Assembly: GCA_032881465.1 (NCBI GenBank)
Contig: CP126168.1
Coordinates: forward strand, 2,232,001-2,296,000
DNA length: 64,000 nt
Reading direction: 5' to 3'
From: Parvibaculaceae bacterium PLY_AMNH_Bact1
GTDB lineage: Bacteria; Pseudomonadota; Alphaproteobacteria; Parvibaculales; Parvibaculaceae
The position numbers and the translations under genes were made by a program. The notes beneath the pieces are model-generated. The model made no database searches, was not told the origin of the DNA, and worked only from the letters and a program-made list of their open reading frames with translations. The number at the start of each line of letters is the position of its first letter. The stretch's first letter is position 1. This document shows, piece after piece, positions 1 through 64,000 of the stretch.

Positions 1-31
1 ATAGTTAAGAGTATAAGCGCAAAAAGGGGTC

Positions 32-847
32 TTAGCGCCAGTCCGACACACCAAAGCGGAGCAAGCGATCCTGGGCGATCTGCCCGACGCAACGTCCACG
101 CCCGCGTAAGGCCAAAACACCTGTGCGCACCAAATTGGCCTGCCTCAGAGGCGAAAGCACCCGAACCCCTTTGGAGAGAGCGTCCCAAATGTCTTCAGTA
201 GCAGGAATCGCCTGGTTTTTGGCCCGATCTGAAAGGCCTGCAGAGTCAGCAACCAGAATGGCGCTGAGGGCAGCCTCCGCGCCAGAACGGGCGTAAACCG
301 CAACAATGTCAGCATCCCCATCCGCGCTGTTGGGCACTCTACGACCAGCGACAGCGATCCCCCCTTTAACGACACCGGGGCGTAAACCGCGGATCATTTC
401 AAGCCATAGAGCCCCGCGCAGGTCAGACGGCACATCCAGAACCGCATCAAAGTCGATGGAAAAAGTGCCACATTCACCACTTACGACATAAACTGAGGTC
501 ACATGCGCAGCCTCGCGCATGTGCTGCACAACTTGGTCCGCCAGCGCGCCGACAACGGCATATTTCGCTGCCGCAATTGAATGATCAGGGTGCCCTGCAT
601 GAACCGCAGTCCGTGCGGCTTCCAACGCTGTCCGTGCGGCTTCCAACGCTGTCCGCGCGGCTTCACTGCGCGGCAACACGTCAAGATGCCCTTGGGAAAC
701 CAAACCCATATCGTCGTGAGCTTCGCGAACGGCTTGCTTGAGAAAGGCAACACCTGCTGCAACAGCGCTGTCAGACACAGACGCGTCTTCTGCGCTGGCA
801 CCCAGATGATAGGTCGCACCCTGAATTTCGACTGACGTCGTACTCAC
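32..847 (-). CDS. Protein of unknown function, possibly UPF0280/ApbE-like
   Basis: A 271-residue soluble protein with no signal peptide or membrane segment. It starts at GTG; the only nearby ATG is out of frame, and AGGTGA lies just upstream. Residues about 62-81 consist of a seven-residue unit (AARTALE) repeated nearly three times, the product of a 21-bp tandem repeat at 609-664. The C-terminal half (a GVVKGGIAVAGRR stretch followed by an alanine-rich helix and ADSAG) faintly recalls the UPF0280/ApbE-like fold, but I cannot confirm this. It is the first gene in the window, 39 bp downstream of the metallohydrolase gene on the same strand, so co-transcription is possible. The function is unassigned. 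Confidence 0.6.
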   Translation of the reverse strand: MSTTSVEIQGATYHLGASAEDASVSDSAVAAGVAFLKQAVREAHDDMGLVSQGHLDVLPRSEAARTALEAARTALEAARTAVHAGHPDHSIAAAKYAVVGALADQVVQHMREAAHVTSVYVVSGECGTFSIDFDAVLDVPSDLRGALWLEMIRGLRPGVVKGGIAVAGRRVPNSADGDADIVAVYARSGAEAALSAILVADSAGLSDRAKNQAIPATEDIWDALSKGVRVLSPLRQANLVRTGVLALRGRGRCVGQIAQDRLLRFGVSDWR

Positions 848-886
848 ATTTCACCTACCAGTCAGCTCAATTGTGACAACCCTGCT

Positions 887-3580
887 TTATCGCGTTGCCA
901 ACCCTGGTGCAGTCCAAACACCGTCGCTGTTTGCATCAACATAGATCGGATTGGTAAATGCATAAGGTTTAAACTCTGGATAGACCACGGCATAATCCTC
1001 GCCAGGATCACCAGACACTTCAACAGTAACATAGCTGTCTTTTTCAAAGCCGAGTTTGAATGCAACGACCTCACTATTTGCAACAGGGAAGCTCCGAAGC
1101 GCTTTGCCATTGACGCTGATCGTCAAAGTCGACGCATCAATCCAGGGCGCAGAAGATACCCGCACTGTAAGCTCCGCACTTGCACCAGCGACCATTTCTC
1201 CAAGACCCTTGTCATCGAGCGTAACTTCGAGCATCGGGCCTGTCGTCCCATAGACCCGCCCCCGTTGGACGGCAGACACAAAAGCCGCTTCATCAAAGGC
1301 TTCAATCGTGTCTTCCTCAACCGCGATCATATTTCTTGGCAAGCCGACCTGCTGGGAAGCGTTGTGAGAGTCGCTATTGGCTGTCGCGACAACTTTTTCA
1401 CCCTGTGAAACGAGTGAGAGCCAATCGCGACGAAGGGCAATCTCAGACTCTCGCGAAATTCCATTCATGACTTCCATGGCATCAAAATCGATATCGCGTC
1501 GACCCGTAACGGGATCAGGCTCAATCAAACGACGGTTACCCTCGCTGCCGAGTGGCTGGCCCGCATTAAACGAACGTCCTATACCCATATGGTCGAAATA
1601 GGCCGCCCTATCCCCAGACCAGTCTTCTTCCCAGGCCGGGCGCCCAGGCGCGAACCGGTCATCCCATCGGGCATGGTTGAGTTGAATAAGTGAATCGGCA
1701 CGACGCGCTTTAAGATCGTCGATCACCTCTCGCCACCGCCGGTTTTCATTGGCGAAAGCACCACGCCGGAACGCAAGAGCTTGCGCATCAACCGGAAACG
1801 CGTTCGCATGACCCAATGTATACGGCGTCCGGTCGCTGCCCACTTCTCCTGTGATCTCTGTACCTGCAATAGTTGCGACGCGATCACCAACCCCAAGCCG
1901 GTCGATGGTTGGCTGGAAATCAAAAACCGTTTCATGTTCGGTTGCGACAAGCACCTCTGCACCCTCTGCAAGATAAGTCGCGACACGCTTCGCCCGTGGC
2001 ATCACTGTGTCAAAACTCGGTCCTGAATGAACGTGAAAGTCCGCAGAAAGGAATCCGGTTGTCTCAACAACAAGGCTCGGTTCCGAGATATTGAGAACCG
2101 TGTCATTGCCTGCCTCGACAACAACCTCCACTTTCTCAAGAGAGTATTCAGGTCCCCGTGTTGCATAGACCCGGTATTTTCCGGGCGGCAACGAAGCATA
2201 AGTTGGGTCTCTATCTGTCCCCATCAGGAATATCTGATTGACCCCAGTCAGCCGGTAAGAACTCTCATCCTGCAGCTCGACGGCCCCCAGCAAATTGCCA
2301 CCAAAAAGAGGGTCTGGTGCCCCATCAAGACCTTTGAAGGTCAGTCGCATAGGAGACCCCTGCGGGAGAGCTACCCGGGAAGGCGCGTCCAGATCCACCA
2401 TCTCAAGCGTCGCATCCGCCTCCCCCACCTGAAAGGGCACACTCAGATCGCGCCCACCTGCTGCCACAACCCGCAAGGCGTAGGCGCCCGTCGGCAAACG
2501 AACCGAGAATTCGCCCCTGTTGTCGGCGCTGGTCTGAGAAAAAGGCGTTCCGTCGCTCAGGTCCACATGGACAATGGCTCCGGCTTCTGAGATACGCCCG
2601 GAGACCTTAGCCGCATCAGCGTAGATGCGATCTGTAATTCCAGCGACATCCGCACGCGGTGCCAGATGCAGCACTTCTTCAAAGCGAATTTCATCACCCG
2701 CCACGAGTTCCGTAAATGGCACTTCAAGCAGCTGCAGAAGACCGACGTCTGATCCATCACCTGTGAGAAACGGCTCCGTAATTGCTAGGAAAGACAGAGC
2801 CGAGAAATCCGCTAGTGCATAGAACGGAAGATCAACAATAGTCCCGTCAGCATTTGACCTTTTGGCAGACACCATCTGCCACCCATAGGTAATCGGTGCT
2901 TCGGCATCCGCAGGACTGAGAGCAACAATCAGATCGGCAGTACGGGCAAAAGTTGCGATTTCGGTGGGGCCTCTTGAGACGAAGCTCTCCTGGACAAACC
3001 CGTTCGACCTACGGGGGTCTGCCGTCGACGCAACAAAAGGCACAAGCGAATGATAGTTGAAGAAGATGCTTGTGTAGAGGGCGACACTAGGTTCGCCGTC
3101 ACGCTGGGTCAGGTGTTTGGAAATGAAAAGCTTGTCAGGCACATCAGCATCGAGTCGATAGCTGGTTTCAACAATCACCCCACCCTGGCCACCAAAGCTA
3201 CGAATGACAGCAGATGTCGGGCCAACCTTTGCGTCGACACGCTCAATATTGACAGGTGTGTCTCGGGAACTGTCGATAAGGTCCTGAGCACCGACATAAT
3301 GGTCATCCTCCCGGTCGCAATAGCCAAGGTCAATCAGCGTGCCACCACGGACAGACAATTCGCTCTCATGGGCAATCCCGCTGATGACGGCACAAACCGA
3401 CCCATTGCTAAGAATCCAATCGCCAATCCCACCTGCAGCATCAGGACCAAACTGAACATATTGAGCCGCATTTTCCGCTGTGATACGCGTAGCGACCAGC
3501 TCCGCCGCGCCAGCCATTGAAGTGGCTGCACTCATCGACATAGCCATGCCGATCACAACCGCTGCAAGTGTCTGATTCAT
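887..3580 (-). CDS. Secreted CehA/McbA-family metallohydrolase (PHP domain)
   Basis: An 897-residue exported protein. I chose the internal ATG at 3580 because it gives a clean signal peptide (residues 1 to about 26, ending SMAGAA) and is preceded by GGGGGAGA; the reading frame extends 42 codons further upstream without an export signal. Residues about 320-500 look like beta-sandwich, carboxypeptidase-regulatory-like segments. The PHP-type metal site begins at DFHVHSG (about 514-520), followed by ATEHE (about 547-551), NHARW and NSDSHN, the pattern of the CehA/McbA branch that hydrolyses carbamate or phosphoester-type bonds. The natural substrate cannot be read from the sequence. The gene follows a membrane protein gene on the same strand. 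Confidence 0.82.
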   Translation of the reverse strand: MNQTLAAVVIGMAMSMSAATSMAGAAELVATRITAENAAQYVQFGPDAAGGIGDWILSNGSVCAVISGIAHESELSVRGGTLIDLGYCDREDDHYVGAQDLIDSSRDTPVNIERVDAKVGPTSAVIRSFGGQGGVIVETSYRLDADVPDKLFISKHLTQRDGEPSVALYTSIFFNYHSLVPFVASTADPRRSNGFVQESFVSRGPTEIATFARTADLIVALSPADAEAPITYGWQMVSAKRSNADGTIVDLPFYALADFSALSFLAITEPFLTGDGSDVGLLQLLEVPFTELVAGDEIRFEEVLHLAPRADVAGITDRIYADAAKVSGRISEAGAIVHVDLSDGTPFSQTSADNRGEFSVRLPTGAYALRVVAAGGRDLSVPFQVGEADATLEMVDLDAPSRVALPQGSPMRLTFKGLDGAPDPLFGGNLLGAVELQDESSYRLTGVNQIFLMGTDRDPTYASLPPGKYRVYATRGPEYSLEKVEVVVEAGNDTVLNISEPSLVVETTGFLSADFHVHSGPSFDTVMPRAKRVATYLAEGAEVLVATEHETVFDFQPTIDRLGVGDRVATIAGTEITGEVGSDRTPYTLGHANAFPVDAQALAFRRGAFANENRRWREVIDDLKARRADSLIQLNHARWDDRFAPGRPAWEEDWSGDRAAYFDHMGIGRSFNAGQPLGSEGNRRLIEPDPVTGRRDIDFDAMEVMNGISRESEIALRRDWLSLVSQGEKVVATANSDSHNASQQVGLPRNMIAVEEDTIEAFDEAAFVSAVQRGRVYGTTGPMLEVTLDDKGLGEMVAGASAELTVRVSSAPWIDASTLTISVNGKALRSFPVANSEVVAFKLGFEKDSYVTVEVSGDPGEDYAVVYPEFKPYAFTNPIYVDANSDGVWTAPGLATR

Positions 3581-3660
3581 CTGTCTCCCCCGAAAACCCC
3601 ACTCTCTCAAGAAACGCTTGAGAAAATGCAAGCTATCACAGCGACAAACCGGCGCCATAC

Positions 3661-4434
3661 TCAAAAGAGCAGCGAAAGGCGCAATGTGCCCCACAGAATA
3701 TGCCAATGCAGATAGTAGACCATGCGAAACAGAAACATGTGCAGAAAGCCGTATGACTTAAGGACATAAAGCTGGCCAAGACCGAACAGGAACAAGTGCA
3801 CGCCCAGATAGACACTCTTCCAGGTCAGTCCCTCCCTCGCCGCGCCAACCCAAATTTGAAATGCCGGTTCGAGACCCGCAGCAACACATGCAGCTATCCA
3901 GAACCGGCGCGACGCGTCTCCGACGGATAGAATGTAGATAAGGAAAAACAGAGCAATTGACAGAGGCAGCAGGTGGAAGAGAACCTCCACCACGAACCCC
4001 ATGACCGGATAAAATAGGAATGCCGAAGGCAGAGTGACATTTAAGTCTTCTGAAAACGGCTGAAGGGCGTCGACTAAGATTGTTGGTAGAACGAACAGGC
4101 TTGCGCCTAGCACGCAGACCAAGACTCCCCTCCCCCATACATCTGGGATGACGACCGCCATTTGCACATTGGCGTTGAGGAACATCAACAAAACAGCACC
4201 AACGCAGATGACACCGGACACGACCAGCAAGGGTGAGTAAGTGCCAAAGAAGCGCTGAAATAGGTCAACATCGCTTTGCGCCAAAGCTGCAGTCGCAATC
4301 AACACGCAGGTCGAAAGGCCCACAAACCATGCCAGTTGAACAGGCAGCGAATGGACTTGTGAAACAGAACGGGCGGGTCTCATGCTCATGGCATCCAAGC
4401 TACCAGGGAGATCACAATACGACCGACAGCCCAC
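3661..4434 (-). CDS. Polytopic membrane protein of unknown function
   Basis: A 257-residue protein with about seven or eight hydrophobic segments. The longest frame begins at GTG; ATGs at codons 16 and 18 (4389 and 4383) are equally possible, and none has a strong ribosome binding site. Segment 4-5 carries a buried Glu and His (GFVVEVLFHLL) and the last segments are rich in His, Arg and Trp. This recalls intramembrane CPBP-type proteases, but the signature EExxxR is absent, so I do not assign that family. It lies 80 bp upstream of the exported metallohydrolase gene and is probably transcribed with it. Confidence 0.6.
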   Translation of the reverse strand: MGCRSYCDLPGSLDAMSMRPARSVSQVHSLPVQLAWFVGLSTCVLIATAALAQSDVDLFQRFFGTYSPLLVVSGVICVGAVLLMFLNANVQMAVVIPDVWGRGVLVCVLGASLFVLPTILVDALQPFSEDLNVTLPSAFLFYPVMGFVVEVLFHLLPLSIALFFLIYILSVGDASRRFWIAACVAAGLEPAFQIWVGAAREGLTWKSVYLGVHLFLFGLGQLYVLKSYGFLHMFLFRMVYYLHWHILWGTLRLSLLF

Positions 4435-4486
4435 TATGCGTCCAGGCTTTCAAAAAGCCAAGACGGCGCTCTGACCTAAAGAGAAT

Positions 4487-4795
4487 TCAGGCTGCGTCAG
4501 GAAGGCTCAATGTCAGCCCATTAAGCTCTTCAGAAAAGATCAACTGACAGGACAGCCGTTCATCCTCACCCGCCAGGTGCTCATCCAGCCGGTCGAGCTC
4601 CTCATCATGGGGTTCGTGCAACCTGCCCTGCCACTCCGGGGCCACACGCACGCGACATTCACCGCACACGCTGGCGCCGCCGCACTCAGCGCCAAGCTTT
4701 ACTCCATGGGCGCGGACAATTTCCATCACCCGCCATCCTTCAACAGCGTCGAGCTCGTGCGCAACGCCGTCGCGATCTGCAACGACAATTTTCAT
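4487..4795 (-). CDS. 2Fe-2S ferredoxin (plant/YfaE-like type)
   Basis: A small soluble electron carrier of 102 residues. The cluster ligands are Cys38, Cys44, Cys47 (CGGASVCGEC) and Cys83 (LSCQ), the C-x5-C-x2-C...C arrangement of 2Fe-2S ferredoxins. The ATG at 4795 is preceded by AAAGGTGAG; the open frame continues upstream into the reductase gene but has no ferredoxin homology there. It starts 34 bp after the ferredoxin reductase stop, so the two form an operon and the reductase is the obvious partner. The downstream electron acceptor is not encoded here. Confidence 0.9.
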   Translation of the reverse strand: MKIVVADRDGVAHELDAVEGWRVMEIVRAHGVKLGAECGGASVCGECRVRVAPEWQGRLHEPHDEELDRLDEHLAGEDERLSCQLIFSEELNGLTLSLPDAA

Positions 4796-4829
4796 TTGGC
4801 TCACCTTTGGGGGAAGAAGTGAGAGTGAG

Positions 4830-5876
<1,047 letters not shown>

Positions 5877-5889
5877 TCAAAAGGTCTGC

Positions 5890-5932
5890 AAAAAAACAAG
5901 TGGGCGAGCCAATAGCAAGCTACCGCGCCCAC
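5890..5932 (-). promoter_or_regulatory. Terminator-like hairpin in the leader of the ferredoxin reductase operon
   Basis: On the minus strand GTGGGCG (5932-5926) pairs with CGCCCAC (5906-5900). CTTG and seven T residues (5896-5890) follow, about 28 nt before the reductase start codon at 5861. The shape is that of an intrinsic terminator, yet it sits in front of the gene rather than behind one; no gene lies upstream on this strand whose end it could serve. A transcription attenuator is the simplest reading, but this is inference. Confidence 0.5.
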
Positions 5933-6132
5933 GTAAAGAACGTTCTAGAGATGTAATAATCATCCAAAAGACAAATTCAAGTGTGAAAATTATTAAATAA
6001 CACTTTTGTGGTGGTATTTAGAGATGAATGCGACGCTCTGCCCTCGTGACAAACCAACAGTAATGCTTATGTTAAGCCAGAAATCGGGTGGTCGATTTAA
6101 AGGATCCTCCGCCCCCCTTTTCGGAGTATTTC

Positions 6133-6429
6133 ATGACCAAGTGCGAGACGATGGCCGATGTCCGCCGGGAAGTCGACCGCCTCGACCGTGAACTCGTTGC
6201 CCTTCTAACAGAGCGGCAGGCGATGATGAATGAGGCTGGACGCATTAAGGCAAGCCGAGATCTGGTGCGGGATGAAGACCGCATTGAACAGGTGGTTGCC
6301 AACGTTTTGCGCGAATCAGAAAAGACGGGTCTCTCCCCTGCGATTGCAGAACCCGTCTGGCGTCTCCTCATCGAAAAGAGCATCGAACATGAATTCGGTG
6401 TCTTCGACGAACTCAATAAGGCGTCATAG
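6133..6429 (+). CDS. Chorismate mutase, AroQ class
   Basis: A 98-residue all-helical chorismate mutase, converting chorismate to prephenate for phenylalanine and tyrosine. The start at 6133 follows GGAG with 7 nt spacing; the open frame continues 15 codons upstream without homology. The family pattern is visible: VRREVDRLDRELVALLTER in helix 1, then AGRIKASR and the DRIEQVV segment. It is single-domain, without a fused prephenate dehydratase or DAHP synthase. It is transcribed away from the ferredoxin reductase and converges on the nonulosonate operon, whose last stop codon lies 5 bp away. Confidence 0.9.
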   Translation: MTKCETMADVRREVDRLDRELVALLTERQAMMNEAGRIKASRDLVRDEDRIEQVVANVLRESEKTGLSPAIAEPVWRLLIEKSIEHEFGVFDELNKAS

Positions 6430-6434
6430 CCCGT

Positions 6435-7136
6435 TCACGCCGCAGCCGAACGCTTCGCCAAGAACTCAACAAACTGAAAATCAAGTTCCGTATCAATGTC
6501 GGCAGACCGCTCCTCCGGCATCTCATAGAGATGTGTCTTCGGGAGGAATAAGCCAGCATCACTCATTAGTGTTGCGCGACGCCATACATATATGGATCCG
6601 TTCATATCAAACGTCCGTGGCGCATCCTGTCGGCGAACAATGGGCGGATCAGACGGCTTTGACAGTCCAACTGACCCGTCACGACGCTCTTCAACCAGAT
6701 TAAAGTAGGGAGAACACTTCGCGGGCGACCCGGTAATAACATTATCCACATCGCCGTCATCAAGCAGAGCGACCGCCTCGACAATATCGCTGGGCAACCG
6801 CAAGGGCGATGTCGGTTGCAAATCCGCAACAACATCGAACACCTGTCCAATTTTTGTCTCAACCGTTTCGACGCAATGGCGAATTGCAGGAAGTTTAGCA
6901 GCAGTGTCCGTTGCAAGGTCCGGCGGGCGCTGAACAAGATGTTGGACACCCGCGGCACGCGCAGTGTCCAAAATTGCCTGGTCGTCGCTGGATACAGCGA
7001 TATGCTCGAAAAGCTTGCTGGCTTGTGCCTGCTCAATGGAATGAACGATCAAGGGCTTACCTGAGAGCAGCCTAATGTTCTTGCCGGGAACTCCTTTGGA
7101 TCCCCCTCGGGCGAGTATAGTGCAAAGCCGTATCAC
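6435..7136 (-). CDS. Acylneuraminate cytidylyltransferase (CMP-nonulosonate synthetase, LegF/NeuA type)
   Basis: A 233-residue enzyme that activates a nonulosonic acid (legionaminate- or sialate-like) with CTP. The N-terminal nucleotide-binding motif LCTILARGGSKGVPGKN and the later LQPTSPLR and FDMNGSIYVW segments are characteristic. It starts at GTG, with a 4-bp overlap (GTGA) with the preceding nucleotidyltransferase gene, so translation is coupled. It is the last gene of the eight-gene operon and catalyses the last cytoplasmic step before transfer to a glycan or flagellin. No transferase that would use the CMP-sugar is present in the window. Confidence 0.9.
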   Translation of the reverse strand: MIRLCTILARGGSKGVPGKNIRLLSGKPLIVHSIEQAQASKLFEHIAVSSDDQAILDTARAAGVQHLVQRPPDLATDTAAKLPAIRHCVETVETKIGQVFDVVADLQPTSPLRLPSDIVEAVALLDDGDVDNVITGSPAKCSPYFNLVEERRDGSVGLSKPSDPPIVRRQDAPRTFDMNGSIYVWRRATLMSDAGLFLPKTHLYEMPEERSADIDTELDFQFVEFLAKRSAAA

Positions 7137-8197
7137 ACCCGTTCTTTCTCACCGAAGACTTTGCCGAACTCTTCCTGTGCCTGCTGCAAGTCGTCCAACT
7201 GGCCGATATCAATCCAATACTCATGAATCGGAAAAGCGCTCGCGAGCCCACCCTCAGAGATCACCTGATCGAACAAGGTTGGCATGTCATACATCTCACC
7301 CTCAGGCACGTGGTGCAGCACAGCGGGTGACAGCGCATACACGCCACCGTTCACAAAATAGTTCTGGGTGGGCTTCTCGTTGATTTCGGAAATCTGATTG
7401 CCGCTCATCTCAATGACCCCATAAGGCACCTGGAAGCGGTACTCCCGCACCCCCATTGTCGCGTCCGCCACCTGATCCACGTGAAAATCAAGAAGCCGTC
7501 GAAAGTTAATCGCAGTGACCAGATCCGCATTCATAACCAGAAACGGAGCACTTGGTGTTTCTGGCAGGAGCGTCAAGGCACCAGCTGTGCCCAACCGTTT
7601 GCTTTCTTCCAAATAGGAAATGTCGACACCCCACTCATGCCCGTCACCAAAATAGGCTTCTACCTTCTCCGCTTGATAGTTCACTGACAGAAAGATGCGC
7701 TTGAACCCCTGCTCTGCCAGCCGTTCAATAATGCTCTCAAGCACCGGCTTCCCGCCCACGGGGATAAGAGGTTTGGGAAGATTTTCTGTGAGGGGCCGAA
7801 GCCGGGTTCCCAGACCACCTGCCATAATCACAACCCAATTGTCGCTTCGGTCATCCTGAACGATGCGACTCAGTGTCTCAAGGCCCGTCAATACGCCGTC
7901 TGCATCAACAATCGGCACCTGGGCGATCTGATACTCCCGCATCCAGCGCATCACCGTTTTCCGGTCAATGTCAGGGCCTGCAGTGATGGGATTTGCCTTC
8001 ATCACATTGCCAACCGCCGCATCAAGGGTTTCGCTGCGAAGGATGGCGCGGCGAACGTCACCGTCCGTTATGGTCCCCAACAGTCTCCCATCCGGATCAA
8101 CAACAAGTGCGATCTGGAGCGCACTTTCGTCAAGATTTCTAATCGCCTCTCCCAGAGTGGCGCTTGGGTCCAGAACTGCCTTTTTCCAATGAGCCAT
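7133..8197 (-). CDS. CBS-domain sugar-phosphate nucleotidyltransferase (PtmE-like)
   Basis: A 354-residue protein with two N-terminal CBS repeats (about 5-120) and a C-terminal nucleotidyltransferase domain (about 122-345, motif MAGGLGTRLRPLTENLPKP). This architecture is that of Campylobacter PtmE, which makes GDP-glucosamine at the start of the GDP-linked legionaminic acid route. Its presence argues for legionaminate-type rather than true sialic acid chemistry, though the nucleotide and sugar cannot be read from sequence. A very strong AGGAGG precedes the ATG. It begins 8 bp after the synthase gene and overlaps the cytidylyltransferase by 4 bp. Confidence 0.88.
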   Translation of the reverse strand: MAHWKKAVLDPSATLGEAIRNLDESALQIALVVDPDGRLLGTITDGDVRRAILRSETLDAAVGNVMKANPITAGPDIDRKTVMRWMREYQIAQVPIVDADGVLTGLETLSRIVQDDRSDNWVVIMAGGLGTRLRPLTENLPKPLIPVGGKPVLESIIERLAEQGFKRIFLSVNYQAEKVEAYFGDGHEWGVDISYLEESKRLGTAGALTLLPETPSAPFLVMNADLVTAINFRRLLDFHVDQVADATMGVREYRFQVPYGVIEMSGNQISEINEKPTQNYFVNGGVYALSPAVLHHVPEGEMYDMPTLFDQVISEGGLASAFPIHEYWIDIGQLDDLQQAQEEFGKVFGEKERV

Positions 8198-8205
8198 ACG
8201 GCCTC

Positions 8206-9279
8206 CTACTGGGTAATCATGTCATCAGGCGCATAGGCGCGCGCTGCGTGGGTTCCAAGAAGCGACCAATAGAGCTCTGGACGGAGACCTGTTCCCGGCC
8301 TTTTAACGGTGAGGTTTTCAGTCGTAAATATGTCGCCGGCATTGATCGCCTTGCACGCGACCAAGGATTTCCGGCCAATCGCCATATTGCTGATTTCGGC
8401 TGGCCGCGGCTCCTTGTTCCCGTCACCGAGACCGGCTGACACACGTCGCACGCCCTCAACAAGGCCCTTCAACTCTTCCGGTGTCGCAGACGCCTTATGG
8501 TCAGGTCCTGGCAGTTCCTTGTCCAGCGTATAGTGCTTCTCGATAATACAGGCTCCTATTGCCACCGAAGCAATCGCATGAACGATCCCTTCGCTGTGAT
8601 CTGAAAACCCGACAGGTAAATCAAACTTTGCGCGAAGCGTCTCAATAGCCCTGAGGTTTACATCCACGTCCGGTGTTGGGTAGGAGCTCGTGCAATGCAA
8701 CAGTTTGACACGGGACTTGAGAACAGTTTTACCCGCCTCGCTCTTAAACGCCTCTTTGAATGCCATTTCGCTAGGCGCGCACTCGCCAAGGTACCCATGC
8801 GCCACCACGCCCAGCATGGTCTCCACTTCATTCAATGTCGCCATGCCTGTCGAAAGAATGAGGTCGCGACCTGCCTTCGCACAAGCATGCAGAAGGGGCG
8901 CGTTGGTAAGTTCACCCGAACCGACCTTCAAAGTTGCGACACCAAGATCATTGGCGAGAAGATCCAGGCTGTCCAGATCAAACGGGGTCGAGAGAAACTG
9001 CACCCCCTTCTCGGAACATCGTTGAATAAGCGCCCGGTGGGCATGCTCATCAAGCTCCAGCGCTCGCAGCATATCCAACTGCGTTTCGCTCTTATCGGTC
9101 GTTTCTTTTTGATAGTCGGCTTTGGGTGCACTACGCGTCACCAAGGCTTCAGCGTTGAATGTCTGAAACTTAACAACATCCACACCAATGTCGGCAGCGA
9201 CATCGACCATCTCAATAGCACGCTCCAGAGATCCATTGTGATTGACCCCTGCTTCAGCGATCACCGTGACGTGGTTCAT
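8206..9279 (-). CDS. Nonulosonic acid synthase (NeuB/LegI family)
   Basis: A 357-residue enzyme that condenses phosphoenolpyruvate with a six-carbon amino sugar to give the nine-carbon acid. The N-terminal barrel (about 1-285) shows EAGVNHNGSLERA, VKFQTF, the LKVGSGELTN strand, LSTGM and GFSDHSEG. The C-terminal antifreeze-like SAF domain follows (about 295-357, KRPGTGLRPELYW). The sugar (ManNAc for sialate, or 2,4-diacetamido-2,4,6-trideoxymannose for legionaminate) is not fixed by these motifs; the operon's aminotransferase favours the latter. It overlaps the upstream deacetylase gene by 4 bp and has AGAGGTGAGG before the ATG. Confidence 0.92.
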   Translation of the reverse strand: MNHVTVIAEAGVNHNGSLERAIEMVDVAADIGVDVVKFQTFNAEALVTRSAPKADYQKETTDKSETQLDMLRALELDEHAHRALIQRCSEKGVQFLSTPFDLDSLDLLANDLGVATLKVGSGELTNAPLLHACAKAGRDLILSTGMATLNEVETMLGVVAHGYLGECAPSEMAFKEAFKSEAGKTVLKSRVKLLHCTSSYPTPDVDVNLRAIETLRAKFDLPVGFSDHSEGIVHAIASVAIGACIIEKHYTLDKELPGPDHKASATPEELKGLVEGVRRVSAGLGDGNKEPRPAEISNMAIGRKSLVACKAINAGDIFTTENLTVKRPGTGLRPELYWSLLGTHAARAYAPDDMITQ

Positions 9280-9947
9280 GGCCTCACCTCTTTAAGAAGC
9301 ATAAAGGCTTCTGCTGCCGCATATCCTGCCTCCGCACCACGCACCTTCTCTTTCGCATCGACAATTTCTAAGCTTCGTGGAAACGGTGCCTCACCCACCT
9401 CTTCACCATAAAGCTCAATGATGGACTTCTTCTTCGCGGACCAGTCCGTAATGTTCTCATAGAGGGATGGGATAAAATCCAGACCCCCAGGCCGCCTTAC
9501 AATGTCCGTTTCCGAGAGTGTTTCGTATGCCAAAACACGCCGGATGTAGGGCGCGCGAAACCATTTGGTGCAAGACAGAGCCGCATCAAACGAGATTTTG
9601 TGATCCGTGTGAGCGTCGCCGGGGAACGGTAAATAGACGTCAGATGGCTGAACCTCTGAGACGATGTCCGAAATCCTCTTCACAACCTCACCAACGGGCG
9701 CAATGTCAAGCGCCGCTGTCTCATACCCAAGGCGATGAATCGATTGAAAGCCAAAAGCTTCTGACACCGCTTCAATCTCGCGCTCGCGAGTCGTGATACG
9801 TTCCGCTGAATAACCAGCAGACTCTGTCATCTCTGTCAGGATCAACCAATGCACGCGGTTTCCGGCATGACAGGCCTTTAGCAGGGTGCCGCCACAGCCA
9901 AAAGTCTCATCATCTGGATGAGGGGCGACGACCAAAATGTCAGACAT
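9276..9947 (-). CDS. PIG-L/LmbE-family deacetylase
   Basis: A 223-residue zinc-dependent de-N-acetylase. The metal-binding motif APHPDDETFGCGG is at residues 8-20, and the second metal-ligand region is FPGDAHTDHK (about 112-121). Family members remove N-acetyl groups from GlcNAc-containing substrates. It sits between the hydrolysing 2-epimerase and the synthase, with a 4-bp overlap to the latter, so it is an integral part of the operon. A deacetylase is not needed for standard Leg5,7Ac2 or Neu5Ac synthesis. I infer that it exposes an amine on an intermediate or product, possibly for the operon's GNAT to re-acylate. Confidence 0.88.
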   Translation of the reverse strand: MSDILVVAPHPDDETFGCGGTLLKACHAGNRVHWLILTEMTESAGYSAERITTREREIEAVSEAFGFQSIHRLGYETAALDIAPVGEVVKRISDIVSEVQPSDVYLPFPGDAHTDHKISFDAALSCTKWFRAPYIRRVLAYETLSETDIVRRPGGLDFIPSLYENITDWSAKKKSIIELYGEEVGEAPFPRSLEIVDAKEKVRGAEAGYAAAEAFMLLKEVRP

Positions 9948-9959
9948 GCTCCCTCCCCT

Positions 9960-11129
9960 TCAAAATGTATTGCGCTTCTGAACCAACCGCCGCTGGTCGG
10001 TTTCTTGGACAAGCACATCGCAAATCTGCTTGCCCGCCGTTCCATCGCCATACGGATTTTGTGCGGCAGCTACCTGCGTACGGTATTGCCCATCGAAGAC
10101 AGCCTTTTTGAGAGCCGCTTCAATCTCCGTTGCGTCATAATCAACAAATTCCACATTTGCCGCGTGCTCACGGCCAACCTGGCGACTCCCCACATTCACC
10201 ACTGGGAGCTTCAGTAACGGCGCTTCAATGATCCCGCAACTGGAATTGCCAACCAGAGCAGCCGCATGACGCATGAGGTTTACAAACACAACCCGCGATA
10301 GGTTTTTGTAAGCAACAAGCTTTGGATGACGGTTCGCATAGTCAGACAGGAGGCGCGACATAGCGTGGTTGCCGGGATCACTGTTGGGGCCCGAAATGAA
10401 AGTGGGTAGATCGCAGGCAACGACCGCATCGAGTGTGGCCTTCATTTGCCGCTCAGCATCATCCATCTCCGGCAATAGTGGGTGCTGAATCATGACGAGA
10501 AAAGGCCCTTCAACAGGTACCACATTCATCATTTTCCAGACACAGGCCAAATCGATTTCAGGTTCATCCACAAGCCGATCAAGACCAGGCGCACCAACAT
10601 TGTGAACGCGCCAAGGTTCCTCTCCAAGACGCAAAACCCGCTCCGCACTGCCAGCCGATGCTGTCATGTGAAGGTGCGCTAACTTTGTAACCGCATGTCT
10701 CACGGAATTATCAATATTGAAATCATCAGCCGTATCGCCACCAGCAATGTGAACGACAGGAATGTCAAGATAGCCACCCGTCAGGGCAACGGTCATGGCC
10801 TCTTCTCTGTCACCAACGACAACTAGAAAGTCAGGTCGTCGAAAAGCGACAACATCGACCAATCCTTGCAATTGGATTGCCGCCGACTTCGCACGAGCAG
10901 CATCACTGTCAGAAGCAAGAAGGTTGTCAATCTTTGCGACGACCGGATACCCATCAGCTTCCACATCCTTGACCGTCAATCCATAGACCGACGCAAGATG
11001 ACTGCCAGTAACAATTACCTCAGGTCGCAATGATTGCGACCGCGATACAGCGTCAATTACGGGGTAAAGGATGTCATATTCAGCCCGTGAGCCAGTAACA
11101 AACATCACACACCGAATGTCAGAAGACAT
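9960..11129 (-). CDS. Hydrolysing UDP/GDP-sugar 2-epimerase (NeuC/LegG family)
   Basis: A 389-residue enzyme that releases a nucleotide and epimerises C2 of a GlcNAc-type sugar, giving ManNAc or its 4-amino-6-deoxy analogue. Visible family segments are FVTGSRAEYDILYPV at the N-terminus, VVGDREEAMTVA, IPVVHIAGGDT, and the C-terminal VGNSSCGIIEAP with its nucleotide-binding loop. It overlaps the acetyltransferase gene by 11 bp and is followed after 12 bp by the deacetylase. With the synthase and cytidylyltransferase it forms the core nonulosonate module. Confidence 0.9.
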   Translation of the reverse strand: MSSDIRCVMFVTGSRAEYDILYPVIDAVSRSQSLRPEVIVTGSHLASVYGLTVKDVEADGYPVVAKIDNLLASDSDAARAKSAAIQLQGLVDVVAFRRPDFLVVVGDREEAMTVALTGGYLDIPVVHIAGGDTADDFNIDNSVRHAVTKLAHLHMTASAGSAERVLRLGEEPWRVHNVGAPGLDRLVDEPEIDLACVWKMMNVVPVEGPFLVMIQHPLLPEMDDAERQMKATLDAVVACDLPTFISGPNSDPGNHAMSRLLSDYANRHPKLVAYKNLSRVVFVNLMRHAAALVGNSSCGIIEAPLLKLPVVNVGSRQVGREHAANVEFVDYDATEIEAALKKAVFDGQYRTQVAAAQNPYGDGTAGKQICDVLVQETDQRRLVQKRNTF

Positions 11130-12072
11130 CGGACATCACCATGCGGACAGACCATGAGCGGCTATCCAGGAGATCACTCCCCGACCCAAGGACCCGTCCA
11201 CCCATATATGTAACGGGACCACCTGCCCTGAAACCGACTTTCTCTATCGCAGGGAACATCGGGTCAAATACAGGCAACCACAAATTGAGCTGCGTTGCAC
11301 CATCACCGCGCGCAATGGCTGCGACACTTCCGATAAGAGCACCGACAGTCTCCGGTGTTGCGGCGAGCTCGACAATATCAACGGCATTTTTGTGACGTTT
11401 AAACACAGCAAGACCTAACCCACCCTCTCCGCCAGCGACGCCAATGCGGTAGTCATTTTCTGGGTCTTCCAGCATCCGCCAATTGTAGTAGGCGATGTCG
11501 CGCCCCAGCGAGACTTTAGCTGGTGAGGGGGCAATACTTGGCAGCCAATCACTAAAGCGATCAACCTGCGCAAAGCTCCGGCCCGGTGTGTCAGGGAACT
11601 TCATATCGTCAATGGACGCTGTCATTAGCGGTACCGGCGCCATATCCTCCCATCCCAAATTCTGTACAAAACCCCGATGACTGTTGCTGTTGGGGAAACC
11701 GAAAACCATCCGGTACCCCTGTTTCGCAAGGCGATCGTATAAGCGCTCAGCCAACTGTGGGAACAGGCCCATCCCCTGATAATCCGGATGAGTCATTATC
11801 GTCATGGACAGCGCGGCTTTACCTGTATCTCTCCCGATCGTTAGTGGCATCGGCGACACAGCATAATGCGCTGCAAGCATGTCTCCATCCCAGGCAAGTT
11901 CGATCATTGGTGCATCAATTGGATTGTCACGATAACGCCAGTTCCAATATTCCTTGGACATAGGCTTTCCGAACGCTGCCTGGAACAACGCCAAGATGGC
12001 CTGCTCGTCACCAGGACGGAAAGGCCGGAAATCCAAATCATGTGCATGAAACGTCGTTGCTGCATTCAACAT
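11119..12072 (-). CDS. GNAT-family acyltransferase, probable nonulosonate-pathway N-acyltransferase
   Basis: A 317-residue protein. The N-terminal half carries a GNAT fold, with a strand and loop around MTIMTHPDYQGMGLFPQLAERL (acetyl-CoA pyrophosphate loop, Q-G-M-G). The C-terminal half (about 180-317) resembles a second, degenerate acetyltransferase-like domain. It occupies the operon place expected for the N-acyltransferase step (LegH). Characterised LegH/PglD enzymes of this step are, as far as I recall, of a different fold (left-handed beta-helix), so this is either a substitute or a late modification enzyme. GGAGAAAACCC precedes its ATG, and it overlaps both neighbours. Confidence 0.8.
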   Translation of the reverse strand: MLNAATTFHAHDLDFRPFRPGDEQAILALFQAAFGKPMSKEYWNWRYRDNPIDAPMIELAWDGDMLAAHYAVSPMPLTIGRDTGKAALSMTIMTHPDYQGMGLFPQLAERLYDRLAKQGYRMVFGFPNSNSHRGFVQNLGWEDMAPVPLMTASIDDMKFPDTPGRSFAQVDRFSDWLPSIAPSPAKVSLGRDIAYYNWRMLEDPENDYRIGVAGGEGGLGLAVFKRHKNAVDIVELAATPETVGALIGSVAAIARGDGATQLNLWLPVFDPMFPAIEKVGFRAGGPVTYMGGRVLGSGSDLLDSRSWSVRMVMSDVF

Positions 12073-13277
12073 GGGTTTTCTCCAAGTGGTACACTTGAGG
12101 GAACGTTAATAAGGCGGGCTTCAATGTTGCGGGCACCATCAAGCGGCATGGAGGGTGCACCGACATACATCGGTAAATCTTTCATCAGAGTCCACGTGGG
12201 TCGCGTCATGAGGCCTGCATCATTCGTGGCTTCAAGAACCGCATCGCGTGTTTCAATTGAAGGCTCGTCAAGCAGGAGGCAGTTCAACCAATAGTTCGCG
12301 CGACCAAAACACCGTTCGCGGAAAGCGCTGACGCCAGCAATAGATTCAAAGGCTGATACATATCGTTCAGCAAGGGAGCGCTTGCGCTCAATGTAGGAGG
12401 GAAGGCTTTCAAGCTGTGCGCAGCCCAATGCTGCATTGAGGTTTGGCAGACGAAAATTATATCCGACAGCATCATGGTCAAAAGCCCACCGATGGGTCAC
12501 TTTCGCTGTTGTCGTCAGATGCTTGGCACGAGCGGCAAGGTCCGCATCATCAGTGACAATCGCCCCACCGCCACCAGTTGTGATAATTTTGTTGCCGTTA
12601 AAACTGATTGCTGCCACCCGGCCGAGCGACCCGCATTTTTCACCTTTGTAGACACTGCCGAGAGACTCAGCTGCATCTTCAACAATCGGAATACCATGCC
12701 GCGCAGCAATCGCGATCAGTGGCTCCATATCCACCGGATGCCCGTAGGTGTGCATCGGAACGATGGCACCCAGGCGGCGCCCTGTCAGGCGGTTTCGGAC
12801 ACCTTCCAGAGAACGCTCTGCAACATCGTGGAGATACAAATCAAGTTTCACTGGATCCAGACCAAGAGTCGTTGGATCGCTATCGACAAAATGAGGGATA
12901 GCCCCGAGATACGAGGCAGCGTTAGGTGTTGCAACAAATGTAAGCGCCGGCATCAGCACCTCGTCCCCCACGCCCACACCAACAATCTCAAGTGCAATCT
13001 GAAGCGCGGCGGTACCGTTTACGACGGCAACACCATGTGCCACGCCAGATTGCGCGGCAACTTCAGATTCAAAACGCTCAACGTAAGAACCAACAGAGGA
13101 AACCCAGCCGGTATCAAGGCAGTCTTTCACATACTCCCACTCCGTCCCTTCAAAGTGGGGTACATGAAGCGGCTGAAAAGAATGATCTTCATCCACGCCA
13201 ATAGCCGAACGGATCCCTGCTACCACTTGAGTAGGATCCACCTGTTCATAAGGCTGATTGAGTGTCGCAAGACCCAT
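12066..13277 (-). CDS. PLP aminotransferase, LegC type (DegT/DnrJ/EryC1 family)
   Basis: A 403-residue sugar aminotransferase, expected to aminate a 4-keto-6-deoxy nucleotide sugar at C4. Lys230 in SFNGNKIITTGGGG is the PLP-binding lysine, and NGTAALQIALE and VEDAAESLGS form the cofactor pocket. The longer leader region around residues 1-40 and HVPHFEGTEWEYVKDCLDTG are typical of the LegC subgroup. I start it at 13277, which has GAGGAG upstream, rather than 12 codons earlier. It begins 10 bp after the SDR gene. A 4-aminotransferase implies a 4-keto substrate, hence a 4,6-dehydratase somewhere in the genome. Confidence 0.9.
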   Translation of the reverse strand: MGLATLNQPYEQVDPTQVVAGIRSAIGVDEDHSFQPLHVPHFEGTEWEYVKDCLDTGWVSSVGSYVERFESEVAAQSGVAHGVAVVNGTAALQIALEIVGVGVGDEVLMPALTFVATPNAASYLGAIPHFVDSDPTTLGLDPVKLDLYLHDVAERSLEGVRNRLTGRRLGAIVPMHTYGHPVDMEPLIAIAARHGIPIVEDAAESLGSVYKGEKCGSLGRVAAISFNGNKIITTGGGGAIVTDDADLAARAKHLTTTAKVTHRWAFDHDAVGYNFRLPNLNAALGCAQLESLPSYIERKRSLAERYVSAFESIAGVSAFRERCFGRANYWLNCLLLDEPSIETRDAVLEATNDAGLMTRPTWTLMKDLPMYVGAPSMPLDGARNIEARLINVPSSVPLGENPC

Positions 13278-13287
13278 AAGGCTCTCC

Positions 13288-14478
13288 TCAGGCGGCGGCT
13301 TCCTCACGCACATCGTAGTTCCCGTAATAACCCGGGATCTCTTCTGAACGCAGATAAAGACCAGATCGAACAGCTTCGATTAGCTCAGGCACAAAAGCTT
13401 TGACGGAGTAGCGCGGTTCAAACCCCAACACATTTTTGATCTTGGCAAAGGACACCCGGTAGTTGCGCGGGTCACTCCCCTTTTCGACATAAGAAACCTT
13501 GCCCTCAATGTGGCTGAGGATTTCATCAATGATCATTGCCTTGGTGTAATTGTTTTCATCTGCGCCAACATTGAACACTTCGCCGCGCACTTTCTCTTCC
13601 GGTGCTTCAAGCACCCGGATGACCGCGCCGGCAATATCGCGCACATGACAGTAAGGACGCCACGTATCCTTGTCGTAGACATCCAGCGCTTCGCCTCGGG
13701 CGAGAGCTGCCGTGAATTCATTTACCGTCAGATCAAACCGCATGCGATGGCTCAGGCCAAATGCTGTGGAGATGCGGAGCACAGTTGGGATCGTCTCAGA
13801 TGTTCTTCCTTGCTCCAGCAAAAACCTCTCAAAATCAACCTTGGTTTCTGCATAGATGGAGAGCGGTTTCAAATCGGACGTTTCGTCCGCAGGCTCGTCA
13901 CTGTCACGCATGCCGTAATTGGAACACGTCGACGTAAAGACAAATTTGTGGATGCCGCGCCCTTCAAGAGCTTTAAAGACTGTCTCTGATCCTGCCTGAT
14001 TAACAGACCGTGTCAGGTCCGGGAATTTTTTGGAAATCGGATCGCCTACCAAGGAGGCCAGCAGCACAACGTCAGTCACACCATCAAGAGCGCGTGCAAG
14101 TGTTGCTTCATCTCGCAGATCACCCATCACCAGACTAAAGCCTGGCTCGTCATAGAGGCCTTCGAGGGAGAGCGAATTGGAGTAAAGAAAATTGTCGAGA
14201 ACGCGGGTTTTGTAGCCGCGCTTCAGCAGCTCGCGCACCATGACAGATCCGACATACCCGGCACCGCCGATAACCAGAACATGCCGCGGTTGAACCATCC
14301 CACGCTTCGCGGACCTGGCAAGTCGAGAGAGCTCGTCCTGCAAGGCGTCAGCGGCAACCCGCGGGTCTTCACCCTCGATTTGCGCGGCGCAATTGCGAAT
14401 CGCCTGAGCGTAAACCTCGTCCATCACGGCGGGCTCGGATTCCCCGTTCTCGCCAATACCGTCAATCGTCAGTGCCAT
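13288..14478 (-). CDS. NAD(P)-dependent extended SDR (epimerase/dehydratase) with N-terminal extension
   Basis: A 396-residue protein and the first gene of the nonulosonate operon. About 65 acidic helical residues precede the Rossmann motif GGAGYVG (71-77). The active site reads TSTCSNYG (182-189) and YAETK (209-213), giving the Ser/Thr-Tyr-Lys triad. Nucleotide-sugar 4,6-dehydratases such as RmlB and LegB carry an Asp/Glu pair after the Thr, which is absent here, so this is more likely an epimerase or reductase. The start at 14478 is chosen because AGGGAG precedes it and the longer frame adds nothing recognisable. It sits where legB normally lies. Confidence 0.85.
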   Translation of the reverse strand: MALTIDGIGENGESEPAVMDEVYAQAIRNCAAQIEGEDPRVAADALQDELSRLARSAKRGMVQPRHVLVIGGAGYVGSVMVRELLKRGYKTRVLDNFLYSNSLSLEGLYDEPGFSLVMGDLRDEATLARALDGVTDVVLLASLVGDPISKKFPDLTRSVNQAGSETVFKALEGRGIHKFVFTSTCSNYGMRDSDEPADETSDLKPLSIYAETKVDFERFLLEQGRTSETIPTVLRISTAFGLSHRMRFDLTVNEFTAALARGEALDVYDKDTWRPYCHVRDIAGAVIRVLEAPEEKVRGEVFNVGADENNYTKAMIIDEILSHIEGKVSYVEKGSDPRNYRVSFAKIKNVLGFEPRYSVKAFVPELIEAVRSGLYLRSEEIPGYYGNYDVREEAAA

Positions 14479-14592
14479 ATTCTGAGGCTCCCTAAGAGGG
14501 GTCGAGGTCCATGAGACCAAGCCCGGAGTCATTGATCCTCAGAATGTCGGGATAATGGTTAATGTCCCCTTTAGAAACCAAGCCTTAACCAT

Positions 14593-14623
14593 AAAAAACG
14601 CCCCTTTCCTGCGGAAAGAGGCG
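14593..14623 (-). terminator. Intrinsic terminator of the adrenodoxin-type ferredoxin gene
   Basis: On the minus strand an 11-bp stem with one mismatch (14623-14613 pairing with 14609-14599, loop of three) is followed by six T residues (14598-14593). It lies 54 bp past the ferredoxin stop and upstream of the nonulosonate operon, so it separates the two transcription units. Confidence 0.85.
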
Positions 14624-14676
14624 TCTCAACAGGGTTACCAGCCCGTCATCAGAATTGGCTTAATCGTGATTTTGGC

Positions 14677-15039
<363 letters not shown>

Positions 15040-15158
15040 TTAAGCGTGCCCGCGCCAAGAAAATGACGCCTGTGTCATTATTTTTCAAGTGGCGATTTGC
15101 CTGAATGTTGACTTAGGCAGCCACCGACCGCTCCGAATAAGCAGCAGGCCGGGAAATA

Positions 15159-15749
15159 TCACGCGTGCTTGCCTGTCGTCCAGCCGGATTTGGCCAAATG
15201 ATCACTCGCATGCGCCACCGGCACCTCTTCCAGCGGGGTTGCCAGCGTGTCATTCCACCGGTTGAGAAAGCCAAAAGCTGAGATCACCGCGACGATATCG
15301 ACAATCTGGTCCTCATCGAAATGAGGTTTGAGAGCCTCAAAATCAGCGTCAGAGACGCCGTTTGGCACCTGGGCGGACAACTGCCCAACAGTGAGCGCCG
15401 CCCTTTCCGCCTCAGAAAAGAGATCGGATGTCTCATACTCCCAGATCTGGGCGAGCTTCTGCGCATCCAGATCGTCCGCATTTTCAGCCCCGTGATGCGT
15501 ATGGGCCTGGCAATAGAGACACCCGGCCGACCGACTGGCCATATAGGCGATCATCTGCCGAAGGCCCGGCGACAGCGCCCCACCCAGATTGACCTGCGCC
15601 ATCATGCTCACAAAGGCTTTTACCAACTCCGGGCGCCGCGCCATGATCAACAAGGAATTGGGCAAGAAACCCATAGAGGCCTCTGCCAAAGCCAGATGGT
15701 CTTCCAGGTCGGGCAGGTCCGCCCGGTCCAATGGTGCCAATCGAGTCAT
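15159..15749 (-). CDS. Carboxymuconolactone decarboxylase / AhpD-like protein
   Basis: A 196-residue helical protein of the AhpD-like superfamily. The redox pair and proton-relay His lie in SAGCLYCQAHTHH; with the upstream Arg-rich helix this matches the peroxidase-related subgroup rather than true decarboxylases. The start at 15749 follows GGGAGGA; the frame extends six codons further. It is transcribed divergently from the desaturase gene. The physiological substrate (peroxide, alkyl hydroperoxide or other) cannot be inferred. Confidence 0.85.
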   Translation of the reverse strand: MTRLAPLDRADLPDLEDHLALAEASMGFLPNSLLIMARRPELVKAFVSMMAQVNLGGALSPGLRQMIAYMASRSAGCLYCQAHTHHGAENADDLDAQKLAQIWEYETSDLFSEAERAALTVGQLSAQVPNGVSDADFEALKPHFDEDQIVDIVAVISAFGFLNRWNDTLATPLEEVPVAHASDHLAKSGWTTGKHA

Positions 15750-15973
15750 ATATTCCTCCCAGAACAAGCCAGATCAAGATGGTGACGCTTAGAGAGCGCC
15801 CGCCTTTGGGTTTAGGCTAGGCGGTGAGCCGCGGCATCACCAGTGGAGCGAGATCACAATTAGCTGATCCGGCCCTCAGCTGATCCCGACACGCGTTTGC
15901 ATTTCGCTGCGGAGAACGGACATACTCACTGGAGCAAAATTTACCTGAACAAAAAGACAAAACGGGCCACACC

Positions 15974-16837
15974 ATGCTTCCAGAACACAGAGCGCACAGC
16001 GAGACCATGGCCCAAAATGCAAATGCCATGGTGGACGGCATTGTCTGGCAGACCATCGCTCTTTCGCTGGGCTGTGCAGCGATCATTGTCGGCACGATGA
16101 CGGCGGGGGCGCTGAACGCCATCCCGCTCTGGGCGGTCTCACTCATCATCTATGTGAGCGTTTACTTAAGCTACACCGCGCTTCACGAGGCAGTGCATCA
16201 GAACATTACCGGCATGCGGAAGGACCTCGCCTGGATCAACAAGGCGATCGGCACCCTCTCCTCTTTCTTCCTCGTACATTCCTACGAGATGCACAAAACC
16301 ATTCACCTGACTCATCACCGCAACACCAACGATCCGGAACACGACCCGGACCATTGGGTGAATGGCTCAAACTTTCTGATGACCTGCTTGCGCAGCGGCA
16401 CGCTGTTCAACGGCTACTTCTTCTATTGCTACAAGCATTGGGACGACCCGCAAATGCGCCGTGCCTACTGGATCGGTTTGCGCGACACTTTCCTCTCTCT
16501 AGGGGCCATCGCGCTGATTGCGGTGTTTGTCGATTGGAAACTCGCCGTCTTCGGGTTTCTGGTGCCCGCAACATTTGCCATGATGACCCTCGGTGTCTTC
16601 TTCGACTATCTCGTCCACGTGCCCTACAAAGCCCGCGCGCGCTTTGAGAACACCCGTGTCATTGTCTTTCCTCGCTGGCTCGACACGATTGTTACCTGGG
16701 CCTATGTGCAGCAGAACTATCACGGCGTGCACCACGCCTTTCCGCGCATTCCCTTTACGAAATATCGGCACTTTTTCCGCACAACGGAGGAAGATGTGGT
16801 TGAAGCAGGCATGCCTGTCGCCCGCCCTCTCGGATAA
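15974..16837 (+). CDS. Membrane fatty-acid desaturase / carotenoid oxygenase-like di-iron enzyme
   Basis: A 287-residue integral membrane protein with the three His boxes of the fatty-acid desaturase superfamily: HEAVHQ (71-76), HLTHH (111-115) and a C-terminal HGVHH (about 249-253). Hydrophobic segments lie at about 25-65, 90-100 and 165-205. The short first box and spacing resemble beta-carotene ketolase/hydroxylase-like and sterol-type members as much as acyl desaturases, so the substrate is open. An alternative ATG at 16007 would shorten it by 11 residues; neither start has a strong ribosome binding site. The sulfatase gene begins 16 bp downstream, suggesting co-expression. Confidence 0.85.
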   Translation: MLPEHRAHSETMAQNANAMVDGIVWQTIALSLGCAAIIVGTMTAGALNAIPLWAVSLIIYVSVYLSYTALHEAVHQNITGMRKDLAWINKAIGTLSSFFLVHSYEMHKTIHLTHHRNTNDPEHDPDHWVNGSNFLMTCLRSGTLFNGYFFYCYKHWDDPQMRRAYWIGLRDTFLSLGAIALIAVFVDWKLAVFGFLVPATFAMMTLGVFFDYLVHVPYKARARFENTRVIVFPRWLDTIVTWAYVQQNYHGVHHAFPRIPFTKYRHFFRTTEEDVVEAGMPVARPLG

Positions 16838-16853
16838 GCGACAAACGCCCGAC

Positions 16854-18371
16854 ATGACAAAGCCTCTCAACGTTCTTTTCATCACCGCAGACCAATGGCG
16901 CGGCGACTGCCTCTCGGCCCTCGACCATCCCGTGGTGAAAACACCCAACCTTGATGCGCTTGGCGAGGACGGCATGATGTTCACCCGGCACTATGCGAAC
17001 GCCGTGCCCTGCGCGCCGAGCCGTGCCTCGCTGCACACCGGCCTCTACCTGCAGAACCACCGCGCCTGCACCAATGGCACGCCGCTTGATGCCCGCCACA
17101 CCAACTGGGCACTGGAGGCGGAGAAGATCGGCTATGACCGAGTGCTGATTGGCTATACGGACACAGCAAACGATCCCCGCGAATTGCAGGACGACAGCCC
17201 CTGGCTCCGCACGTACGAAGGCCCGCTGCCAGGCATTCGCCCCATCGCCATGATGGGCACCTGGCCGGGCCCCTGGGCCGACTACCTGAAAGACAAGGGT
17301 TATCCCCTGCCCGAAGATTTGCGCCAGACCTTCGGGCTCCGCGATGAAGGCCCGGACTATGAGCATGGCCGTGCGAGCCCAAAGCCGCTTGTCTATCCGG
17401 CCGAGGATAATGACACCGCCTATCAGGTGGATCGCTGCATGGAGTATATGGGCAAGACACAAGACCCCTTCATCATGCATCTGTCGCTCCTGCGTCCTCA
17501 CCCGCCCTGGGTGGCAAGCGAGCCGTACGCGTCCATGTATGACCCGGAAAGCCTGCCCGGCTACATCCGTGCAGAAACGCCGGGAGAAGAAGGCGCCATC
17601 CATCCCTGGCTCGAACATCAGTTGGAGCACCGCCACTATCTCGCACCCGACAATGACAAGAAGCAGCGGCGCATGAAGGCAGTCTATTACGGCCTCATGA
17701 CGGAGGTGGATTACCAGATCGGGCGGTTAATCGCGTTCCTGAAAGAGAGCGGCCAGTACGACAACACGCTCATCATCTTCACCTCAGACCATGGGGAGCA
17801 GATGGGTGACCATTGGCTGATTGGTAAGACCGGCTATTTCGACGGCTCCTATCATATTCCGCTGATCATTCGTGACCCGCGCGCAGGCGAAACGCGTGGC
17901 ACCCGCATCGACGCCTTCACGGAAAATGTGGACATCATGCCGACGTTGCTCTCGAGCATCGGCGCGCCCGTCCCGCCTCATTGCGATGGGCGGTCACTGG
18001 GCCCCGTTCTGGAAAGCGGCAGTGTGCCCCGCGACTGGCGCACGGAAGCCCACTGGGAATATGACTTTCGCGATCCGGCAGACGACAAGGCAGAACAGCG
18101 TCTCGGCATCACGCTGCATCAATGCACCATGAATGTGATCCGCTCAGAGAAATACAAATACGTCCACTTCACCAATCTGCCCCCGCTCTTTTTCGATCTG
18201 CAAAAAGACCCGGACGAACTGATGAACCGCGCGAACGATCCCGACTATCTGCCGCTGGTGCTGGAGTTCGCCCAAAAAATGCTCTCTTGGCGCATGGCCC
18301 ATGACGAAGCCACCCTCACCCACGTCACCCTGACAGACGATGGGCCGGTGGAACGAGCCGCACAGCGCTAG
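16854..18371 (+). CDS. Type I sulfatase / phosphonate monoester hydrolase family
   Basis: A 505-residue hydrolase of the alkaline phosphatase superfamily. Cys53 in CAPSRASLHTG is the formylglycine precursor (C-x-P-S-R). Metal ligands are seen in FITADQWRGD and TSDHGEQMGDH. There is no signal peptide, so it acts in the cytoplasm, as phosphonate monoester hydrolases and choline-sulfatase-like enzymes do; the sequence does not say whether the ester is a sulfate, phosphonate or phosphodiester. The start at 16854 is the first Met with sulfatase homology; the open frame upstream only overlaps the desaturase gene in another frame. A formylglycine-generating enzyme must be encoded elsewhere. Confidence 0.9.
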   Translation: MTKPLNVLFITADQWRGDCLSALDHPVVKTPNLDALGEDGMMFTRHYANAVPCAPSRASLHTGLYLQNHRACTNGTPLDARHTNWALEAEKIGYDRVLIGYTDTANDPRELQDDSPWLRTYEGPLPGIRPIAMMGTWPGPWADYLKDKGYPLPEDLRQTFGLRDEGPDYEHGRASPKPLVYPAEDNDTAYQVDRCMEYMGKTQDPFIMHLSLLRPHPPWVASEPYASMYDPESLPGYIRAETPGEEGAIHPWLEHQLEHRHYLAPDNDKKQRRMKAVYYGLMTEVDYQIGRLIAFLKESGQYDNTLIIFTSDHGEQMGDHWLIGKTGYFDGSYHIPLIIRDPRAGETRGTRIDAFTENVDIMPTLLSSIGAPVPPHCDGRSLGPVLESGSVPRDWRTEAHWEYDFRDPADDKAEQRLGITLHQCTMNVIRSEKYKYVHFTNLPPLFFDLQKDPDELMNRANDPDYLPLVLEFAQKMLSWRMAHDEATLTHVTLTDDGPVERAAQR

Positions 18372-18404
18372 TTAAACCCACTAACGCCACCAAAAACAAA
18401 AGCT

Positions 18405-18704
18405 GTCACCCCGGCCCCCGAGCCGGGGTCCATACTAGCTCAATGTCTGACGGAATTCCCAATGGATCCCGGATCAAGTCCGGGATGACACCAGTGCGTG
18501 AGGCACAGACTACCAACAAATAGAAGCCGTCACCCCCGGACTTGTTCCGGGGGTCCAGGAGCGACAAGCTCTTGCAATGGAGAAACACTTCTATGGCTGC
18601 CTCATGGCACGTGGATGTGATGGTGATATCTCTTCAAACACCTACGCCAATGGCAATTCAGAGCACTCTCACCCTGGATTGCCGGAACAAGTCCGGCAAT
18701 GACG
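18405..18704. repeat. Cluster of four REP-like palindromes
   Basis: Four imperfect palindromes lie at 18405-18432, 18463-18490, 18529-18558 and 18674-18704. They share a core of the form TGGA-YCCGG-(A/T)(A/T)CAAGTCCGG-ATGAC and alternate in orientation (1 and 3 reversed, 2 and 4 forward), like the paired units of BIME elements. Such elements are frequent in alphaproteobacterial intergenic DNA. They fill most of the 440-bp gap between the sulfatase and the HEPN-motif gene; I see no coding sequence in that gap. Confidence 0.8.
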
Positions 18705-18811
18705 TATGTGTGGTGGCAATGCCGCAATCCAAAACAGAAATTTTCGCTAGCAACAGTTCACAGGGACTCCTATCGTCTTTCATTATTAGGATTTAGAACT
18801 CACGAGACAAT

Positions 18812-19624
18812 ATGATGTCTGGAAGAACAAAAAAATTTGCCGAAGAGCTTGACCGCTTAATCTCAGAAGGTGGGGAGCTACTCAACGCGATCCAGCATGA
18901 ATGCCACCCCACGGAGTTTATGAACGAGGTAGAAAAGACACTCAACAAAGAGAAGGCCAAGAAATTCATTGCTGAGTTACCTAGCTTCAACGAGGGGTAT
19001 CAACAATGGTATTCAGAGGCTCAAGAAGTTATCAAACAAACTCTTCCTGGTAGATTGAATGACTTCAATTCATACTTTGAGTACCCAAAGACCAGGAAAG
19101 AAATTACTTATCAGAACTATATGATCAGAGATTGCTTGCAAGGCTATCGAAGAACAAATTGGGAAGGAGAAATCATTGTAGACAAGTCTGCCGCGATCCC
19201 GGAATTTGCCCAACAGCTCAACATAGTAAAAGCCGCCAAAACAGCTCTCGAGTCATCCTTAATGGATTTGAAAGCTGTGCTGCAGGCAGACCTTTTTGAC
19301 TCTGAGATTGAAAGTGCCAGCGCACTGGCGAAAGCTGGTTACTTGCGTGCGGCAGGCGCAATCTGCGGCGTTGTCATCGAGAAGCATCTCGTGCACACCT
19401 GCGACATCCACAAAATTGGTGTTAAAAAAAAGAATCCTACACTGTCTGATCTCAGCCAGCTTTTGCGAGACAACAACATCACGACAGTTCCTCAATGGCG
19501 CTTCATTCAGCACCTAGCAGATATACGAAATATTTGCGACCATGCAAAAGGTCGCGAACCCACGAAAGAAGAAATCGGCGATTTGGTGACAGGGTCAGAG
19601 AAGGTTTTAAAGACCGTGTTCTGA
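18812..19624 (+). CDS. HEPN-motif protein of unknown function (DUF4145-like C-terminus)
   Basis: A 270-residue hydrophilic protein. The C-terminal third (about 160-265) is helical and holds RNICDH (239-244), an R-x4-H motif with a polar residue after Arg, as in HEPN ribonucleases and DUF4145-type domains. The N-terminal part is lysine- and glutamate-rich without a recognisable fold. The start may be either of two adjacent ATGs (18812, 18815). The gene is visibly more AT-rich than its neighbours and sits beside the REP cluster, both signs of acquisition. A partner gene (for example an MNT-type nucleotidyltransferase antitoxin) is not adjacent, so a toxin-antitoxin pair is not supported. Confidence 0.7.
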   Translation: MMSGRTKKFAEELDRLISEGGELLNAIQHECHPTEFMNEVEKTLNKEKAKKFIAELPSFNEGYQQWYSEAQEVIKQTLPGRLNDFNSYFEYPKTRKEITYQNYMIRDCLQGYRRTNWEGEIIVDKSAAIPEFAQQLNIVKAAKTALESSLMDLKAVLQADLFDSEIESASALAKAGYLRAAGAICGVVIEKHLVHTCDIHKIGVKKKNPTLSDLSQLLRDNNITTVPQWRFIQHLADIRNICDHAKGREPTKEEIGDLVTGSEKVLKTVF

Positions 19625-19674
19625 AGTTCAGAACCAGCAAGATTATCTATCCAGCATATCTGCGCAGACGAATC

Positions 19675-20742
19675 TCACCCCACCAGCCCCTCAATCTGTT
19701 CCGCACTCACCCCATTGGCTTTCGCGACCTCGATGATCTCTCCCCAAGTGGTGTCGTCGATCGGGATGCCGTTCGCGCGGCGCTCGGCCTCTGAAATCCG
19801 TTCCGGGTCACCGGGCGACAGGACCGGTTCTCCCGGCACCTGTTCCGGCGAGGCTTTGAAATAATCCACCATCGCGTCAATCTCGGAGCGCATCCAGTCC
19901 CGATCCCCGAGTCGTGAGGGATCAATGACGATGGCGAGCATGTGATTGATGATGGAATTGTGCCGCTCATTGCCGGGCTGGATCGTGCCACCGCCGGTGA
20001 GAACCCCCGCCAGCACTTCCGCCATAAAGGCAAGCCCATAACCCTTATGCGCCCCGATAGCGAGGAGCGCGCCACGCGGCTCATCAAACATGACCGACGG
20101 GTCCGTTGTCGGCGCGCCGGTCTTATCCAAAAGCGTGTCGGGCTCCACGTCTTCACCCTTATTCATGGCAACCCGCACTTTACCAAGGGCGACTTTCGAC
20201 GTCGCCATATCGAGCAAAATGTCGTCTGACTTATTGCCGCCCGGCACCGCAATGCAGATAGGGTTGGTACCGAACCGCGAGTCTGTGCCCCGATGCGGTG
20301 CCACCAGTGGCGAATGATCCACAACATTGGCAAAATGAATAGAGACCATGCCCGCTTTCAACGCCTGCTCTCCATAGGTGCCAACGCGGCCAATGTGATG
20401 CGCATTAGCAAGGCTCATGAGTGCAACACCTGTCTCTTTCGCGCGCGCAATCGTCTGCTCCATCGCCTGACGCGCCACGATCTGCCCATAGCCGCGCCCG
20501 CCGTCAAAGCGCAGGATCGCCCCATCGTCTTTGACAAGCTTTACAGAGGTGTTGGGTTTCAACAGGTCCATATGCTGGATGAACACATAAGCCGGCACCA
20601 TGCCCACCCCATGGCTGTCATGCCCGGTGAGGTTCGCTCGCACCAGATGCCAGGCAACAAGTTCCGCTTCTTGCGGCTCGCTCCCCCCACCCATCAAAAT
20701 GGCTTCCACAACTTTCTGTAGCTTGTCCGGGGCGATTAACAT
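19675..20742 (-). CDS. Ldh-family (malate/L-lactate/ureidoglycolate type) oxidoreductase
   Basis: A 355-residue NAD(P)-dependent 2-hydroxyacid dehydrogenase of the family unrelated to classical LDH/MDH. Marks of the family are LTGHDSHGVGMVP near the N-terminus (catalytic His), ANAHHIGRVGTYGEQA, the FGTNPICIAVP strand, LDMATSKVALGKV and GAHKGYGLAFMAEVL. GGAGGACACCG precedes the ATG. The gene is divergent from a FAD-dependent hydroxyacid oxidase-like gene, so the two may handle related 2-hydroxyacids; the actual substrate is not evident. Confidence 0.92.
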   Translation of the reverse strand: MLIAPDKLQKVVEAILMGGGSEPQEAELVAWHLVRANLTGHDSHGVGMVPAYVFIQHMDLLKPNTSVKLVKDDGAILRFDGGRGYGQIVARQAMEQTIARAKETGVALMSLANAHHIGRVGTYGEQALKAGMVSIHFANVVDHSPLVAPHRGTDSRFGTNPICIAVPGGNKSDDILLDMATSKVALGKVRVAMNKGEDVEPDTLLDKTGAPTTDPSVMFDEPRGALLAIGAHKGYGLAFMAEVLAGVLTGGGTIQPGNERHNSIINHMLAIVIDPSRLGDRDWMRSEIDAMVDYFKASPEQVPGEPVLSPGDPERISEAERRANGIPIDDTTWGEIIEVAKANGVSAEQIEGLVG

Positions 20743-20838
20743 CGGTGTCCTCCAAGGGGATATGTGAACTCACTTGTTTTCCTGAGCCTAATTCGGCACA
20801 CCTGAGATGGGAAATGTTTCAGATCAACGGAAGTCATT

Positions 20839-21942
20839 GTGGACCAGCTGGATTGTGTGGTGATTGGTGCAGGCGTTGTAGGGCTCGCCATTGCGCGCGC
20901 CCTTGCGCTTCAGGGCCGCGAAGTTGTGGTGCTGGAAAAAGCCAAGCTCATTGGCAGCGAAACCTCCTCCCACAACTCAGAAGTGATCCACGCAGGCATC
21001 TATTACGCTGCAGAAAGTCTGAAGGCTCGCTTCTGTGTTGAAGGCCGCAAGCGCCTCTATCCCTTCATGGAAGAGCGCGGCATAGAGCATAAGAAGTGCG
21101 GGAAGCTGATTGTTGCAACAAATGCCGCCCAAATCGCTGAGCTTGGCGACATCAAAAAGCGTGCGGAACGAAACGGCGTTGATGACCTGCGGTTTGTTGA
21201 AAAGACAGAACTCGCGCAGATGGAACCGGCTTTGCGAGCAGAAGCCGCCCTGCTCTCGCCTTCCACCGGCATTCTGGACGGTCATGGCCTCATGCTCGCT
21301 TACCAGGGAGACATGGAAGACCGCGGTGGCGCCATCGCCTTTGGCAGCTCCGTCGATACCATGGAAGCGCAGGACGACGGCATCATCCTCAACATCTCTG
21401 GCGACACCAAGATGGTGATCAAAGCAAAGACAGTCGCGAACTCAGCAGGCTTCTCCGCACCGCTACTGGCTGCCAACACAAAAGGTCTCACACCCGCTCA
21501 TCAACCGACGGCCTATTATGCGAAGGGGAATTATTTCACCCTCGCTGGCCGCGTACCTTTTTCTAAGCTTATCTACCCGGTGCCGGAAAAAGCGGGCCTC
21601 GGCGTACACCTGACTCTGGACCTTGGCGGTCAGGCACGCTTTGGACCGGATGTAGAATGGGTGGACACGCCAGACTATGCCGTTGACCCCAAACGGGGTG
21701 AGAGCTTCTACGAAGCAATCCGGAACTATTGGCCGGATCTGAAGGACGGCAGCCTGCAACCCGGCTATGCGGGTATCAGACCGAAACTTCAGGCGCCGGG
21801 CGAACCGGCTCATGATTTTCGGATCGACGGACCGAGCACCCATGGTCTGCCCGGCCTTGTGAACCTGTTCGGGATAGAAAGCCCGGGTCTCACCGCGTCC
21901 CTTGCCATCGGCGACTATGTCGCCGACCAACTTCGAGATTAA
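20839..21942 (+). CDS. FAD-dependent oxidoreductase, L-2-hydroxyglutarate oxidase (LhgO)-like
   Basis: A 367-residue flavoprotein of the DAO family. The FAD motif is VVIGAGVVGLAIARALA at the N-terminus; SSHNSEVIHAGIYY follows, a signature of the L-2-hydroxyglutarate dehydrogenase/oxidase group, and the C-terminal LFGIESPGLTASLAIG closes the flavin site. It starts at GTG with a weak GGA upstream. The expected reaction is oxidation of L-2-hydroxyglutarate to 2-oxoglutarate, a metabolite-repair function. It is divergent from the Ldh-family gene (96 bp shared promoter region) and converges on the Hpt gene. Confidence 0.88.
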   Translation: MDQLDCVVIGAGVVGLAIARALALQGREVVVLEKAKLIGSETSSHNSEVIHAGIYYAAESLKARFCVEGRKRLYPFMEERGIEHKKCGKLIVATNAAQIAELGDIKKRAERNGVDDLRFVEKTELAQMEPALRAEAALLSPSTGILDGHGLMLAYQGDMEDRGGAIAFGSSVDTMEAQDDGIILNISGDTKMVIKAKTVANSAGFSAPLLAANTKGLTPAHQPTAYYAKGNYFTLAGRVPFSKLIYPVPEKAGLGVHLTLDLGGQARFGPDVEWVDTPDYAVDPKRGESFYEAIRNYWPDLKDGSLQPGYAGIRPKLQAPGEPAHDFRIDGPSTHGLPGLVNLFGIESPGLTASLAIGDYVADQLRD

Positions 21943-22325
21943 TCCGCCAGAAGAACCGCGATGTGGGCTACGGTTTCATCAACCGTGTTTCTGAGCATCA
22001 TCAGCGCATCATCACGGGCCTCACCGGATGGATCAGCTAATTGTTCGGCTGTCTCAGCCTGGTCAGCAACTGCCCAGGCACCAACGCCGCGCGCAGACCC
22101 CTTGAGACTATGAGCTGCATCTTTCCACTCTTTCGGCGAAGAGCAGGCTTCAAGCCGTTCCACATAGACGCCTGCCTGGCATCGAAAGAGACCCAGCAAC
22201 TCGCATTCCAGCGAACGATCGCCCAATGTGTATTTGGAAAGATGAACCAGATCGATCAAAGCACTCTCTCGTCTGTTCCCAACACAAGCTGGCACTTCAG
22301 CTCGCAACGCCATTCCCCCAGACAT
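21939..22325 (-). CDS. Hpt (histidine phosphotransfer) domain protein
   Basis: A 128-residue single-domain phosphotransfer protein. The phospho-accepting His lies in AAHSLKGSARGVGA (H-x-LKG-S/A). A single Hpt domain with no kinase or receiver fused suggests a shuttle between a hybrid kinase and response regulators, as in alphaproteobacterial phosphorelays. The start is taken at 22325, where TTGGAG lies 6 nt upstream; a TTG further up and an ATG further in are weaker. The stop overlaps the end of the convergent flavoprotein gene by 4 bp. No cognate kinase is encoded in the window. Confidence 0.85.
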   Translation of the reverse strand: MSGGMALRAEVPACVGNRRESALIDLVHLSKYTLGDRSLECELLGLFRCQAGVYVERLEACSSPKEWKDAAHSLKGSARGVGAWAVADQAETAEQLADPSGEARDDALMMLRNTVDETVAHIAVLLAD

Positions 22326-22549
22326 ACGCAACTCCAATTAACGCAACACAAGAGCGACCAGTATTGGCATCAAAGCTTACCGAAGACCTTTTCTGCCCTC
22401 CTCAAACCCGGCAGAAACCCGCAATCTCGTTAACAGTATTAACGAAATCAAAAATCCGGAAAATCTTAGGAAAACTGCGCCAGACAACGGCTGATCTTGA
22501 AAAGGTTAACAGCTTCAAGTCTAGAATCGTCAGGACCCGGAGCTTTTCC

Positions 22550-22660
22550 CTTGACTTTATGGTTAATATTTAGTAAACATTTAGTTGAGGTTGCAAGAGC
22601 CTCGTGACTCGTAAGAACCCCTCGTAGAGCCCCCGGCGCGCCCCCTCGCCGGGGGCATTT
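22550..22660 (+). ncRNA. Possible small RNA with terminator-like hairpin
   Basis: In the 364-bp gap between the Hpt gene and the next gene there is a promoter-like TTGACT (22550-22555). After about 100 bp comes a perfect 10-bp GC-rich stem (22629-22638 with 22647-22656) followed by ATTTCGTT. No gene on either strand ends close enough for this to be an ordinary plus-strand terminator. A short plus-strand RNA is one explanation; a terminator for the minus-strand gene ending at 22690 is another, although no T run follows on that strand. Confidence 0.3.
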
Positions 22661-22689
22661 CGTTGGGTCATCCAAACTTCAAAGTGGGG

Positions 22690-22998
22690 CTACTGGCTTT
22701 TGTCCACACCGAGAATTTTGTACCCCGCTGGCGTCAATTTGCAGACAAGCCAGTTGGGCTTGACCGGATTGGCAAACCAGGGCTCAGCCCAACCCCGCGC
22801 AATACAGGAACGGATCGTGCGAATGTCGATTTCCTGGCCTTCATCATCAAAGAGCGGCAGCTTCCCACCGGGCTCCTTTAAGCCGCGGATAAGGTACCGG
22901 ATTTGTGCCCAGGTAGGTTTGGCGTGCCGGTCAGCTGCCCGCGCGGCCGCGCCGTCCACCTCTTCCGTTTCCGTCTTCATCTCGTCGCTGCCAGGCAT
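22690..22998 (-). CDS. Small conserved-looking hypothetical protein
   Basis: A 102-residue soluble protein with an acidic, alanine-rich N-terminus followed by a compact region (about 28-100) with several Trp and a pattern suggesting a winged-helix-like fold: AQIRYLIRGLKEPGGKLPLFDD, then IDIRTIRSCIARGWAEPWF and LTPAGYKIL. The last segment resembles the wing of MarR/PadR-type proteins, so a DNA-binding role is possible but unproven. It stands alone between the Hpt gene and the divergently transcribed coiled-coil protein gene. Confidence 0.6.
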   Translation of the reverse strand: MPGSDEMKTETEEVDGAAARAADRHAKPTWAQIRYLIRGLKEPGGKLPLFDDEGQEIDIRTIRSCIARGWAEPWFANPVKPNWLVCKLTPAGYKILGVDKSQ

Positions 22999-23195
22999 AG
23001 ACTTGACCCCGTCGGAGTGCCGTACGCATCGCGTTGATTTCGGCTTCAGAGCAAATCCTGAACCTTTGCATCAAATGCGGCAAGCTCTAGCGACGCCACC
23101 TTGTCTATCAAGCGGTCTGCCGGCCTCTCCAGCTTGACTCCGCGGGCTCAATCCAACACCTTTAAATATCTCAGAGGCCAAGAGAAAAAATCCTT

Positions 23196-25349
23196 ATGGA
23201 ACAAGTAGATCGCCCCACATCTTCTCTGTCCGTCGCAAGTGAGCCAGCGGCTGGCCCCGGCCTGTCCGCAGCGCCGGCGAATGAAGATTCTGCCGCGACC
23301 GGAGAGCTTTATCGTCTGATGTCGCGGCGCCCCAGCCGGACAATTTTGACAATGGCAGGTGCACTGACAGCCCTCTGGACTGGTTCCATAGTGGCCTATG
23401 TGACGGGTTTTTACGGGCTGAATGGTCTGGCGAGCGCACCCCGGGCGGAATTGGCGCTGCTAGCTGCCGCTGCCCTCGCCCCTCTGACCCTCATTTGGCT
23501 GGTGGCCTTTATTGCCTGGAGAAGCCAAGAGATGCGCCTTATGGCGGACGCTCTTGCTCGAACTGCGCTCCGTCTGACTGAGCCGGAAGAAACCGCGATT
23601 GGCGATGTCGCCCGCTTGGGCAATCAGGTGGCCCATCACCTGGACACGGTGAATAAAGGCATAGACGACGCCCTTGCCCGCGCAGCAGCCCTGAACATTA
23701 TGCTGCAAGAACAGCTCACCGATATTGACGCAGGAAGTGAACGTGCAGAGCTTCGGGCGTCCCAGTTGCAAGAGATGCTCGGCGAGCACAAGCAAGCTCT
23801 GGAAGGCCTGTCACAATCGCTGGGCAATGAAACCGACACTGTGACGCGGCACCTGTCTGGCCAGATAGCCTCTGTGCGCGGTGTGACGGCATCTGCCGAA
23901 CAGAAGATGGAAGCGGCGACTGAAAGGCTGCGCCATCAGTCAGAAGCCCTGTCCCGCGCCAGCGAGGCGGCAATCGGCGGCGCGGATGCCACAACCTCCA
24001 TGCTCGACCGGCAATCTTCCCGCCTGGAAGTAGTCGCACAAACCGCGCTTTCTAAGGCCGATGGCCTTACCGAACGCTATGAAGCACAGCGCGATGCCAT
24101 TGCAGAAGCTGCCCTGGCTCTTGAGAGCGAACGCAATCGGTTGGATGCCTCCTTCGAGAAACATCGCACACTCATTGAGAACACCTCTGGGCAGATGGCA
24201 GAACGGACCGTTGAAATAGATGAAGCAGTTGCCCGTCTTTCCCGCGAGCTCACCCACTCAATGGAAACTGCCTCATCCCGCGCCAAGGAATTAGGCTCCA
24301 CTTTCGCCGGAGAGGTGAGCGCTATCACCCGCGCCGCAAACGACGCAGCAAATACTGTCGGCGATGCGTCGCGCAGCGCCAGCGACGGCTTGGAAGCCGC
24401 CACAGCCACCTTCGGAAATGCCGCAAAACAGACAACAGAAGCGGCACAGGCTGCCTCAACGTCCCTGGAAAAGGCTGCCTCCGAAATCGAAAATGCCGTC
24501 ACCGCCCGCTCAAACGCCGCCGCAAAGAAACTCGATGAGCACATTGTCGGCCTGCGCTCTGAAATGGAAAAATCCGCAACAGATGCAGAAGCTGCCGGTG
24601 AACGCCTGGGCGCAGCAATGTTTGGGATTGGTGGCGCAGCAAAAGAAGCAGGCCGCGCGCTCCACTCCGCAAGCGAAGACCTCGAAAGACGGATGGCTGA
24701 ACTGCCTGAGGAAGCAGCAGACGGCGCCCAAGCCCTTCAGAGGGTCTTGGAGGATCAGGTATCAGCCCTCGCCTCCATTGCCGAAATAGTGGTGCGCCAC
24801 GCGCGTACCCTGGACCGTAACGGGCCACAGCGTGCCGTCACGCCAGCAATTACAGCGCCCCAAGTGCCACAATCACAAAACAGCGGCACTGGTCGGGCAC
24901 CGGAAAACGGCTCCTGGGGCATCTCAGACCTTCTTGCAGCCGCGGGACATGCGGATCGCCCGGCCCCACAGACCAATGACGGCGAGCTTCATAGAAGATC
25001 CTTGCATATCATCGAGAGCCTGCAATCCATCGCGATCGACCTCGACCGCGCCCTTGAACAAAGCCCACCAGCAGACCTTTGGCGCCGCTATCAAGATGGC
25101 GAGCGAAATGTCTTCGCCCGTCGGCTCTACAATCTCCAGGGTCGAGAGCTTTACGATCAGATATCACAGAAATATTCGGCGGAACGAGAGTTTCGCGAGA
25201 ATGCGGACAAGTTCATGGTGCTTTTTGAGCAACTGCTCACAGAGGCGGCCGAACGAGATCGGGAAGGCATCCTCGCAGACACTTACCTCACGTCCGATAC
25301 AGGGAAAGTCTATCTTCTCCTTGCACAGGCGACAGGACGCCTCTCCTGA
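23196..25349 (+). CDS. Membrane-anchored long coiled-coil protein
   Basis: A 717-residue protein. Two hydrophobic segments (about 49-75 and 86-108) form a hairpin anchor. They are followed by about 410 residues of alanine-, glutamate- and serine-rich heptad sequence (about 120-530), a proline-rich linker (about 540-600) and a conserved-looking helical C-terminal domain (about 620-717, with LYNLQGRELYDQI). The layout recalls alphaproteobacterial cell-pole or envelope organisers and methyl-accepting-like stalks, but I find no MCP signalling hairpin and no named family. It is monocistronic and divergent from the small gene at 22.7 kb. Confidence 0.8.
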   Translation: MEQVDRPTSSLSVASEPAAGPGLSAAPANEDSAATGELYRLMSRRPSRTILTMAGALTALWTGSIVAYVTGFYGLNGLASAPRAELALLAAAALAPLTLIWLVAFIAWRSQEMRLMADALARTALRLTEPEETAIGDVARLGNQVAHHLDTVNKGIDDALARAAALNIMLQEQLTDIDAGSERAELRASQLQEMLGEHKQALEGLSQSLGNETDTVTRHLSGQIASVRGVTASAEQKMEAATERLRHQSEALSRASEAAIGGADATTSMLDRQSSRLEVVAQTALSKADGLTERYEAQRDAIAEAALALESERNRLDASFEKHRTLIENTSGQMAERTVEIDEAVARLSRELTHSMETASSRAKELGSTFAGEVSAITRAANDAANTVGDASRSASDGLEAATATFGNAAKQTTEAAQAASTSLEKAASEIENAVTARSNAAAKKLDEHIVGLRSEMEKSATDAEAAGERLGAAMFGIGGAAKEAGRALHSASEDLERRMAELPEEAADGAQALQRVLEDQVSALASIAEIVVRHARTLDRNGPQRAVTPAITAPQVPQSQNSGTGRAPENGSWGISDLLAAAGHADRPAPQTNDGELHRRSLHIIESLQSIAIDLDRALEQSPPADLWRRYQDGERNVFARRLYNLQGRELYDQISQKYSAEREFRENADKFMVLFEQLLTEAAERDREGILADTYLTSDTGKVYLLLAQATGRLS

Positions 25350-25391
25350 CCAGATAAGGTGGTCTGACCCCATAAGATGCCCTGAAAACGG

Positions 25392-26045
25392 TTAGCTAGC
25401 TGGTTCAGTGCGCTCTGCCGCAATGATTTCGTCATATGCCCACAGCGCAATGGCAGACAAAACCTCAGAACTCGCTTCATCAAATGCACTCACAACATCA
25501 ATGGTGCGCGTGCTCTCTGATTCTTTCACGCTTTCAAAGCGCCTGCTTGAAATCACGGTGTCACTAAACCGACGAACAAGCTTCGAGTTGATCCGAACAT
25601 GGACATCGTCCATTTCTGATCCTTCGCTCTCCACGCCGAACCGCGAAATGGAGACCTGCAGCAGATAGTCAGACCGGATCCCTGCCGAGCGAGGCCCCAC
25701 CGCTTGAAAGCGTCCCCCTTGGTCCATAGCGTCAACTAAAAGAACCTGGACCATATCAGGTACGCGGTCTGCCCATCGCGCGCCTGAGAAATATCTGATC
25801 TCATTGGGTGATGGCTGAAAAACAATACGGTTCGAATTAAGGGCAGCAGGCGCTTCCGGCGCATCAACAACAATCTGGGTCGATATCTGCGGCCGGTTCT
25901 GCCCAAATTCAATCATAGGAGACGTGAGAACATAAATGTCAGGGGCCTCACTCGTCCCCACCGCAGCAAGCGCGCACGCCTGAAGCGCAATGGCAACAAT
26001 TCCGATCCCACCAAACCGCGTAAATCTGACTTGAGACTTCTTCAT
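25392..26045 (-). CDS. ABC-transport auxiliary lipoprotein (PqiC/MlaD-partner type)
   Basis: A 217-residue lipoprotein. A signal peptide ends in a lipobox (ALQAC), placing the mature protein in the outer membrane or periplasm. The body (TSTQIVV-like strand, APAALNSNRIVFQPSPNEIRY broken into short motifs, then ADRVPDMVQ) fits the ABC-type transport auxiliary lipoprotein family. The ATG at 26045 lies 1 bp past the MlaD-like stop codon with AGGA upstream; a longer frame would overlap that gene and lack a signal peptide. As the last gene of the operon it probably receives lipid from the MCE protein at the outer membrane. Confidence 0.85.
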   Translation of the reverse strand: MKKSQVRFTRFGGIGIVAIALQACALAAVGTSEAPDIYVLTSPMIEFGQNRPQISTQIVVDAPEAPAALNSNRIVFQPSPNEIRYFSGARWADRVPDMVQVLLVDAMDQGGRFQAVGPRSAGIRSDYLLQVSISRFGVESEGSEMDDVHVRINSKLVRRFSDTVISSRRFESVKESESTRTIDVVSAFDEASSEVLSAIALWAYDEIIAAERTEPAS

Positions 26046-26046
26046 T

Positions 26047-26997
26047 TTATCGTCCTGATTCCGGTTCATATTCTGGCGTATCGCTTCCAAGCAAGAACCC
26101 GGCAGGGTCTCCCTCCGCACGGGAAACAAACCGTTCCAAAGCCGCGACCATTTCCCTAGCTTCCTCAATCAACAGGGGCAATTGCCCCAAGCCATCGCGA
26201 GTGAAACTATTGATGGAACCTCGATTGTTCGACAATACAAGCTCAAGCTCTTCTGCGACACGACCATAGGAAGCCGCTGCGCCTTTTGCTTCTCGAACCA
26301 ATTCGGTCACATCATTTTCCATCAACTGGTCAGCAGTACCCGCAAGACTTTCAAGCTTGCCGGTCGCCGCAGCAACGTCTGAGGTGATTGTATTGATGTT
26401 CTCCAGTGTTCCAGAAATATCACCAGAGCTATCCGCCAATTCTGTCGAGAGTGTTTCCAAATTAGACACAATGGTTTTGATTGAGCTCCGGTTTTCTCGA
26501 ACCAAAAGTCGGACATCCCTCAAAAGCGCGTTGGCATTCTCAATGGCGTCTGGCGCGCTCATAAAGAGCTCCTGAAAGGCAGACGGTGCGGCGATAATTG
26601 TGGGATAAGATTCCCCGGCCTGCGGCATCAAAGGGGGTGATGAGGACGTCCCCCCTGTCAACTCGATCTGCGCCACGCCGGTCAAACCAAACAGTTCCAG
26701 TTTGGCATCGGTATCTTCTTTCACAGGCGTGCGGGCATCCAACTCAACGAGCGCAACCACTTTGCTGGGATCATCTTCAGCCAGGTGCAGGTCGACAACC
26801 CGGCCAACAGGGATCCCGTTATACTGGACAACCCCGGACTCAGTCAGGCCGGACACCGAACCAGAGAAAACAATCTCGTAATAGGCGTAAGTCCGATCAA
26901 GCTGAACCCGCCCAACCCACAGTGCAAACAGGAAGAGGGCTGCAATCGTCGCCAACGCAAAGGCGCCAATCATTATGTTGTTGGACTTAATTTCCAT
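26047..26997 (-). CDS. MCE-domain lipid transport protein (MlaD family)
   Basis: A 316-residue periplasmic protein with one N-terminal membrane anchor (about 9-30) and an MCE domain (about 38-120, containing GLTESGVVQYNGIPVGRV and the GLTGVAQIELTGG turn). A long helical tail follows (about 150-300). The MCE domain forms the hexameric lipid channel of Mla/Pqi-type systems. The tail is longer than in E. coli MlaD, closer to the single-MCE proteins with needle-like helices. It lies between the ATPase and lipoprotein genes. Confidence 0.9.
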   Translation of the reverse strand: MEIKSNNIMIGAFALATIAALFLFALWVGRVQLDRTYAYYEIVFSGSVSGLTESGVVQYNGIPVGRVVDLHLAEDDPSKVVALVELDARTPVKEDTDAKLELFGLTGVAQIELTGGTSSSPPLMPQAGESYPTIIAAPSAFQELFMSAPDAIENANALLRDVRLLVRENRSSIKTIVSNLETLSTELADSSGDISGTLENINTITSDVAAATGKLESLAGTADQLMENDVTELVREAKGAAASYGRVAEELELVLSNNRGSINSFTRDGLGQLPLLIEEAREMVAALERFVSRAEGDPAGFLLGSDTPEYEPESGR

Positions 26998-27006
26998 TTG
27001 TCTTCT

Positions 27007-27789
27007 CTATCCCTGCCCGATTGCCGACGCCTGCGCCGCCCGCGCTCTAGGACCCGTAAAATATTCTTTGATCCATGGATGATCGCTACGCAGCATATCG
27101 TCCATGGTCCCCTGCAACGTAACACGCTTATCCGCCAGAACCGCGATCCGATCACATGTCGCATGCAAAGTATCAAGATCGTGAGTGACGAGAAAAACCG
27201 TCAGTCCAAGGGTTCTCTGTAGATCCCGGATCAGCGTATCAAAAGCGGCAGCCCCAATCGGGTCCAGCCCTGCCGTCGGCTCGTCCAAAAAGAGAATATC
27301 GGGATCGAGCGCTAAGGCGCGCGCAAGCCCTGCGCGTTTTCGCATACCGCCAGAAAGCTCCGATGGGTATTTAGTACAGGCATCAGAAGGCAGCCCCACC
27401 ATGGTGATTTTGAGCGAAGCCAGCTCATCCATCAGATCCGCCGGCAGACCAAGATGTTCCCGATAAGGAACTTGTACATTTTCAGCGACTGTAAGAGCTG
27501 AGAATAAAGCGCCATCTTGGAACAAAATGCCCCATTGCTGCTCCAGCCGTTTCCGCTCTTCTTCTTCCATCTCGGAAATCGTGCGGCCAAGCACCGTAAC
27601 GGTTCCAGCTGTTGGGCGCTGAAGTCCAACAATAGAGCGAAGCAGTACAGACTTGCCTGTTCCCGAACCGCCGACAATCCCCAGGACCTCGCCTCGCATC
27701 ACATCGAGATCCAAATTGTCATGAACCACCTGGGATCCAAACTGGTTCCGCAAACCTCTCACGCGAATAATGGGCTCTTCGTCGCTCAC
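27007..27789 (-). CDS. Mla-type ABC transporter ATP-binding protein (MlaF family)
   Basis: A 260-residue ATPase. Walker A is GGSGTGKSVLLRS, the ABC signature LSGGMRKRAGLARALA and Walker B DILFLDEPTAGLDP; the H-loop is LVTHD. The KRAG form of the signature is typical of MlaF. It pairs with the permease gene (3 bp upstream) to power lipid movement between the inner membrane and the MCE protein. No mlaB gene is nearby because the STAS function is fused to the permease. Confidence 0.93.
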   Translation of the reverse strand: MSDEEPIIRVRGLRNQFGSQVVHDNLDLDVMRGEVLGIVGGSGTGKSVLLRSIVGLQRPTAGTVTVLGRTISEMEEEERKRLEQQWGILFQDGALFSALTVAENVQVPYREHLGLPADLMDELASLKITMVGLPSDACTKYPSELSGGMRKRAGLARALALDPDILFLDEPTAGLDPIGAAAFDTLIRDLQRTLGLTVFLVTHDLDTLHATCDRIAVLADKRVTLQGTMDDMLRSDHPWIKEYFTGPRARAAQASAIGQG

Positions 27790-27792
27790 AGA

Positions 27793-28935
27793 TCAGATCC
27801 CTATCGCAGTGAAGAAAACAGCAAACAAAGCATCGAGCACGATGACCATAAAAATCGATTGCACAACCGATCGCGTTGTTTGGACACCAACCGATTCAGC
27901 ACTTCCCGTCACCCGCATGCCCGCGTAGCACCCGATCATCGCAATTACGAGCGCCATAAAAGGCGCCTTCAATATTCCGACACCAAAGGTCCAGAAATCC
28001 GCCGCCTCTGACAAACGCACGATGAAGACACCTGGCGACGTGTCCAACATTTGCCACACCATCAAGGCACCACCGACCAACCCCATAATGTCGGCAACAA
28101 AGGTGAGCAGAGGAAGCATGATGACGAGAGCAAGAACACGAGGTACCACCAGCATATCCATGGGGTCGAGCCCGAGGGTACGCATAGCATCCACCTCTTC
28201 TCGCATTTTCATGGAGCCGATTTCAGCAGTAAATGCGCTTCCCGAACGGCCGGCGACAATAATCGCCGTCAGAAGAATGCCGATCTCACGCAAAAACGTA
28301 ATTGCGACCATATTCACCGTAAAAACTTCAGCTCCAAATTTTTGGAGCTGGACAGCGCCCTGCTGGGCAAGAACACCGCCAATGAGAAAAGTCATCAGGC
28401 AAACAATCGGCAGCGCATCAAGCCCAGCACGCTCCATGTGATGCACCAGTGGCACAACGCGCAGCCGACTGGGGTGCTTGACGGTACGCCAGAGAACCTC
28501 CAGCAGCAGCCCAAAAAAACCCAGAAGACCGCGGACTTCATTTGCAACCGATATGAGTGTGGCCCCCACCCTATCAGCGAGCTGTATATAAGCAGGAGGC
28601 CGTGGGAGCCGCAGGTTGAAGCCAAATCGGTACCCTTCAGCCACATCCAACAAGGTCCGGATTTCAGGTGTTTCACCGCGATAGGAGACCCGAAGTCCGG
28701 CAACCCGGAGCTGCTCACTGGTACGATGAAGCAACCAGGCACCAGCGGTATCGAGCCGCGTCAAGCCCGTGAGATCAATCACAGCATCTCGGCCACGGGC
28801 TCGCTTCGGACTGATCTCTCTGAGCGGGGCATCAAGATCACGAACCAGCCGAACTGTCCACGCACCTTTGGCACGCACGAGAAAGCCGACCTCTGCCTCC
28901 TCGGTCTCTAGCGTTGCTGTCGTGGTCCTGCTCAT
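27793..28935 (-). CDS. STAS-MlaE fusion permease of lipid ABC transporter
   Basis: A 380-residue protein: an N-terminal STAS domain (about 15-105, with VIDLTGLTRLDTAGAWLL) fused to an MlaE permease domain (about 130-380) containing VVGRSGSAFTAEIGSMK-like and EVDAMRTLGLDPM segments and five or so membrane helices. The STAS part corresponds to separate MlaB in E. coli. This fusion is common in alphaproteobacteria. It is the first gene of the four-gene operon, with overlapping or near-overlapping downstream genes. Confidence 0.92.
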   Translation of the reverse strand: MSRTTTATLETEEAEVGFLVRAKGAWTVRLVRDLDAPLREISPKRARGRDAVIDLTGLTRLDTAGAWLLHRTSEQLRVAGLRVSYRGETPEIRTLLDVAEGYRFGFNLRLPRPPAYIQLADRVGATLISVANEVRGLLGFFGLLLEVLWRTVKHPSRLRVVPLVHHMERAGLDALPIVCLMTFLIGGVLAQQGAVQLQKFGAEVFTVNMVAITFLREIGILLTAIIVAGRSGSAFTAEIGSMKMREEVDAMRTLGLDPMDMLVVPRVLALVIMLPLLTFVADIMGLVGGALMVWQMLDTSPGVFIVRLSEAADFWTFGVGILKAPFMALVIAMIGCYAGMRVTGSAESVGVQTTRSVVQSIFMVIVLDALFAVFFTAIGI

Positions 28936-29072
28936 TGCCGTTTTGATTGCCCCATCTTCGATCCGATCTCAGTCAAACGTTGGCCTCATATTTTGACCGA
29001 ATTCCGCCACTTTCTTGTAGCACAAGAACCGCGTCATACGGCCACATTGCCTGAGCTTTTTGGGTGATTAGG

Positions 29073-29099
29073 TTGACCTCTAAGTTATTCATGTAAGAT
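29073..29099 (+). promoter_or_regulatory. Possible sigma-70 promoter of the cytochrome c gene
   Basis: TTGACC (29073-29078) and TAAGAT (29094-29099) are separated by 15 bp, a little short of the usual spacing, about 70 bp before the start codon. The assignment rests only on similarity to the consensus. Confidence 0.3.
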
Positions 29100-29170
29100 G
29101 ACATGTGTTTGTAAGACCACCAAGGGGTACGGGCGTTCAAATTGGGCGCCGCACGGAAACGAGGAAAGTG

Positions 29171-29620
29171 ATGAACCAGTTAGTCAAAGGTCTCTCCATT
29201 CTGGGCCTGTCTCTCGCACTGCCGCTAGCGGCTCAAGCAAGCGAGCCGAATTTGGGTAAAGGCGCGAAGGTATTTAAGAAATGCGCCGCCTGCCACACCC
29301 TTGGCGAAGGGGAAGACAATAAGATAGGTCCGAACCTGTATGGCATGTTTGATCGCGGCGTAGCCTCCGTTGAAGGCTTCAACTACTCAGATGGCATGAC
29401 GACCCGTGCGGCTGAAATCGGCACCTGGGACGATGCAAACCTTGCTGAATACCTGACCAAGCCGCGGGACTATGTGCCTGGCACCAACATGTCATTCGTT
29501 GGTCTGCGGAAAGAAAAGGATCGGGTAAACCTGATCGCCTATCTCCGTCAGGAAACCGGCGCGGCAGTAGCAGAAGCTGAGCCCGATGAAGAAGAAGCGG
29601 AAGAACCTGCGGCTGAGTGA
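29171..29620 (+). CDS. Class I c-type cytochrome
   Basis: A 149-residue exported cytochrome. The signal peptide ends at AQAS (residues 1 to about 23), haem is attached at CAACH (38-42), and the axial methionine is in GTNMSF (Met107). The TWDDANLAEYLTKPRDYVPG and LIAYLR segments match cytochrome c2/c550-type carriers. An unusual glutamate- and alanine-rich tail of about 20 residues ends the protein. GAGGAAAGTG precedes the ATG at 29171. A triple nested hairpin follows the gene (29640-29724). It is divergent from the Mla operon. Confidence 0.93.
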   Translation: MNQLVKGLSILGLSLALPLAAQASEPNLGKGAKVFKKCAACHTLGEGEDNKIGPNLYGMFDRGVASVEGFNYSDGMTTRAAEIGTWDDANLAEYLTKPRDYVPGTNMSFVGLRKEKDRVNLIAYLRQETGAAVAEAEPDEEEAEEPAAE

Positions 29621-29639
29621 TATCGACCATCAGATTTCG

Positions 29640-29724
29640 AAAAAGGCGGCCCCTGGGCATTTTCAGCAAAAGTTGCAGACTTTTGTGGTTCGAAAATGCG
29701 ACCAGCTAAGGAGCCGCCTTTTTT
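29640..29724. terminator. Triple nested hairpin, probable bidirectional terminator
   Basis: Three stems nest in one another: 29640-29650 with 29713-29723 (AAAAAGGCGGC and its complement), 29657-29664 with 29692-29699 (GCATTTTC/GAAAATGC), and 29667-29673 with 29679-29685. A run of T follows on the plus strand and of A precedes on the left, so it can end both the cytochrome c transcript and the converging TRAP permease transcript. Confidence 0.75.
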
Positions 29725-29733
29725 GTGCCTGCC

Positions 29734-32301
29734 CTAGCTTGAGCTAGATCGACGCCTTCGCTGCAGCAGCCAAACCCCGAACAACAGAGCACCGGCCGGA
29801 AGATACATGAAGTAGGCACTAGGCTGGTCGTTGGGAAGCTCAATCGACAGCACTTCCCAGTCAAAATCAATGCCAGCTTCCCCTGCCGGTCCACCAAACA
29901 CCACATCATCAACAAAGGTGCCGCCCTCTTCCGTCCGAAGGATGAGACCGGCATGTTCCAAGCGCGCATCTATCGATGCTTTCTCACCAAGCGGCAGAAG
30001 AACGGTACGGGTCTCAATGTCGCCCTCAAGTGTTTCTCCGGTCGCGGTAAGACGAAGCGAACTACCCGCAGCAGCTTCTTCAATGAGCGGCGCGGCTTGC
30101 ACATACGGAACTGTCTGAAACGCTGGCACAATTTGGTCGACCCAATATTGCGGCCGGAACAGCGTGAAAGCCACTAGCAACAGGGTTGCCGATTCCCAAA
30201 GCTTGTTCCGGGTCACAAAGTAGCCTTGAGTGGCAGCAGCAAACACCAGCACCGCTGTCACCGCGCCTAAGACCGTCAATGCGAGATCAATCGGTCCTTC
30301 GATCCCAATCAACAAGAGTTTAGTGTTGAAGATAAAGAGGAATGGCAGAACGACGGTCCGCAATGAATAGGCAAAAGCCGCGATCCCTGTCTTGATCGGG
30401 TCTGCCCGCGAGATTGCTGCCGCTGCAAAGGAGGCAAGCCCAACAGGCGGTGTCACATCAGCCATGATCCCAAAGTAGAAAACAAACAAGTGCACAGCGA
30501 TCAGTGGGACAACCAGACCGTTCTGAGCGCCCAGATCAACGACCACACCAGCCATCAGTGCTGAGACGACGATATAGTTTGCTGTTGTTGGCAAGCCCAT
30601 TCCGAGCACGATGGAGAGGATAGCGACCAGCCCCAGCATGGCCAGCAAGTTGCCACCAGACAAAATCTCAACCAACTCCGTCAGCACCTGTCCCACACCG
30701 GTCAGAGAGACAGCGCCCACAATGATCCCTGCAGCAGCCGTGGCAATCGCAATCGCCACCATGTTCTTTGCACCGAGCTCCAGCCCTGATGCGAAATCAA
30801 CAACACCCATTTTCAAATTGAGTGAAAAATCTCGACGCCCCCGAAATGCCCCCAGCACGGCCCGTTGTGTAATCAGAATGAAACCAATCGCGACTGTCGC
30901 CCAGAAGGCAGCGAGCCCCGGTGACAAGCGCTCCACCATCAAACACCAGACCAAAACCCCGATGGGCAGAATAAAATGCAGTCCGGTGCGTCCGATATCT
31001 GCCATGCGGGGCGTTTCGATGATAGGAGCATTAGGATCTTCGGGGGGTAAATCGGGATGCCGCGCGGCATATCCTAGCGTAACAACGTAGAAGAAGAGAA
31101 ATCCAGCGGCGAGCACATATGAAGCAGCCGCGCCAAACAGGCTCTGTGCAGCAAGGATGCCATAGTACCAAACACCCGCCACGATCAGGAATGAACTGAT
31201 CGATAGCCCAGCGCGCAGGAAACGTGTGACACCGGTTAGCGGCGTGCCCGCTCTAGGCAGGCCTTCCATGCCCGCCTTCAAGGCTTCCAGATGCACGATG
31301 TAGATAAGAGCAATATAGGAAATCACAGCTGGCAAGAATGCATGCGTGATGACCTCCAGGTAAGAGATTCCCACATACTCAACCATGAGGAATGCAGCAG
31401 CCCCCATCACCGGTGGCATGATCTGGCCATTTACTGAAGAGGCAACCTCGACCGCACCTGCTTTTTCGCTCGAAAACCCAACCCGCTTCATCAGTGGAAT
31501 GGTGAAGGTGCCAGTTGTAACCGTGTTGGCAATGGAAGAACCGGAGACGAGACCGGTCATGCCTGAAGCAAGAACGGCGGCTTTTGCGGGGCCACCACGC
31601 ATATGGCCAAGAAGGGCAAAGGCAACTTGAATAAAGTAATGACCGGCACCAGCCCGGTCGAGCAATGATCCGAAAAGCACAAACAGGAACACGAAACTTG
31701 TAGAGACACCCAGCGCGATACCAAACACGCCTTCAGTCGTGATCCACAAATGGCTCATGGCTCGTGAGAAAGAAGCCCCCTTCCAGGCAATGAGGTCTGG
31801 GGCCATGTTTCCAAAAAACACATAAGCCAGAAAGATAAGCGCCATTACGGTCAGAGGCGGACCAAGCGTCCGGCGGGTTGCTTCCAGCAACAAAACCAAA
31901 CCAACCCCCGCCGTCACAAGATCGGCCGTATTGGGCAGACCCGGGCGTGAGGCGAGCGCATCATTGAAAACAAAGAGGTAAGCCGCAGACACAGCCCCTG
32001 TGATCCCGAGAACCCAATCCTGCAGTGGGACCCGCTCCCGCGGCGAGCGTTTCAAGGCCGGGAAGCTCACATAGGCCAGGAGAAAGGCAAAGGCGAGGTG
32101 GATCGCCCGCGCCTCCGTGTCATTCAGAACTGGGATGTATTTTGCGACAAGAAAGGGAAGCGGCGAGGCATACCAGAGCTGAAAGAGTGACCACGCAATC
32201 GCAATACCCGCGATCACCTTTCCAGTGATGCCGTCATGCGTGCGTGCGCCGGATTCAGCCGCGACCAGCTCTTCAGCAACGCTCGGTGATGGGTCGCTCA
32301 A
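29734..32301 (-). CDS. TRAP transporter fused permease (4TM/12TM, TAXI type)
   Basis: An 855-residue inner-membrane protein combining the small (DctQ-like) and large (DctM-like) permease units of a TAXI-type TRAP transporter. About 18 hydrophobic segments are present. Landmarks include SGMTGLVSGSSIANTVTTG and VNGQIMPPVMGAAAF in the first half of the large unit and GMGLPTTANYI and ADVTPPVGLASFAAA in the second, which repeat the two-fold DctM pattern. A C-terminal extension (about 760-840) is periplasmic or soluble before a final membrane helix. It follows the TAXI binding protein gene by 24 bp. Confidence 0.93.
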   Translation of the reverse strand: MSDPSPSVAEELVAAESGARTHDGITGKVIAGIAIAWSLFQLWYASPLPFLVAKYIPVLNDTEARAIHLAFAFLLAYVSFPALKRSPRERVPLQDWVLGITGAVSAAYLFVFNDALASRPGLPNTADLVTAGVGLVLLLEATRRTLGPPLTVMALIFLAYVFFGNMAPDLIAWKGASFSRAMSHLWITTEGVFGIALGVSTSFVFLFVLFGSLLDRAGAGHYFIQVAFALLGHMRGGPAKAAVLASGMTGLVSGSSIANTVTTGTFTIPLMKRVGFSSEKAGAVEVASSVNGQIMPPVMGAAAFLMVEYVGISYLEVITHAFLPAVISYIALIYIVHLEALKAGMEGLPRAGTPLTGVTRFLRAGLSISSFLIVAGVWYYGILAAQSLFGAAASYVLAAGFLFFYVVTLGYAARHPDLPPEDPNAPIIETPRMADIGRTGLHFILPIGVLVWCLMVERLSPGLAAFWATVAIGFILITQRAVLGAFRGRRDFSLNLKMGVVDFASGLELGAKNMVAIAIATAAAGIIVGAVSLTGVGQVLTELVEILSGGNLLAMLGLVAILSIVLGMGLPTTANYIVVSALMAGVVVDLGAQNGLVVPLIAVHLFVFYFGIMADVTPPVGLASFAAAAISRADPIKTGIAAFAYSLRTVVLPFLFIFNTKLLLIGIEGPIDLALTVLGAVTAVLVFAAATQGYFVTRNKLWESATLLLVAFTLFRPQYWVDQIVPAFQTVPYVQAAPLIEEAAAGSSLRLTATGETLEGDIETRTVLLPLGEKASIDARLEHAGLILRTEEGGTFVDDVVFGGPAGEAGIDFDWEVLSIELPNDQPSAYFMYLPAGALLFGVWLLQRRRRSSSS

Positions 32302-32325
32302 CGGAAGTCTCCCCGCTTGCGATCC

Positions 32326-33312
32326 TTATTCAAGGAGCCCGGCTTCTTTGTAATACCGCTCTGCCCCAGGGTGGAGCGGCGCCGACAGCGCATTGCGAAC
32401 CATGCCTTCTTTGGTCAAAACGGCAAAGGCTGGATGTAGTTTTTTGAAATCATCAAAATTCTCAAACACGGCTTTCACGAGCTGATAGACAATTTCGTCA
32501 TCCACATTCACAGATGTCACAAAAGTTGCTGCCACACCGAAGGTGGACACATCTTCCGGGTTTCCATTGTACATGCCACCGGGAATGGTCGCCGGTCCAT
32601 AGAAGCTGTTGTCAGCAATCAGCTTGTCGACGGCCTCACCATTGACGTTCACAAGCACCGTGTCACAGGTAGTGGTTGCTTCCTGGATGGAGCCGCTCGG
32701 ATGCCCGACGGTAAAAACAATCGCATCAATCTTATTGTCGCACAGCGCGAGTGACTGTTCCGCTGACTTCAGCTCAGAGGCCAACGCAAAATTCCGTGTG
32801 GTCCAGCCAAGAGCCTCCATCACAATTTCCATGGTGGCGCGCTGGCCTGAGCCTGGATTGCCGATATTGACCCGCTTGCCCTCCAGGTCTTCAAAGGAAG
32901 TGATACCTGCATCTGCACGGGCTACGACGGTGAAGGGTTCTGGATGCAGCGAGAACACAGAGCGCAATTCAGAAAAATCGCCTGTCTCAGCAAACTTTGA
33001 CGTTCCATTGTAAGCATGGAACTGCCAGTCCGATTGAGCGACACCCATTTCCAGGTCACCCTCACGAATGGCGTTAATGTTAAAGAGCGACCCGCCAGTG
33101 CTTTCTACCGAGCAGCGGATGCCATGCGTTTTGCGGTCCTTATTGACCAAACGACAGATTGCACCGCCCGTGGGATAGTAAACGCCAGTAATGCCGCCAG
33201 TCCCGACTGTGACAAAAACCCGTTCAGGCTCAGCGTATGCAGCCGTTCCAGCAGCAAAGACCAGAGCCAAAGTGGCCACCCACATCTTCAAACCCGTCAC
33301 AATCCGGCTCAT
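32326..33312 (-). CDS. TAXI-family TRAP transporter solute-binding protein
   Basis: A 328-residue periplasmic binding protein. The signal peptide ends at AYAEP; the mature N-terminus [18 protein letters not shown] is the hallmark of TAXI proteins. The start at 33312 follows GGGGAG; a longer frame of ten codons is possible. Substrates of TAXI systems are often dicarboxylates or glutamate, but nothing here fixes the ligand. It is the first gene of the two-gene TRAP operon and is divergent from the cyclase-like gene. Confidence 0.92.
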
Positions 33313-33490
33313 CACCGCACTCCCCGTTTTACCTAAGGCCATCCCATAGAAGATTGGGACTTCATCCTGTTAAGCCGCATGGTAAAGCGTCATCGACACA
33401 AAACAAGCAAGGAAAAGTGGGAAAAATGGGGCAGTTCGCCTGGAACACTTCCTGCAGCACACTGCCAGAACGATCTCCGACCGTTCCAAA

Positions 33491-33518
33491 TTGAAACGTT
33501 TCGACGTTTCTGTGTAAA
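33491..33518 (+). promoter_or_regulatory. Possible promoter with overlapping repeat before the cyclase-like gene
   Basis: TTGAAA (33491-33496) and TGTAAA (33513-33518) are 16 bp apart. The spacer contains a direct repeat CGTTTC (33497-33502, 33505-33510) and the palindrome GAAACGTTTC (33493-33502), which could be a regulator site. This is consensus similarity only. Confidence 0.3.
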
Positions 33519-33569
33519 GTTTACGGGACGGGGGTCATGGATAAGTCAGTTGGTAAAGAGTTAGCGTAG

Positions 33570-35813
33570 ATGCAATCCACGACCATTTTCAGACGCCTGT
33601 CGGCTCTTCTGCCCGCCATTGTGCTCATTGGCGCATTATGTGTGTCGTTTTACGACCCGCGCGGTTTCGCCACTGCCCTGTCCAATCAAACGTTCGATCT
33701 CTATCAACAGATCAAGCCAAGGCCGTCCGAAGCGCAGAAAAGTGTCTATCTCGACATCGGGCCAGCGTCGTCTGCGCGCTACGGCCATTGGCCTTGGTCA
33801 CGGGCCCGCTTAGCTGAACTGGTGGACGCGGCCCGTAATGCTGGCGCTGAGACAGTGCTGCTGGACATGCCCCTGCCGGAGGCTGACACAACCTCTCCCC
33901 GCGAAGCGCTCAAAGTCTGGTCACCTCTCCCACCTGAAGCAAATGTGACAGCCCTTGCCGCAGCGCTCGCAGAGCTGCCAGACCACGACATATTGTTGGT
34001 TGAAGCTCTCAAAGCCGGTTCGTCGGTTGTCACGCTCACGCCTGGCAAGGGCGTGACGCAAAATGCGCCTTCTCAAGTCACTGACATTGCCGATACCGGC
34101 GGCAATCCGCTGCGTTACGCACCGAGATACGACAATTGGGTGCCGACGCTTGGGCGCCTGTCCCGAAATGCTGACGGCAACGGTGCTGGCATGCCAAGTC
34201 AACGACCCTCGGACCGGGTGCGCAGCATTCCAATGCTCGCAAATCTCGACGGAAAGCTCTTCCCTGCTTCCACGCTGGAGGCATTACGGGTCCATCAGGC
34301 CGCTGATGGATATGAAGCCCGTGTCACAATCCCCGAAGGGGCATTCGTGATAGGTGAACCCGCTGGTCTTGCGGAAGTCACCATCATCGGCACGGACAAT
34401 AAGGTCCAGACGCAGGCTGATGGGTCTTTACGCCTCTATTTCCGGTCAATGCCTCAGCAATCGACATACGAAGCCTGGCGCATCATGGGAGACGCGGAAG
34501 CCTTCGACCTTAACGGAAAAATTGCAGTCATCGGCTTCTCGGTGAATGGAGCTGAAAGAACCTATGACACAGTTGTGGGTCCCCTTCCCTCCGGTGCCAT
34601 CATTGCAGAAGCGATCGATCAGATTGCCTCGAACGCCTACCTTGTCCGTCCGGCCTGGGCGCAAAATGCTGAGCTGATATTTCTGACACTTATCGGAATC
34701 ATTACCATGATCCTGGTAATCCGCAAGCGGGCTGGCTGGGGCTTCGTGTTCATGGGGCTGAGCCTTGGCGCCGCTGGCTATGGCGCGTGGTATCTGTTCG
34801 ATACAGAAGGGTGGCTTCTGGATCCCATTTTTCCGGCAGCCTCTCTCACCGCCATATTCTTCACTACTACATTGGTGAACCGGTTCCGGATTGAGGCAGA
34901 AACACGGTTTATTGAAAACCAGATGACCCGTCGTCTCTCATCAAATGCGCTTGCAAAGGTTATTCGCAATCCCAAACTGATCCCCGAGCACGGAGAGCAA
35001 CGCACGGTTACATCACTTGCTGTGGGACTGCGCGGCTTCAATGTGATTGCAGACCGCTACCTGGAAGACCCTGTGGCATACGCGGATATCCTGAACCGTT
35101 TCTTCTCGCCACTCACGAAAACTGTTCATGACCGCAAAGGCATGGTCGACAGGTACACTGGGGACACCATGATGGCGGTATGGAACGCACCTTTGAGCGA
35201 ACCTAATCACGCAATGAAAGCCTGCGACGCCGCTTTGTTGATGCGCGAACAGTTGGATACGCTGAATGAGTTTCTGGAAGAAGATGCAAAACGACACAAT
35301 CTGAGTCACATCCCGCTTTCCGTCAGCATTGGCGTAGAGACTGGCTCTGCAATCATCGGCAATATGGGCGCCACCCAAAGCTACGACTATGGTGTCCTGG
35401 GGGAACCCGTCAGTATCGCCCACTATCTGCGCCACCACGCGATCAATTATGGACCTGCTGTGATTGTTGGCGATGGATTCAAAGACGCCGTCGGGGACAC
35501 ATTTGCCTTGCTAGAGGTGGATCTCGTATCGACCCCCCGCCATCCGGACGGTTGGCGAGCTTACGCTCTCCTGGGCGACTCCATTGTGCGCGCCAGCCCC
35601 AAATTCAGGGCGCTGGAAGACGGTCACCGCAAACTCTTTGAGGCCTATCGGAATCAACGGTGGGATGCCGCACGCGAAGCCCTGGGTCACTGCCGTGGCC
35701 TCAACGGCTCAATCTCGACGCTCTATGACTTCTATGAAGCACGAATCAAACAGATGGAGAACGAGTCGCCTGGACCGAACTGGAATGGGTCCTACTATGC
35801 AGGACGCTTCTAA
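33570..35813 (+). CDS. CHASE2-adenylate/guanylate cyclase-like protein with degenerate catalytic site
   Basis: A 747-residue membrane sensor: an N-terminal helix (about 13-28), a periplasmic CHASE2 domain (about 30-360), three membrane helices (about 369-436) and a class III cyclase domain (about 470-660). The first metal Asp of the cyclase site is Gly486 (AVGLRGF instead of ADLRGF). In the GDxVNxAxRL motif the Asp, Asn and Arg are Glu612, Ser615 and Tyr619. The second metal Asp (Asp532, TGDTMMAV) remains. By family knowledge such a homodimer should not cyclise ATP, so a regulatory pseudoenzyme or heterodimer partner is inferred. The gene is monocistronic. Confidence 0.9.
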   Translation: MQSTTIFRRLSALLPAIVLIGALCVSFYDPRGFATALSNQTFDLYQQIKPRPSEAQKSVYLDIGPASSARYGHWPWSRARLAELVDAARNAGAETVLLDMPLPEADTTSPREALKVWSPLPPEANVTALAAALAELPDHDILLVEALKAGSSVVTLTPGKGVTQNAPSQVTDIADTGGNPLRYAPRYDNWVPTLGRLSRNADGNGAGMPSQRPSDRVRSIPMLANLDGKLFPASTLEALRVHQAADGYEARVTIPEGAFVIGEPAGLAEVTIIGTDNKVQTQADGSLRLYFRSMPQQSTYEAWRIMGDAEAFDLNGKIAVIGFSVNGAERTYDTVVGPLPSGAIIAEAIDQIASNAYLVRPAWAQNAELIFLTLIGIITMILVIRKRAGWGFVFMGLSLGAAGYGAWYLFDTEGWLLDPIFPAASLTAIFFTTTLVNRFRIEAETRFIENQMTRRLSSNALAKVIRNPKLIPEHGEQRTVTSLAVGLRGFNVIADRYLEDPVAYADILNRFFSPLTKTVHDRKGMVDRYTGDTMMAVWNAPLSEPNHAMKACDAALLMREQLDTLNEFLEEDAKRHNLSHIPLSVSIGVETGSAIIGNMGATQSYDYGVLGEPVSIAHYLRHHAINYGPAVIVGDGFKDAVGDTFALLEVDLVSTPRHPDGWRAYALLGDSIVRASPKFRALEDGHRKLFEAYRNQRWDAAREALGHCRGLNGSISTLYDFYEARIKQMENESPGPNWNGSYYAGRF

Positions 35814-35835
35814 GGTCGATCCAAACAAATCACTT

Positions 35836-35857
35836 GGCGGCGCTTTCTGACGCCGCC
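35836..35857 (+). other. GC-rich hairpin between the cyclase-like and epimerase genes
   Basis: A perfect 7-bp stem, GGCGGCG (35836-35842) with CGCCGCC (35851-35857), lies 13 bp before the epimerase start codon and 23 bp after the cyclase-like stop. No T run follows, so it is not a standard terminator; it could shield or stabilise the junction. Confidence 0.4.
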
Positions 35858-35870
35858 ATGATCCCTCCCC

Positions 35871-36848
35871 ATGACATCTCTCACTTGCAGCATTGAAACC
35901 TGGCCACTTGCCACCGCGTTCAACATTTCCCGCGGCGCTAAAACAGAAGCCAAGGTCGTGGTCGCCACGATACAAGATGGCGAGCACGCTGGACGTGGCG
36001 AATGCGTGCCCTATGCCCGCTACGGAGAAACCCTTGATGGTGTTGTGGAGACAATCAACGCTCTCTCACCTGTAATTGAAAATGGCCTCAGCCGAGCCGA
36101 CCTTCAACTCACCCTGCCCCCAGGTGCCGCGCGCAACGCCGTCGACTGCGCCTTTTGGGATCTTGAGGCCAAACGGTCGGGAAAGCGGGTGGCAGATTTA
36201 GTTGGGGTAACGCCCGCTCCCCTTACGACCGCATTCTCCCTCAGCCTCGACAGCCCGGATAAAATGAGCACTGCCGCAATCGCGGCTGCATCCCGCCCGC
36301 TCCTCAAAATCAAACTGGGTGGCGACGGCGACGAGGACCGCATCGCGGCTGTCCGTGCTGGCGCGCCAGATGCAAAACTGATCATTGATGCCAATGAGGG
36401 GTGGACGCCCGATAACCTCATCCACAATGTGGAAACGATGGCAAAGTATGCTGTCTCATTGATAGAGCAACCCTTGCCCGCCAGCGACGATGAGATATTA
36501 CGATCTTATGACAGCCCAGTCCCGATCTGCGCTGATGAGTCATGCCACGGCATTGCATCGCTGGCACCTCTGATCGGGCTCTATGATGCCGTCAACATCA
36601 AGCTCGACAAAACCGGCGGTCTGACTGAGGCGCTCGCCACCGCACGTGCGGCGAGAGACATAGGCTTCGATATCATGGTCGGCTGCATGGTAGGAACCTC
36701 TCTCGGCATGGCTCCGGCAATGCTCGTTGCCCACCCGAAAGACCTAGTCGATTTGGATGGCCCTCTCTTGCTGAAAGAAGACAAACAGCCAGGGATCATT
36801 TTCAAGGGGAGTGAAATGCTTCCCTTCGGCGCAGATGTGTGGGGGTAA
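35871..36848 (+). CDS. Dipeptide epimerase / N-acetyl-D-Glu racemase-like enolase superfamily enzyme
   Basis: A 325-residue enolase-superfamily enzyme. The acid/base lysines are in LLKIKLGG and KLDKTGG; the metal ligands are in LIIDANEGW, IEQPLP and CADES. This is the muconate-lactonising subgroup with L-Ala-D/L-Glu epimerases and DgcA. DgcA is normally accompanied by DgcN, which is not here, so a muropeptide-recycling dipeptide epimerase is equally likely. The ATG has no visible ribosome binding site and follows a strong hairpin, so the start may be translated through coupling. Confidence 0.85.
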   Translation: MTSLTCSIETWPLATAFNISRGAKTEAKVVVATIQDGEHAGRGECVPYARYGETLDGVVETINALSPVIENGLSRADLQLTLPPGAARNAVDCAFWDLEAKRSGKRVADLVGVTPAPLTTAFSLSLDSPDKMSTAAIAAASRPLLKIKLGGDGDEDRIAAVRAGAPDAKLIIDANEGWTPDNLIHNVETMAKYAVSLIEQPLPASDDEILRSYDSPVPICADESCHGIASLAPLIGLYDAVNIKLDKTGGLTEALATARAARDIGFDIMVGCMVGTSLGMAPAMLVAHPKDLVDLDGPLLLKEDKQPGIIFKGSEMLPFGADVWG

Positions 36849-36957
36849 TCGCGACATTTGCGCCGGAGCACGGCGAATTGATCACTTTATCCTCGTATGC
36901 ATTGGGTTCCCCGCCTAAACTCCCGCACAACGACAAACAATAAAACTGACCTAGGCG

Positions 36958-38037
36958 ATGAAACTCCGCGTGACTCCCACAGCGGCTGCGTTGATAGCAG
37001 CTGTTATTTTAGTTTTGCCAAAAATGGTCCTGGCTGAAAATGAGCCAGGCGGACCACCTCCTTCCCTTGTGCAGGTAGATGCGGTGATCACTGAACCATT
37101 CGGCCAGACCGCCCCCGTCATTGGACGACTGGTATCTCGGCAAGCAGGCGTTGTTGCAGCTCGGATTGCTGGTGCGGTCGCGAAGATGCATGTGCACATA
37201 GGAGACCATGTAGAGGAAGGTGACCTAATGGCGGAGCTCGTCTCCGACAGCTTGGAAGTAGAAGTAAAGCGGATGGAGGCAGCGCTACAACGTGCAGAAG
37301 CTGAACTGGCAATCCGCAGAAATGAATCAGAACGTTTACGCCGTCTCAGAAACTCCGCAGCTTTCCAGCAGGGTCAATATGAAGACAAGAAGCTCGAGGT
37401 GACAACGCTGGAAAGTCGGGTCACTGAAGCCAAAGCAGATCTGGAAATCGCGCGTCTCAACCTGGACTACGCAAGCATTCGGGCACCCTATAGTGGAACA
37501 GTAACGCTGCGACAGACCGAGGCTGGCGCATACGTCCCACTCGGGGCCCCCGTCATTAGCCTGGTCAACGACCAATCACTGGAAGCTGAAGCAGATATAC
37601 CCTCCGACCGAATGGCCGGTCTCCACTCAGGCCGCAAAGTGACTGTAGAGATAGCTGGCATTGAGGCACCTGCCACCGTACGTGCGCTCGTACCCGTCGA
37701 AAACCCTCTTACACGGACACGCGCAGTACGCATTACATTGGAAGATGATGTTGGTGAGCGCTTCACCCCCAACCAGACAGCCATCGTCCACATCCCGGTT
37801 GGAGAACGCAGGGACGTTGTCACCGTCCACAAAGACGCCATCGTCAACCGGCAGGGCGAGACCATTGTCTTTATCGTGACCAACAACACAGCAGAAATGC
37901 GGGCCGTTCAATTGGGCGAACCAGTCGGCGGACGCTTTGTGGTCATCGAAGGCCTGTCAGTAGGTGATAGCGTTGCCGTTCGCGGCAATGAACGTCTTCG
38001 CTCTGGTCAGCCTGTCCGCATCGACGAAGGAGCCTGA
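36958..38037 (+). CDS. RND efflux periplasmic adaptor (HlyD/MFP family)
   Basis: A 359-residue exported adaptor. A signal peptide (about 1-26, ending VLAEN) precedes the biotinyl-lipoyl-like half motifs (QAGVVAARIAGAVAKMHVHIGDHVEEGD and the matching APYSGTV half), which flank a coiled-coil hairpin (about 95-165). The usual beta-barrel and membrane-proximal domains follow. It links the inner-membrane pump encoded immediately downstream (5 bp) to an outer-membrane channel, which is not encoded here. Confidence 0.92.
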   Translation: MKLRVTPTAAALIAAVILVLPKMVLAENEPGGPPPSLVQVDAVITEPFGQTAPVIGRLVSRQAGVVAARIAGAVAKMHVHIGDHVEEGDLMAELVSDSLEVEVKRMEAALQRAEAELAIRRNESERLRRLRNSAAFQQGQYEDKKLEVTTLESRVTEAKADLEIARLNLDYASIRAPYSGTVTLRQTEAGAYVPLGAPVISLVNDQSLEAEADIPSDRMAGLHSGRKVTVEIAGIEAPATVRALVPVENPLTRTRAVRITLEDDVGERFTPNQTAIVHIPVGERRDVVTVHKDAIVNRQGETIVFIVTNNTAEMRAVQLGEPVGGRFVVIEGLSVGDSVAVRGNERLRSGQPVRIDEGA

Positions 38038-38042
38038 TCGAC

Positions 38043-41000
38043 ATGAATCTGATCCGCCTATCCATTGAACGGCCGACAGCCATTCTGGCGGGCGTGATCA
38101 TTCTCGTTGTTTTCGGGTTTGTAGCACTCCGCGCCATTCCCATTCAGCTGATACCTGACGTCCGCAAACCGCTCCTGACCATCTCAACAAATTGGCAAGG
38201 CGCCTCTCCTGTTGAAATCGAGCGAGAGATTGTCAATCGGCAGGAAGACAATCTGAAAGGTCTGGAAGGCGTCACTCAGATGACCAGCCGTTCGCGTCCA
38301 GGCCGCGGCGAAGTCTTTCTGGAGTATGCGCTGGGCACTGACATGAACCGCGCCATGCTTCTAGTCTCCAACAGGTTGGATCAGATCGGCGACTATCCAG
38401 ATGAAGCCCGCGAGCCAGTCCTCCGTTCTGCCGGGAGTGAAGACAATCCCATTACTTGGATTGTGCTGACCCGCCTGCCCGGCAACGAACGCCCGATGAA
38501 TTCTTATGGGGACTTTGTCGAAGACGTTATCCAGGAACGCTTAGAGCGGGTTCCAGGTGTCAGTCGTTCAAACCTCTTTGGCGGAACCGAGCGCGAGCTT
38601 CAGGTCATCATTCACCCAGATCGCCTTGCGAGATATGGCCTGACTGTCCCAGACGTATTGCAGCGCTTACGGGCCGCAAACGCCTCAATTTCAGCCGGTG
38701 AAGTGGAAGAAGGCAAGCGCGCCTACATTGTACGAACGGAAGGAGAGTTGAAATCTGTTGATCAGGTTCGCAATGTCGTGCTCCGGACCACGCAGGATGT
38801 GACCTCCGGGCGCATCGGCCGCGTCGTCGTCGGCGACATTGCCTCTGTTGAATTTGGTTTTAAACAACGGACCGGACAATTTCGTAGCCTTGGCATGGAC
38901 GCCATGTCTGTCAATGCTGTGCGCGAGGCCGGCGCCAACGTCATCGAGACAATGGAAGGCATCCGCGAAGCCCTCAAGGAACTCAATGAATATGAGCTTC
39001 CAAATGCAGGACTTCAGGCTGTGCAATCATATGATGAGACGGTCTATATCGAGTCCGCCATCAGTCTTGTACAGCAGAACATTTTTGTCGGTGGCACGCT
39101 GGCGGTCATTGTCCTCATTCTGTTTCTGCGGTCCTGGCGGGCAACGCTGGTCGTCGCGCTCTCAATCCCGGTTTCCATCGTCGGGTCATTTGTTGCCATG
39201 GCAGCCCTTGGCCAGTCCATCAATGTAATCTCACTGGCCGGGATAGCTTTTGCCGTTGGCCTGGTGGTCGACGCTGCCATCGTCGTGCTGGAGAACATCT
39301 TCCGCCTGAAGTCAGAAGGCCATGACCGGAAAACAGCGGCTTATGAAGGCACTAAGCAGGTCTGGAGCGCGGTCCTCGTTTCAGCCACAACAACAGTCGC
39401 TGTGTTCGCCCCTATTCTCCTCATGCAGGCGGAAGTGGGTCAGCTTTTCCGAGACATTGCTGTCGCAATCTCCGTTGCTGTTTCCCTGTCCTTGCTCGTT
39501 GCCGTCACCGTCATACCTGCACTTGCGGCACAGCTTCTCCCTCGCGATGGAGACGACGATGTGCTCTTCACGCTTCCACGACTTGATGACCTCGCCTCTC
39601 AGTTTGTGGCGAAAGTTCTCGAGGCCGTGTCCTGGATGATTGCATCCATTAAGCGCGCAGGCAGCACAGTTGCAATCATCTGCGGCGTTGCAGCATTGGG
39701 CACCCTGCTCTTTCTGCCGAAACTGGACTATCTGCCAGATGGCAATCAGGCCTTTGTCTTCGGCTATATCAGCCCACCGCCAGGCTACAATCTGGAAACA
39801 GCTCTTCAGATCGCCGGACGTGTGGAAGATGCCAATCGCGACAATTGGGCACCTACAGCTCCTGCAGACAGAGACCCGGAAGACCGCCCCTGGATGCGGA
39901 ACTTTTTCTTCTTTGCATCAACAAACTTCGCATTTGTCGGCGCCTATCCTGAGAATGTTGAACGCGCAAGTGAACTCATACCACTCCTCAGTGAGCCAGT
40001 GCTTCGTGAGCCGGGTACCTTTGGGTTTTTCGCCCAGCGCTCTCTCTTTGGTCGTGGCGTCGGTGGCGGACGCCAGGTCAATTTTGTCATTGCCGGAACA
40101 GACACCAACGACATTGTTGCAGTTGCCAGACGCGCCGCCGATAAAGTGGAAGCACTACTACCGCGGTCCGAAGGGCATCAGATGCGTCCCCAACCTTCGC
40201 TGGAACTCGGCGCTCCCGAAGTTCGTATCACGCCCAACCGAGTCCGTCTTGGCGACAATGGCCTTTCTGCTGCGGAGCTGGGCATTACACTGGATGCCTT
40301 CAATGACGGCCTGCGCGTCGATGAAATCACTGTCGACGGCCGCCGCATGGATCTCGCCCTCTACGGCAATTTTGAGCAAGCAGACGAGACCCAAAGCATC
40401 AACAATCTGCCGGTCGTCACCCGATCTGGAACCATTGTGCCGGCAAGCTCTCTCGCAGACATCGAAATTACTGCAGGCCCCTCAGAAATTCATCACCTGG
40501 AACGCTTCCGTGTAATCACCCTGCAAGTCCGTCCTGCAGCTGAGCTACCGTTGGAAGAAGCTCTCTCCATTCTCGAGGGCGTTATTGACGAGCTGGAGGC
40601 CGAGGGCATCCCACAAACAGTCCGCATGGGACTTGGCGGTTCCGCCGATCAGCTCGAAGAAGCCTGGGGCGAGCTTGTGATGAACCTAGCACTAGCACTC
40701 ATCATTGTTTATCTCGTGATGGCCGTGCTCTTTGAAAGCTTCATCTACCCGCTGATCATCATGCTATCCGTACCGCTTGCGACCGCAGGCGGTGTGGCAG
40801 GTCTTGTGATCCTCAACATCTTCACCTTCCAGGCGCTCGACATGCTGACCCTCTTAGGGTTTGTGATCCTGATCGGGATCGTAGTGAACAATGCCATCCT
40901 GCTGGTGCACCAGTCCCTCTATGGATTGCGAGAACAGGGCGAGAGCTTCGATGAAGCTATATCTGGCGCGGTACGGAACCGCATTCGGCCTATCTTCATG

Positions 41001-41222
41001 TCAACGCTGACAAGCATCTTCGGCATGGCGCCACTGGTACTCTTTCCAGGGGCTGGCTCAGAGCTCTATCGCGGCTTAGGCACAGTTGTGATTGGTGGTC
41101 TGATGCTCTCAGCCCTGCTGACGCTACTCATCATCCCGCCGCTTCTCAAAATCATCTTGCCGATATTTGAGAAGGAAACCTATCCGAACCAAGGCAGCTC
41201 CACCGCTGCCCCGGCTGAATAG
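38043..41222 (+). CDS. RND family efflux permease
   Basis: A 1059-residue inner-membrane pump with twelve membrane helices in two repeats and two large periplasmic loops. The N-terminus (SIERPTAILAGVIILVVFGF) and GASPVEIEREI are typical. The proton-relay helix 4 reads GLVVDAAIVVLEN, one Asp followed by Ala rather than the Asp-Asp pair of AcrB, as in several non-AcrB RND branches. Helix 10 region MLTLLGFVILIGIVVNNAILL matches the other half. It forms a two-gene operon with the adaptor. The substrate is unknown. Confidence 0.93.
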   Translation: MNLIRLSIERPTAILAGVIILVVFGFVALRAIPIQLIPDVRKPLLTISTNWQGASPVEIEREIVNRQEDNLKGLEGVTQMTSRSRPGRGEVFLEYALGTDMNRAMLLVSNRLDQIGDYPDEAREPVLRSAGSEDNPITWIVLTRLPGNERPMNSYGDFVEDVIQERLERVPGVSRSNLFGGTERELQVIIHPDRLARYGLTVPDVLQRLRAANASISAGEVEEGKRAYIVRTEGELKSVDQVRNVVLRTTQDVTSGRIGRVVVGDIASVEFGFKQRTGQFRSLGMDAMSVNAVREAGANVIETMEGIREALKELNEYELPNAGLQAVQSYDETVYIESAISLVQQNIFVGGTLAVIVLILFLRSWRATLVVALSIPVSIVGSFVAMAALGQSINVISLAGIAFAVGLVVDAAIVVLENIFRLKSEGHDRKTAAYEGTKQVWSAVLVSATTTVAVFAPILLMQAEVGQLFRDIAVAISVAVSLSLLVAVTVIPALAAQLLPRDGDDDVLFTLPRLDDLASQFVAKVLEAVSWMIASIKRAGSTVAIICGVAALGTLLFLPKLDYLPDGNQAFVFGYISPPPGYNLETALQIAGRVEDANRDNWAPTAPADRDPEDRPWMRNFFFFASTNFAFVGAYPENVERASELIPLLSEPVLREPGTFGFFAQRSLFGRGVGGGRQVNFVIAGTDTNDIVAVARRAADKVEALLPRSEGHQMRPQPSLELGAPEVRITPNRVRLGDNGLSAAELGITLDAFNDGLRVDEITVDGRRMDLALYGNFEQADETQSINNLPVVTRSGTIVPASSLADIEITAGPSEIHHLERFRVITLQVRPAAELPLEEALSILEGVIDELEAEGIPQTVRMGLGGSADQLEEAWGELVMNLALALIIVYLVMAVLFESFIYPLIIMLSVPLATAGGVAGLVILNIFTFQALDMLTLLGFVILIGIVVNNAILLVHQSLYGLREQGESFDEAISGAVRNRIRPIFMSTLTSIFGMAPLVLFPGAGSELYRGLGTVVIGGLMLSALLTLLIIPPLLKIILPIFEKETYPNQGSSTAAPAE

Positions 41223-41227
41223 TGGTA

Positions 41228-42238
41228 TCAGGCAATATCAATCACGATCTTGCCGAAGTGCGACGCCCCGGCCATATGGCCAAGCGCAGTACCAAGTTCT
41301 TCGAGCCCATAATGGGCGTCAATCACTGGCTTGATATTGTTGCGCTCAATGCCCCGCACCATATCCTCGAACTGCTCCCGGTTCCCGACCGTGATACCTT
41401 TAATAGTTAGATTTTGTGAGAATATCGCTGCCACATTCACGTCCTTCATGAGCCCAGACAAAAGCCCAATCACAGCAATATGACCACCAACCCGCGCTGC
41501 CATGATCGATTGTTGCAGCGTCTCAGCACCGCCGACTTCGACTACATGATCCACGCCACGCCCACCGGTAATCTTACGCGCTTCGGCAGCCCAATCCGGC
41601 GTGGCTTTATAGTTGATCACATGATCTGCGCCCAACTCCTTTGCCCGCTCAAGCTTCTCATCAGATGATGAGGTGATGATCACTTCTGCCCCCGCTGCTT
41701 TCGCAAACTGCAGACCAAAAATCGAGACACCGCCAGTCCCCTGCAGAAGCACCGTATTGCCCGCCTTGATCTGCCCTTCCGAAACAAGGGCCCGCCATGC
41801 GGTCAATCCCGCACAAGGCAGACAAGCCGCCTCAGCGTCACTCAACATATCAGGAAGCTTCGACACACCTTCTTCTGACAGGCAGATATATTCCTCCGCA
41901 CATCCATTGATCGGTCCACCAACGGACCCGCTCAGCGCCGTTGGTGTTGGCTCACCGGCAATCCACCCCTGAAAGAAAAGCGGCGATACACGCTCGCCGG
42001 CGGCAACGCGGGAAACACCAGCGCCGACTGCTTCAACGACGCCCGCACCGTCAGATAGCGGGACCAGTGGCAATGGATAGTTGCCGCCAAACCCGGATAC
42101 GATGGCAAGGTCGCGATAGTTGAGACAGGCATTATTGAGTTTCACCAAGACCTGTCCAGGACCGGGCTCCGGCTTTATCAAATCCGCTGCCTTCAAATTC
42201 TCCAGGCCAAAAGCACCCTCCACCTGCATTGCACGCAT
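41228..42238 (-). CDS. Zinc-free MDR oxidoreductase (quinone oxidoreductase-like)
   Basis: A 336-residue medium-chain reductase/dehydrogenase. The NAD(P) site is LLQGTGGVSIFGLQFAKAAG, and the N-terminal NNACLNYRDLAIVSG and LSDGAGVVEAVGAG are typical, while the Cys/His zinc ligands of alcohol dehydrogenases are missing at their usual positions. Reduction of enones or quinones is likely. Adjacent GTG (42241) and ATG (42238) starts follow GGGAG; the ATG has better spacing. It converges on the RND pump gene with 5 bp between stops. Confidence 0.87.
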   Translation of the reverse strand: MRAMQVEGAFGLENLKAADLIKPEPGPGQVLVKLNNACLNYRDLAIVSGFGGNYPLPLVPLSDGAGVVEAVGAGVSRVAAGERVSPLFFQGWIAGEPTPTALSGSVGGPINGCAEEYICLSEEGVSKLPDMLSDAEAACLPCAGLTAWRALVSEGQIKAGNTVLLQGTGGVSIFGLQFAKAAGAEVIITSSSDEKLERAKELGADHVINYKATPDWAAEARKITGGRGVDHVVEVGGAETLQQSIMAARVGGHIAVIGLLSGLMKDVNVAAIFSQNLTIKGITVGNREQFEDMVRGIERNNIKPVIDAHYGLEELGTALGHMAGASHFGKIVIDIA

Positions 42239-42378
42239 CACAATCTCCCTTAGTCAAATTTTGTGGTTTCAATGTCCGTTGGGAGTAACATCTGCATCGG
42301 ACCAGCCTTCTGTCAATGGAAGCACCCACGCAAAGGGACCTAAGTGCAGCGGCGATAAACGATGACGGAGGGGAAGCC

Positions 42379-43110
42379 ATGGATCGCGCCGATTACAAAA
42401 GAGATTTAAAAGACCGACAGGAACTGCTCAATCTGGTGCAACAGGCCATGCTCCGCCAAAATGAGCGCGGCATTGTGGTATTTGAAGGCTGGGACGCCGC
42501 TGGCAAAGGCAGCACCATCCGCCGGATAGCCTGGTGCCTTGACCCCCGGACTCTCCACGTCTGGTCAATCTCGGCTCCGACTGAATCGGAAATAAACGGC
42601 CATTGGCTAAAGCGTTTCTGGACACGCATCCCATCGCGCGGGGACATCGCGCTCTTCGACCGATCCTGGTATGGCCGCGTGCTAGTAGAACGTGTGGAAG
42701 GTTTCGCCAGCGAAGCAGAGTGGCGACGCGCCTATCGTGAGATCAACGAGTTTGAATGGTCACTCGCTGAGGAAGGCTACAGGATCGTCAAAATCTTTAT
42801 GGACATCTCACCTGAAACGCAGCTCCATCGCCTTAAATCACGCCTCGAAACCCCAACAAAGCGCTGGAAGTTGACAGAAGAAGACATCCGCAACAGATCT
42901 AGGTGGGACGCCTACAAGATCGCCTACAATGAAATGATCAAAACTTGTTCCCCCGAACACGCGCCCTGGCATGTCATCGATGCCAACTCAAAGCAGGAAG
43001 CACGGATTGCTTGTTTCGATCGGATCATTGCGCGCTTCTCGCAAGGGCTCGACATAGAGCCACCAGATGTGAGCCCGATGATCCGCAGCTACCTCAAAAA
43101 TGCGAAGTAA
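42379..43110 (+). CDS. Polyphosphate kinase 2 family protein
   Basis: A 243-residue single-domain PPK2 that transfers phosphate between polyphosphate and nucleotides. Walker A is EGWDAAGKGSTIRR; the lid region shows SWYGRVLVERVEG and the second conserved block is SPETQLHRLKSRL. The ATG at 42379 follows GGAGGGGAAGCC; the frame extends 21 codons upstream without homology. The last 36 codons and stop (43000-43110) have a diverged second copy at 44170-44280, beyond the DUF4238 gene. The direction of transfer (NDP or NTP synthesis) cannot be read. Confidence 0.92.
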   Translation: MDRADYKRDLKDRQELLNLVQQAMLRQNERGIVVFEGWDAAGKGSTIRRIAWCLDPRTLHVWSISAPTESEINGHWLKRFWTRIPSRGDIALFDRSWYGRVLVERVEGFASEAEWRRAYREINEFEWSLAEEGYRIVKIFMDISPETQLHRLKSRLETPTKRWKLTEEDIRNRSRWDAYKIAYNEMIKTCSPEHAPWHVIDANSKQEARIACFDRIIARFSQGLDIEPPDVSPMIRSYLKNAK

Positions 43111-43135
43111 TTCGGGCATCTCAACACAAACCAAC

Positions 43136-44074
43136 TCACTGCTTCGCGGCTGGGCTACTTTTGTCGAGAATGGTGTGGTTACGTAAGACAGCCAACCTCT
43201 CGAATGCTGTCGAATGTCGCCTTGTTGCCATATGCTTCTGAACGAAGGTCAACATATGGTCATCAACTCCATATACAAAATCCGTCGCATGCATGACGGT
43301 CAACTTGTTCACGTCTTTCGCATGTTGCCTGCGTTTGCGCCCCTTTAGTTCCTCCAACACAGGATATTCTCGAGCTGCAACAAACAATTGTGTCGGCGAA
43401 ATTGGCATCGTCAAAAATGAGGCCGCTTGATCGAATGCCGCTGGCATCCGAACTGGGTGGTCAGAGGTCAAAAGTCGAATTCCACACCCGTCAAATCTAA
43501 GAACTGACCAATGCATATTGTTAATCAAACCACCTATACCGCTATGATCCATAAGCCGGCGCGCAATCTGTAGAGCGAACCGATCTTCATGCTGTGGGTC
43601 CAGCTGAGCTAAGTATTCATCCACCGTCAAAGGGTCCGTCGGAGTGCGCAATGCATCATAGTGCTCCTGAAGCCCCGGGGTTGTCTCTGCCCAGGCTTCT
43701 TTCACGTTCGTTTTTAACTGCTGAATCTCTCGGGGGTTCCTTAATGGCAATGACCAAACAAATCTGGTCCAATCACTCCTTCGATTTGCTGGCCATTGAG
43801 AATCCGGCAATTCATTGTCTAACAATTTAAGCGCAGCAGCAGCCCTTGAATCCAACGGTACCATAAAATCTCGTTCCATCACCGGTGCTTGGTCCTTGGG
43901 CAAACCATTAATGGAATACAATCCAGGTTCATAAGCTGTACCTTTGGGCACTATTCGTTTGGTTTTTACAGCAGGGCCTTGCGGCCTACTGAACCGACAA
44001 ACCATACCGTCCTCTCCTGCCCATCTGGAAAGGTAAAAGACAGGAAGATAGTGGTGCTTATGTGGATTGCTCAT
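43136..44074 (-). CDS. DUF4238 domain protein
   Basis: A 312-residue protein beginning KHHYLPVFYLSRW, the hallmark of the DUF4238 family, whose members are scattered among accessory regions and have no established activity. An LTSDHPV segment near the middle and a His-rich end (MHATDFVYGVDDHM) are also characteristic. The gene is more AT-rich than its neighbours, lies on the opposite strand to PPK2, and is bracketed by the true PPK2 end and a second, diverged PPK2 end. That placement suggests insertion, with DUF4238 as cargo. Confidence 0.8.
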   Translation of the reverse strand: MSNPHKHHYLPVFYLSRWAGEDGMVCRFSRPQGPAVKTKRIVPKGTAYEPGLYSINGLPKDQAPVMERDFMVPLDSRAAAALKLLDNELPDSQWPANRRSDWTRFVWSLPLRNPREIQQLKTNVKEAWAETTPGLQEHYDALRTPTDPLTVDEYLAQLDPQHEDRFALQIARRLMDHSGIGGLINNMHWSVLRFDGCGIRLLTSDHPVRMPAAFDQAASFLTMPISPTQLFVAAREYPVLEELKGRKRRQHAKDVNKLTVMHATDFVYGVDDHMLTFVQKHMATRRHSTAFERLAVLRNHTILDKSSPAAKQ

Positions 44075-44169
44075 CGCCGATGATCCATTGAAAATCTAGC
44101 CCAATGCTAGCGAATTATAGATATGACGCTTTGCACTATTTTCCAGGGTAGGCACGCAAAAGATGGCGT

Positions 44170-44280
44170 GCACGGCTTGATTATTGTGACCGCATTTTGG
44201 AGTGTTTCTCAAGCGGCCTTGATGTGGAACCACCGGACGTGAGCCCGGTGGTCCCAGCCTATCTGAGCGATGCAGACTAA
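44170..44280 (+). pseudogene. Diverged 3'-end fragment of a PPK2 gene
   Basis: The plus-strand frame ending in TAA at 44280 encodes a 36-residue segment that aligns without gaps to the last 36 residues of the PPK2 at 42379-43110. It shares GLD-V/I-EPPDVSP and the DRI motif before it. By my count about 72 of 111 bases are identical. No start codon, ribosome binding site or remaining PPK2 sequence precedes it, so it is a remnant. Confidence 0.8.
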
Positions 44281-44730
44281 CTATCCCGTGATTGGATGTG
44301 GCAGGCGACGTTCAGTCGCCGCGCGCGCAAGCTCATCCCAGATTTGAGTTTCAAGTTTCCGCGCGTCGGCTCCCTCAACTGTCTCCACATAAGCCTGGAG
44401 CTCAATCAAAAGTCCTGCGAGGTCATCATTTGCCTGATCAAGCTCACTGACCTTGACGCTTGGATCGCTGGTGGCGGCGGCTGCTTCAACACGAGAACGC
44501 AAATCGCCGGTCGGCAAAATACCTGCAGCTCCAGCAAAGATACTGCGCATCGCCGCATTCTCCTGAACACGAATGTCAGCGGCGCGCTCAAACTCCGTTG
44601 CTGTTTGAAACATCATCAACCCAATCACCGACGAGCTGCCAACCGCATATTCAGACGACAAGTGAGGCGCGATATCGGTAAGAATACGCTCGAACGAGCG
44701 CATCATCACTGTTTGAACATTAGGCTTCAT
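44281..44730 (-). CDS. Hypothetical helical protein linked to a phosphotransferase
   Basis: A 149-residue all-helical protein without recognisable domains. It starts MKPNVQTVMMRSFERIL and is rich in Ala and Glu. Its ATG lies inside the end of the upstream phosphotransferase gene (4-bp overlap), so the two are translationally coupled and probably work together. A small helical partner downstream of such phosphotransferases is a recurring arrangement in my recollection, but its role is unknown. Its stop abuts the PPK2 fragment. Confidence 0.7.
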   Translation of the reverse strand: MKPNVQTVMMRSFERILTDIAPHLSSEYAVGSSSVIGLMMFQTATEFERAADIRVQENAAMRSIFAGAAGILPTGDLRSRVEAAAATSDPSVKVSELDQANDDLAGLLIELQAYVETVEGADARKLETQIWDELARAATERRLPHPITG

Positions 44731-45767
44731 GACCGGCCCTCCGCTTTAATGAGATCAGGCATCCACCCGATCAGCTGACGATTGTGAACGTCTGTGCAGT
44801 ACCAGCTGGAAAAAGCCATGATTGGGTCAACATTGTTGCCTTCTTCATATTCTTTGCCCGCAGAAATCCAGATCGCCAACCCTTTCACAGCAGAGAAGAC
44901 TTCCCACCAGCGAAGGGCAATCGGGTCGATTTCAATCCCTGAATGTTCCGACCAGATGGCGAGAGCCTTATCGCGGTCAATCATGCTGCCAGGGCGGGGA
45001 TCATTGAAGGCCCAGAGCGGATCAGCCGCCCAGGCAATGTCCTCCAGCGGGTCTCCCAGATGGCACATTTCCCAATCAAGAATTGTCTTGAGGTCACCTG
45101 CCTCATTGTACAGGAAGTTGCCAGTGCGATAGTCCCCGTGCACCACAGAGATCTTCTTCGGCGGTGGCGGTGGGTTGCGCCTTAGCCAGCGAATAGCGCC
45201 TTTGGCAATCGGCTGGGGACAGAGAGCATCCCCATCAATCTCCCCCTCCCAGTAATCGAGCGCTACTTTCCAACACGTATCTGCTGCGGGGTAGTCCGCC
45301 GCATCTGCAAACCCGATCGCGGACGGGTCATGGCCCGCAATCGTGCCCAGATGACGCCAGAACTGCTCACCAATGGTGTCGGCGAGCGGCCCATAGGGGT
45401 CAGGCCCAAACGGCGACGCTGCTTGGGCATTCTCAATCTGCTCCATGACGAAGAAAGGACGCTCAAGCCACTTCTCATCCGTCTCCAAATAGAGCGGTTC
45501 AGGAACTGGCAGGCCGGTCGGATGGAAGGCCCGATAAGCGTTGAACTCAACGTCCCGTTCCGTCTCAATCAGACTTGCTTCCGGATCGCGACGCAGAATG
45601 AGCGCCCTCTCCTTCTGCGTGCCGCCTTCTGTCCAACTGGCCCGAAACCGATATGTCTCCCGGCTCGCGCCACCATGAATGCGCGACAGATCACTAACCT
45701 CAAAATCACTTCCTGCCGGGTTCTTATGCGCCAGATAGGCGGCGGTCTTTTGTGCAATATCTTCCAT
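44727..45767 (-). CDS. Phosphotransferase family protein (APH/ACAD10-like)
   Basis: A 346-residue small-molecule kinase of the aminoglycoside phosphotransferase/choline kinase fold. The catalytic loop is VHGDYRTGNFLYN and the metal site ILDWEMCHLGDPLEDIAWA. The WEMCHLGDP form is that of the ACAD10/11-like group, often linked to hydroxy-acyl-CoA breakdown. The N-terminal VSDLSRIHGGASRETYRF contributes the nucleotide loop. It lies 3 bp after the preceding gene and 4 bp overlapping the next, within a three-gene operon. Confidence 0.88.
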   Translation of the reverse strand: MEDIAQKTAAYLAHKNPAGSDFEVSDLSRIHGGASRETYRFRASWTEGGTQKERALILRRDPEASLIETERDVEFNAYRAFHPTGLPVPEPLYLETDEKWLERPFFVMEQIENAQAASPFGPDPYGPLADTIGEQFWRHLGTIAGHDPSAIGFADAADYPAADTCWKVALDYWEGEIDGDALCPQPIAKGAIRWLRRNPPPPPKKISVVHGDYRTGNFLYNEAGDLKTILDWEMCHLGDPLEDIAWAADPLWAFNDPRPGSMIDRDKALAIWSEHSGIEIDPIALRWWEVFSAVKGLAIWISAGKEYEEGNNVDPIMAFSSWYCTDVHNRQLIGWMPDLIKAEGRS

Positions 45768-45770
45768 CGA

Positions 45771-46877
45771 TCAGGGCGCCATATCTAAAAGGTCTGAGAA
45801 ACCGGAAGGCTCATGACGGCCCATGATCAACTGCTCAAGGATGCCTGAACCATTCTTCACCTCACCATCTGGCAAAGTCATCTTGGCTTCCACAAAAGCC
45901 TGAATATGAAGGTAAGGCGGCATGGAGTCGGTAATGTCAGCTGTCTTGATCGTGTCATACCCCACTTCCAACTCACCATGCAGGCTGCCATGCCCCCAAA
46001 CAGGGTTCATGTAGCCAAGACCGGTCATGTAAAAGTTCCACTTCGGCGTGAGCTCAATGAAGGTCTTTTCGCGTTTGTAGTTTTCCATCTCAATGGTCGC
46101 GGACTTTGCAAAGCGCGTTCCGGATTGAAACTCCAGGTTGGACCAGCAAGAACGCGTATGTTCCGGCTCCGCATCCCCCAGACCACAAATCACCGCCGCC
46201 GTGTTCCATGGCTCTCCACTCGCATAAGTGTTGAGGTGATAGAGCGAAATACAGTCGTCGAAATTAAGCGGCGCCCAGAGCCAGTAGAATTGTGGTTCCT
46301 GGGCTGGTGCGACAGGTTGGGCATCTGCAGCACCAATCGGCCGTGTCCCCCAGGATCGATCGCGCGTGCCCACAAAGGCATCGCGGTTCACTTCAATTCG
46401 GTCGCCATTGACCTCAATCCATCCCTCCCAAGTGATGTTCTGGGTCATCCGCGTCACATCCATCATGGCCCGTGAGCCGTTGCGGGTGATGAAACGCGGT
46501 TCTTCAATCGGCTGCGCGCGTGCATGGAACGTCAGGTCAGCACTGATCCCATGTTCGTTTTCATCAACAATCAAACGCACAGACTGTAGCGGTTCAATGA
46601 TCTCAACCGCGATCGGCCCGACTTTCGTGTTGAGGCGCTCCGAATGCAGGATGCGAGAAGCATGGAGATTGTGCTGCACGCCTTCATGCACCACACAGAA
46701 AGAGGCATCCATCACATTCAGATGCGGGTAGACCCCAAGTGCTGCTGCAAAGAACTGAGAGCCATCTTTGGTATATCCGTTGAAAAAATACCGATCATAG
46801 AAGTTCCTATCAGTGCCAGAATAGGCAATCGGTTCCGGCGTCTGATGTATTGGATATTCATCACCTTTGGTGAGCAT
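45771..46877 (-). CDS. Conserved hypothetical protein, beta-rich
   Basis: A 368-residue soluble protein with many aromatic and beta-type segments (YDRYFFNGYTKDGSQFF, FYWLWAPLNFDDCISLYHLN), suggesting a lipocalin- or CrtC/AttH-like beta fold; I cannot name the family with certainty. The start at 46877 is preceded by GGGAGAGG; the open frame extends 38 codons upstream without features. It is the first gene of the operon with the phosphotransferase, so a shared lipid or terpenoid substrate is a possibility. Confidence 0.75.
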   Translation of the reverse strand: MLTKGDEYPIHQTPEPIAYSGTDRNFYDRYFFNGYTKDGSQFFAAALGVYPHLNVMDASFCVVHEGVQHNLHASRILHSERLNTKVGPIAVEIIEPLQSVRLIVDENEHGISADLTFHARAQPIEEPRFITRNGSRAMMDVTRMTQNITWEGWIEVNGDRIEVNRDAFVGTRDRSWGTRPIGAADAQPVAPAQEPQFYWLWAPLNFDDCISLYHLNTYASGEPWNTAAVICGLGDAEPEHTRSCWSNLEFQSGTRFAKSATIEMENYKREKTFIELTPKWNFYMTGLGYMNPVWGHGSLHGELEVGYDTIKTADITDSMPPYLHIQAFVEAKMTLPDGEVKNGSGILEQLIMGRHEPSGFSDLLDMAP

Positions 46878-47061
46878 GAGCCTCTCCCTGAAGTTCTTTC
46901 TCGCGGCTTTTCGCCTGCGCTTTTTGCTGAGCATGACAAACAGAGCCCTCAAGTCAAATGCTATGCCTGCCCCTGCGTCGGTGGCACTCATATCGACTCA
47001 CGAATTGGAACGCGTACACTCACACCGATTGTTTTGTAGACCTATGGATGGAGAGATCTTC

Positions 47062-47430
47062 ATGAAACTCTGGCTGATGCTCGGCGCACTTAATGGTTTT
47101 CTGACCGTTGGCTTTGGCGCTTTTGGCGCCCATGGATTGAAAGCCCGCGCGAGCGCCACAGATCTCGCCGCCTTTGAGACCGGCGCTCAATATCACATGA
47201 CACACGCACTAGCTCTGCTTGCCGTCGCCTGGGTTGCGTCTATTGCACCTTCAACATTGGCAACAACAGCCGGCTGGGCTTTCACCTTTGGTATTCTCCT
47301 CTTCTCAGGGTCACTCTACTTTTTAGGGATAACCGGCAGCCGCTCATTGGTTCTCATCACGCCCATCGGCGGCACCGCGTTTATGATCGGCTGGTTCTGT
47401 CTCGCCATCGCCGCCTACCGCCTCACGTAA
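47062..47430 (+). CDS. DUF423 small membrane protein
   Basis: A 122-residue protein with four hydrophobic segments. The N-terminus LGALNGFLTVGFGAFGAHGLK and the QYHMTHALALL segment are characteristic of the DUF423 family. GGAGAG lies 6 nt before the ATG at 47062, so the longer frames are not needed. The function of the family is not established; it stands alone, divergent from the operon to the left. Confidence 0.9.
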   Translation: MKLWLMLGALNGFLTVGFGAFGAHGLKARASATDLAAFETGAQYHMTHALALLAVAWVASIAPSTLATTAGWAFTFGILLFSGSLYFLGITGSRSLVLITPIGGTAFMIGWFCLAIAAYRLT

Positions 47431-47551
47431 GGGCCCCACTGGACATCCATCACGCCCTTCCCTATTTTATAGACCACGGTCTATTTATGGGTTCGAGTTC
47501 TCCAAATAGCAGAGAGCGCGGCCCCAGCACCGTTTCGGGGAGGAAACGCGC

Positions 47552-49060
47552 TTGGCTGGAGAAAACATCCTTGTAATCGGCGCAGGCATCGCGGGGCTCA
47601 ATGCCGCTCTTGCGCTGAGCAAGCCAGGGCGCACCGTCACATTGATTGAGCGCGACCCACCACCGCCTGATGCGTCTGCCGATGCTGCATTCGAGGTATG
47701 GGAACGCCGGGGCGTCGGGCACCTGCGCCACAGCCATGCGTTCCTCGCGCGACTTTATCTGCTTCTGCGCGAAAAATACCCGGACCTCCTGCAGGAACTT
47801 CTCGGTGCGGGATGTCGTGAACTGCGTTTTGAGGATGGCATCCCCACCACCCTGCGCGACAGCTACGTTCCCGAACCAGAGGATGACGACCTCACGATCC
47901 TGACCAGCAGACGCACGACACTTGAGTTCATCATGCGGCGCTATGCAGCAACCCTGCCCGGCATCACCTTTATGACCGGCACACGGGTGAAAGGATTGAG
48001 ACAGGACCGGGCGACTGACGGCACGCCCATGATCACCGGCGTAACCACTGACAATCAGGGCCAGGACCAAAATCTTGCCGCTGACCTTGTCGTTGATGCA
48101 GGCGGAAAAAATGCGCTGGGCATGGATTGGCTGAAGGCGTCCGGGATCCAGGTACGCCAGGACGTCGAAGGCGCTGGCATCCTCTATTACACCCGCCATT
48201 ATCGGCTTCGCCCAGGCCAGGAAGAGCCTCCCCGTAGCAAGCTGCCGAATGGTGCTGATCTTGGATACATCAAGTATGGCGTCTTTCCCGCCGACAATGG
48301 CTGTTTCTCCATCACGCTGGCAGTGCCGGAAGTGGAGATGGAGATCCGCCGTCGTATTGTGCATCCGGAAGTTTTCGACACGATCTGCCGGTCGCTACCC
48401 GCCATGGCACCCTGGATCGAAGAAACACGCGTGGAACCCAAATCCAAAGTCTATGGAATGGGCGAATTAAAAAGCCAATGGCGCCACCTGATAGAAGATG
48501 GGCAACCTGTGGTGTTGAACTATTTCCCTATGGGCGACAATCTCATCCGCACAAATCCGCTGTATGGCCGCGGCTGCTCCTTTGCCGCTGTTGAGGCGCA
48601 GGCCCTCGCCAATGCAATTGATGCGACCGACGACCCGGCAGAACGTGCTCGCCGCTATCACACAGAAGTCACGCAGGAAGTCCGTCCTTACTATGACAGC
48701 ATGTTGAAGCAGGACCGGGCGGCCATAAGACGCGCCGCGAACGGCTTGAACCCGGACTACGAAGCCGGTCTCAAAGCACGACTGGCAAAAAGCTTCATCG
48801 AAGATGCGATCAACATCGCACTGAGGTCAGATGTCGACCTGCTGCGCGAAGCCATGCACGGCTTCCATATGTTAAGCCACCCGGACGCCTGGCTGAAAAA
48901 CCCGAAAAACTTTTTCAAAGTCATGCGCGCGTGGGCACGCGGCAAAAAGCGTAACAAGGCGTTCTACCTACCGCGCATTGGCCCGAACCGCAAAGAGATG
49001 TTTGAGCTACTGGAGCTCTCCCCTACGGTGGACTGGGAAACATACAAAAAAGCGGCATGA
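47552..49060 (+). CDS. FAD-dependent oxidoreductase/monooxygenase-like protein
   Basis: A 502-residue flavoprotein starting at TTG, with GGGGAGGA about 8 nt upstream. The FAD motif is ILVIGAGIAGLNAALALS; the later VVDAGGKNALGMDWL and NPLYGRGCSFAAVEAQALA complete the flavin fold seen in aromatic hydroxylases and halogenase-like enzymes. No halogenase WxWxIP motif is visible. It overlaps by 4 bp the reading frame of the following alpha/beta hydrolase, an arrangement compatible with successive oxidation and hydrolysis. Confidence 0.85.
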   Translation: MAGENILVIGAGIAGLNAALALSKPGRTVTLIERDPPPPDASADAAFEVWERRGVGHLRHSHAFLARLYLLLREKYPDLLQELLGAGCRELRFEDGIPTTLRDSYVPEPEDDDLTILTSRRTTLEFIMRRYAATLPGITFMTGTRVKGLRQDRATDGTPMITGVTTDNQGQDQNLAADLVVDAGGKNALGMDWLKASGIQVRQDVEGAGILYYTRHYRLRPGQEEPPRSKLPNGADLGYIKYGVFPADNGCFSITLAVPEVEMEIRRRIVHPEVFDTICRSLPAMAPWIEETRVEPKSKVYGMGELKSQWRHLIEDGQPVVLNYFPMGDNLIRTNPLYGRGCSFAAVEAQALANAIDATDDPAERARRYHTEVTQEVRPYYDSMLKQDRAAIRRAANGLNPDYEAGLKARLAKSFIEDAINIALRSDVDLLREAMHGFHMLSHPDAWLKNPKNFFKVMRAWARGKKRNKAFYLPRIGPNRKEMFELLELSPTVDWETYKKAA

Positions 49061-49095
49061 GCCCGCTCAATCAAAAAGAACAACAGGGAATGATC

Positions 49096-50064
49096 ATGGT
49101 CGATTTCGCCAATCCACGTTTTGTGAAAACCAATGGCCTCAACATGGCGGTCTTTGAAGAAGGCGAAGGCCTGCCCGTCATTTTCTGTCACGGCTTTCCG
49201 GAGCTCGGATATTCCTGGCGCCACCAGGTTCCCGCTGTCGCTGCGGCCGGTTTCCATGCCATCGCTCCTGATCAGCGCGGCTATGGGCAGACCGTCGGCC
49301 CGAAAGGCGAAGATGCCGTTGACCAATATGACATGGAACATCTGCTGGGTGATCTCATCGGCATGATGGATGAAATGGGTCTGGAAAAGGCCATCTTCTG
49401 CGGCCACGACTGGGGCGGGTTTGTTGTCTGGCAGATGGCGTTACACCACCCAGACCGGGTCGCAGGCGTCATCGGCGTCAACACGCCTTTTACACCGCGC
49501 TCGCCCATGGACCCAATCGCACTCATGCGCGCAGCCTTTGGGGAAGACATGTACATCGTCTTCTTCCAGAAATTCGGCATCGCCGAAGCCCTCTTTCAGC
49601 AGGACATCGAGAAAACCATGCGCTTCTGGTACCGGAAAAGCGGCATCACGCTCGCTGAATATGATGCGCAGCCGGAAGAGAATAAAAAGCTCGCGTTGGG
49701 TGAAGCCTTCAAAACACCAGAAAGCGAATGGATGGGCGAACAGCTGCTCACACCAGAAGAGTTCGACTATTACGTGAGTGCTTTCAAAAAGTCAGGCTAT
49801 GAGGGCGGCATCAACTGGTATCGAAACTTCACCCGCAATTGGGAGAAGTCGGAAGGCATTGAAGAAAAGATCAATGTCCCCTGCCTCATGATCTCCGCAG
49901 CCAATGACATTGTACTCCGCCCCGAAATGGCAGACGGCATGGAGACCTACATTCCCGATCTCGAGAAACACATCATCCCGGATTGTGGCCACTGGACTCA
50001 GTCTGAAAAGCCGGATGAACTGAACGCCCTCATCACAGATTGGCTCAAACGACGGTTCACCTAG
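49096..50064 (+). CDS. Alpha/beta hydrolase, epoxide-hydrolase-like
   Basis: A 322-residue hydrolase. The oxyanion segment is FCHGFPELGYSWRHQ, the nucleophile Asp is in CGHDWGG, a characteristic epoxide hydrolase/dehalogenase nucleophile elbow, and the catalytic His is in DCGHWTQ. I start at 49096, where AGGGA lies 6 nt upstream; ATG at 49057 would overlap the flavoprotein by 4 bp and ATG at 49090 is also possible. The aspartate nucleophile favours an epoxide or haloalkane substrate over an ester. Confidence 0.88.
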   Translation: MVDFANPRFVKTNGLNMAVFEEGEGLPVIFCHGFPELGYSWRHQVPAVAAAGFHAIAPDQRGYGQTVGPKGEDAVDQYDMEHLLGDLIGMMDEMGLEKAIFCGHDWGGFVVWQMALHHPDRVAGVIGVNTPFTPRSPMDPIALMRAAFGEDMYIVFFQKFGIAEALFQQDIEKTMRFWYRKSGITLAEYDAQPEENKKLALGEAFKTPESEWMGEQLLTPEEFDYYVSAFKKSGYEGGINWYRNFTRNWEKSEGIEEKINVPCLMISAANDIVLRPEMADGMETYIPDLEKHIIPDCGHWTQSEKPDELNALITDWLKRRFT

Positions 50065-50151
50065 TCCTTTCGGAGTGCTGACGCCTCTCGCCATAGGCGC
50101 ACGTTCAGCGTAGGCTCTCCCAAACTGAATAGCGCTGCTGGGAGCCTCACC

Positions 50152-50604
50152 ATGACACCTGAACTCGTCTTTCTGATCGCGACCTACGGCATCATGCCCT
50201 TCTGGCTCTTGCTGGCACTCGCACCCACTTGGAAGTTCACCCAAGCACTGGTGCACAGCGCACTTATTCCTATCGTCATCGGCATTGGCTACACGTTTTA
50301 TGTGGCGACTGGTGCCTTCAGTGTTGAGGGCGGTGGCTTCGGCACGTTGGAAGCGCTCATGATCGCCTTTACTGTCCCTGAAGCGGTGATCGCCGGTTGG
50401 CTCCACTACCTCGTGTTCGATCTCTTTGTCGGCGCCTGGGAAGTACGAGACGCGCAAAAGCGCGGCATCAACCAATGGCTTGTGGCACCGTGTCTTTTCT
50501 TCACCCTGATGCTCGGGCCCTTCGGCCTGCTCCTTTACATCGCCCTGCGGTTCGTCACCCGCAAGGGCGGCTGGTCCCTAGACCAAGCTGAGACCCCGGC
50601 CTGA
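50152..50604 (+). CDS. ABA4-like (DUF4281) membrane protein
   Basis: A 150-residue protein with four membrane helices. GWLHYLVFDLFVGAWEVRDAQ and the LMLGPFGLLLYIALR ending match the ABA4/DUF4281 family, named from a plant neoxanthin-synthesis protein. Bacterial members are uncharacterised. GGGAG precedes the ATG. It is followed after 4 bp by the NTF2-like gene, and the flavoprotein and hydrolase genes lie just upstream on the same strand. Confidence 0.9.
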   Translation: MTPELVFLIATYGIMPFWLLLALAPTWKFTQALVHSALIPIVIGIGYTFYVATGAFSVEGGGFGTLEALMIAFTVPEAVIAGWLHYLVFDLFVGAWEVRDAQKRGINQWLVAPCLFFTLMLGPFGLLLYIALRFVTRKGGWSLDQAETPA

Positions 50605-50608
50605 TCCC

Positions 50609-51013
50609 ATGCGCGAAATCGAAACCCTTCTCTTTGCCAATGAGACATTCTACCGCGCGGTCGCCGATCAGGACATGGACGCACTGGAAGGCCTGTGGTC
50701 GGTCGCGGTTCCCGTCTCCTGCCTTCATCCCGGCTGGCCACCGCTCCATGGGCGCGACGAGGTGATGGAGAGCTGGCGGCGGATCATCAATGGACCCGCT
50801 CCGCCCGCGATTGAGTGCCAAGCCGCCACGGCCCACCTGATCGGCACAACCGGGTTGGTTACGTGCTACGAGAAGATCGGCGCTGAGTGGCTCATTGCCA
50901 GCAATCTGTTTGTGCGAGAAGGCCAGGACTGGGCCATGGTTCATCACCAGTCAGGTCCGGTAAGCCAGCCCCCGGAAGGCGACGAGATCGCTCCAACCCC
51001 ACAGGCAAACTGA
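50609..51013 (+). CDS. SnoaL/NTF2-like protein
   Basis: A 134-residue protein with the cone-shaped NTF2 fold pattern: helix around NETFYRAVADQDMDALEGLWS, then W-rich loop, VMESWRRIINGP and a C-terminal sheet with WAMVHHQSGPV. Members bind small hydrophobic ligands or act as isomerases and cyclases; others are ligand-binding only. The ATG lies 4 bp past the ABA4-like stop, so the pair is an operon. The ligand is unknown. Confidence 0.87.
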   Translation: MREIETLLFANETFYRAVADQDMDALEGLWSVAVPVSCLHPGWPPLHGRDEVMESWRRIINGPAPPAIECQAATAHLIGTTGLVTCYEKIGAEWLIASNLFVREGQDWAMVHHQSGPVSQPPEGDEIAPTPQAN

Positions 51014-51192
51014 CCAGGCCCTCCCAAGAACCCTGCCAAAAAACTGGCACCCCAACTGACATTTCTGTCACCCGGCGCTTGTTGCATCGCAACACCTTGG
51101 GTATGATCCCGCCGACCGAGCACCGACCAGGTTGCAGGACACACGTCGTGCGGCCTAAATGGACGTTCACCAGGTAAAAATACTAGGACCGA

Positions 51193-51254
51193 CCCCCGGA
51201 AAACCGGGCAAAAAAGCCAAATGGCCTATGCCCTCGACCGGCTGAGAAGCGGTC
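51193..51254 (+). promoter_or_regulatory. Structured leader of the glycosyltransferase operon
   Basis: Three short hairpins lie in a row 28-90 nt before the first start codon: CCCGG-AAAA-CCGGG (51195-51208), GCC-AAAT-GGC (51216-51225) and GACCG...CGGTC (51236-51254). The series could be an RNA element; a weak resemblance of the middle part to the c-di-GMP-I core was rejected as incomplete. There is no coding sequence in the 268-bp gap. Confidence 0.35.
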
Positions 51255-51281
51255 CATAACGGAAATGAGAAGGAGAGGTGG

Positions 51282-52637
51282 ATGTCGCAGGCGCTGGAAA
51301 ACCAGGCCCTCGCTCCTGTTGTCGAGCCGGTTGAAACAACCGATCGCCGGGATGCCACCGTCGAAGCCATTAATGGTGACCGAGCTCTGCGGATTCTCCT
51401 GCCGAGTTATCGATCCAACCCAACGACTGGCGGTCAGGGCGTCTATATGCGCCACATCTCAAAAGCACTTGTCGAACTGGGTCACCATGTCGATGTGATC
51501 TCTGGTCCGCCCTACCCGGATCTAGACCCCCGTGTCGGCCTGATCAAACTTCCCTCCCTCGACCTCTATGCAACCCCCCACCCGATCCGGGCGTTTCGAC
51601 CTTGGATGCTGAAGTCAAAGATCGACCTCTTTGAGTGGTGGAGCCACAATTGGGGCGGCTTCCCGGAGCCTTACACGTTCGGTGAACGACTTGCGGAATA
51701 CATGGTCGACAAGATCGACCAATATGACGTCATGCATGACAACCAGACTCTTTGCTGGGGCATGCTGAAAGTACGCGATATGGGCCTACCCGTCGCTGGC
51801 ACAATCCATCACCCCATCACCATGGACAAACGCATTGATATTGCTGCAATGCCGAACCCTTGGATGAAATTCCTGAAATGGCGCTGGTATACCTTCCTCA
51901 ATATGCAGATGAAGGTTGCCCACGAGCTTGACCCGATCATCGTGGTGTCGGAAAGCACCCGCCAGGATGTAAACAAAGACTTTGGGCTGCCGCTCGACAC
52001 GATGCAGGTCGTGCACCACGGCATCAACCACCTTCAATTCCACCCAATGCCAGAAGTAAAGCGCGTCGACAATCGTCTGATTGTCTGTGCAAGCGCAGAT
52101 GTGCCCCTCAAAGGCCTCATCTTCCTGATCCGTGCATACGACAAGCTTCTCAAAGAGCGCCCTGACCTGGAGCTCCACGTCATCGGCAAGCTCCGCGATG
52201 GGCCGACCAAGAAAGAGCTGAAGCGCCGTGGCCTTATGGACAAGGTAACCTTCATCTCCGGCATGAGCGACGATGACATTACCCGCGCCTACGCGGAAGC
52301 CACTATGGTGATCTCGCCTTCTGTCTATGAAGGTTTTGGGTTCCCGGCTGGCGAAGCCATGTCGTGTGGTGCCCCTGTGATCGCGACAACCGGCGGGTCT
52401 TTGCCTGAAGTTGTGGGCGACGCGGGTATCGTTGTGGAACACTCAAATCCAGAAGCACTGGCCGATGCCATTGCAGACCTTCTCGACAATCCAGAAAAAC
52501 GCGACGAACTGGGCCGCAAAGCCCGCCAGCGTGTGCTCGACCATTTCAAATGGGAACGGACCGCACGCCAGGTCGTCGATATTTACCGTCAGGCCATGCA
52601 AGATGCAGACAATCGACTTCAACAAGCTCGGGCTTGA
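51282..52637 (+). CDS. Glycosyltransferase family 4 protein
   Basis: A 451-residue cytoplasmic retaining glycosyltransferase (GT-B fold). GGQGVYMRHISKAL near the N-terminus is the acceptor/nucleotide loop, and the E-x7-E motif is EGFGFPAGE in the C-terminal domain. About 45 unstructured residues precede the fold. GGAGAGGTGG precedes the ATG. The first gene of a three-gene operon with a methyltransferase (35-bp overlap) and an (alpha/alpha) barrel protein; the acceptor and donor are unknown. Confidence 0.9.
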   Translation: MSQALENQALAPVVEPVETTDRRDATVEAINGDRALRILLPSYRSNPTTGGQGVYMRHISKALVELGHHVDVISGPPYPDLDPRVGLIKLPSLDLYATPHPIRAFRPWMLKSKIDLFEWWSHNWGGFPEPYTFGERLAEYMVDKIDQYDVMHDNQTLCWGMLKVRDMGLPVAGTIHHPITMDKRIDIAAMPNPWMKFLKWRWYTFLNMQMKVAHELDPIIVVSESTRQDVNKDFGLPLDTMQVVHHGINHLQFHPMPEVKRVDNRLIVCASADVPLKGLIFLIRAYDKLLKERPDLELHVIGKLRDGPTKKELKRRGLMDKVTFISGMSDDDITRAYAEATMVISPSVYEGFGFPAGEAMSCGAPVIATTGGSLPEVVGDAGIVVEHSNPEALADAIADLLDNPEKRDELGRKARQRVLDHFKWERTARQVVDIYRQAMQDADNRLQQARA

Positions 52638-53325
52638 GGACGGGGAGTATGTGCTCGACCTTGGCTGCGGCGAAGGTCGACACGTGCATGCCCTCTATCA
52701 TCACAAAGTCTGCAACGTGGTCGGCATCGACCTTGCGTTTGACGATGTAAAGAAGACCGGGAAAGGCTTTGAACATTGTCCGGACCTGGACCCCGACAGC
52801 GAACGCCGCTGCACCCTGGCGGTCGGCAATGCGCTAAGCCTGCCTTTCGCAGACAATTCCTTCGACAAGATCGTCTGCTCTGAAGTGATGGAGCACATTC
52901 CGAACTATCGTCAGGCCCTGGAAGAAGTTGCCCGCGTTCTAAAACCCGGCGGCACCTTTGCGGTTTCCGTGCCTCGCTACTGGCCCGAATGGATCTGCTG
53001 GGCCCTGTCGGACGATTATCACAATGAACCTGGTGGCCATGTGCGCATTTTTCGCACCAGCCGCTTGAAGAAAGACGTAGAAGCCACCGGCACAAGGTTC
53101 AAGCATCGCCATTGGGCACACGGCCTGCATTCCCCCTATTGGTGGTTACGTTGCGCGGTTGGTGTGAAAAAGTCAGATTCCAAAATCGTCAATTTCTACC
53201 ATCGCTTGCTTGTGTGGGAGATCACGGACAATCCCCTACTCACCCGCATCCTCGAAGCAATTGCAGCCCCCTTAATGGGCAAGAGTGTTGTTCTTTATTT
53301 CGACAAACAGAGCACGTCATCATGA
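52603..53325 (+). CDS. Class I SAM methyltransferase (type 11)
   Basis: A 240-residue methyltransferase. Motif I is VLDLGCGEGRH, motif II GIDLAFDDV, then CSEVMEHIPNYRQAL and VLKPGGTFAVSVP. The start is placed at 52603, 35 bp inside the glycosyltransferase gene, because the SAM fold begins directly after it; the frame extends further upstream without homology. It overlaps the next gene by 4 bp (ATGA). Together with the glycosyltransferase it suggests a methylated sugar or glycolipid. Confidence 0.9.
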   Translation: MQTIDFNKLGLEDGEYVLDLGCGEGRHVHALYHHKVCNVVGIDLAFDDVKKTGKGFEHCPDLDPDSERRCTLAVGNALSLPFADNSFDKIVCSEVMEHIPNYRQALEEVARVLKPGGTFAVSVPRYWPEWICWALSDDYHNEPGGHVRIFRTSRLKKDVEATGTRFKHRHWAHGLHSPYWWLRCAVGVKKSDSKIVNFYHRLLVWEITDNPLLTRILEAIAAPLMGKSVVLYFDKQSTSS

Positions 53326-54407
53326 CTCTCCTCACCAAGGGCGACCGCCTGCCAGACGACTTCTTCAAAGGGTCCGTCGTGCGCATCAAAGAACTGCAGC
53401 GCGACAATGGCGCGATCCCCTGGTTTGATGGCGGCGTTATCGATCCGTGGAATCATACAGAAGCAGCGATGGGCCTCGCCGTTCTAGGCGAAATGCAGGC
53501 TGCGGAACGGGCCTACGCCTACCTCATGGACACTCAGCTGGACGACGGTTCCTGGTGGGGCGAGCTTGGCTCAGCCGTCCCCATGGATGAAGAAGAACAG
53601 CGCTACACAGGCGGCGAAGAAGGGGCGGGAAAACCCGTCCGCGACACGAATTTCGCAGCCTATATTGCGACAGGTGCCTGGCATCATTTCCTTCTGACCG
53701 GCGACAAAACCTTCCTTACCGACATTTGGCCCCATGTAAAAAAGGCCATAGAATTCATCCTCGATCACCAAACGGAGCATGGCGACATTCGCTGGGCAGC
53801 AGATGATCCCCACACGCCGGAGGATGACGCGCTCATCACAGGCTGTTCGTCCATCTATAAAAGCCTTGAATGCGCGGTCCACATTGCCCGCGAGATGAAT
53901 GAACCAAGCCGCGACTGGACGATTGCCCGTCAGCGTCTCGGTGAAGCGCTGCGGGACAAACCACACAGGTTTGATCGTACCTGGGAGCCTAAGACCCGTT
54001 ACTCGATGGACTGGTACTATCCAGTGCTCGCCGGAGTTCTAACCGGTGAAGCCGCCATTAAACGCCTGGACTGGAAGTGGGAGACTTTTGTCGCTGAAGG
54101 CAAAGGTTGCCGATGCGTGATCGACGAACCTTGGGTGACCGTCGCCGAGTCCGCTGAGCTTGTGATGGCGCTTCTTGTGTCCGGCCAACGCAAAAAGGCA
54201 GAACAGCTCTTGTCCTGGCAGCACCAGTGGCGCTCGGACTGCGGCGCTTACTGGATGGGTTTTCAGTTTGAGGACAAGGTGGCCTGGCCACAGGAACGTC
54301 CGGCCTGGACCGCAGCTGCCGTCATCCTCGCAACAGACGCGGTGATCGGCATGACACCTGCCTCGCATCTATTTGCTGAGCGGACCCTCGCCGAGGCGGC
54401 GGAGTAA
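53322..54407 (+). CDS. (Alpha/alpha) barrel protein, prenyltransferase/squalene-cyclase or six-hairpin glycosidase-like
   Basis: A 361-residue protein with repeated helical segments rich in W, G and H (DGGVIDPWNHTEAAMGL, LDDGSWWGEL, YIATGAWHHFLLTGD, DWYYPVLAG, GCRCVIDEPW). The GSWWGE-type repeat resembles the QW motif of squalene/oxidosqualene cyclases and protein prenyltransferases, but six-hairpin glycosidases share the same barrel and are equally likely given the glycosyltransferase next door. Its ATG overlaps the methyltransferase stop by 4 bp. There is no signal peptide. The end overlaps the convergent methyltransferase by 39 bp. Confidence 0.8.
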   Translation: MTLLTKGDRLPDDFFKGSVVRIKELQRDNGAIPWFDGGVIDPWNHTEAAMGLAVLGEMQAAERAYAYLMDTQLDDGSWWGELGSAVPMDEEEQRYTGGEEGAGKPVRDTNFAAYIATGAWHHFLLTGDKTFLTDIWPHVKKAIEFILDHQTEHGDIRWAADDPHTPEDDALITGCSSIYKSLECAVHIAREMNEPSRDWTIARQRLGEALRDKPHRFDRTWEPKTRYSMDWYYPVLAGVLTGEAAIKRLDWKWETFVAEGKGCRCVIDEPWVTVAESAELVMALLVSGQRKKAEQLLSWQHQWRSDCGAYWMGFQFEDKVAWPQERPAWTAAAVILATDAVIGMTPASHLFAERTLAEAAE

Positions 54408-55013
54408 CCGAAGCGACTTCACCGTTTCGATCTCTTCAAACAGCTGCGATGCAATCGCCATCTTGTAAATTTCATAAGGTGCCTGTCCCCCATCCTTCGG
54501 GTCGGGAAAGACATCATGGATCGCAAGGATGCCGCCTGGAATGATCTTTGGGGCCCACAGACGATAATCGTTCAAGGCGTGCTCCAAAGCATGCCCCCCA
54601 TCGATAAACACCATCGCAAGCGGGGTTGCCCAATGGCGCGCAGCAACCGTCGACGGTGCGACAAGGGGAATGACTGTATCTTCAAGCCTGGCTGCGCGAA
54701 GGGTTCGGCGAAACAGCGGAAAGGTATTGAGCATGCCCGTCTCAGCATCGGCGAGAGACGGATCATGATGCTCCCACCCTGCCTGATTTTCCTCTGAGCC
54801 CAGATGGTGATCGAGCGCGTAGAGAACAGATCCGGTCTCCTGACAGGCAAGCCCGTAATATACCGTGGACTTGCCACAATAGGAGCCAACTTCCAGACAA
54901 GCCCCTCGCTCGCTCACGTCACGCGCGGCGCGATAAAGCGCATCCCCCTCGGATGGGTCGAGAAACCCTTTAATGGTTTCAATGTCGATAGGAAGCGTCA
55001 CACCAGTCATCAT
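54369..55013 (-). CDS. Class I SAM methyltransferase (Methyltransf_24 type)
   Basis: A 214-residue methyltransferase of the O-methyltransferase/Methyltransf_24 group: GACLEVGSYCGKSTVYYGLA (SAM site), then FIDGGHALEHALNDYRLWAP and GGILAIHDVFPD. A cysteine-containing motif I and the DGGHALEHALND metal-like pair are typical of the group that acts on sugars and nucleoside-linked substrates. Two adjacent ATGs (55013, 55010) are possible. It faces the glycosyltransferase operon with a 39-bp overlap, so antisense transcription is expected. Confidence 0.87.
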   Translation of the reverse strand: MMTGVTLPIDIETIKGFLDPSEGDALYRAARDVSERGACLEVGSYCGKSTVYYGLACQETGSVLYALDHHLGSEENQAGWEHHDPSLADAETGMLNTFPLFRRTLRAARLEDTVIPLVAPSTVAARHWATPLAMVFIDGGHALEHALNDYRLWAPKIIPGGILAIHDVFPDPKDGGQAPYEIYKMAIASQLFEEIETVKSLRLLRRLGEGPLSK

Positions 55014-55056
55014 GTCTCGTCTCGTTCGTCGAAGTCGCCCGCTTTATAGAGGATTT

Positions 55057-55689
55057 TCACGCCCGTGCGTGAGTGATCGCGGAAACAAATGAGTTGGCAC
55101 GACGGCGCGTTTCATCCAGATCTCCGCCGGGATCAAACACAGCAGATCCAACGCCAAACCCGTCTGCCCCCGCTGACCACCACTCGCCAACGTTTTCAGC
55201 ACTAATCCCACCGGTCGGAAGTAACGCCGCTTCCTCCCGTGACATCACAGAGCGCCAAGCAGAAATGGCTTTAGGTGACAAAGCCTCTGCAGGAAAGATT
55301 TTCAAGCCTTCAGCCCCTGCATCCAAGGCGGCAAACCCTTCCGATGGTGTAAAGACGCCGGGCACCGGAATAAGATCCACATCCAAGGCGCCAATTACCA
55401 GAGATGCATCAAGATGTGGCATGACCGCTAGCTCGCCGCCCGCGTTCGCCAACGCGGCCAGATCCTCCACAGTACGCAGCGTGCCACCGCCTACCAGAAC
55501 ATCATCACCTACGGCACCTCGAATGGCTTCGATGGAGCGAAGAGCACCGTCCACATTGAGCGGCACTTCAAGAATACAAATGCCTGCTTCAACGAGCACC
55601 TGGGCAGTGGAGACAGCATGGGCAGGCTGCAGCCCCCGCAGAATGGCGACAATGGGCATCCGCTCAAGAGACGCTCGAAGTCTGCTCAC
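55057..55689 (-). CDS. 2-dehydro-3-deoxy-6-phosphogalactonate aldolase-like (KDPG/KDPGal family)
   Basis: A 210-residue class I aldolase. MPIVAILRGL and ILEVPLN are the substrate loops, and the Schiff-base lysine is in LKIFPAEAL. The usual GAGTVL reads GGGTL and the usual SPN/TPN reads MPHLD, so the active-site rim is altered; the preferred substrate may differ from KDPGal. No other galactonate or Entner-Doudoroff genes are present. It overlaps the SDR gene by 4 bp and is the second gene of that pair. Confidence 0.87.
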   Translation of the reverse strand: MSRLRASLERMPIVAILRGLQPAHAVSTAQVLVEAGICILEVPLNVDGALRSIEAIRGAVGDDVLVGGGTLRTVEDLAALANAGGELAVMPHLDASLVIGALDVDLIPVPGVFTPSEGFAALDAGAEGLKIFPAEALSPKAISAWRSVMSREEAALLPTGGISAENVGEWWSAGADGFGVGSAVFDPGGDLDETRRRANSFVSAITHARA

Positions 55690-56531
55690 GCCTCAAGCCC
55701 CGTCATCTTGAGGCTTTCTTCCCAAAGGCGTTTTGCCGTATCAGCATTTTTTGCAGTCCGCGACGGCTGAACCCTTTTCTTGCGCGTGTAGTAGCCCCCG
55801 GTCTGTCCCGCCACATCATCGGCGGACGCCAAGTACACACTTGTCTCCGCCCCTTTTTCCGGAGAGATGGCAAACATCTTGCCAACCTTAAAGAAAGCGC
55901 TGAATGCCGGGTTGTTGTTTTCACCAAACTTGGACGCGACAAATCCGGGGTGCAGACAATTCGCTGTCACATGTGTTTCTCTCCAGCGGTCCGCCAATTC
56001 GCGGGTGAAGAGAATGTTGGCAAGTTTCGAGCGTTGATAAGCCCGCCAGGCCGAGTAAGAACCTGTCTTGCCATCCAAGTCAGAGAAATTAAGGTCAGCG
56101 CCCCGGTGGGCTACAGACGAGACAGTCACAACCCGCCCCTGCTCTGCTGCCACAAGTTCGTCTTTCAACAAATTGGTGAGCAGGAACACACTGAGATGAT
56201 TGAGCGCGAAGGTGAGCTCAAATCCGTCCGCTGACATCTGCTTGCCGACAAACATCGCGCCAGCATTGTTCACCAGAACATCAAGGGCAGAGTGCGCCGC
56301 ACGGATTTCGTCGGCAACGGCGCGCACATCATCAAACTTTGAAAGATCGGCTTTGAAAAAGGCAATATCGGGATTGCCGGTCGTTTTCTTGAGGTCTTCT
56401 ACAACCCGCTCCCCTTTCTCCGGGTTACGCGCCACAAGACCGACCAGGGCCCCACCCTCTGCTAAGCGTCGCGCTGTGATCAACCCAATCCCATCGGTCG
56501 CGCCGGTCACAATGACCCTTTTTTGTCCCAT
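55686..56531 (-). CDS. SDR family oxidoreductase, retinol-dehydrogenase-like
   Basis: A 281-residue classical short-chain reductase. TGATDGIGLITA is the cofactor motif, NNAGA the structural motif, and the catalytic triad is VSSVAH with YQRSK. The LHPGFVASKF ending matches the retinol dehydrogenase/WW-oxidoreductase-like group. The start at 56531 follows GAGGCGGGG; a GTG 5 codons upstream is less likely. The stop overlaps the aldolase start by 4 bp, so both are in one operon; a common sugar or hydroxyketone route is possible but unproven. Confidence 0.9.
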   Translation of the reverse strand: MGQKRVIVTGATDGIGLITARRLAEGGALVGLVARNPEKGERVVEDLKKTTGNPDIAFFKADLSKFDDVRAVADEIRAAHSALDVLVNNAGAMFVGKQMSADGFELTFALNHLSVFLLTNLLKDELVAAEQGRVVTVSSVAHRGADLNFSDLDGKTGSYSAWRAYQRSKLANILFTRELADRWRETHVTANCLHPGFVASKFGENNNPAFSAFFKVGKMFAISPEKGAETSVYLASADDVAGQTGGYYTRKKRVQPSRTAKNADTAKRLWEESLKMTGLEA

Positions 56532-56695
56532 TTTGCCCCGCCTCACCTATGTCAGCCCACTACAGAAGCAACTTGTTAACACCTAAACGCCATTTGCCCC
56601 CTGTTTTTGTCCAGCTTCTGACAATCGGTCAACGATTGAGCAATAAAACTCCCCAATACTGGAGAAATTCGGGATTTCATCGGGGGAAGTGCGGG

Positions 56696-57637
56696 ATGGC
56701 CGAGACGGAACAAAACGGGTCGGACGAGCAGCAGGAATATGACGCGATTCTGGCGGCAGTGATGGAGACCCCGCGTGGTCGCTGGTTCATTGAAGAATTT
56801 ACACGGCGCAACAGGACCGCAGATACGCAGACGCTTCTCTCAGCTATTGAATCTATCGGGAATGTTGCCCAAACAGCAACCGCACCTACACAGACCGTAG
56901 ATGTCCTCCGCCTCGAACTGCAGGAGATGAGCGCGTCAATTCAACAGACACGTTCTGAGATTGCGGCCATCAAACCGACCGACGGCGGAAACAACCGGAT
57001 CATGAGCGCAACCGGTGAGCTCGACGCGATCGTGACTGCCACCGAACGCGCCACGTCTGAAATTCTCGCCGCTGCAGAACGCACTCAGGAAATCGCTGAG
57101 AAACTCAAAGAGCAAGGCGCTGACGAAGACCTTTGTGATGAGTTGGAAGCACACGCAACCGCTATCTTTATGGCCTGTTCTTTCCAGGACATCACAGGTC
57201 AGCGGACAACCAAAGTTGTTCAGGTGCTCCACTATCTGGAACATCGGGTTAATTCGATGATTTCCATCTGGGGCGTGGAACCCGGTGACGAAGACAGAGC
57301 AATGTCGACGGCCCTTCTCGATCCGCAGGATAAGAGACCAGATGCACATCTTCTGAACGGACCACAGTCGGAGGAAAATGCGACCTCCCAGGATGATATC
57401 GATGCGATGATGAACGACTTGGATTCAGTCGATGACATTGACGATATCGATATGGTTGCCGGAGAGCCAGCAACAACAGCTGCCGCCAATGGACACTCTG
57501 AGCTTGTGATAGCCGACGATCTAGAGTTCGCAGAACCCGCGGCGCCCGCGCCAGTCGCAGCTCCCACCACCGACATTGCAGCAGATGAAACTGGGGAAGA
57601 GATTGCTCAGGACGACATTGACGCTTTGTTCAATTGA
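56696..57637 (+). CDS. cheZ: CheZ-family phosphatase with two FliM-like peptides
   Basis: A 313-residue chemotaxis phosphatase that removes phosphate from CheY-P. The catalytic residues are Asp165 and Gln169 in SFQDITGQR, flanked by the long helical hairpin (about 65-190). The C-terminal region is acidic and contains SQDDIDAMMN (231-240) and AQDDIDALFN (304-313), each resembling the CheY-binding peptide at the FliM N-terminus as well as the CheZ C-terminus. GGGGGAAG precedes the ATG at 56696. No other chemotaxis genes are in the window. Confidence 0.9.
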   Translation: MAETEQNGSDEQQEYDAILAAVMETPRGRWFIEEFTRRNRTADTQTLLSAIESIGNVAQTATAPTQTVDVLRLELQEMSASIQQTRSEIAAIKPTDGGNNRIMSATGELDAIVTATERATSEILAAAERTQEIAEKLKEQGADEDLCDELEAHATAIFMACSFQDITGQRTTKVVQVLHYLEHRVNSMISIWGVEPGDEDRAMSTALLDPQDKRPDAHLLNGPQSEENATSQDDIDAMMNDLDSVDDIDDIDMVAGEPATTAAANGHSELVIADDLEFAEPAAPAPVAAPTTDIAADETGEEIAQDDIDALFN

Positions 57638-57643
57638 CGTCTT

Positions 57644-58258
57644 CTAGGCCAGCACTCGGTTAATTGTGTGCAACCGCCAGGTCCCCAGGCGCTCGTCTGA
57701 TTTTTCCGAAAGATTGTCCGGCCCGGTCCAGGAGAGGTGCGTCAGCGAAAGCGGCGACGCATCAAACTGAAATCCCCCCTCATTCGGCAAATCCAAAGCC
57801 AAAACAATTGCTGCCCGAATGAGCGCCAAGTGCGACACGACCACCAGCGGTCGGTCGGGGTAATGTTGCGTCAAGCGTTCGATCAAGGTGGCGACACGAG
57901 TGACCACCGCTTCGAAACATTCGCCTCCTTCCGGCACAATTGAGCCCGGCATGCTCCAGTCAATCTGAGGGTTGGCTTTGTGTACCTCCGATTGTCGGCG
58001 CCCGGCCCAACTGCCGAGATCCTGATCTGTGAGGTCCTGGACGACTGTTGCATTTGCTGCCGGGTCAAGCACCTGGACTGTCTGTCGCGCCCGGACAAGC
58101 GGCGATGTTAGCCAGACAGCACCTTGGGGAAGGTGCGATAATAAACGCCTCGCAGCGCCTGCATCTGGCGGAACGGTCGGCAGGTCAAGATGCCCAGCAT
58201 ACCTGCCTGGATCTTGAAGCGGCGCCCCCTGGCGCACCCAATACCAATCTGATCGCAT
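57644..58258 (-). CDS. Histidine phosphatase superfamily protein with Gln in place of the catalytic His
   Basis: A 204-residue phosphoglycerate-mutase-like protein. The N-terminal motif reads WVRQGAP, where the family has RHG or RHA; Gln10 replaces the phospho-accepting His. The second histidine remains in VVSHLALIRA, as do TSPLVRARQT and PEGGECFEAV. Loss of the nucleophile should abolish phosphatase activity, so a pseudoenzyme or binding role is inferred. AGGGTAG precedes the ATG. It converges on the CheZ gene with 6 bp between stops. Confidence 0.85.
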   Translation of the reverse strand: MRSDWYWVRQGAPLQDPGRYAGHLDLPTVPPDAGAARRLLSHLPQGAVWLTSPLVRARQTVQVLDPAANATVVQDLTDQDLGSWAGRRQSEVHKANPQIDWSMPGSIVPEGGECFEAVVTRVATLIERLTQHYPDRPLVVVSHLALIRAAIVLALDLPNEGGFQFDASPLSLTHLSWTGPDNLSEKSDERLGTWRLHTINRVLA

Positions 58259-58404
58259 CTACCCTGCCCGACTCAGCTGTAAAAACGCCCAGTATGCCTG
58301 TTCCTAACGCGCCACCCCACGATTAGGTGACTCGCGCCCACGCTCTCTGCTATGACCACGCCATAAAAATCACCTCAATTCGCTGAGACACTGAAGGAAC
58401 ACCC

Positions 58405-59184
58405 ATGTCAGACCCCATCATCCTGGTCGAAAAAGCAGACGGCATCGCCACCGTCACACTCAACCGCCCAGACGCCATGAACGCCCTTTCGCTGGAACTT
58501 CGCGAAGCCATCGCCGACACGTTTCAGGACCTGGAAGCGGACCCCGACGTCCGGGTAGCAGTCCTAACAGGGGCTGGCCGCGCCTTCTGTGCGGGGCTCG
58601 ACCTCAAGGAATTGGGCGAACAGGGCCTCACTGGACCGGACAATGCCGTCACCCACAAGGACCCGGTAACCTCGATCAATCAGTTCAGCGGACCGGTAAT
58701 CGGCGCCATCAACGGTGTCGCTATCACCGGTGGCTTTGAACTGGCGCTTGCGTGCGACGTTCTAATCGTCTCAACCAACTGCCGCTTCGCCGACACCCAT
58801 GCCCGCGTCGGCATTTTGCCGGGCTGGGGCCTTTCACAAAAACTGTCGCGCGCCATTGGCATTTATCGCGCCAAAGAACTGTCACTTACAGGTAATTTCT
58901 TAAGCGCAGACCAAGCCGCCGAATGGGGCCTTGTTAATCGTGTCGTGGCACCTGAAGAACTGGTAAGCGTTGCTCAAAGTCTTGCAGCCGACATGCTCAC
59001 CGTCGTGCCGGAATGTCTGCCTGCCTACAAACAGCTCATTGACGATGGTTTCGCAGAAGCCTTTGGTGACGCTCTCAAGACTGAACTCAAAGTCTCCGGC
59101 GCTGCAAATTCCAGTGTCTCTGCCGACGCACTTGAAAGCCGACGTGCAGGCATCCAAAAACGCGGCAAGTCGCAAACGGCCTAA
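58405..59184 (+). CDS. Enoyl-CoA hydratase/isomerase family protein
   Basis: A 259-residue crotonase-fold protein. The oxyanion-hole segments are AFCAGLDLKEL and ITGGFELALACD. Of the two hydratase glutamates one is kept (FELAL), but the second position reads FADTHARVG with His instead of Glu, a form known from some crotonase members whose activity is not standard hydration. AGGAACACCC precedes the ATG. It is followed by an 11-bp inverted repeat and the amidohydrolase gene. Confidence 0.9.
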   Translation: MSDPIILVEKADGIATVTLNRPDAMNALSLELREAIADTFQDLEADPDVRVAVLTGAGRAFCAGLDLKELGEQGLTGPDNAVTHKDPVTSINQFSGPVIGAINGVAITGGFELALACDVLIVSTNCRFADTHARVGILPGWGLSQKLSRAIGIYRAKELSLTGNFLSADQAAEWGLVNRVVAPEELVSVAQSLAADMLTVVPECLPAYKQLIDDGFAEAFGDALKTELKVSGAANSSVSADALESRRAGIQKRGKSQTA

Positions 59185-59236
59185 TCGCAGATCGAAACGT
59201 AAGGGAAACCAAGCGTTCCGGCCTCCCGCTCGCACT

Positions 59237-59272
59237 TTCCATTGAGGCGCATTAAACTGCTCCTCAATGGAA
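59237..59272 (+). other. Perfect 11-bp inverted repeat between crotonase-family and amidohydrolase genes
   Basis: TTCCATTGAGG (59237-59247) and CCTCAATGGAA (59262-59272) pair perfectly across a 14-nt loop, followed by TTGTCTTT and then GGGAGGAAG of the next gene. It may end transcription of the upstream gene weakly, or be an operator for the amidohydrolase. Confidence 0.5.
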
Positions 59273-59294
59273 TTGTCTTTGGGAGGAAGACCTC

Positions 59295-61040
59295 ATGCAC
59301 GATCTCGTTATTCGTGGCGGCACAGTTTATGACGGCACAGGTGGCACGCCCTTCAAGGCAGATATCGCAATTGACGGAGACAAGATCTCCGCCGTCGGAG
59401 AGGTGACCGACAAGGGCCGAACCGAGATCGATGCGACCGGCCAGATTGTGACGCCGGGCTTTGTCGACATCCATACCCACTATGACGGCCAGGTCACCTG
59501 GGATCCTTACCTTCAACCGTCCACCTTTCACGGCGTCACCACCGCCGTCATGGGCAATTGTGGCGTCGGCTTTGCGCCCTGTAAGCCGGACGAACATGAC
59601 TGGTTGATTGGCCTCATGGAAGGCGTCGAAGACATCCCCGGCACTGCCTTGGCTGAAGGTATTGACTGGCGCTGGGAAAGCTTCCCTGAATATATGAAGG
59701 CCGTCGAGAGTTCCCCACTTGCATTGGATATCGGACTGCAGGTGCCCCACGGCGCACTCCGTGCCTATGTCATGGGACAACGCGGCGCTGACCTGGAGCC
59801 TGCCAATGACGATGACATCAAACAAATGTCAGAGCTGGTGGTTGATGCCCTGGATGCTGGGGCTCTTGGCTTCTCCACGTCGCGTACAGAAAAACACCGG
59901 GACAAAAATGGTGCCCACACACCAAGCTTCAAAGCCGAACAAGCAGAGCTTCATGGCATTGCCGCTGCTATGGGAAAAGCAGACAAAGGCGTCATCCAAC
60001 TAATCGCTGACTTCTGGGACTTTGAACCTGAATTTGCCATGCTCCGCGGCATGGTGGAAGTATCCGGACGCCCTCTCTCCCTCACCATAGAGCAAGACGA
60101 CCGGCATCCTGAAATCTGGAAGAAAGTGTTGGGTGGTATTGGGGACGCAGCAGCCAAAGGTTTGCCCATGCGTGGACAGGTCCCGCCGCGCCCTACCGGC
60201 GTGCTTATGGGGCTGACCTCAACATTGAACCCGTTCCTGCTCCATCAGACGTTCAGAACAATTGCGCACCTGCCCCTGGAACAGCAGGTGCAAGAACTCC
60301 GCGACCCGGCTTTCAGGGAAAAGCTACTGACAGAAGAGCCCGCCTACCCCGAAGGTCAGATCATCACCATGCTCTGCACCGCCTATCACAAGATGTTCGA
60401 GCTGGGCGACCCGCCAAACTACGAGCCTGCGCCGCAAGACAGTGCGGCCGCCGTGGCCGAAGCTTCTGACAAAAGTCCCAGAGAGCAAGTGCTAGACTGG
60501 ATGCTGGAGCGCGACGGCAACGCCCTGCTCTACTTTCCACTGATGAACTATATGAGCGGCAGCCTGGATGATGTCCACACCATGATGACCCACCCCAATG
60601 TGGCCTTCGGTCTGGGCGACGGCGGCGCGCATGTGGGTATTCTGTGTGATGCGAGTTTCCCGTCGACACTCCTGACGCACTGGGGCCGAGACCGAACACG
60701 CGGACCCAAACTCCCGCTGGAATGGCTGATTCATGGCCAAACAAAGGCAAATGCAGAAATCGTCGGCCTGCACGATCGTGGCGTTCTGGCACCAGGCATG
60801 AAAGCCGACGTCAACGTAATTGACTTCGACAATCTGCGTCTTCATGCACCCGAAATCGTTCATGATCTACCTGCAGGTGGCAAACGCCTCATACAGAAAG
60901 CAACAGGCTATACCGCCACCATCATCTCCGGCGAAGTCGCCTTCGAAAACGGAGTGCCAACTGGCAAACTAAATGGGAAACTCATTCGCGGCGCCCAAGC
61001 GCGGCCCGCAGGCGTACAGATTCCGGTTGCGGCAGATTGA
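59295..61040 (+). CDS. Amidohydrolase, N-acyl-D-amino-acid deacylase-like
   Basis: A 581-residue metal-dependent amidohydrolase. The N-terminal strand DLVIRGGTVYDGTG, the metal motif VDIHTHYDGQ and FHGVTTAVMGNCGVGFAP are those of the D-aminoacylase group; LGDGGAHVGILCDASF is near the second metal Asp. The physiological substrate (N-acyl-D-amino acid or another amide) is not fixed. A strong GGGAGGAAG precedes the ATG. The TTG start of the DUF1295 gene overlaps its stop by 4 bp. Confidence 0.92.
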   Translation: MHDLVIRGGTVYDGTGGTPFKADIAIDGDKISAVGEVTDKGRTEIDATGQIVTPGFVDIHTHYDGQVTWDPYLQPSTFHGVTTAVMGNCGVGFAPCKPDEHDWLIGLMEGVEDIPGTALAEGIDWRWESFPEYMKAVESSPLALDIGLQVPHGALRAYVMGQRGADLEPANDDDIKQMSELVVDALDAGALGFSTSRTEKHRDKNGAHTPSFKAEQAELHGIAAAMGKADKGVIQLIADFWDFEPEFAMLRGMVEVSGRPLSLTIEQDDRHPEIWKKVLGGIGDAAAKGLPMRGQVPPRPTGVLMGLTSTLNPFLLHQTFRTIAHLPLEQQVQELRDPAFREKLLTEEPAYPEGQIITMLCTAYHKMFELGDPPNYEPAPQDSAAAVAEASDKSPREQVLDWMLERDGNALLYFPLMNYMSGSLDDVHTMMTHPNVAFGLGDGGAHVGILCDASFPSTLLTHWGRDRTRGPKLPLEWLIHGQTKANAEIVGLHDRGVLAPGMKADVNVIDFDNLRLHAPEIVHDLPAGGKRLIQKATGYTATIISGEVAFENGVPTGKLNGKLIRGAQARPAGVQIPVAAD

Positions 61041-61918
61041 GTGAGAGCAGCTGGCGGCACCACCGTCGGAGCCCCACGATCATTAGCCTGATCGTCTATC
61101 TGCCTGCCATCGGCGTTGCCTGGTGGGTGGTCAGCATGGCCCCAACTACATCCATCCTATGGAACACATTGATTGCCGACGTGGCGGCGACTCTCGTTGT
61201 TTTTGCCGCAAGCATTTTGACTCGCAACTCCAGCATTTATGATCCGTATTGGAGTGTCGCGCCACCTCTGATCGCAATCTATTGGTTTACTGCCATAGGC
61301 AGCAAGGAGCTGACAGTAAGGGAATGGTTGGCTTTTGGCCTTGTGACCCTCTGGGCGATCCGGCTCACATTCAACTGCATGCGCCGCTGGAGCTCGTATA
61401 AAGAGCAGGACTTCCGCTATCTTGATCTGAAAGCAAAATTCGGCCGCCTCTATCCGTTAATTGATCTCTTTGGCATTGAGCTCTACCCGACAGTCCTTGT
61501 CTTTTTGGGCTGTATCCCGCTTTTTGCGGTTGCAGAATCTGGAACGCCGCTCGGCCCGCTCGATGGGCTTGCAGTTGCAGTCACTTTGGGGGCGATCCTG
61601 GTGGAGACCGCCGCAGATGAACAGATGTGGGCATATCGCAAAAGTCGCACGCCAGATGCCCCCATCTGCACACGAGGCCTCTGGCGCCACTCTCAGCATC
61701 CAAATTATCTAGGGGAACTCTTGTTCTGGTGGGGCATTTGGTTATTTGGGTTTGCCTCAGGTGCCAGCGAGCTATGGATGATCACAGGCGCGCTTGCCAT
61801 GACTTTACTCTTCGTCTCCATCTCCGTTCCGATGATGATAAAACGAAAACGCCAGCGCTATCCAAACTATGACGCGCTTGTAGAAGGCATCCCGGTTCTT
61901 TTCCCGAGGCCCTTCTAA
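61037..61918 (+). CDS. DUF1295 membrane protein, steroid 5-alpha-reductase-like
   Basis: A 293-residue membrane protein with six or seven hydrophobic segments. The C-terminal region RGLWRHSQHPNYLGELLFWWG is the signature of the isoprenylcysteine/steroid reductase fold, and DUF1295 members share the SSIYDPYWS motif seen here. It probably reduces a double bond with NADPH. The start is a TTG overlapping the amidohydrolase stop; no ATG in frame precedes the first membrane helix. Confidence in family is high, in substrate none. Confidence 0.87.
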   Translation: MSESSWRHHRRSPTIISLIVYLPAIGVAWWVVSMAPTTSILWNTLIADVAATLVVFAASILTRNSSIYDPYWSVAPPLIAIYWFTAIGSKELTVREWLAFGLVTLWAIRLTFNCMRRWSSYKEQDFRYLDLKAKFGRLYPLIDLFGIELYPTVLVFLGCIPLFAVAESGTPLGPLDGLAVAVTLGAILVETAADEQMWAYRKSRTPDAPICTRGLWRHSQHPNYLGELLFWWGIWLFGFASGASELWMITGALAMTLLFVSISVPMMIKRKRQRYPNYDALVEGIPVLFPRPF

Positions 61919-61968
61919 CAAGACCGCTTTGTTATAGAGAATCAAGTGCCCTCAAGGTAATCAGGACT

Positions 61969-62685
61969 ATGGCCAAGCCCACGGTTCGTGAAACAGATCT
62001 CTATGCGCCCCTTAAGTCATTCCTTGAGGGCCAAGGGTATGAGGTCAAGAGCGAGATCGGGGCGGTGGACGTTGTCGCTCGGCGCGGCGAGGAAGAACCA
62101 CTCATTGTCGAGATGAAAACCGGCTTCACCTTGTCAGTGATCCACCAGGCAGTTGCGCGCCAAGCAATCAGTGACATTGTCTACATCGCTGTTCCGCGAG
62201 GAACTGGCACCCCTTTTAGAAAATCTCTGAAGGCCAATACATCGCTTTGCCGCCGGCTGGGGCTAGGCCTGATCACCATTCGGCTGAAAGACGGATTTGT
62301 TGAAACCCATGCAGACCCCAGCCCCTATGCCCCGCGCAAATCGAAAAGCAAAAAGACGGACCTGTTGCGAGAATTTGCAAAGCGCACCGGCGACCCGAAC
62401 AAAGGCGGCTCAACGCGCCGGGGCCTCGTGACAGCCTATCGCCAGGACGCCCTTCGCTGCCTCCAGGTTCTGAGCGACCAAGGCCCCACAAAAGCCGCAG
62501 AGGTTTCAAAAGCATCAGGCGTCGAAAAGGCCCGTCGGTTGATGGCTGACAATCACTATGGGTGGTTCGAAAGGGTTGAGACAGGCATCTATGCGCTCAG
62601 CAGCAATGGGCTGAAAGCAGCGAGAGAATACCACGGCACCCTCGCCGAGCTAACGCCACGCGCCCCGCCCACTGAGGCACCTTGA
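61969..62685 (+). CDS. DUF2161 protein with PD-(D/E)xK-like nuclease motif
   Basis: A 238-residue protein. The N-terminal half has the restriction-nuclease-like pattern GAVDVVARRGEEEPLIVEMKTG, that is an Asp followed by E-x-K. The C-terminal half is basic and helical and ends with a winged-helix-like region (ALRCLQVLSDQGPTKAAEVS, LSSNGLKAAREY). The family is widespread in alphaproteobacteria and annotated as putative phosphodiesterase; it is usually chromosomal rather than a restriction system. No methyltransferase partner is present. Confidence 0.88.
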   Translation: MAKPTVRETDLYAPLKSFLEGQGYEVKSEIGAVDVVARRGEEEPLIVEMKTGFTLSVIHQAVARQAISDIVYIAVPRGTGTPFRKSLKANTSLCRRLGLGLITIRLKDGFVETHADPSPYAPRKSKSKKTDLLREFAKRTGDPNKGGSTRRGLVTAYRQDALRCLQVLSDQGPTKAAEVSKASGVEKARRLMADNHYGWFERVETGIYALSSNGLKAAREYHGTLAELTPRAPPTEAP

Positions 62686-62781
62686 CTGCAAACACCCTCC
62701 TCAAACCCGCTCGAACGGAGCTATACCTGCCTTGCGAGACCCATTAGTCTGATCTGAGATTTCGGGTGGGGGGATTCGGCC

Positions 62782-63999
62782 ATGACTACACGCACACCGG
62801 GGCGCCACGCACTGGCTTTTGTCTTGGTCACCATTCTGATCGACACTATTGGCTTTGGCATTATCATTCCGGTGATCCCGGAACTGATCATGGAGCTGTC
62901 AGGCGAGCCTATCTCTGCAGCCGCTGGCTATGGCGGACTCATGCTCTTCTCGTTTGCCGCCGCCCACTTCATATTCGCGCCAGTTATGGGAAATCTAGCC
63001 GACCGTTTTGGGCGGCGTCCGATCCTTCTGATATCACTTCTGGCGCTTGGTATTGATTATCTCATCATGGCCTTCGCCCCATCGCTCTTCTGGCTATTCC
63101 TGGGCCGGGTTTTCGCGGGCATGTTCGGAGCAACTTTCGCAACAGCGAATGCCTATGTGACCGACGTCTCGCCGCCGGAAAAACGCGCACAAAACTTTGG
63201 GCTCACAGGTGCCGCCTGGGGATTGGGATTTATCATCGGGCCGGTGATTGGCGGGTTCCTAGGTGAAATAGGTCCTCGCATTCCCTTCTTTGCCGCCTCT
63301 GCAATCGCTTTCATCAACGTCGCTTACGGATTCCTGGTTTTGCCTGAAACGCTGAAAGACCAAGATCGACGGACCTTTGAATGGAAACGGGCCAATCCCA
63401 TTGGCGCCCTCGCCCATTTCAGAGCTTATCCGGTATTGTTGGGACTGGTGAGCGCAACCATCCTGTTCCAGCTGGCCCACGACGCAAACCCGGCAGTGTT
63501 CACCTATTTTGCGATTCATCAGTTCAACTGGAGTGAGCGGGAGATCGGCTTTGCTCTCGGCTTTGTTGGGGTCACTGTAATTTTCAGCCAAACAGTCCTC
63601 ATTCGATTAACTGTCGAGAGATTTGGCGAAGTCAATTCAGCCTTTATCGGATTGGCGATTGCTGCGATCGGTTTTGCTGCCCTCGGCATGGCAACAACAA
63701 CGTGGATGGCCTACCTCGCCTTGGTCCCCATGGCCTTAATGGGTCTTGCCATGCCCGCAATCCGAAGCCTCATGGCTGCTCGGGTGCCAGACAATGCCCA
63801 GGGAGAGTTGCAAGGTGCGCTCTCCAGCCTGATGGGCCTTACAATGATCGCTGCACCCTTGCTCATGACGCAACTCTTTCGCACCTTCACGGCTGAAGAT
63901 GCCCCCTTTCAACTTCCTGGCGCCCCCTATTTTGCTGCGGCTTTCCTCATGGTTTCCGCCGCTTTGGTCCTGTCCCGACATGCCCGCAACCATTCGTAA
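62782..63999 (+). CDS. MFS transporter, TCR/TetA-like
   Basis: A 405-residue inner-membrane transporter with twelve hydrophobic segments. ILIDTIGFGIIIPVIPELI at the N-terminus and GNLADRFGRRPILL between helices 2 and 3 are typical of the tetracycline-resistance-like DHA1 group. Many chromosomal members export other metabolites, so tetracycline resistance is not claimed. GGGGGGA lies before the ATG. The stop codon is complete one base before the window ends. Confidence 0.92.
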   Translation: MTTRTPGRHALAFVLVTILIDTIGFGIIIPVIPELIMELSGEPISAAAGYGGLMLFSFAAAHFIFAPVMGNLADRFGRRPILLISLLALGIDYLIMAFAPSLFWLFLGRVFAGMFGATFATANAYVTDVSPPEKRAQNFGLTGAAWGLGFIIGPVIGGFLGEIGPRIPFFAASAIAFINVAYGFLVLPETLKDQDRRTFEWKRANPIGALAHFRAYPVLLGLVSATILFQLAHDANPAVFTYFAIHQFNWSEREIGFALGFVGVTVIFSQTVLIRLTVERFGEVNSAFIGLAIAAIGFAALGMATTTWMAYLALVPMALMGLAMPAIRSLMAARVPDNAQGELQGALSSLMGLTMIAAPLLMTQLFRTFTAEDAPFQLPGAPYFAAAFLMVSAALVLSRHARNHS

Positions 64000-64000
64000 C

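Follow-up and report, generated by a model that had tools for sequence, protein, structure and literature searches.

A nonulosonic acid operon with a predicted Cj1427-type C4-dehydrogenase in the LegB slot and a GNAT-NeuC-PIG-L cassette: a possible natural route to 7-acylamido-7-deoxy-neuraminic acid

PtmE carries out a step of the GDP-linked legionaminic acid pathway. The pathway as described in work on Halorubrum comprises LegB, LegC, LegH, LegG, LegI and LegF, with a possible formyltransferase named for 5-N-formyl-legionaminate and a main text that contains neither words beginning 'deacetyl' nor 'PIG-L' (PMC6137143). Cj1427 of Campylobacter jejuni is described as a GDP-heptose C4-dehydrogenase that carries out no dehydration, its known substrate being GDP-heptose and not GDP-GlcNAc (PMC10680097). 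On the product side, 7-N-acetyl sialic acid is reported as a stable mimic made by synthesis, with the oxygen at C9 as its sole difference from Leg5,7Ac2; it resists most of the human and bacterial sialidases tested and is bound little by pooled human IgG (PMC9840695, PMC11356810). Searches of open-licence PMC returned no work tying legionaminic acid to PIG-L or to a deacetylase plus formyltransferase, and none joining a nonulosonic acid with PIG-L, LmbE, a C4-dehydrogenase or a 7-amino-7-deoxy sugar. For pseudaminic, N-formyl, formyltransferase and deacetylase only the Halorubrum paper (PMC6137143) was on the subject, judged by title, and legionaminic with 4-dehydrogenase or 9-hydroxy gave only vertebrate sialyltransferase work. 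Neu5Ac7NAc matched three papers, PMC10795189 among them.

The locus lies in a window of 64,000 nucleotides, the whole stretch of DNA analysed, from a genome of 3.74 Mb in one contig (Parvibaculaceae bacterium PLY_AMNH_Bact1). In the ORF listing of the window eight reading frames run along the minus strand from 14478 to 6435, with intergenic gaps in transcription order of 10, -7, -11, 12, -4, 8 and -4 bases, just as an earlier note on this DNA had described eight same-strand genes overlapping or lying within 12 bp of each other. The first gene (13288..14478) encodes an SDR of 396 aa with an N-terminal extension of about 60 aa and the motifs TSTCSNYG, YAETK and RMRFDLTVN, followed by the PLP aminotransferase LegC (12066..13277; TIGR04181, 498 bits, cut-off 420), for which an alternative upstream start is possible at 13313. 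Next come a GNAT acyltransferase (11119..12072; PF13527, 62 bits, cut-off 25), a NeuC/LegG hydrolysing 2-epimerase of a variant clade carrying the loop GGD..DD.N.DN (9960..11129; TIGR03568, 377 bits, cut-off 236) and, by family, a PIG-L/LmbE-type N-deacetylase (9276..9947; PF02585, 86 bits, cut-off 28). The operon continues with the nonulosonate synthase NeuB/LegI (8206..9279; TIGR03569, 454 bits, cut-off 400), the sole PF03102 match in the genome, and a PtmE-type protein with CBS and NTP_transferase domains (7133..8197), a predicted GlcNAc-1-P guanylyltransferase whose specificity for GDP we infer. It ends with a NeuA/LegF-type CMP-nonulosonate cytidylyltransferase (6435..7136) matched by CTP_transf_3 (PF02348) only, the nearest NCBIfam model being PseF at 126 bits, below its cut-off of 206. 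LegC, NeuB and NeuC each exceed their family-model cut-off. The earlier note's view that the operon makes a CMP-nonulosonate with enzymes of legionaminate type is supported, and the fit of LegC and NeuB to models of ordinary pathways counts against an unusual product. The gene order, which the earlier note had proposed to look for in relatives, recurs identically in three of them (L025, L027, L029) with genes 78-98% identical, indicating a conserved operon and not a chance arrangement. The eight-gene operon is real, and its pathway is of the GDP-legionaminate type, altered by two substitutions that can be considered apart from each other.

Compared with the legionaminic acid pathway, homologues of PtmE, LegC, LegG, LegI and LegF occur here in the order of locus L090 (LegB-LegC-NeuC-NeuB-LegH-PtmE-NeuA), with the SDR in the LegB slot. 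The differences are an SDR without the dehydratase Glu, an operon without LegH, the addition of GNAT and PIG-L, and a NeuC of another clade, which stands separate in the tree (100/100). The earlier note had looked to a separate legB and legH elsewhere in the genome as evidence against a variant pathway. No LegB over cut-off is found in the genome (12 LegB-model matches, best 110 bits), and no LegH hexapeptide N-acetyltransferase within the operon; the legH part has a partial counterpart in a NeuD/PglD-family acetyltransferase encoded elsewhere in the genome (TIGR03570, 186 bits, cut-off 161). The genome has no MptE/Maf protein (PF01973) at 1e-3.

GNAT and PIG-L had been listed as departures from the described route and both are present, but they are not two oddities, forming instead one cassette with NeuC. 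The nonulosonate locus on plasmid pEmeITTGR7c of Sinorhizobium mexicanum has the same GNAT-NeuC-PIG-L order, as NeuB-LegH-GNAT(35%)-NeuC(46%)-PIG-L(49%) together with PtmE-LegC-LegB, its GNAT being the same-position homologue of the one here. Unlike the locus here it has both LegB and LegH, so a 9-deoxy product is predicted for it. Sequence comparison thus indicates that the trio is one transferable cassette with its own NeuC, and since in S. mexicanum it stands beside LegB and LegH, GNAT is probably the re-acylation partner of PIG-L and no replacement for LegH. Neighbourhoods were examined for three of the 12 plasmid records with a GNAT relative and three of the five with a NeuC relative; two weaker GNAT relatives on plasmids have neither NeuC nor PIG-L in their loci, and loci L026 and L028 carry the operon without GNAT, PIG-L and LegH. 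Fold prediction for GNAT from four rows 86-94% alike gave a mean pLDDT of 40 and was set aside, and a sequence search of the PDB, with a best E of 0.045, was uninformative.

In PIG-L, residues H10, D12, D13, H113, D115 and H116, which we take to be the metal site, are invariant in six rows, within the motifs HPDD and HxDH. The PIG-L clade occurs in seven of 289 genomes of the class at 1e-45, every time in a nonulosonate locus, and in all five genomes outside this genus an N-formyltransferase adjoins PIG-L, in legionaminate (L093, L094, L151) or pseudaminate (L152, L153) loci. As here, PIG-L in these pairs adjoins hydrolase and/or synthase genes, with the acyl-installing partner being a formyltransferase there and GNAT here. 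This association makes removal of the acetyl group from the C5 nitrogen the most likely role of PIG-L, with re-acylation of that nitrogen here by GNAT. For PIG-L, two of the 99 plasmid records with a relative were examined, plus Halorussus via its NeuC. A different division of labour, in which N4 acylation falls to GNAT as a stand-in for LegH while PIG-L produces a free 5-amine or has some other sugar as its substrate, would suit the position of GNAT between LegC and NeuC in an operon without LegH, as well as a NeuC that was swapped along with GNAT and would see the N4 group. We consider it unlikely, though deserving of some weight, as the same trio stands alongside LegH in S. mexicanum and the clade's PIG-L is elsewhere paired with formyltransferases, with a candidate for N4 acetylation present too in three of these loci (a LegH-like one in both L093 and L094, a PseG-fused GNAT domain in L152). 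It would leave the 9-hydroxyl prediction made below unaffected.

The other substitution concerns the SDR, which the earlier note had judged not to be a clear 4,6-dehydratase. This judgement holds, with the SDR scoring 80 bits against the LegB model TIGR04180 (cut-off 475), and the protein can now be placed as Cj1427-type. Cj1427 (6vo6/6vo8) is its top PDB match by phmmer (3.9e-44; runner-up 2.1e-22), fills rows 1-6 of a Foldseek search and comes first with VIA-align 2 (Z 34.5, rmsd 2.5, 301 aligned), ahead of 2hun (Z 33.1); its lead by fold is small, GalE-type epimerases lying at Z 31-33, and the identity is only about 30%. The Glu of TSTSEV(Y/F)G is kept in all 23 LegB-model matches, ten of them over cut-off, and in both GDP-mannose-dehydratase-like controls from the same genome. 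Of 41 rows in the SDR-family alignment three (L104, L112, L114) have no alignment at the motif and were left out, and at the Glu position the 38 readable rows have Ser in 37, Ala in one and Glu in none, with Ser in all 12 SDR rows L011-L032, the window included. A GalE-like control also lacks the dehydratase Glu. Besides these best sequence and fold matches, the SDR and Cj1427, an enzyme of a GDP-sugar, have in common Ser in place of Glu and the motif S.RMR.DL.VN (PMC10680097), and YxxxK is present in the SDR. They differ in the N-terminal extension of the SDR and in partners, which are an epimerase and a reductase for Cj1427 and an aminotransferase and nonulosonate enzymes here. On this evidence the SDR appears to be a Cj1427-type C4-dehydrogenase and not a 4,6-dehydratase. 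That the SDR is a dehydratase using other residues, with the product an ordinary 9-deoxy legionaminic acid merely re-acylated by the cassette, would agree with its LegB slot, with a LegC that fits the LegC model and with the cassette being found elsewhere with a true LegB, but is improbable given the 12 of 12 Ser against 23 of 23 Glu and a nearest solved relative that does not dehydrate.

LegC exceeds its cut-off in 12 of the 289 class genomes, and the gene directly upstream is LegB over cut-off in seven, a LegB fragment in one (G231) and the SDR in four, these last four having no LegB at 1e-80. Loci L017 and L018 match L090 but for SDR in place of LegB (SDR-LegC-NeuC-NeuB-LegH-PtmE-NeuA). Genome G196 combines an SDR relative (4e-67) with a LegB-like match below cut-off (388 bits), the two lying on separate contigs, and near nine of the ten next-best SDR relatives (L132-L140; 6-19 kb each) a LegC-like aminotransferase was undetected. 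Among plasmids, an SDR relative was present in 53 records, two of which were examined. Few lineages lie behind the LegB/SDR split, G000 and G009 being one genus and G121 and G225 another. A clean phylogenetic split by SDR or LegB type was rejected, the LegC tree needing three changes and the NeuB, PtmE and NeuC trees two each; repeated independent swaps are not claimed, the tree branches being compatible with one origin. It is improbable that the SDR is a C4-epimerase, with LegC fed a 4-keto-6-deoxy sugar from another locus to give legionaminate or an epimer: GalE-type folds nearly tie with Cj1427, and a CapD/PglF-like Polysacc_synt_2 protein (378 bits) near glmU- and glmS-like genes, in a genome with PglD/PglE-like genes elsewhere, could supply such a 6-deoxy-4-keto sugar, but a LegC so supplied would need no epimerase, a nucleotidyltransferase, PtmE, is encoded within the operon itself, and LegB or SDR stands directly upstream of LegC in 12 of the 12 class genomes whose LegC is over cut-off.

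With the SDR as a C4-dehydrogenase, we infer the following steps for this organism, up to the sugar finally made. PtmE would provide GDP-GlcNAc, which the SDR would oxidise at C4 without loss of water, its bound NAD being recycled by alpha-ketoglutarate. LegC would aminate the 4-ketone with the C6-OH kept, and the alpha-ketoglutarate that it frees from glutamate could serve that recycling. The 4-amine would be N-acylated by a PglD-type enzyme from elsewhere, or by GNAT, and NeuC would then epimerise C2 and release GDP to give a 2,4-diamino-mannose with C6-OH. The N2 acetyl, later N5, is inherited from GlcNAc, and its amide is the only one for which deacetylation is the sole means of change; PIG-L would strip it and GNAT add another acyl there, just before or just after NeuC, with NeuB condensing the sugar with PEP and NeuA adding CMP. 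The atom predicted to differ, given a Cj1427-type enzyme, is the retained 9-hydroxyl, and the operon rather probably makes a CMP-activated 5,7-diamino nonulosonate with the 9-hydroxyl kept and N5 re-acylated. The best reading thus stays with a modified or new nonulosonic acid, as the earlier note had suggested. Its skeleton would be 7-acylamido-neuraminic, which the papers cited above describe only as a synthetic compound. As a whole, the proposal of a natural route to 7-acylamido-7-deoxy-neuraminic acid (the Neu5Ac7NAc skeleton, legionaminic acid with a 9-OH), in which a Cj1427-type C4-dehydrogenase feeds LegC, perhaps recycled by LegC's alpha-ketoglutarate, and a mobile GNAT-NeuC-PIG-L cassette replaces the N5 acetyl, is tentative, its chances being close to even.

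If true, the skeleton of 7-N-acetyl sialic acid would be a natural product with enzymes to make it, and one enzyme swap would link sialic acid and legionaminic acid. Nonulosonate operons would be modular, with LegB or a C4-dehydrogenase setting C9 and PIG-L plus a formyltransferase or GNAT setting the acyl group, and the rule of PIG-L with an acyltransferase would allow N-formyl and other N5-acyl nonulosonates to be predicted from genomes in a testable way.

An apparent SDR-PtmE fusion in L031 (628 aa) was rejected, the SDR tail lying in another frame, and a frame slip in the draft contig is likelier. L019 has a CBS domain that shares one frame of 474 aa with the SDR.

The nonulosonate operon claimed in the earlier note was confirmed. 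Its eight head-to-tail ORFs (minus strand, 14478 to 6435) encode an SDR, LegC, a GNAT, NeuC, PIG-L, NeuB, PtmE and NeuA, with gaps of -11 to 12 bases (in order 10, -7, -11, 12, -4, 8 and -4). LegC, NeuB and NeuC exceed their NCBIfam cut-offs and the NeuB is the only one in the genome, a single contig of 3.74 Mb. Judged by eye, the upstream neighbour of the operon is ferredoxin-like and the downstream one chorismate-mutase-like; the eight operon genes include no glycosyltransferase. The operon encodes a new form of the legionaminate-type pathway carrying two separable changes, its enzyme reactions and final sugar being predictions.

The SDR is in the place of the 4,6-dehydratase LegB, scoring 80 bits with the LegB model against a cut-off of 475. 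The search for a separate legB, proposed earlier as a check, gave 12 LegB-model matches in the genome, none over the cut-off (best 110 bits). Among 289 genomes of the class, LegC exceeds its cut-off in 12, and directly upstream of it lies LegB over cut-off in seven, a LegB fragment in one (G231) and the SDR in four from two genera, with no LegB reaching 1e-80 there. At 1e-60 the SDR is absent from all eight LegC genomes having LegB or the fragment, and it is matched in 27 of 398 genomes of the phylum, the window's own included. The exchange can be read from gene order, locus L090 having LegB-LegC-NeuC-NeuB-LegH-PtmE-NeuA and loci L017 and L018 having SDR-LegC-NeuC-NeuB-LegH-PtmE-NeuA. One genome outside the 12 (G196) combines, on different contigs, an SDR relative (4e-67) with a LegB-like match that stays below the cut-off (388 bits).

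The best PDB match to the SDR by sequence was Cj1427, the GDP-heptose C4-dehydrogenase of Campylobacter jejuni (3.9e-44; next match 2.1e-22), with which it has in common an S.RMR.DL.VN stretch. Foldseek with the predicted model (pLDDT 71.6) returned Cj1427 in rows 1-6, and VIA-align 2 also placed it first (Z 34.5, rmsd 2.5 A, 301 aligned), but with 2hun (Z 33.1) and epimerases (Z 31-33) so near, the fold alone does not decide the identity of the SDR. The catalytic Glu of the dehydratase motif TSTSEVYG is kept in 23 of 23 LegB-model matches (10 over cut-off) and in both GDP-mannose-dehydratase-like controls. At this position the SDR family (38 readable rows of 41) has Ser in 37, Ala in one and Glu in none; Cj1427 has Ser and a GalE-like control Ala. 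A side feature of the SDR is an N-terminal extension of about 60 residues (14298-14478), predicted at low confidence as two helices. L025-L028 carry it too, and in L017, L018 and L030 it did not align.

Cj1427 is reported to oxidize C4 of a GDP-heptose with tightly held NADH, alpha-ketoglutarate recycling the enzyme, while the 6-deoxy series derives from a separate 4,6-dehydratase (PMC10680097). The same choice between C4-dehydrogenase and 4,6-dehydratase in this operon would decide whether the nonulosonate has a hydroxyl or a methyl at C9. With the SDR as a C4-dehydrogenase, the free sugar would be a 5,7-diacylamido-3,5,7-trideoxy-nonulosonate keeping its 9-OH, the di-N-acetyl form of which is Neu5Ac7NAc. 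Two papers present this compound as a synthetic molecule mimicking 7-O-acetyl sialic acid, or as an array probe, that differs from Leg5,7Ac2 at C9 only (PMC9840695, PMC11356810); searches of open-licence PMC papers turned up no natural occurrence of it.

Aminotransferases adjoin the SDR in L019, a Cupriavidus plasmid (L167; nucleotidyltransferase-SDR-aminotransferase) and Haloterrigena (L164), and lie one gene further away in L031 and at 0.5 kb (L141), 1.7 kb (L142) and about 5 kb (L143) from the three weaker relatives examined, making amination one recurrent partner of the SDR and not the sole one. Of the ten next-best relatives, L131 has an aminotransferase and a nucleotidyltransferase nearby, and no LegC-like match was found within the 6-19 kb fetched around the other nine. 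Five (L132, L136, L137, L139 and L140) have an MptE-like (Maf) neighbour (130-150 bits, cut-off 34.6), their SDRs (42-44% identity to the window's) lying directly beside it; these pairs are possibly flagellin-glycan sugar genes. No MptE/Maf match was found in the window's genome. In L019 (4045-5469) a PtmE-type CBS domain is fused in frame with a member of this SDR family, the aminotransferase following.

The second change is the GNAT-NeuC-PIG-L cassette. The proposed comparison of gene order in related genomes found all eight genes in identical order in L025, L027 and L029. L026 and L028, both of them Rhodobiaceae MAGs, have six genes only (SDR, LegC, NeuC, NeuB, PtmE and NeuA), lacking GNAT and PIG-L, and their NeuC has only 33% and 38% identity to the window's, as against 67-85% for SDR, LegC, PtmE and NeuA and 65-69% for NeuB, so that GNAT, NeuC and PIG-L change together; by eye, L026 retains the window's flanking genes. 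GNAT relatives are rare: two of the 289 class genomes match at 1e-15, both belonging to the window's genus, and plasmids gave 12 records headed by Sinorhizobium mexicanum. There the order is NeuB-LegH-GNAT(35%)-NeuC(46%)-PIG-L(49%), with PtmE-LegC-LegB on the opposite strand (LegB 69% to a reference LegB), and since LegH and LegB both occur at this locus, the trio supplements a legionaminate pathway. Two loci of weaker GNAT relatives examined (L166, L168) are without NeuC or PIG-L. The window group and S. mexicanum have in common an altered NeuC loop, GGD..DD.N.DN, one residue longer, with the DN pair confined to these five rows; the other 15 have DE or DD, and 10 of them GGE. The extra residue also occurs in Halorussus (L165). 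In Ensifer adhaerens (L169) the order is NeuC-PIG-L-NeuB, with LegB and LegH, the NeuC loop likewise starting GGD, and no GNAT match; an ATP-grasp protein (9607-10593; PF02655, PF15632) after PIG-L and NeuB may be an N-acyl installer of a third type.

All seven matches to the window's PIG-L clade at 1e-45 in the 289 class genomes lie in nonulosonate loci, and in all five outside the genus the neighbour is a formyltransferase by Pfam, the pairs lying at L093 5974-7550, L094 12768-14311, L151 74-1626, L152 8459-9804 and L153 1587-2971. L152 and L153 are pseudaminate loci, with PseG and PseI over cut-off flanking the pair. PIG-L with an N-formyltransferase in legionaminate and pseudaminate loci is a candidate for a general way of making N-formyl nonulosonates, of which 5-N-formyl-legionaminate is already known (PMC6137143). 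Plasmids yielded 99 records of PIG-L relatives, with context examined in S. mexicanum and E. adhaerens, and the annotation of an archaeal plasmid of Halorussus caseinilyticus gives NeuB, PIG-L and NeuC, with formyltransferases in the vicinity. The 7-amine would be delivered free by the aminotransferase and open to direct acylation, leaving the 5-amide, inherited from GlcNAc, as the only one that would require a deacetylase before change. For this reason PIG-L most likely frees N5 for re-acylation by its partner, the formyltransferase in the loci named above and the GNAT in the window operon.

Giving the GNAT to N5 means that another enzyme is needed for N4; the GNAT could instead perform the N4 acylation itself. 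With the GNAT kept at N5, a guess for N4 is a NeuD/PglD-family protein from elsewhere in the genome (TIGR03570, 186 bits, cut-off 161), which adjoins a LegC/PglE-like aminotransferase and has homologues of 48-71% identity in each of five further genomes searched, the L026 and L028 genomes among them. The two genes lie at G000:C1:966000-968200 of the window's own genome (L089 13-2172, L022 16817-19003), preceded by a PglC-like sugar transferase identified by eye. A Polysacc_synt_2 (CapD/PglF-like) protein is encoded near 1606600-1608700 of G000:C1 (L023 8666-10618), close to glmU- and glmS-like genes, and both loci probably belong to a second, bacillosamine-type amino-sugar route.
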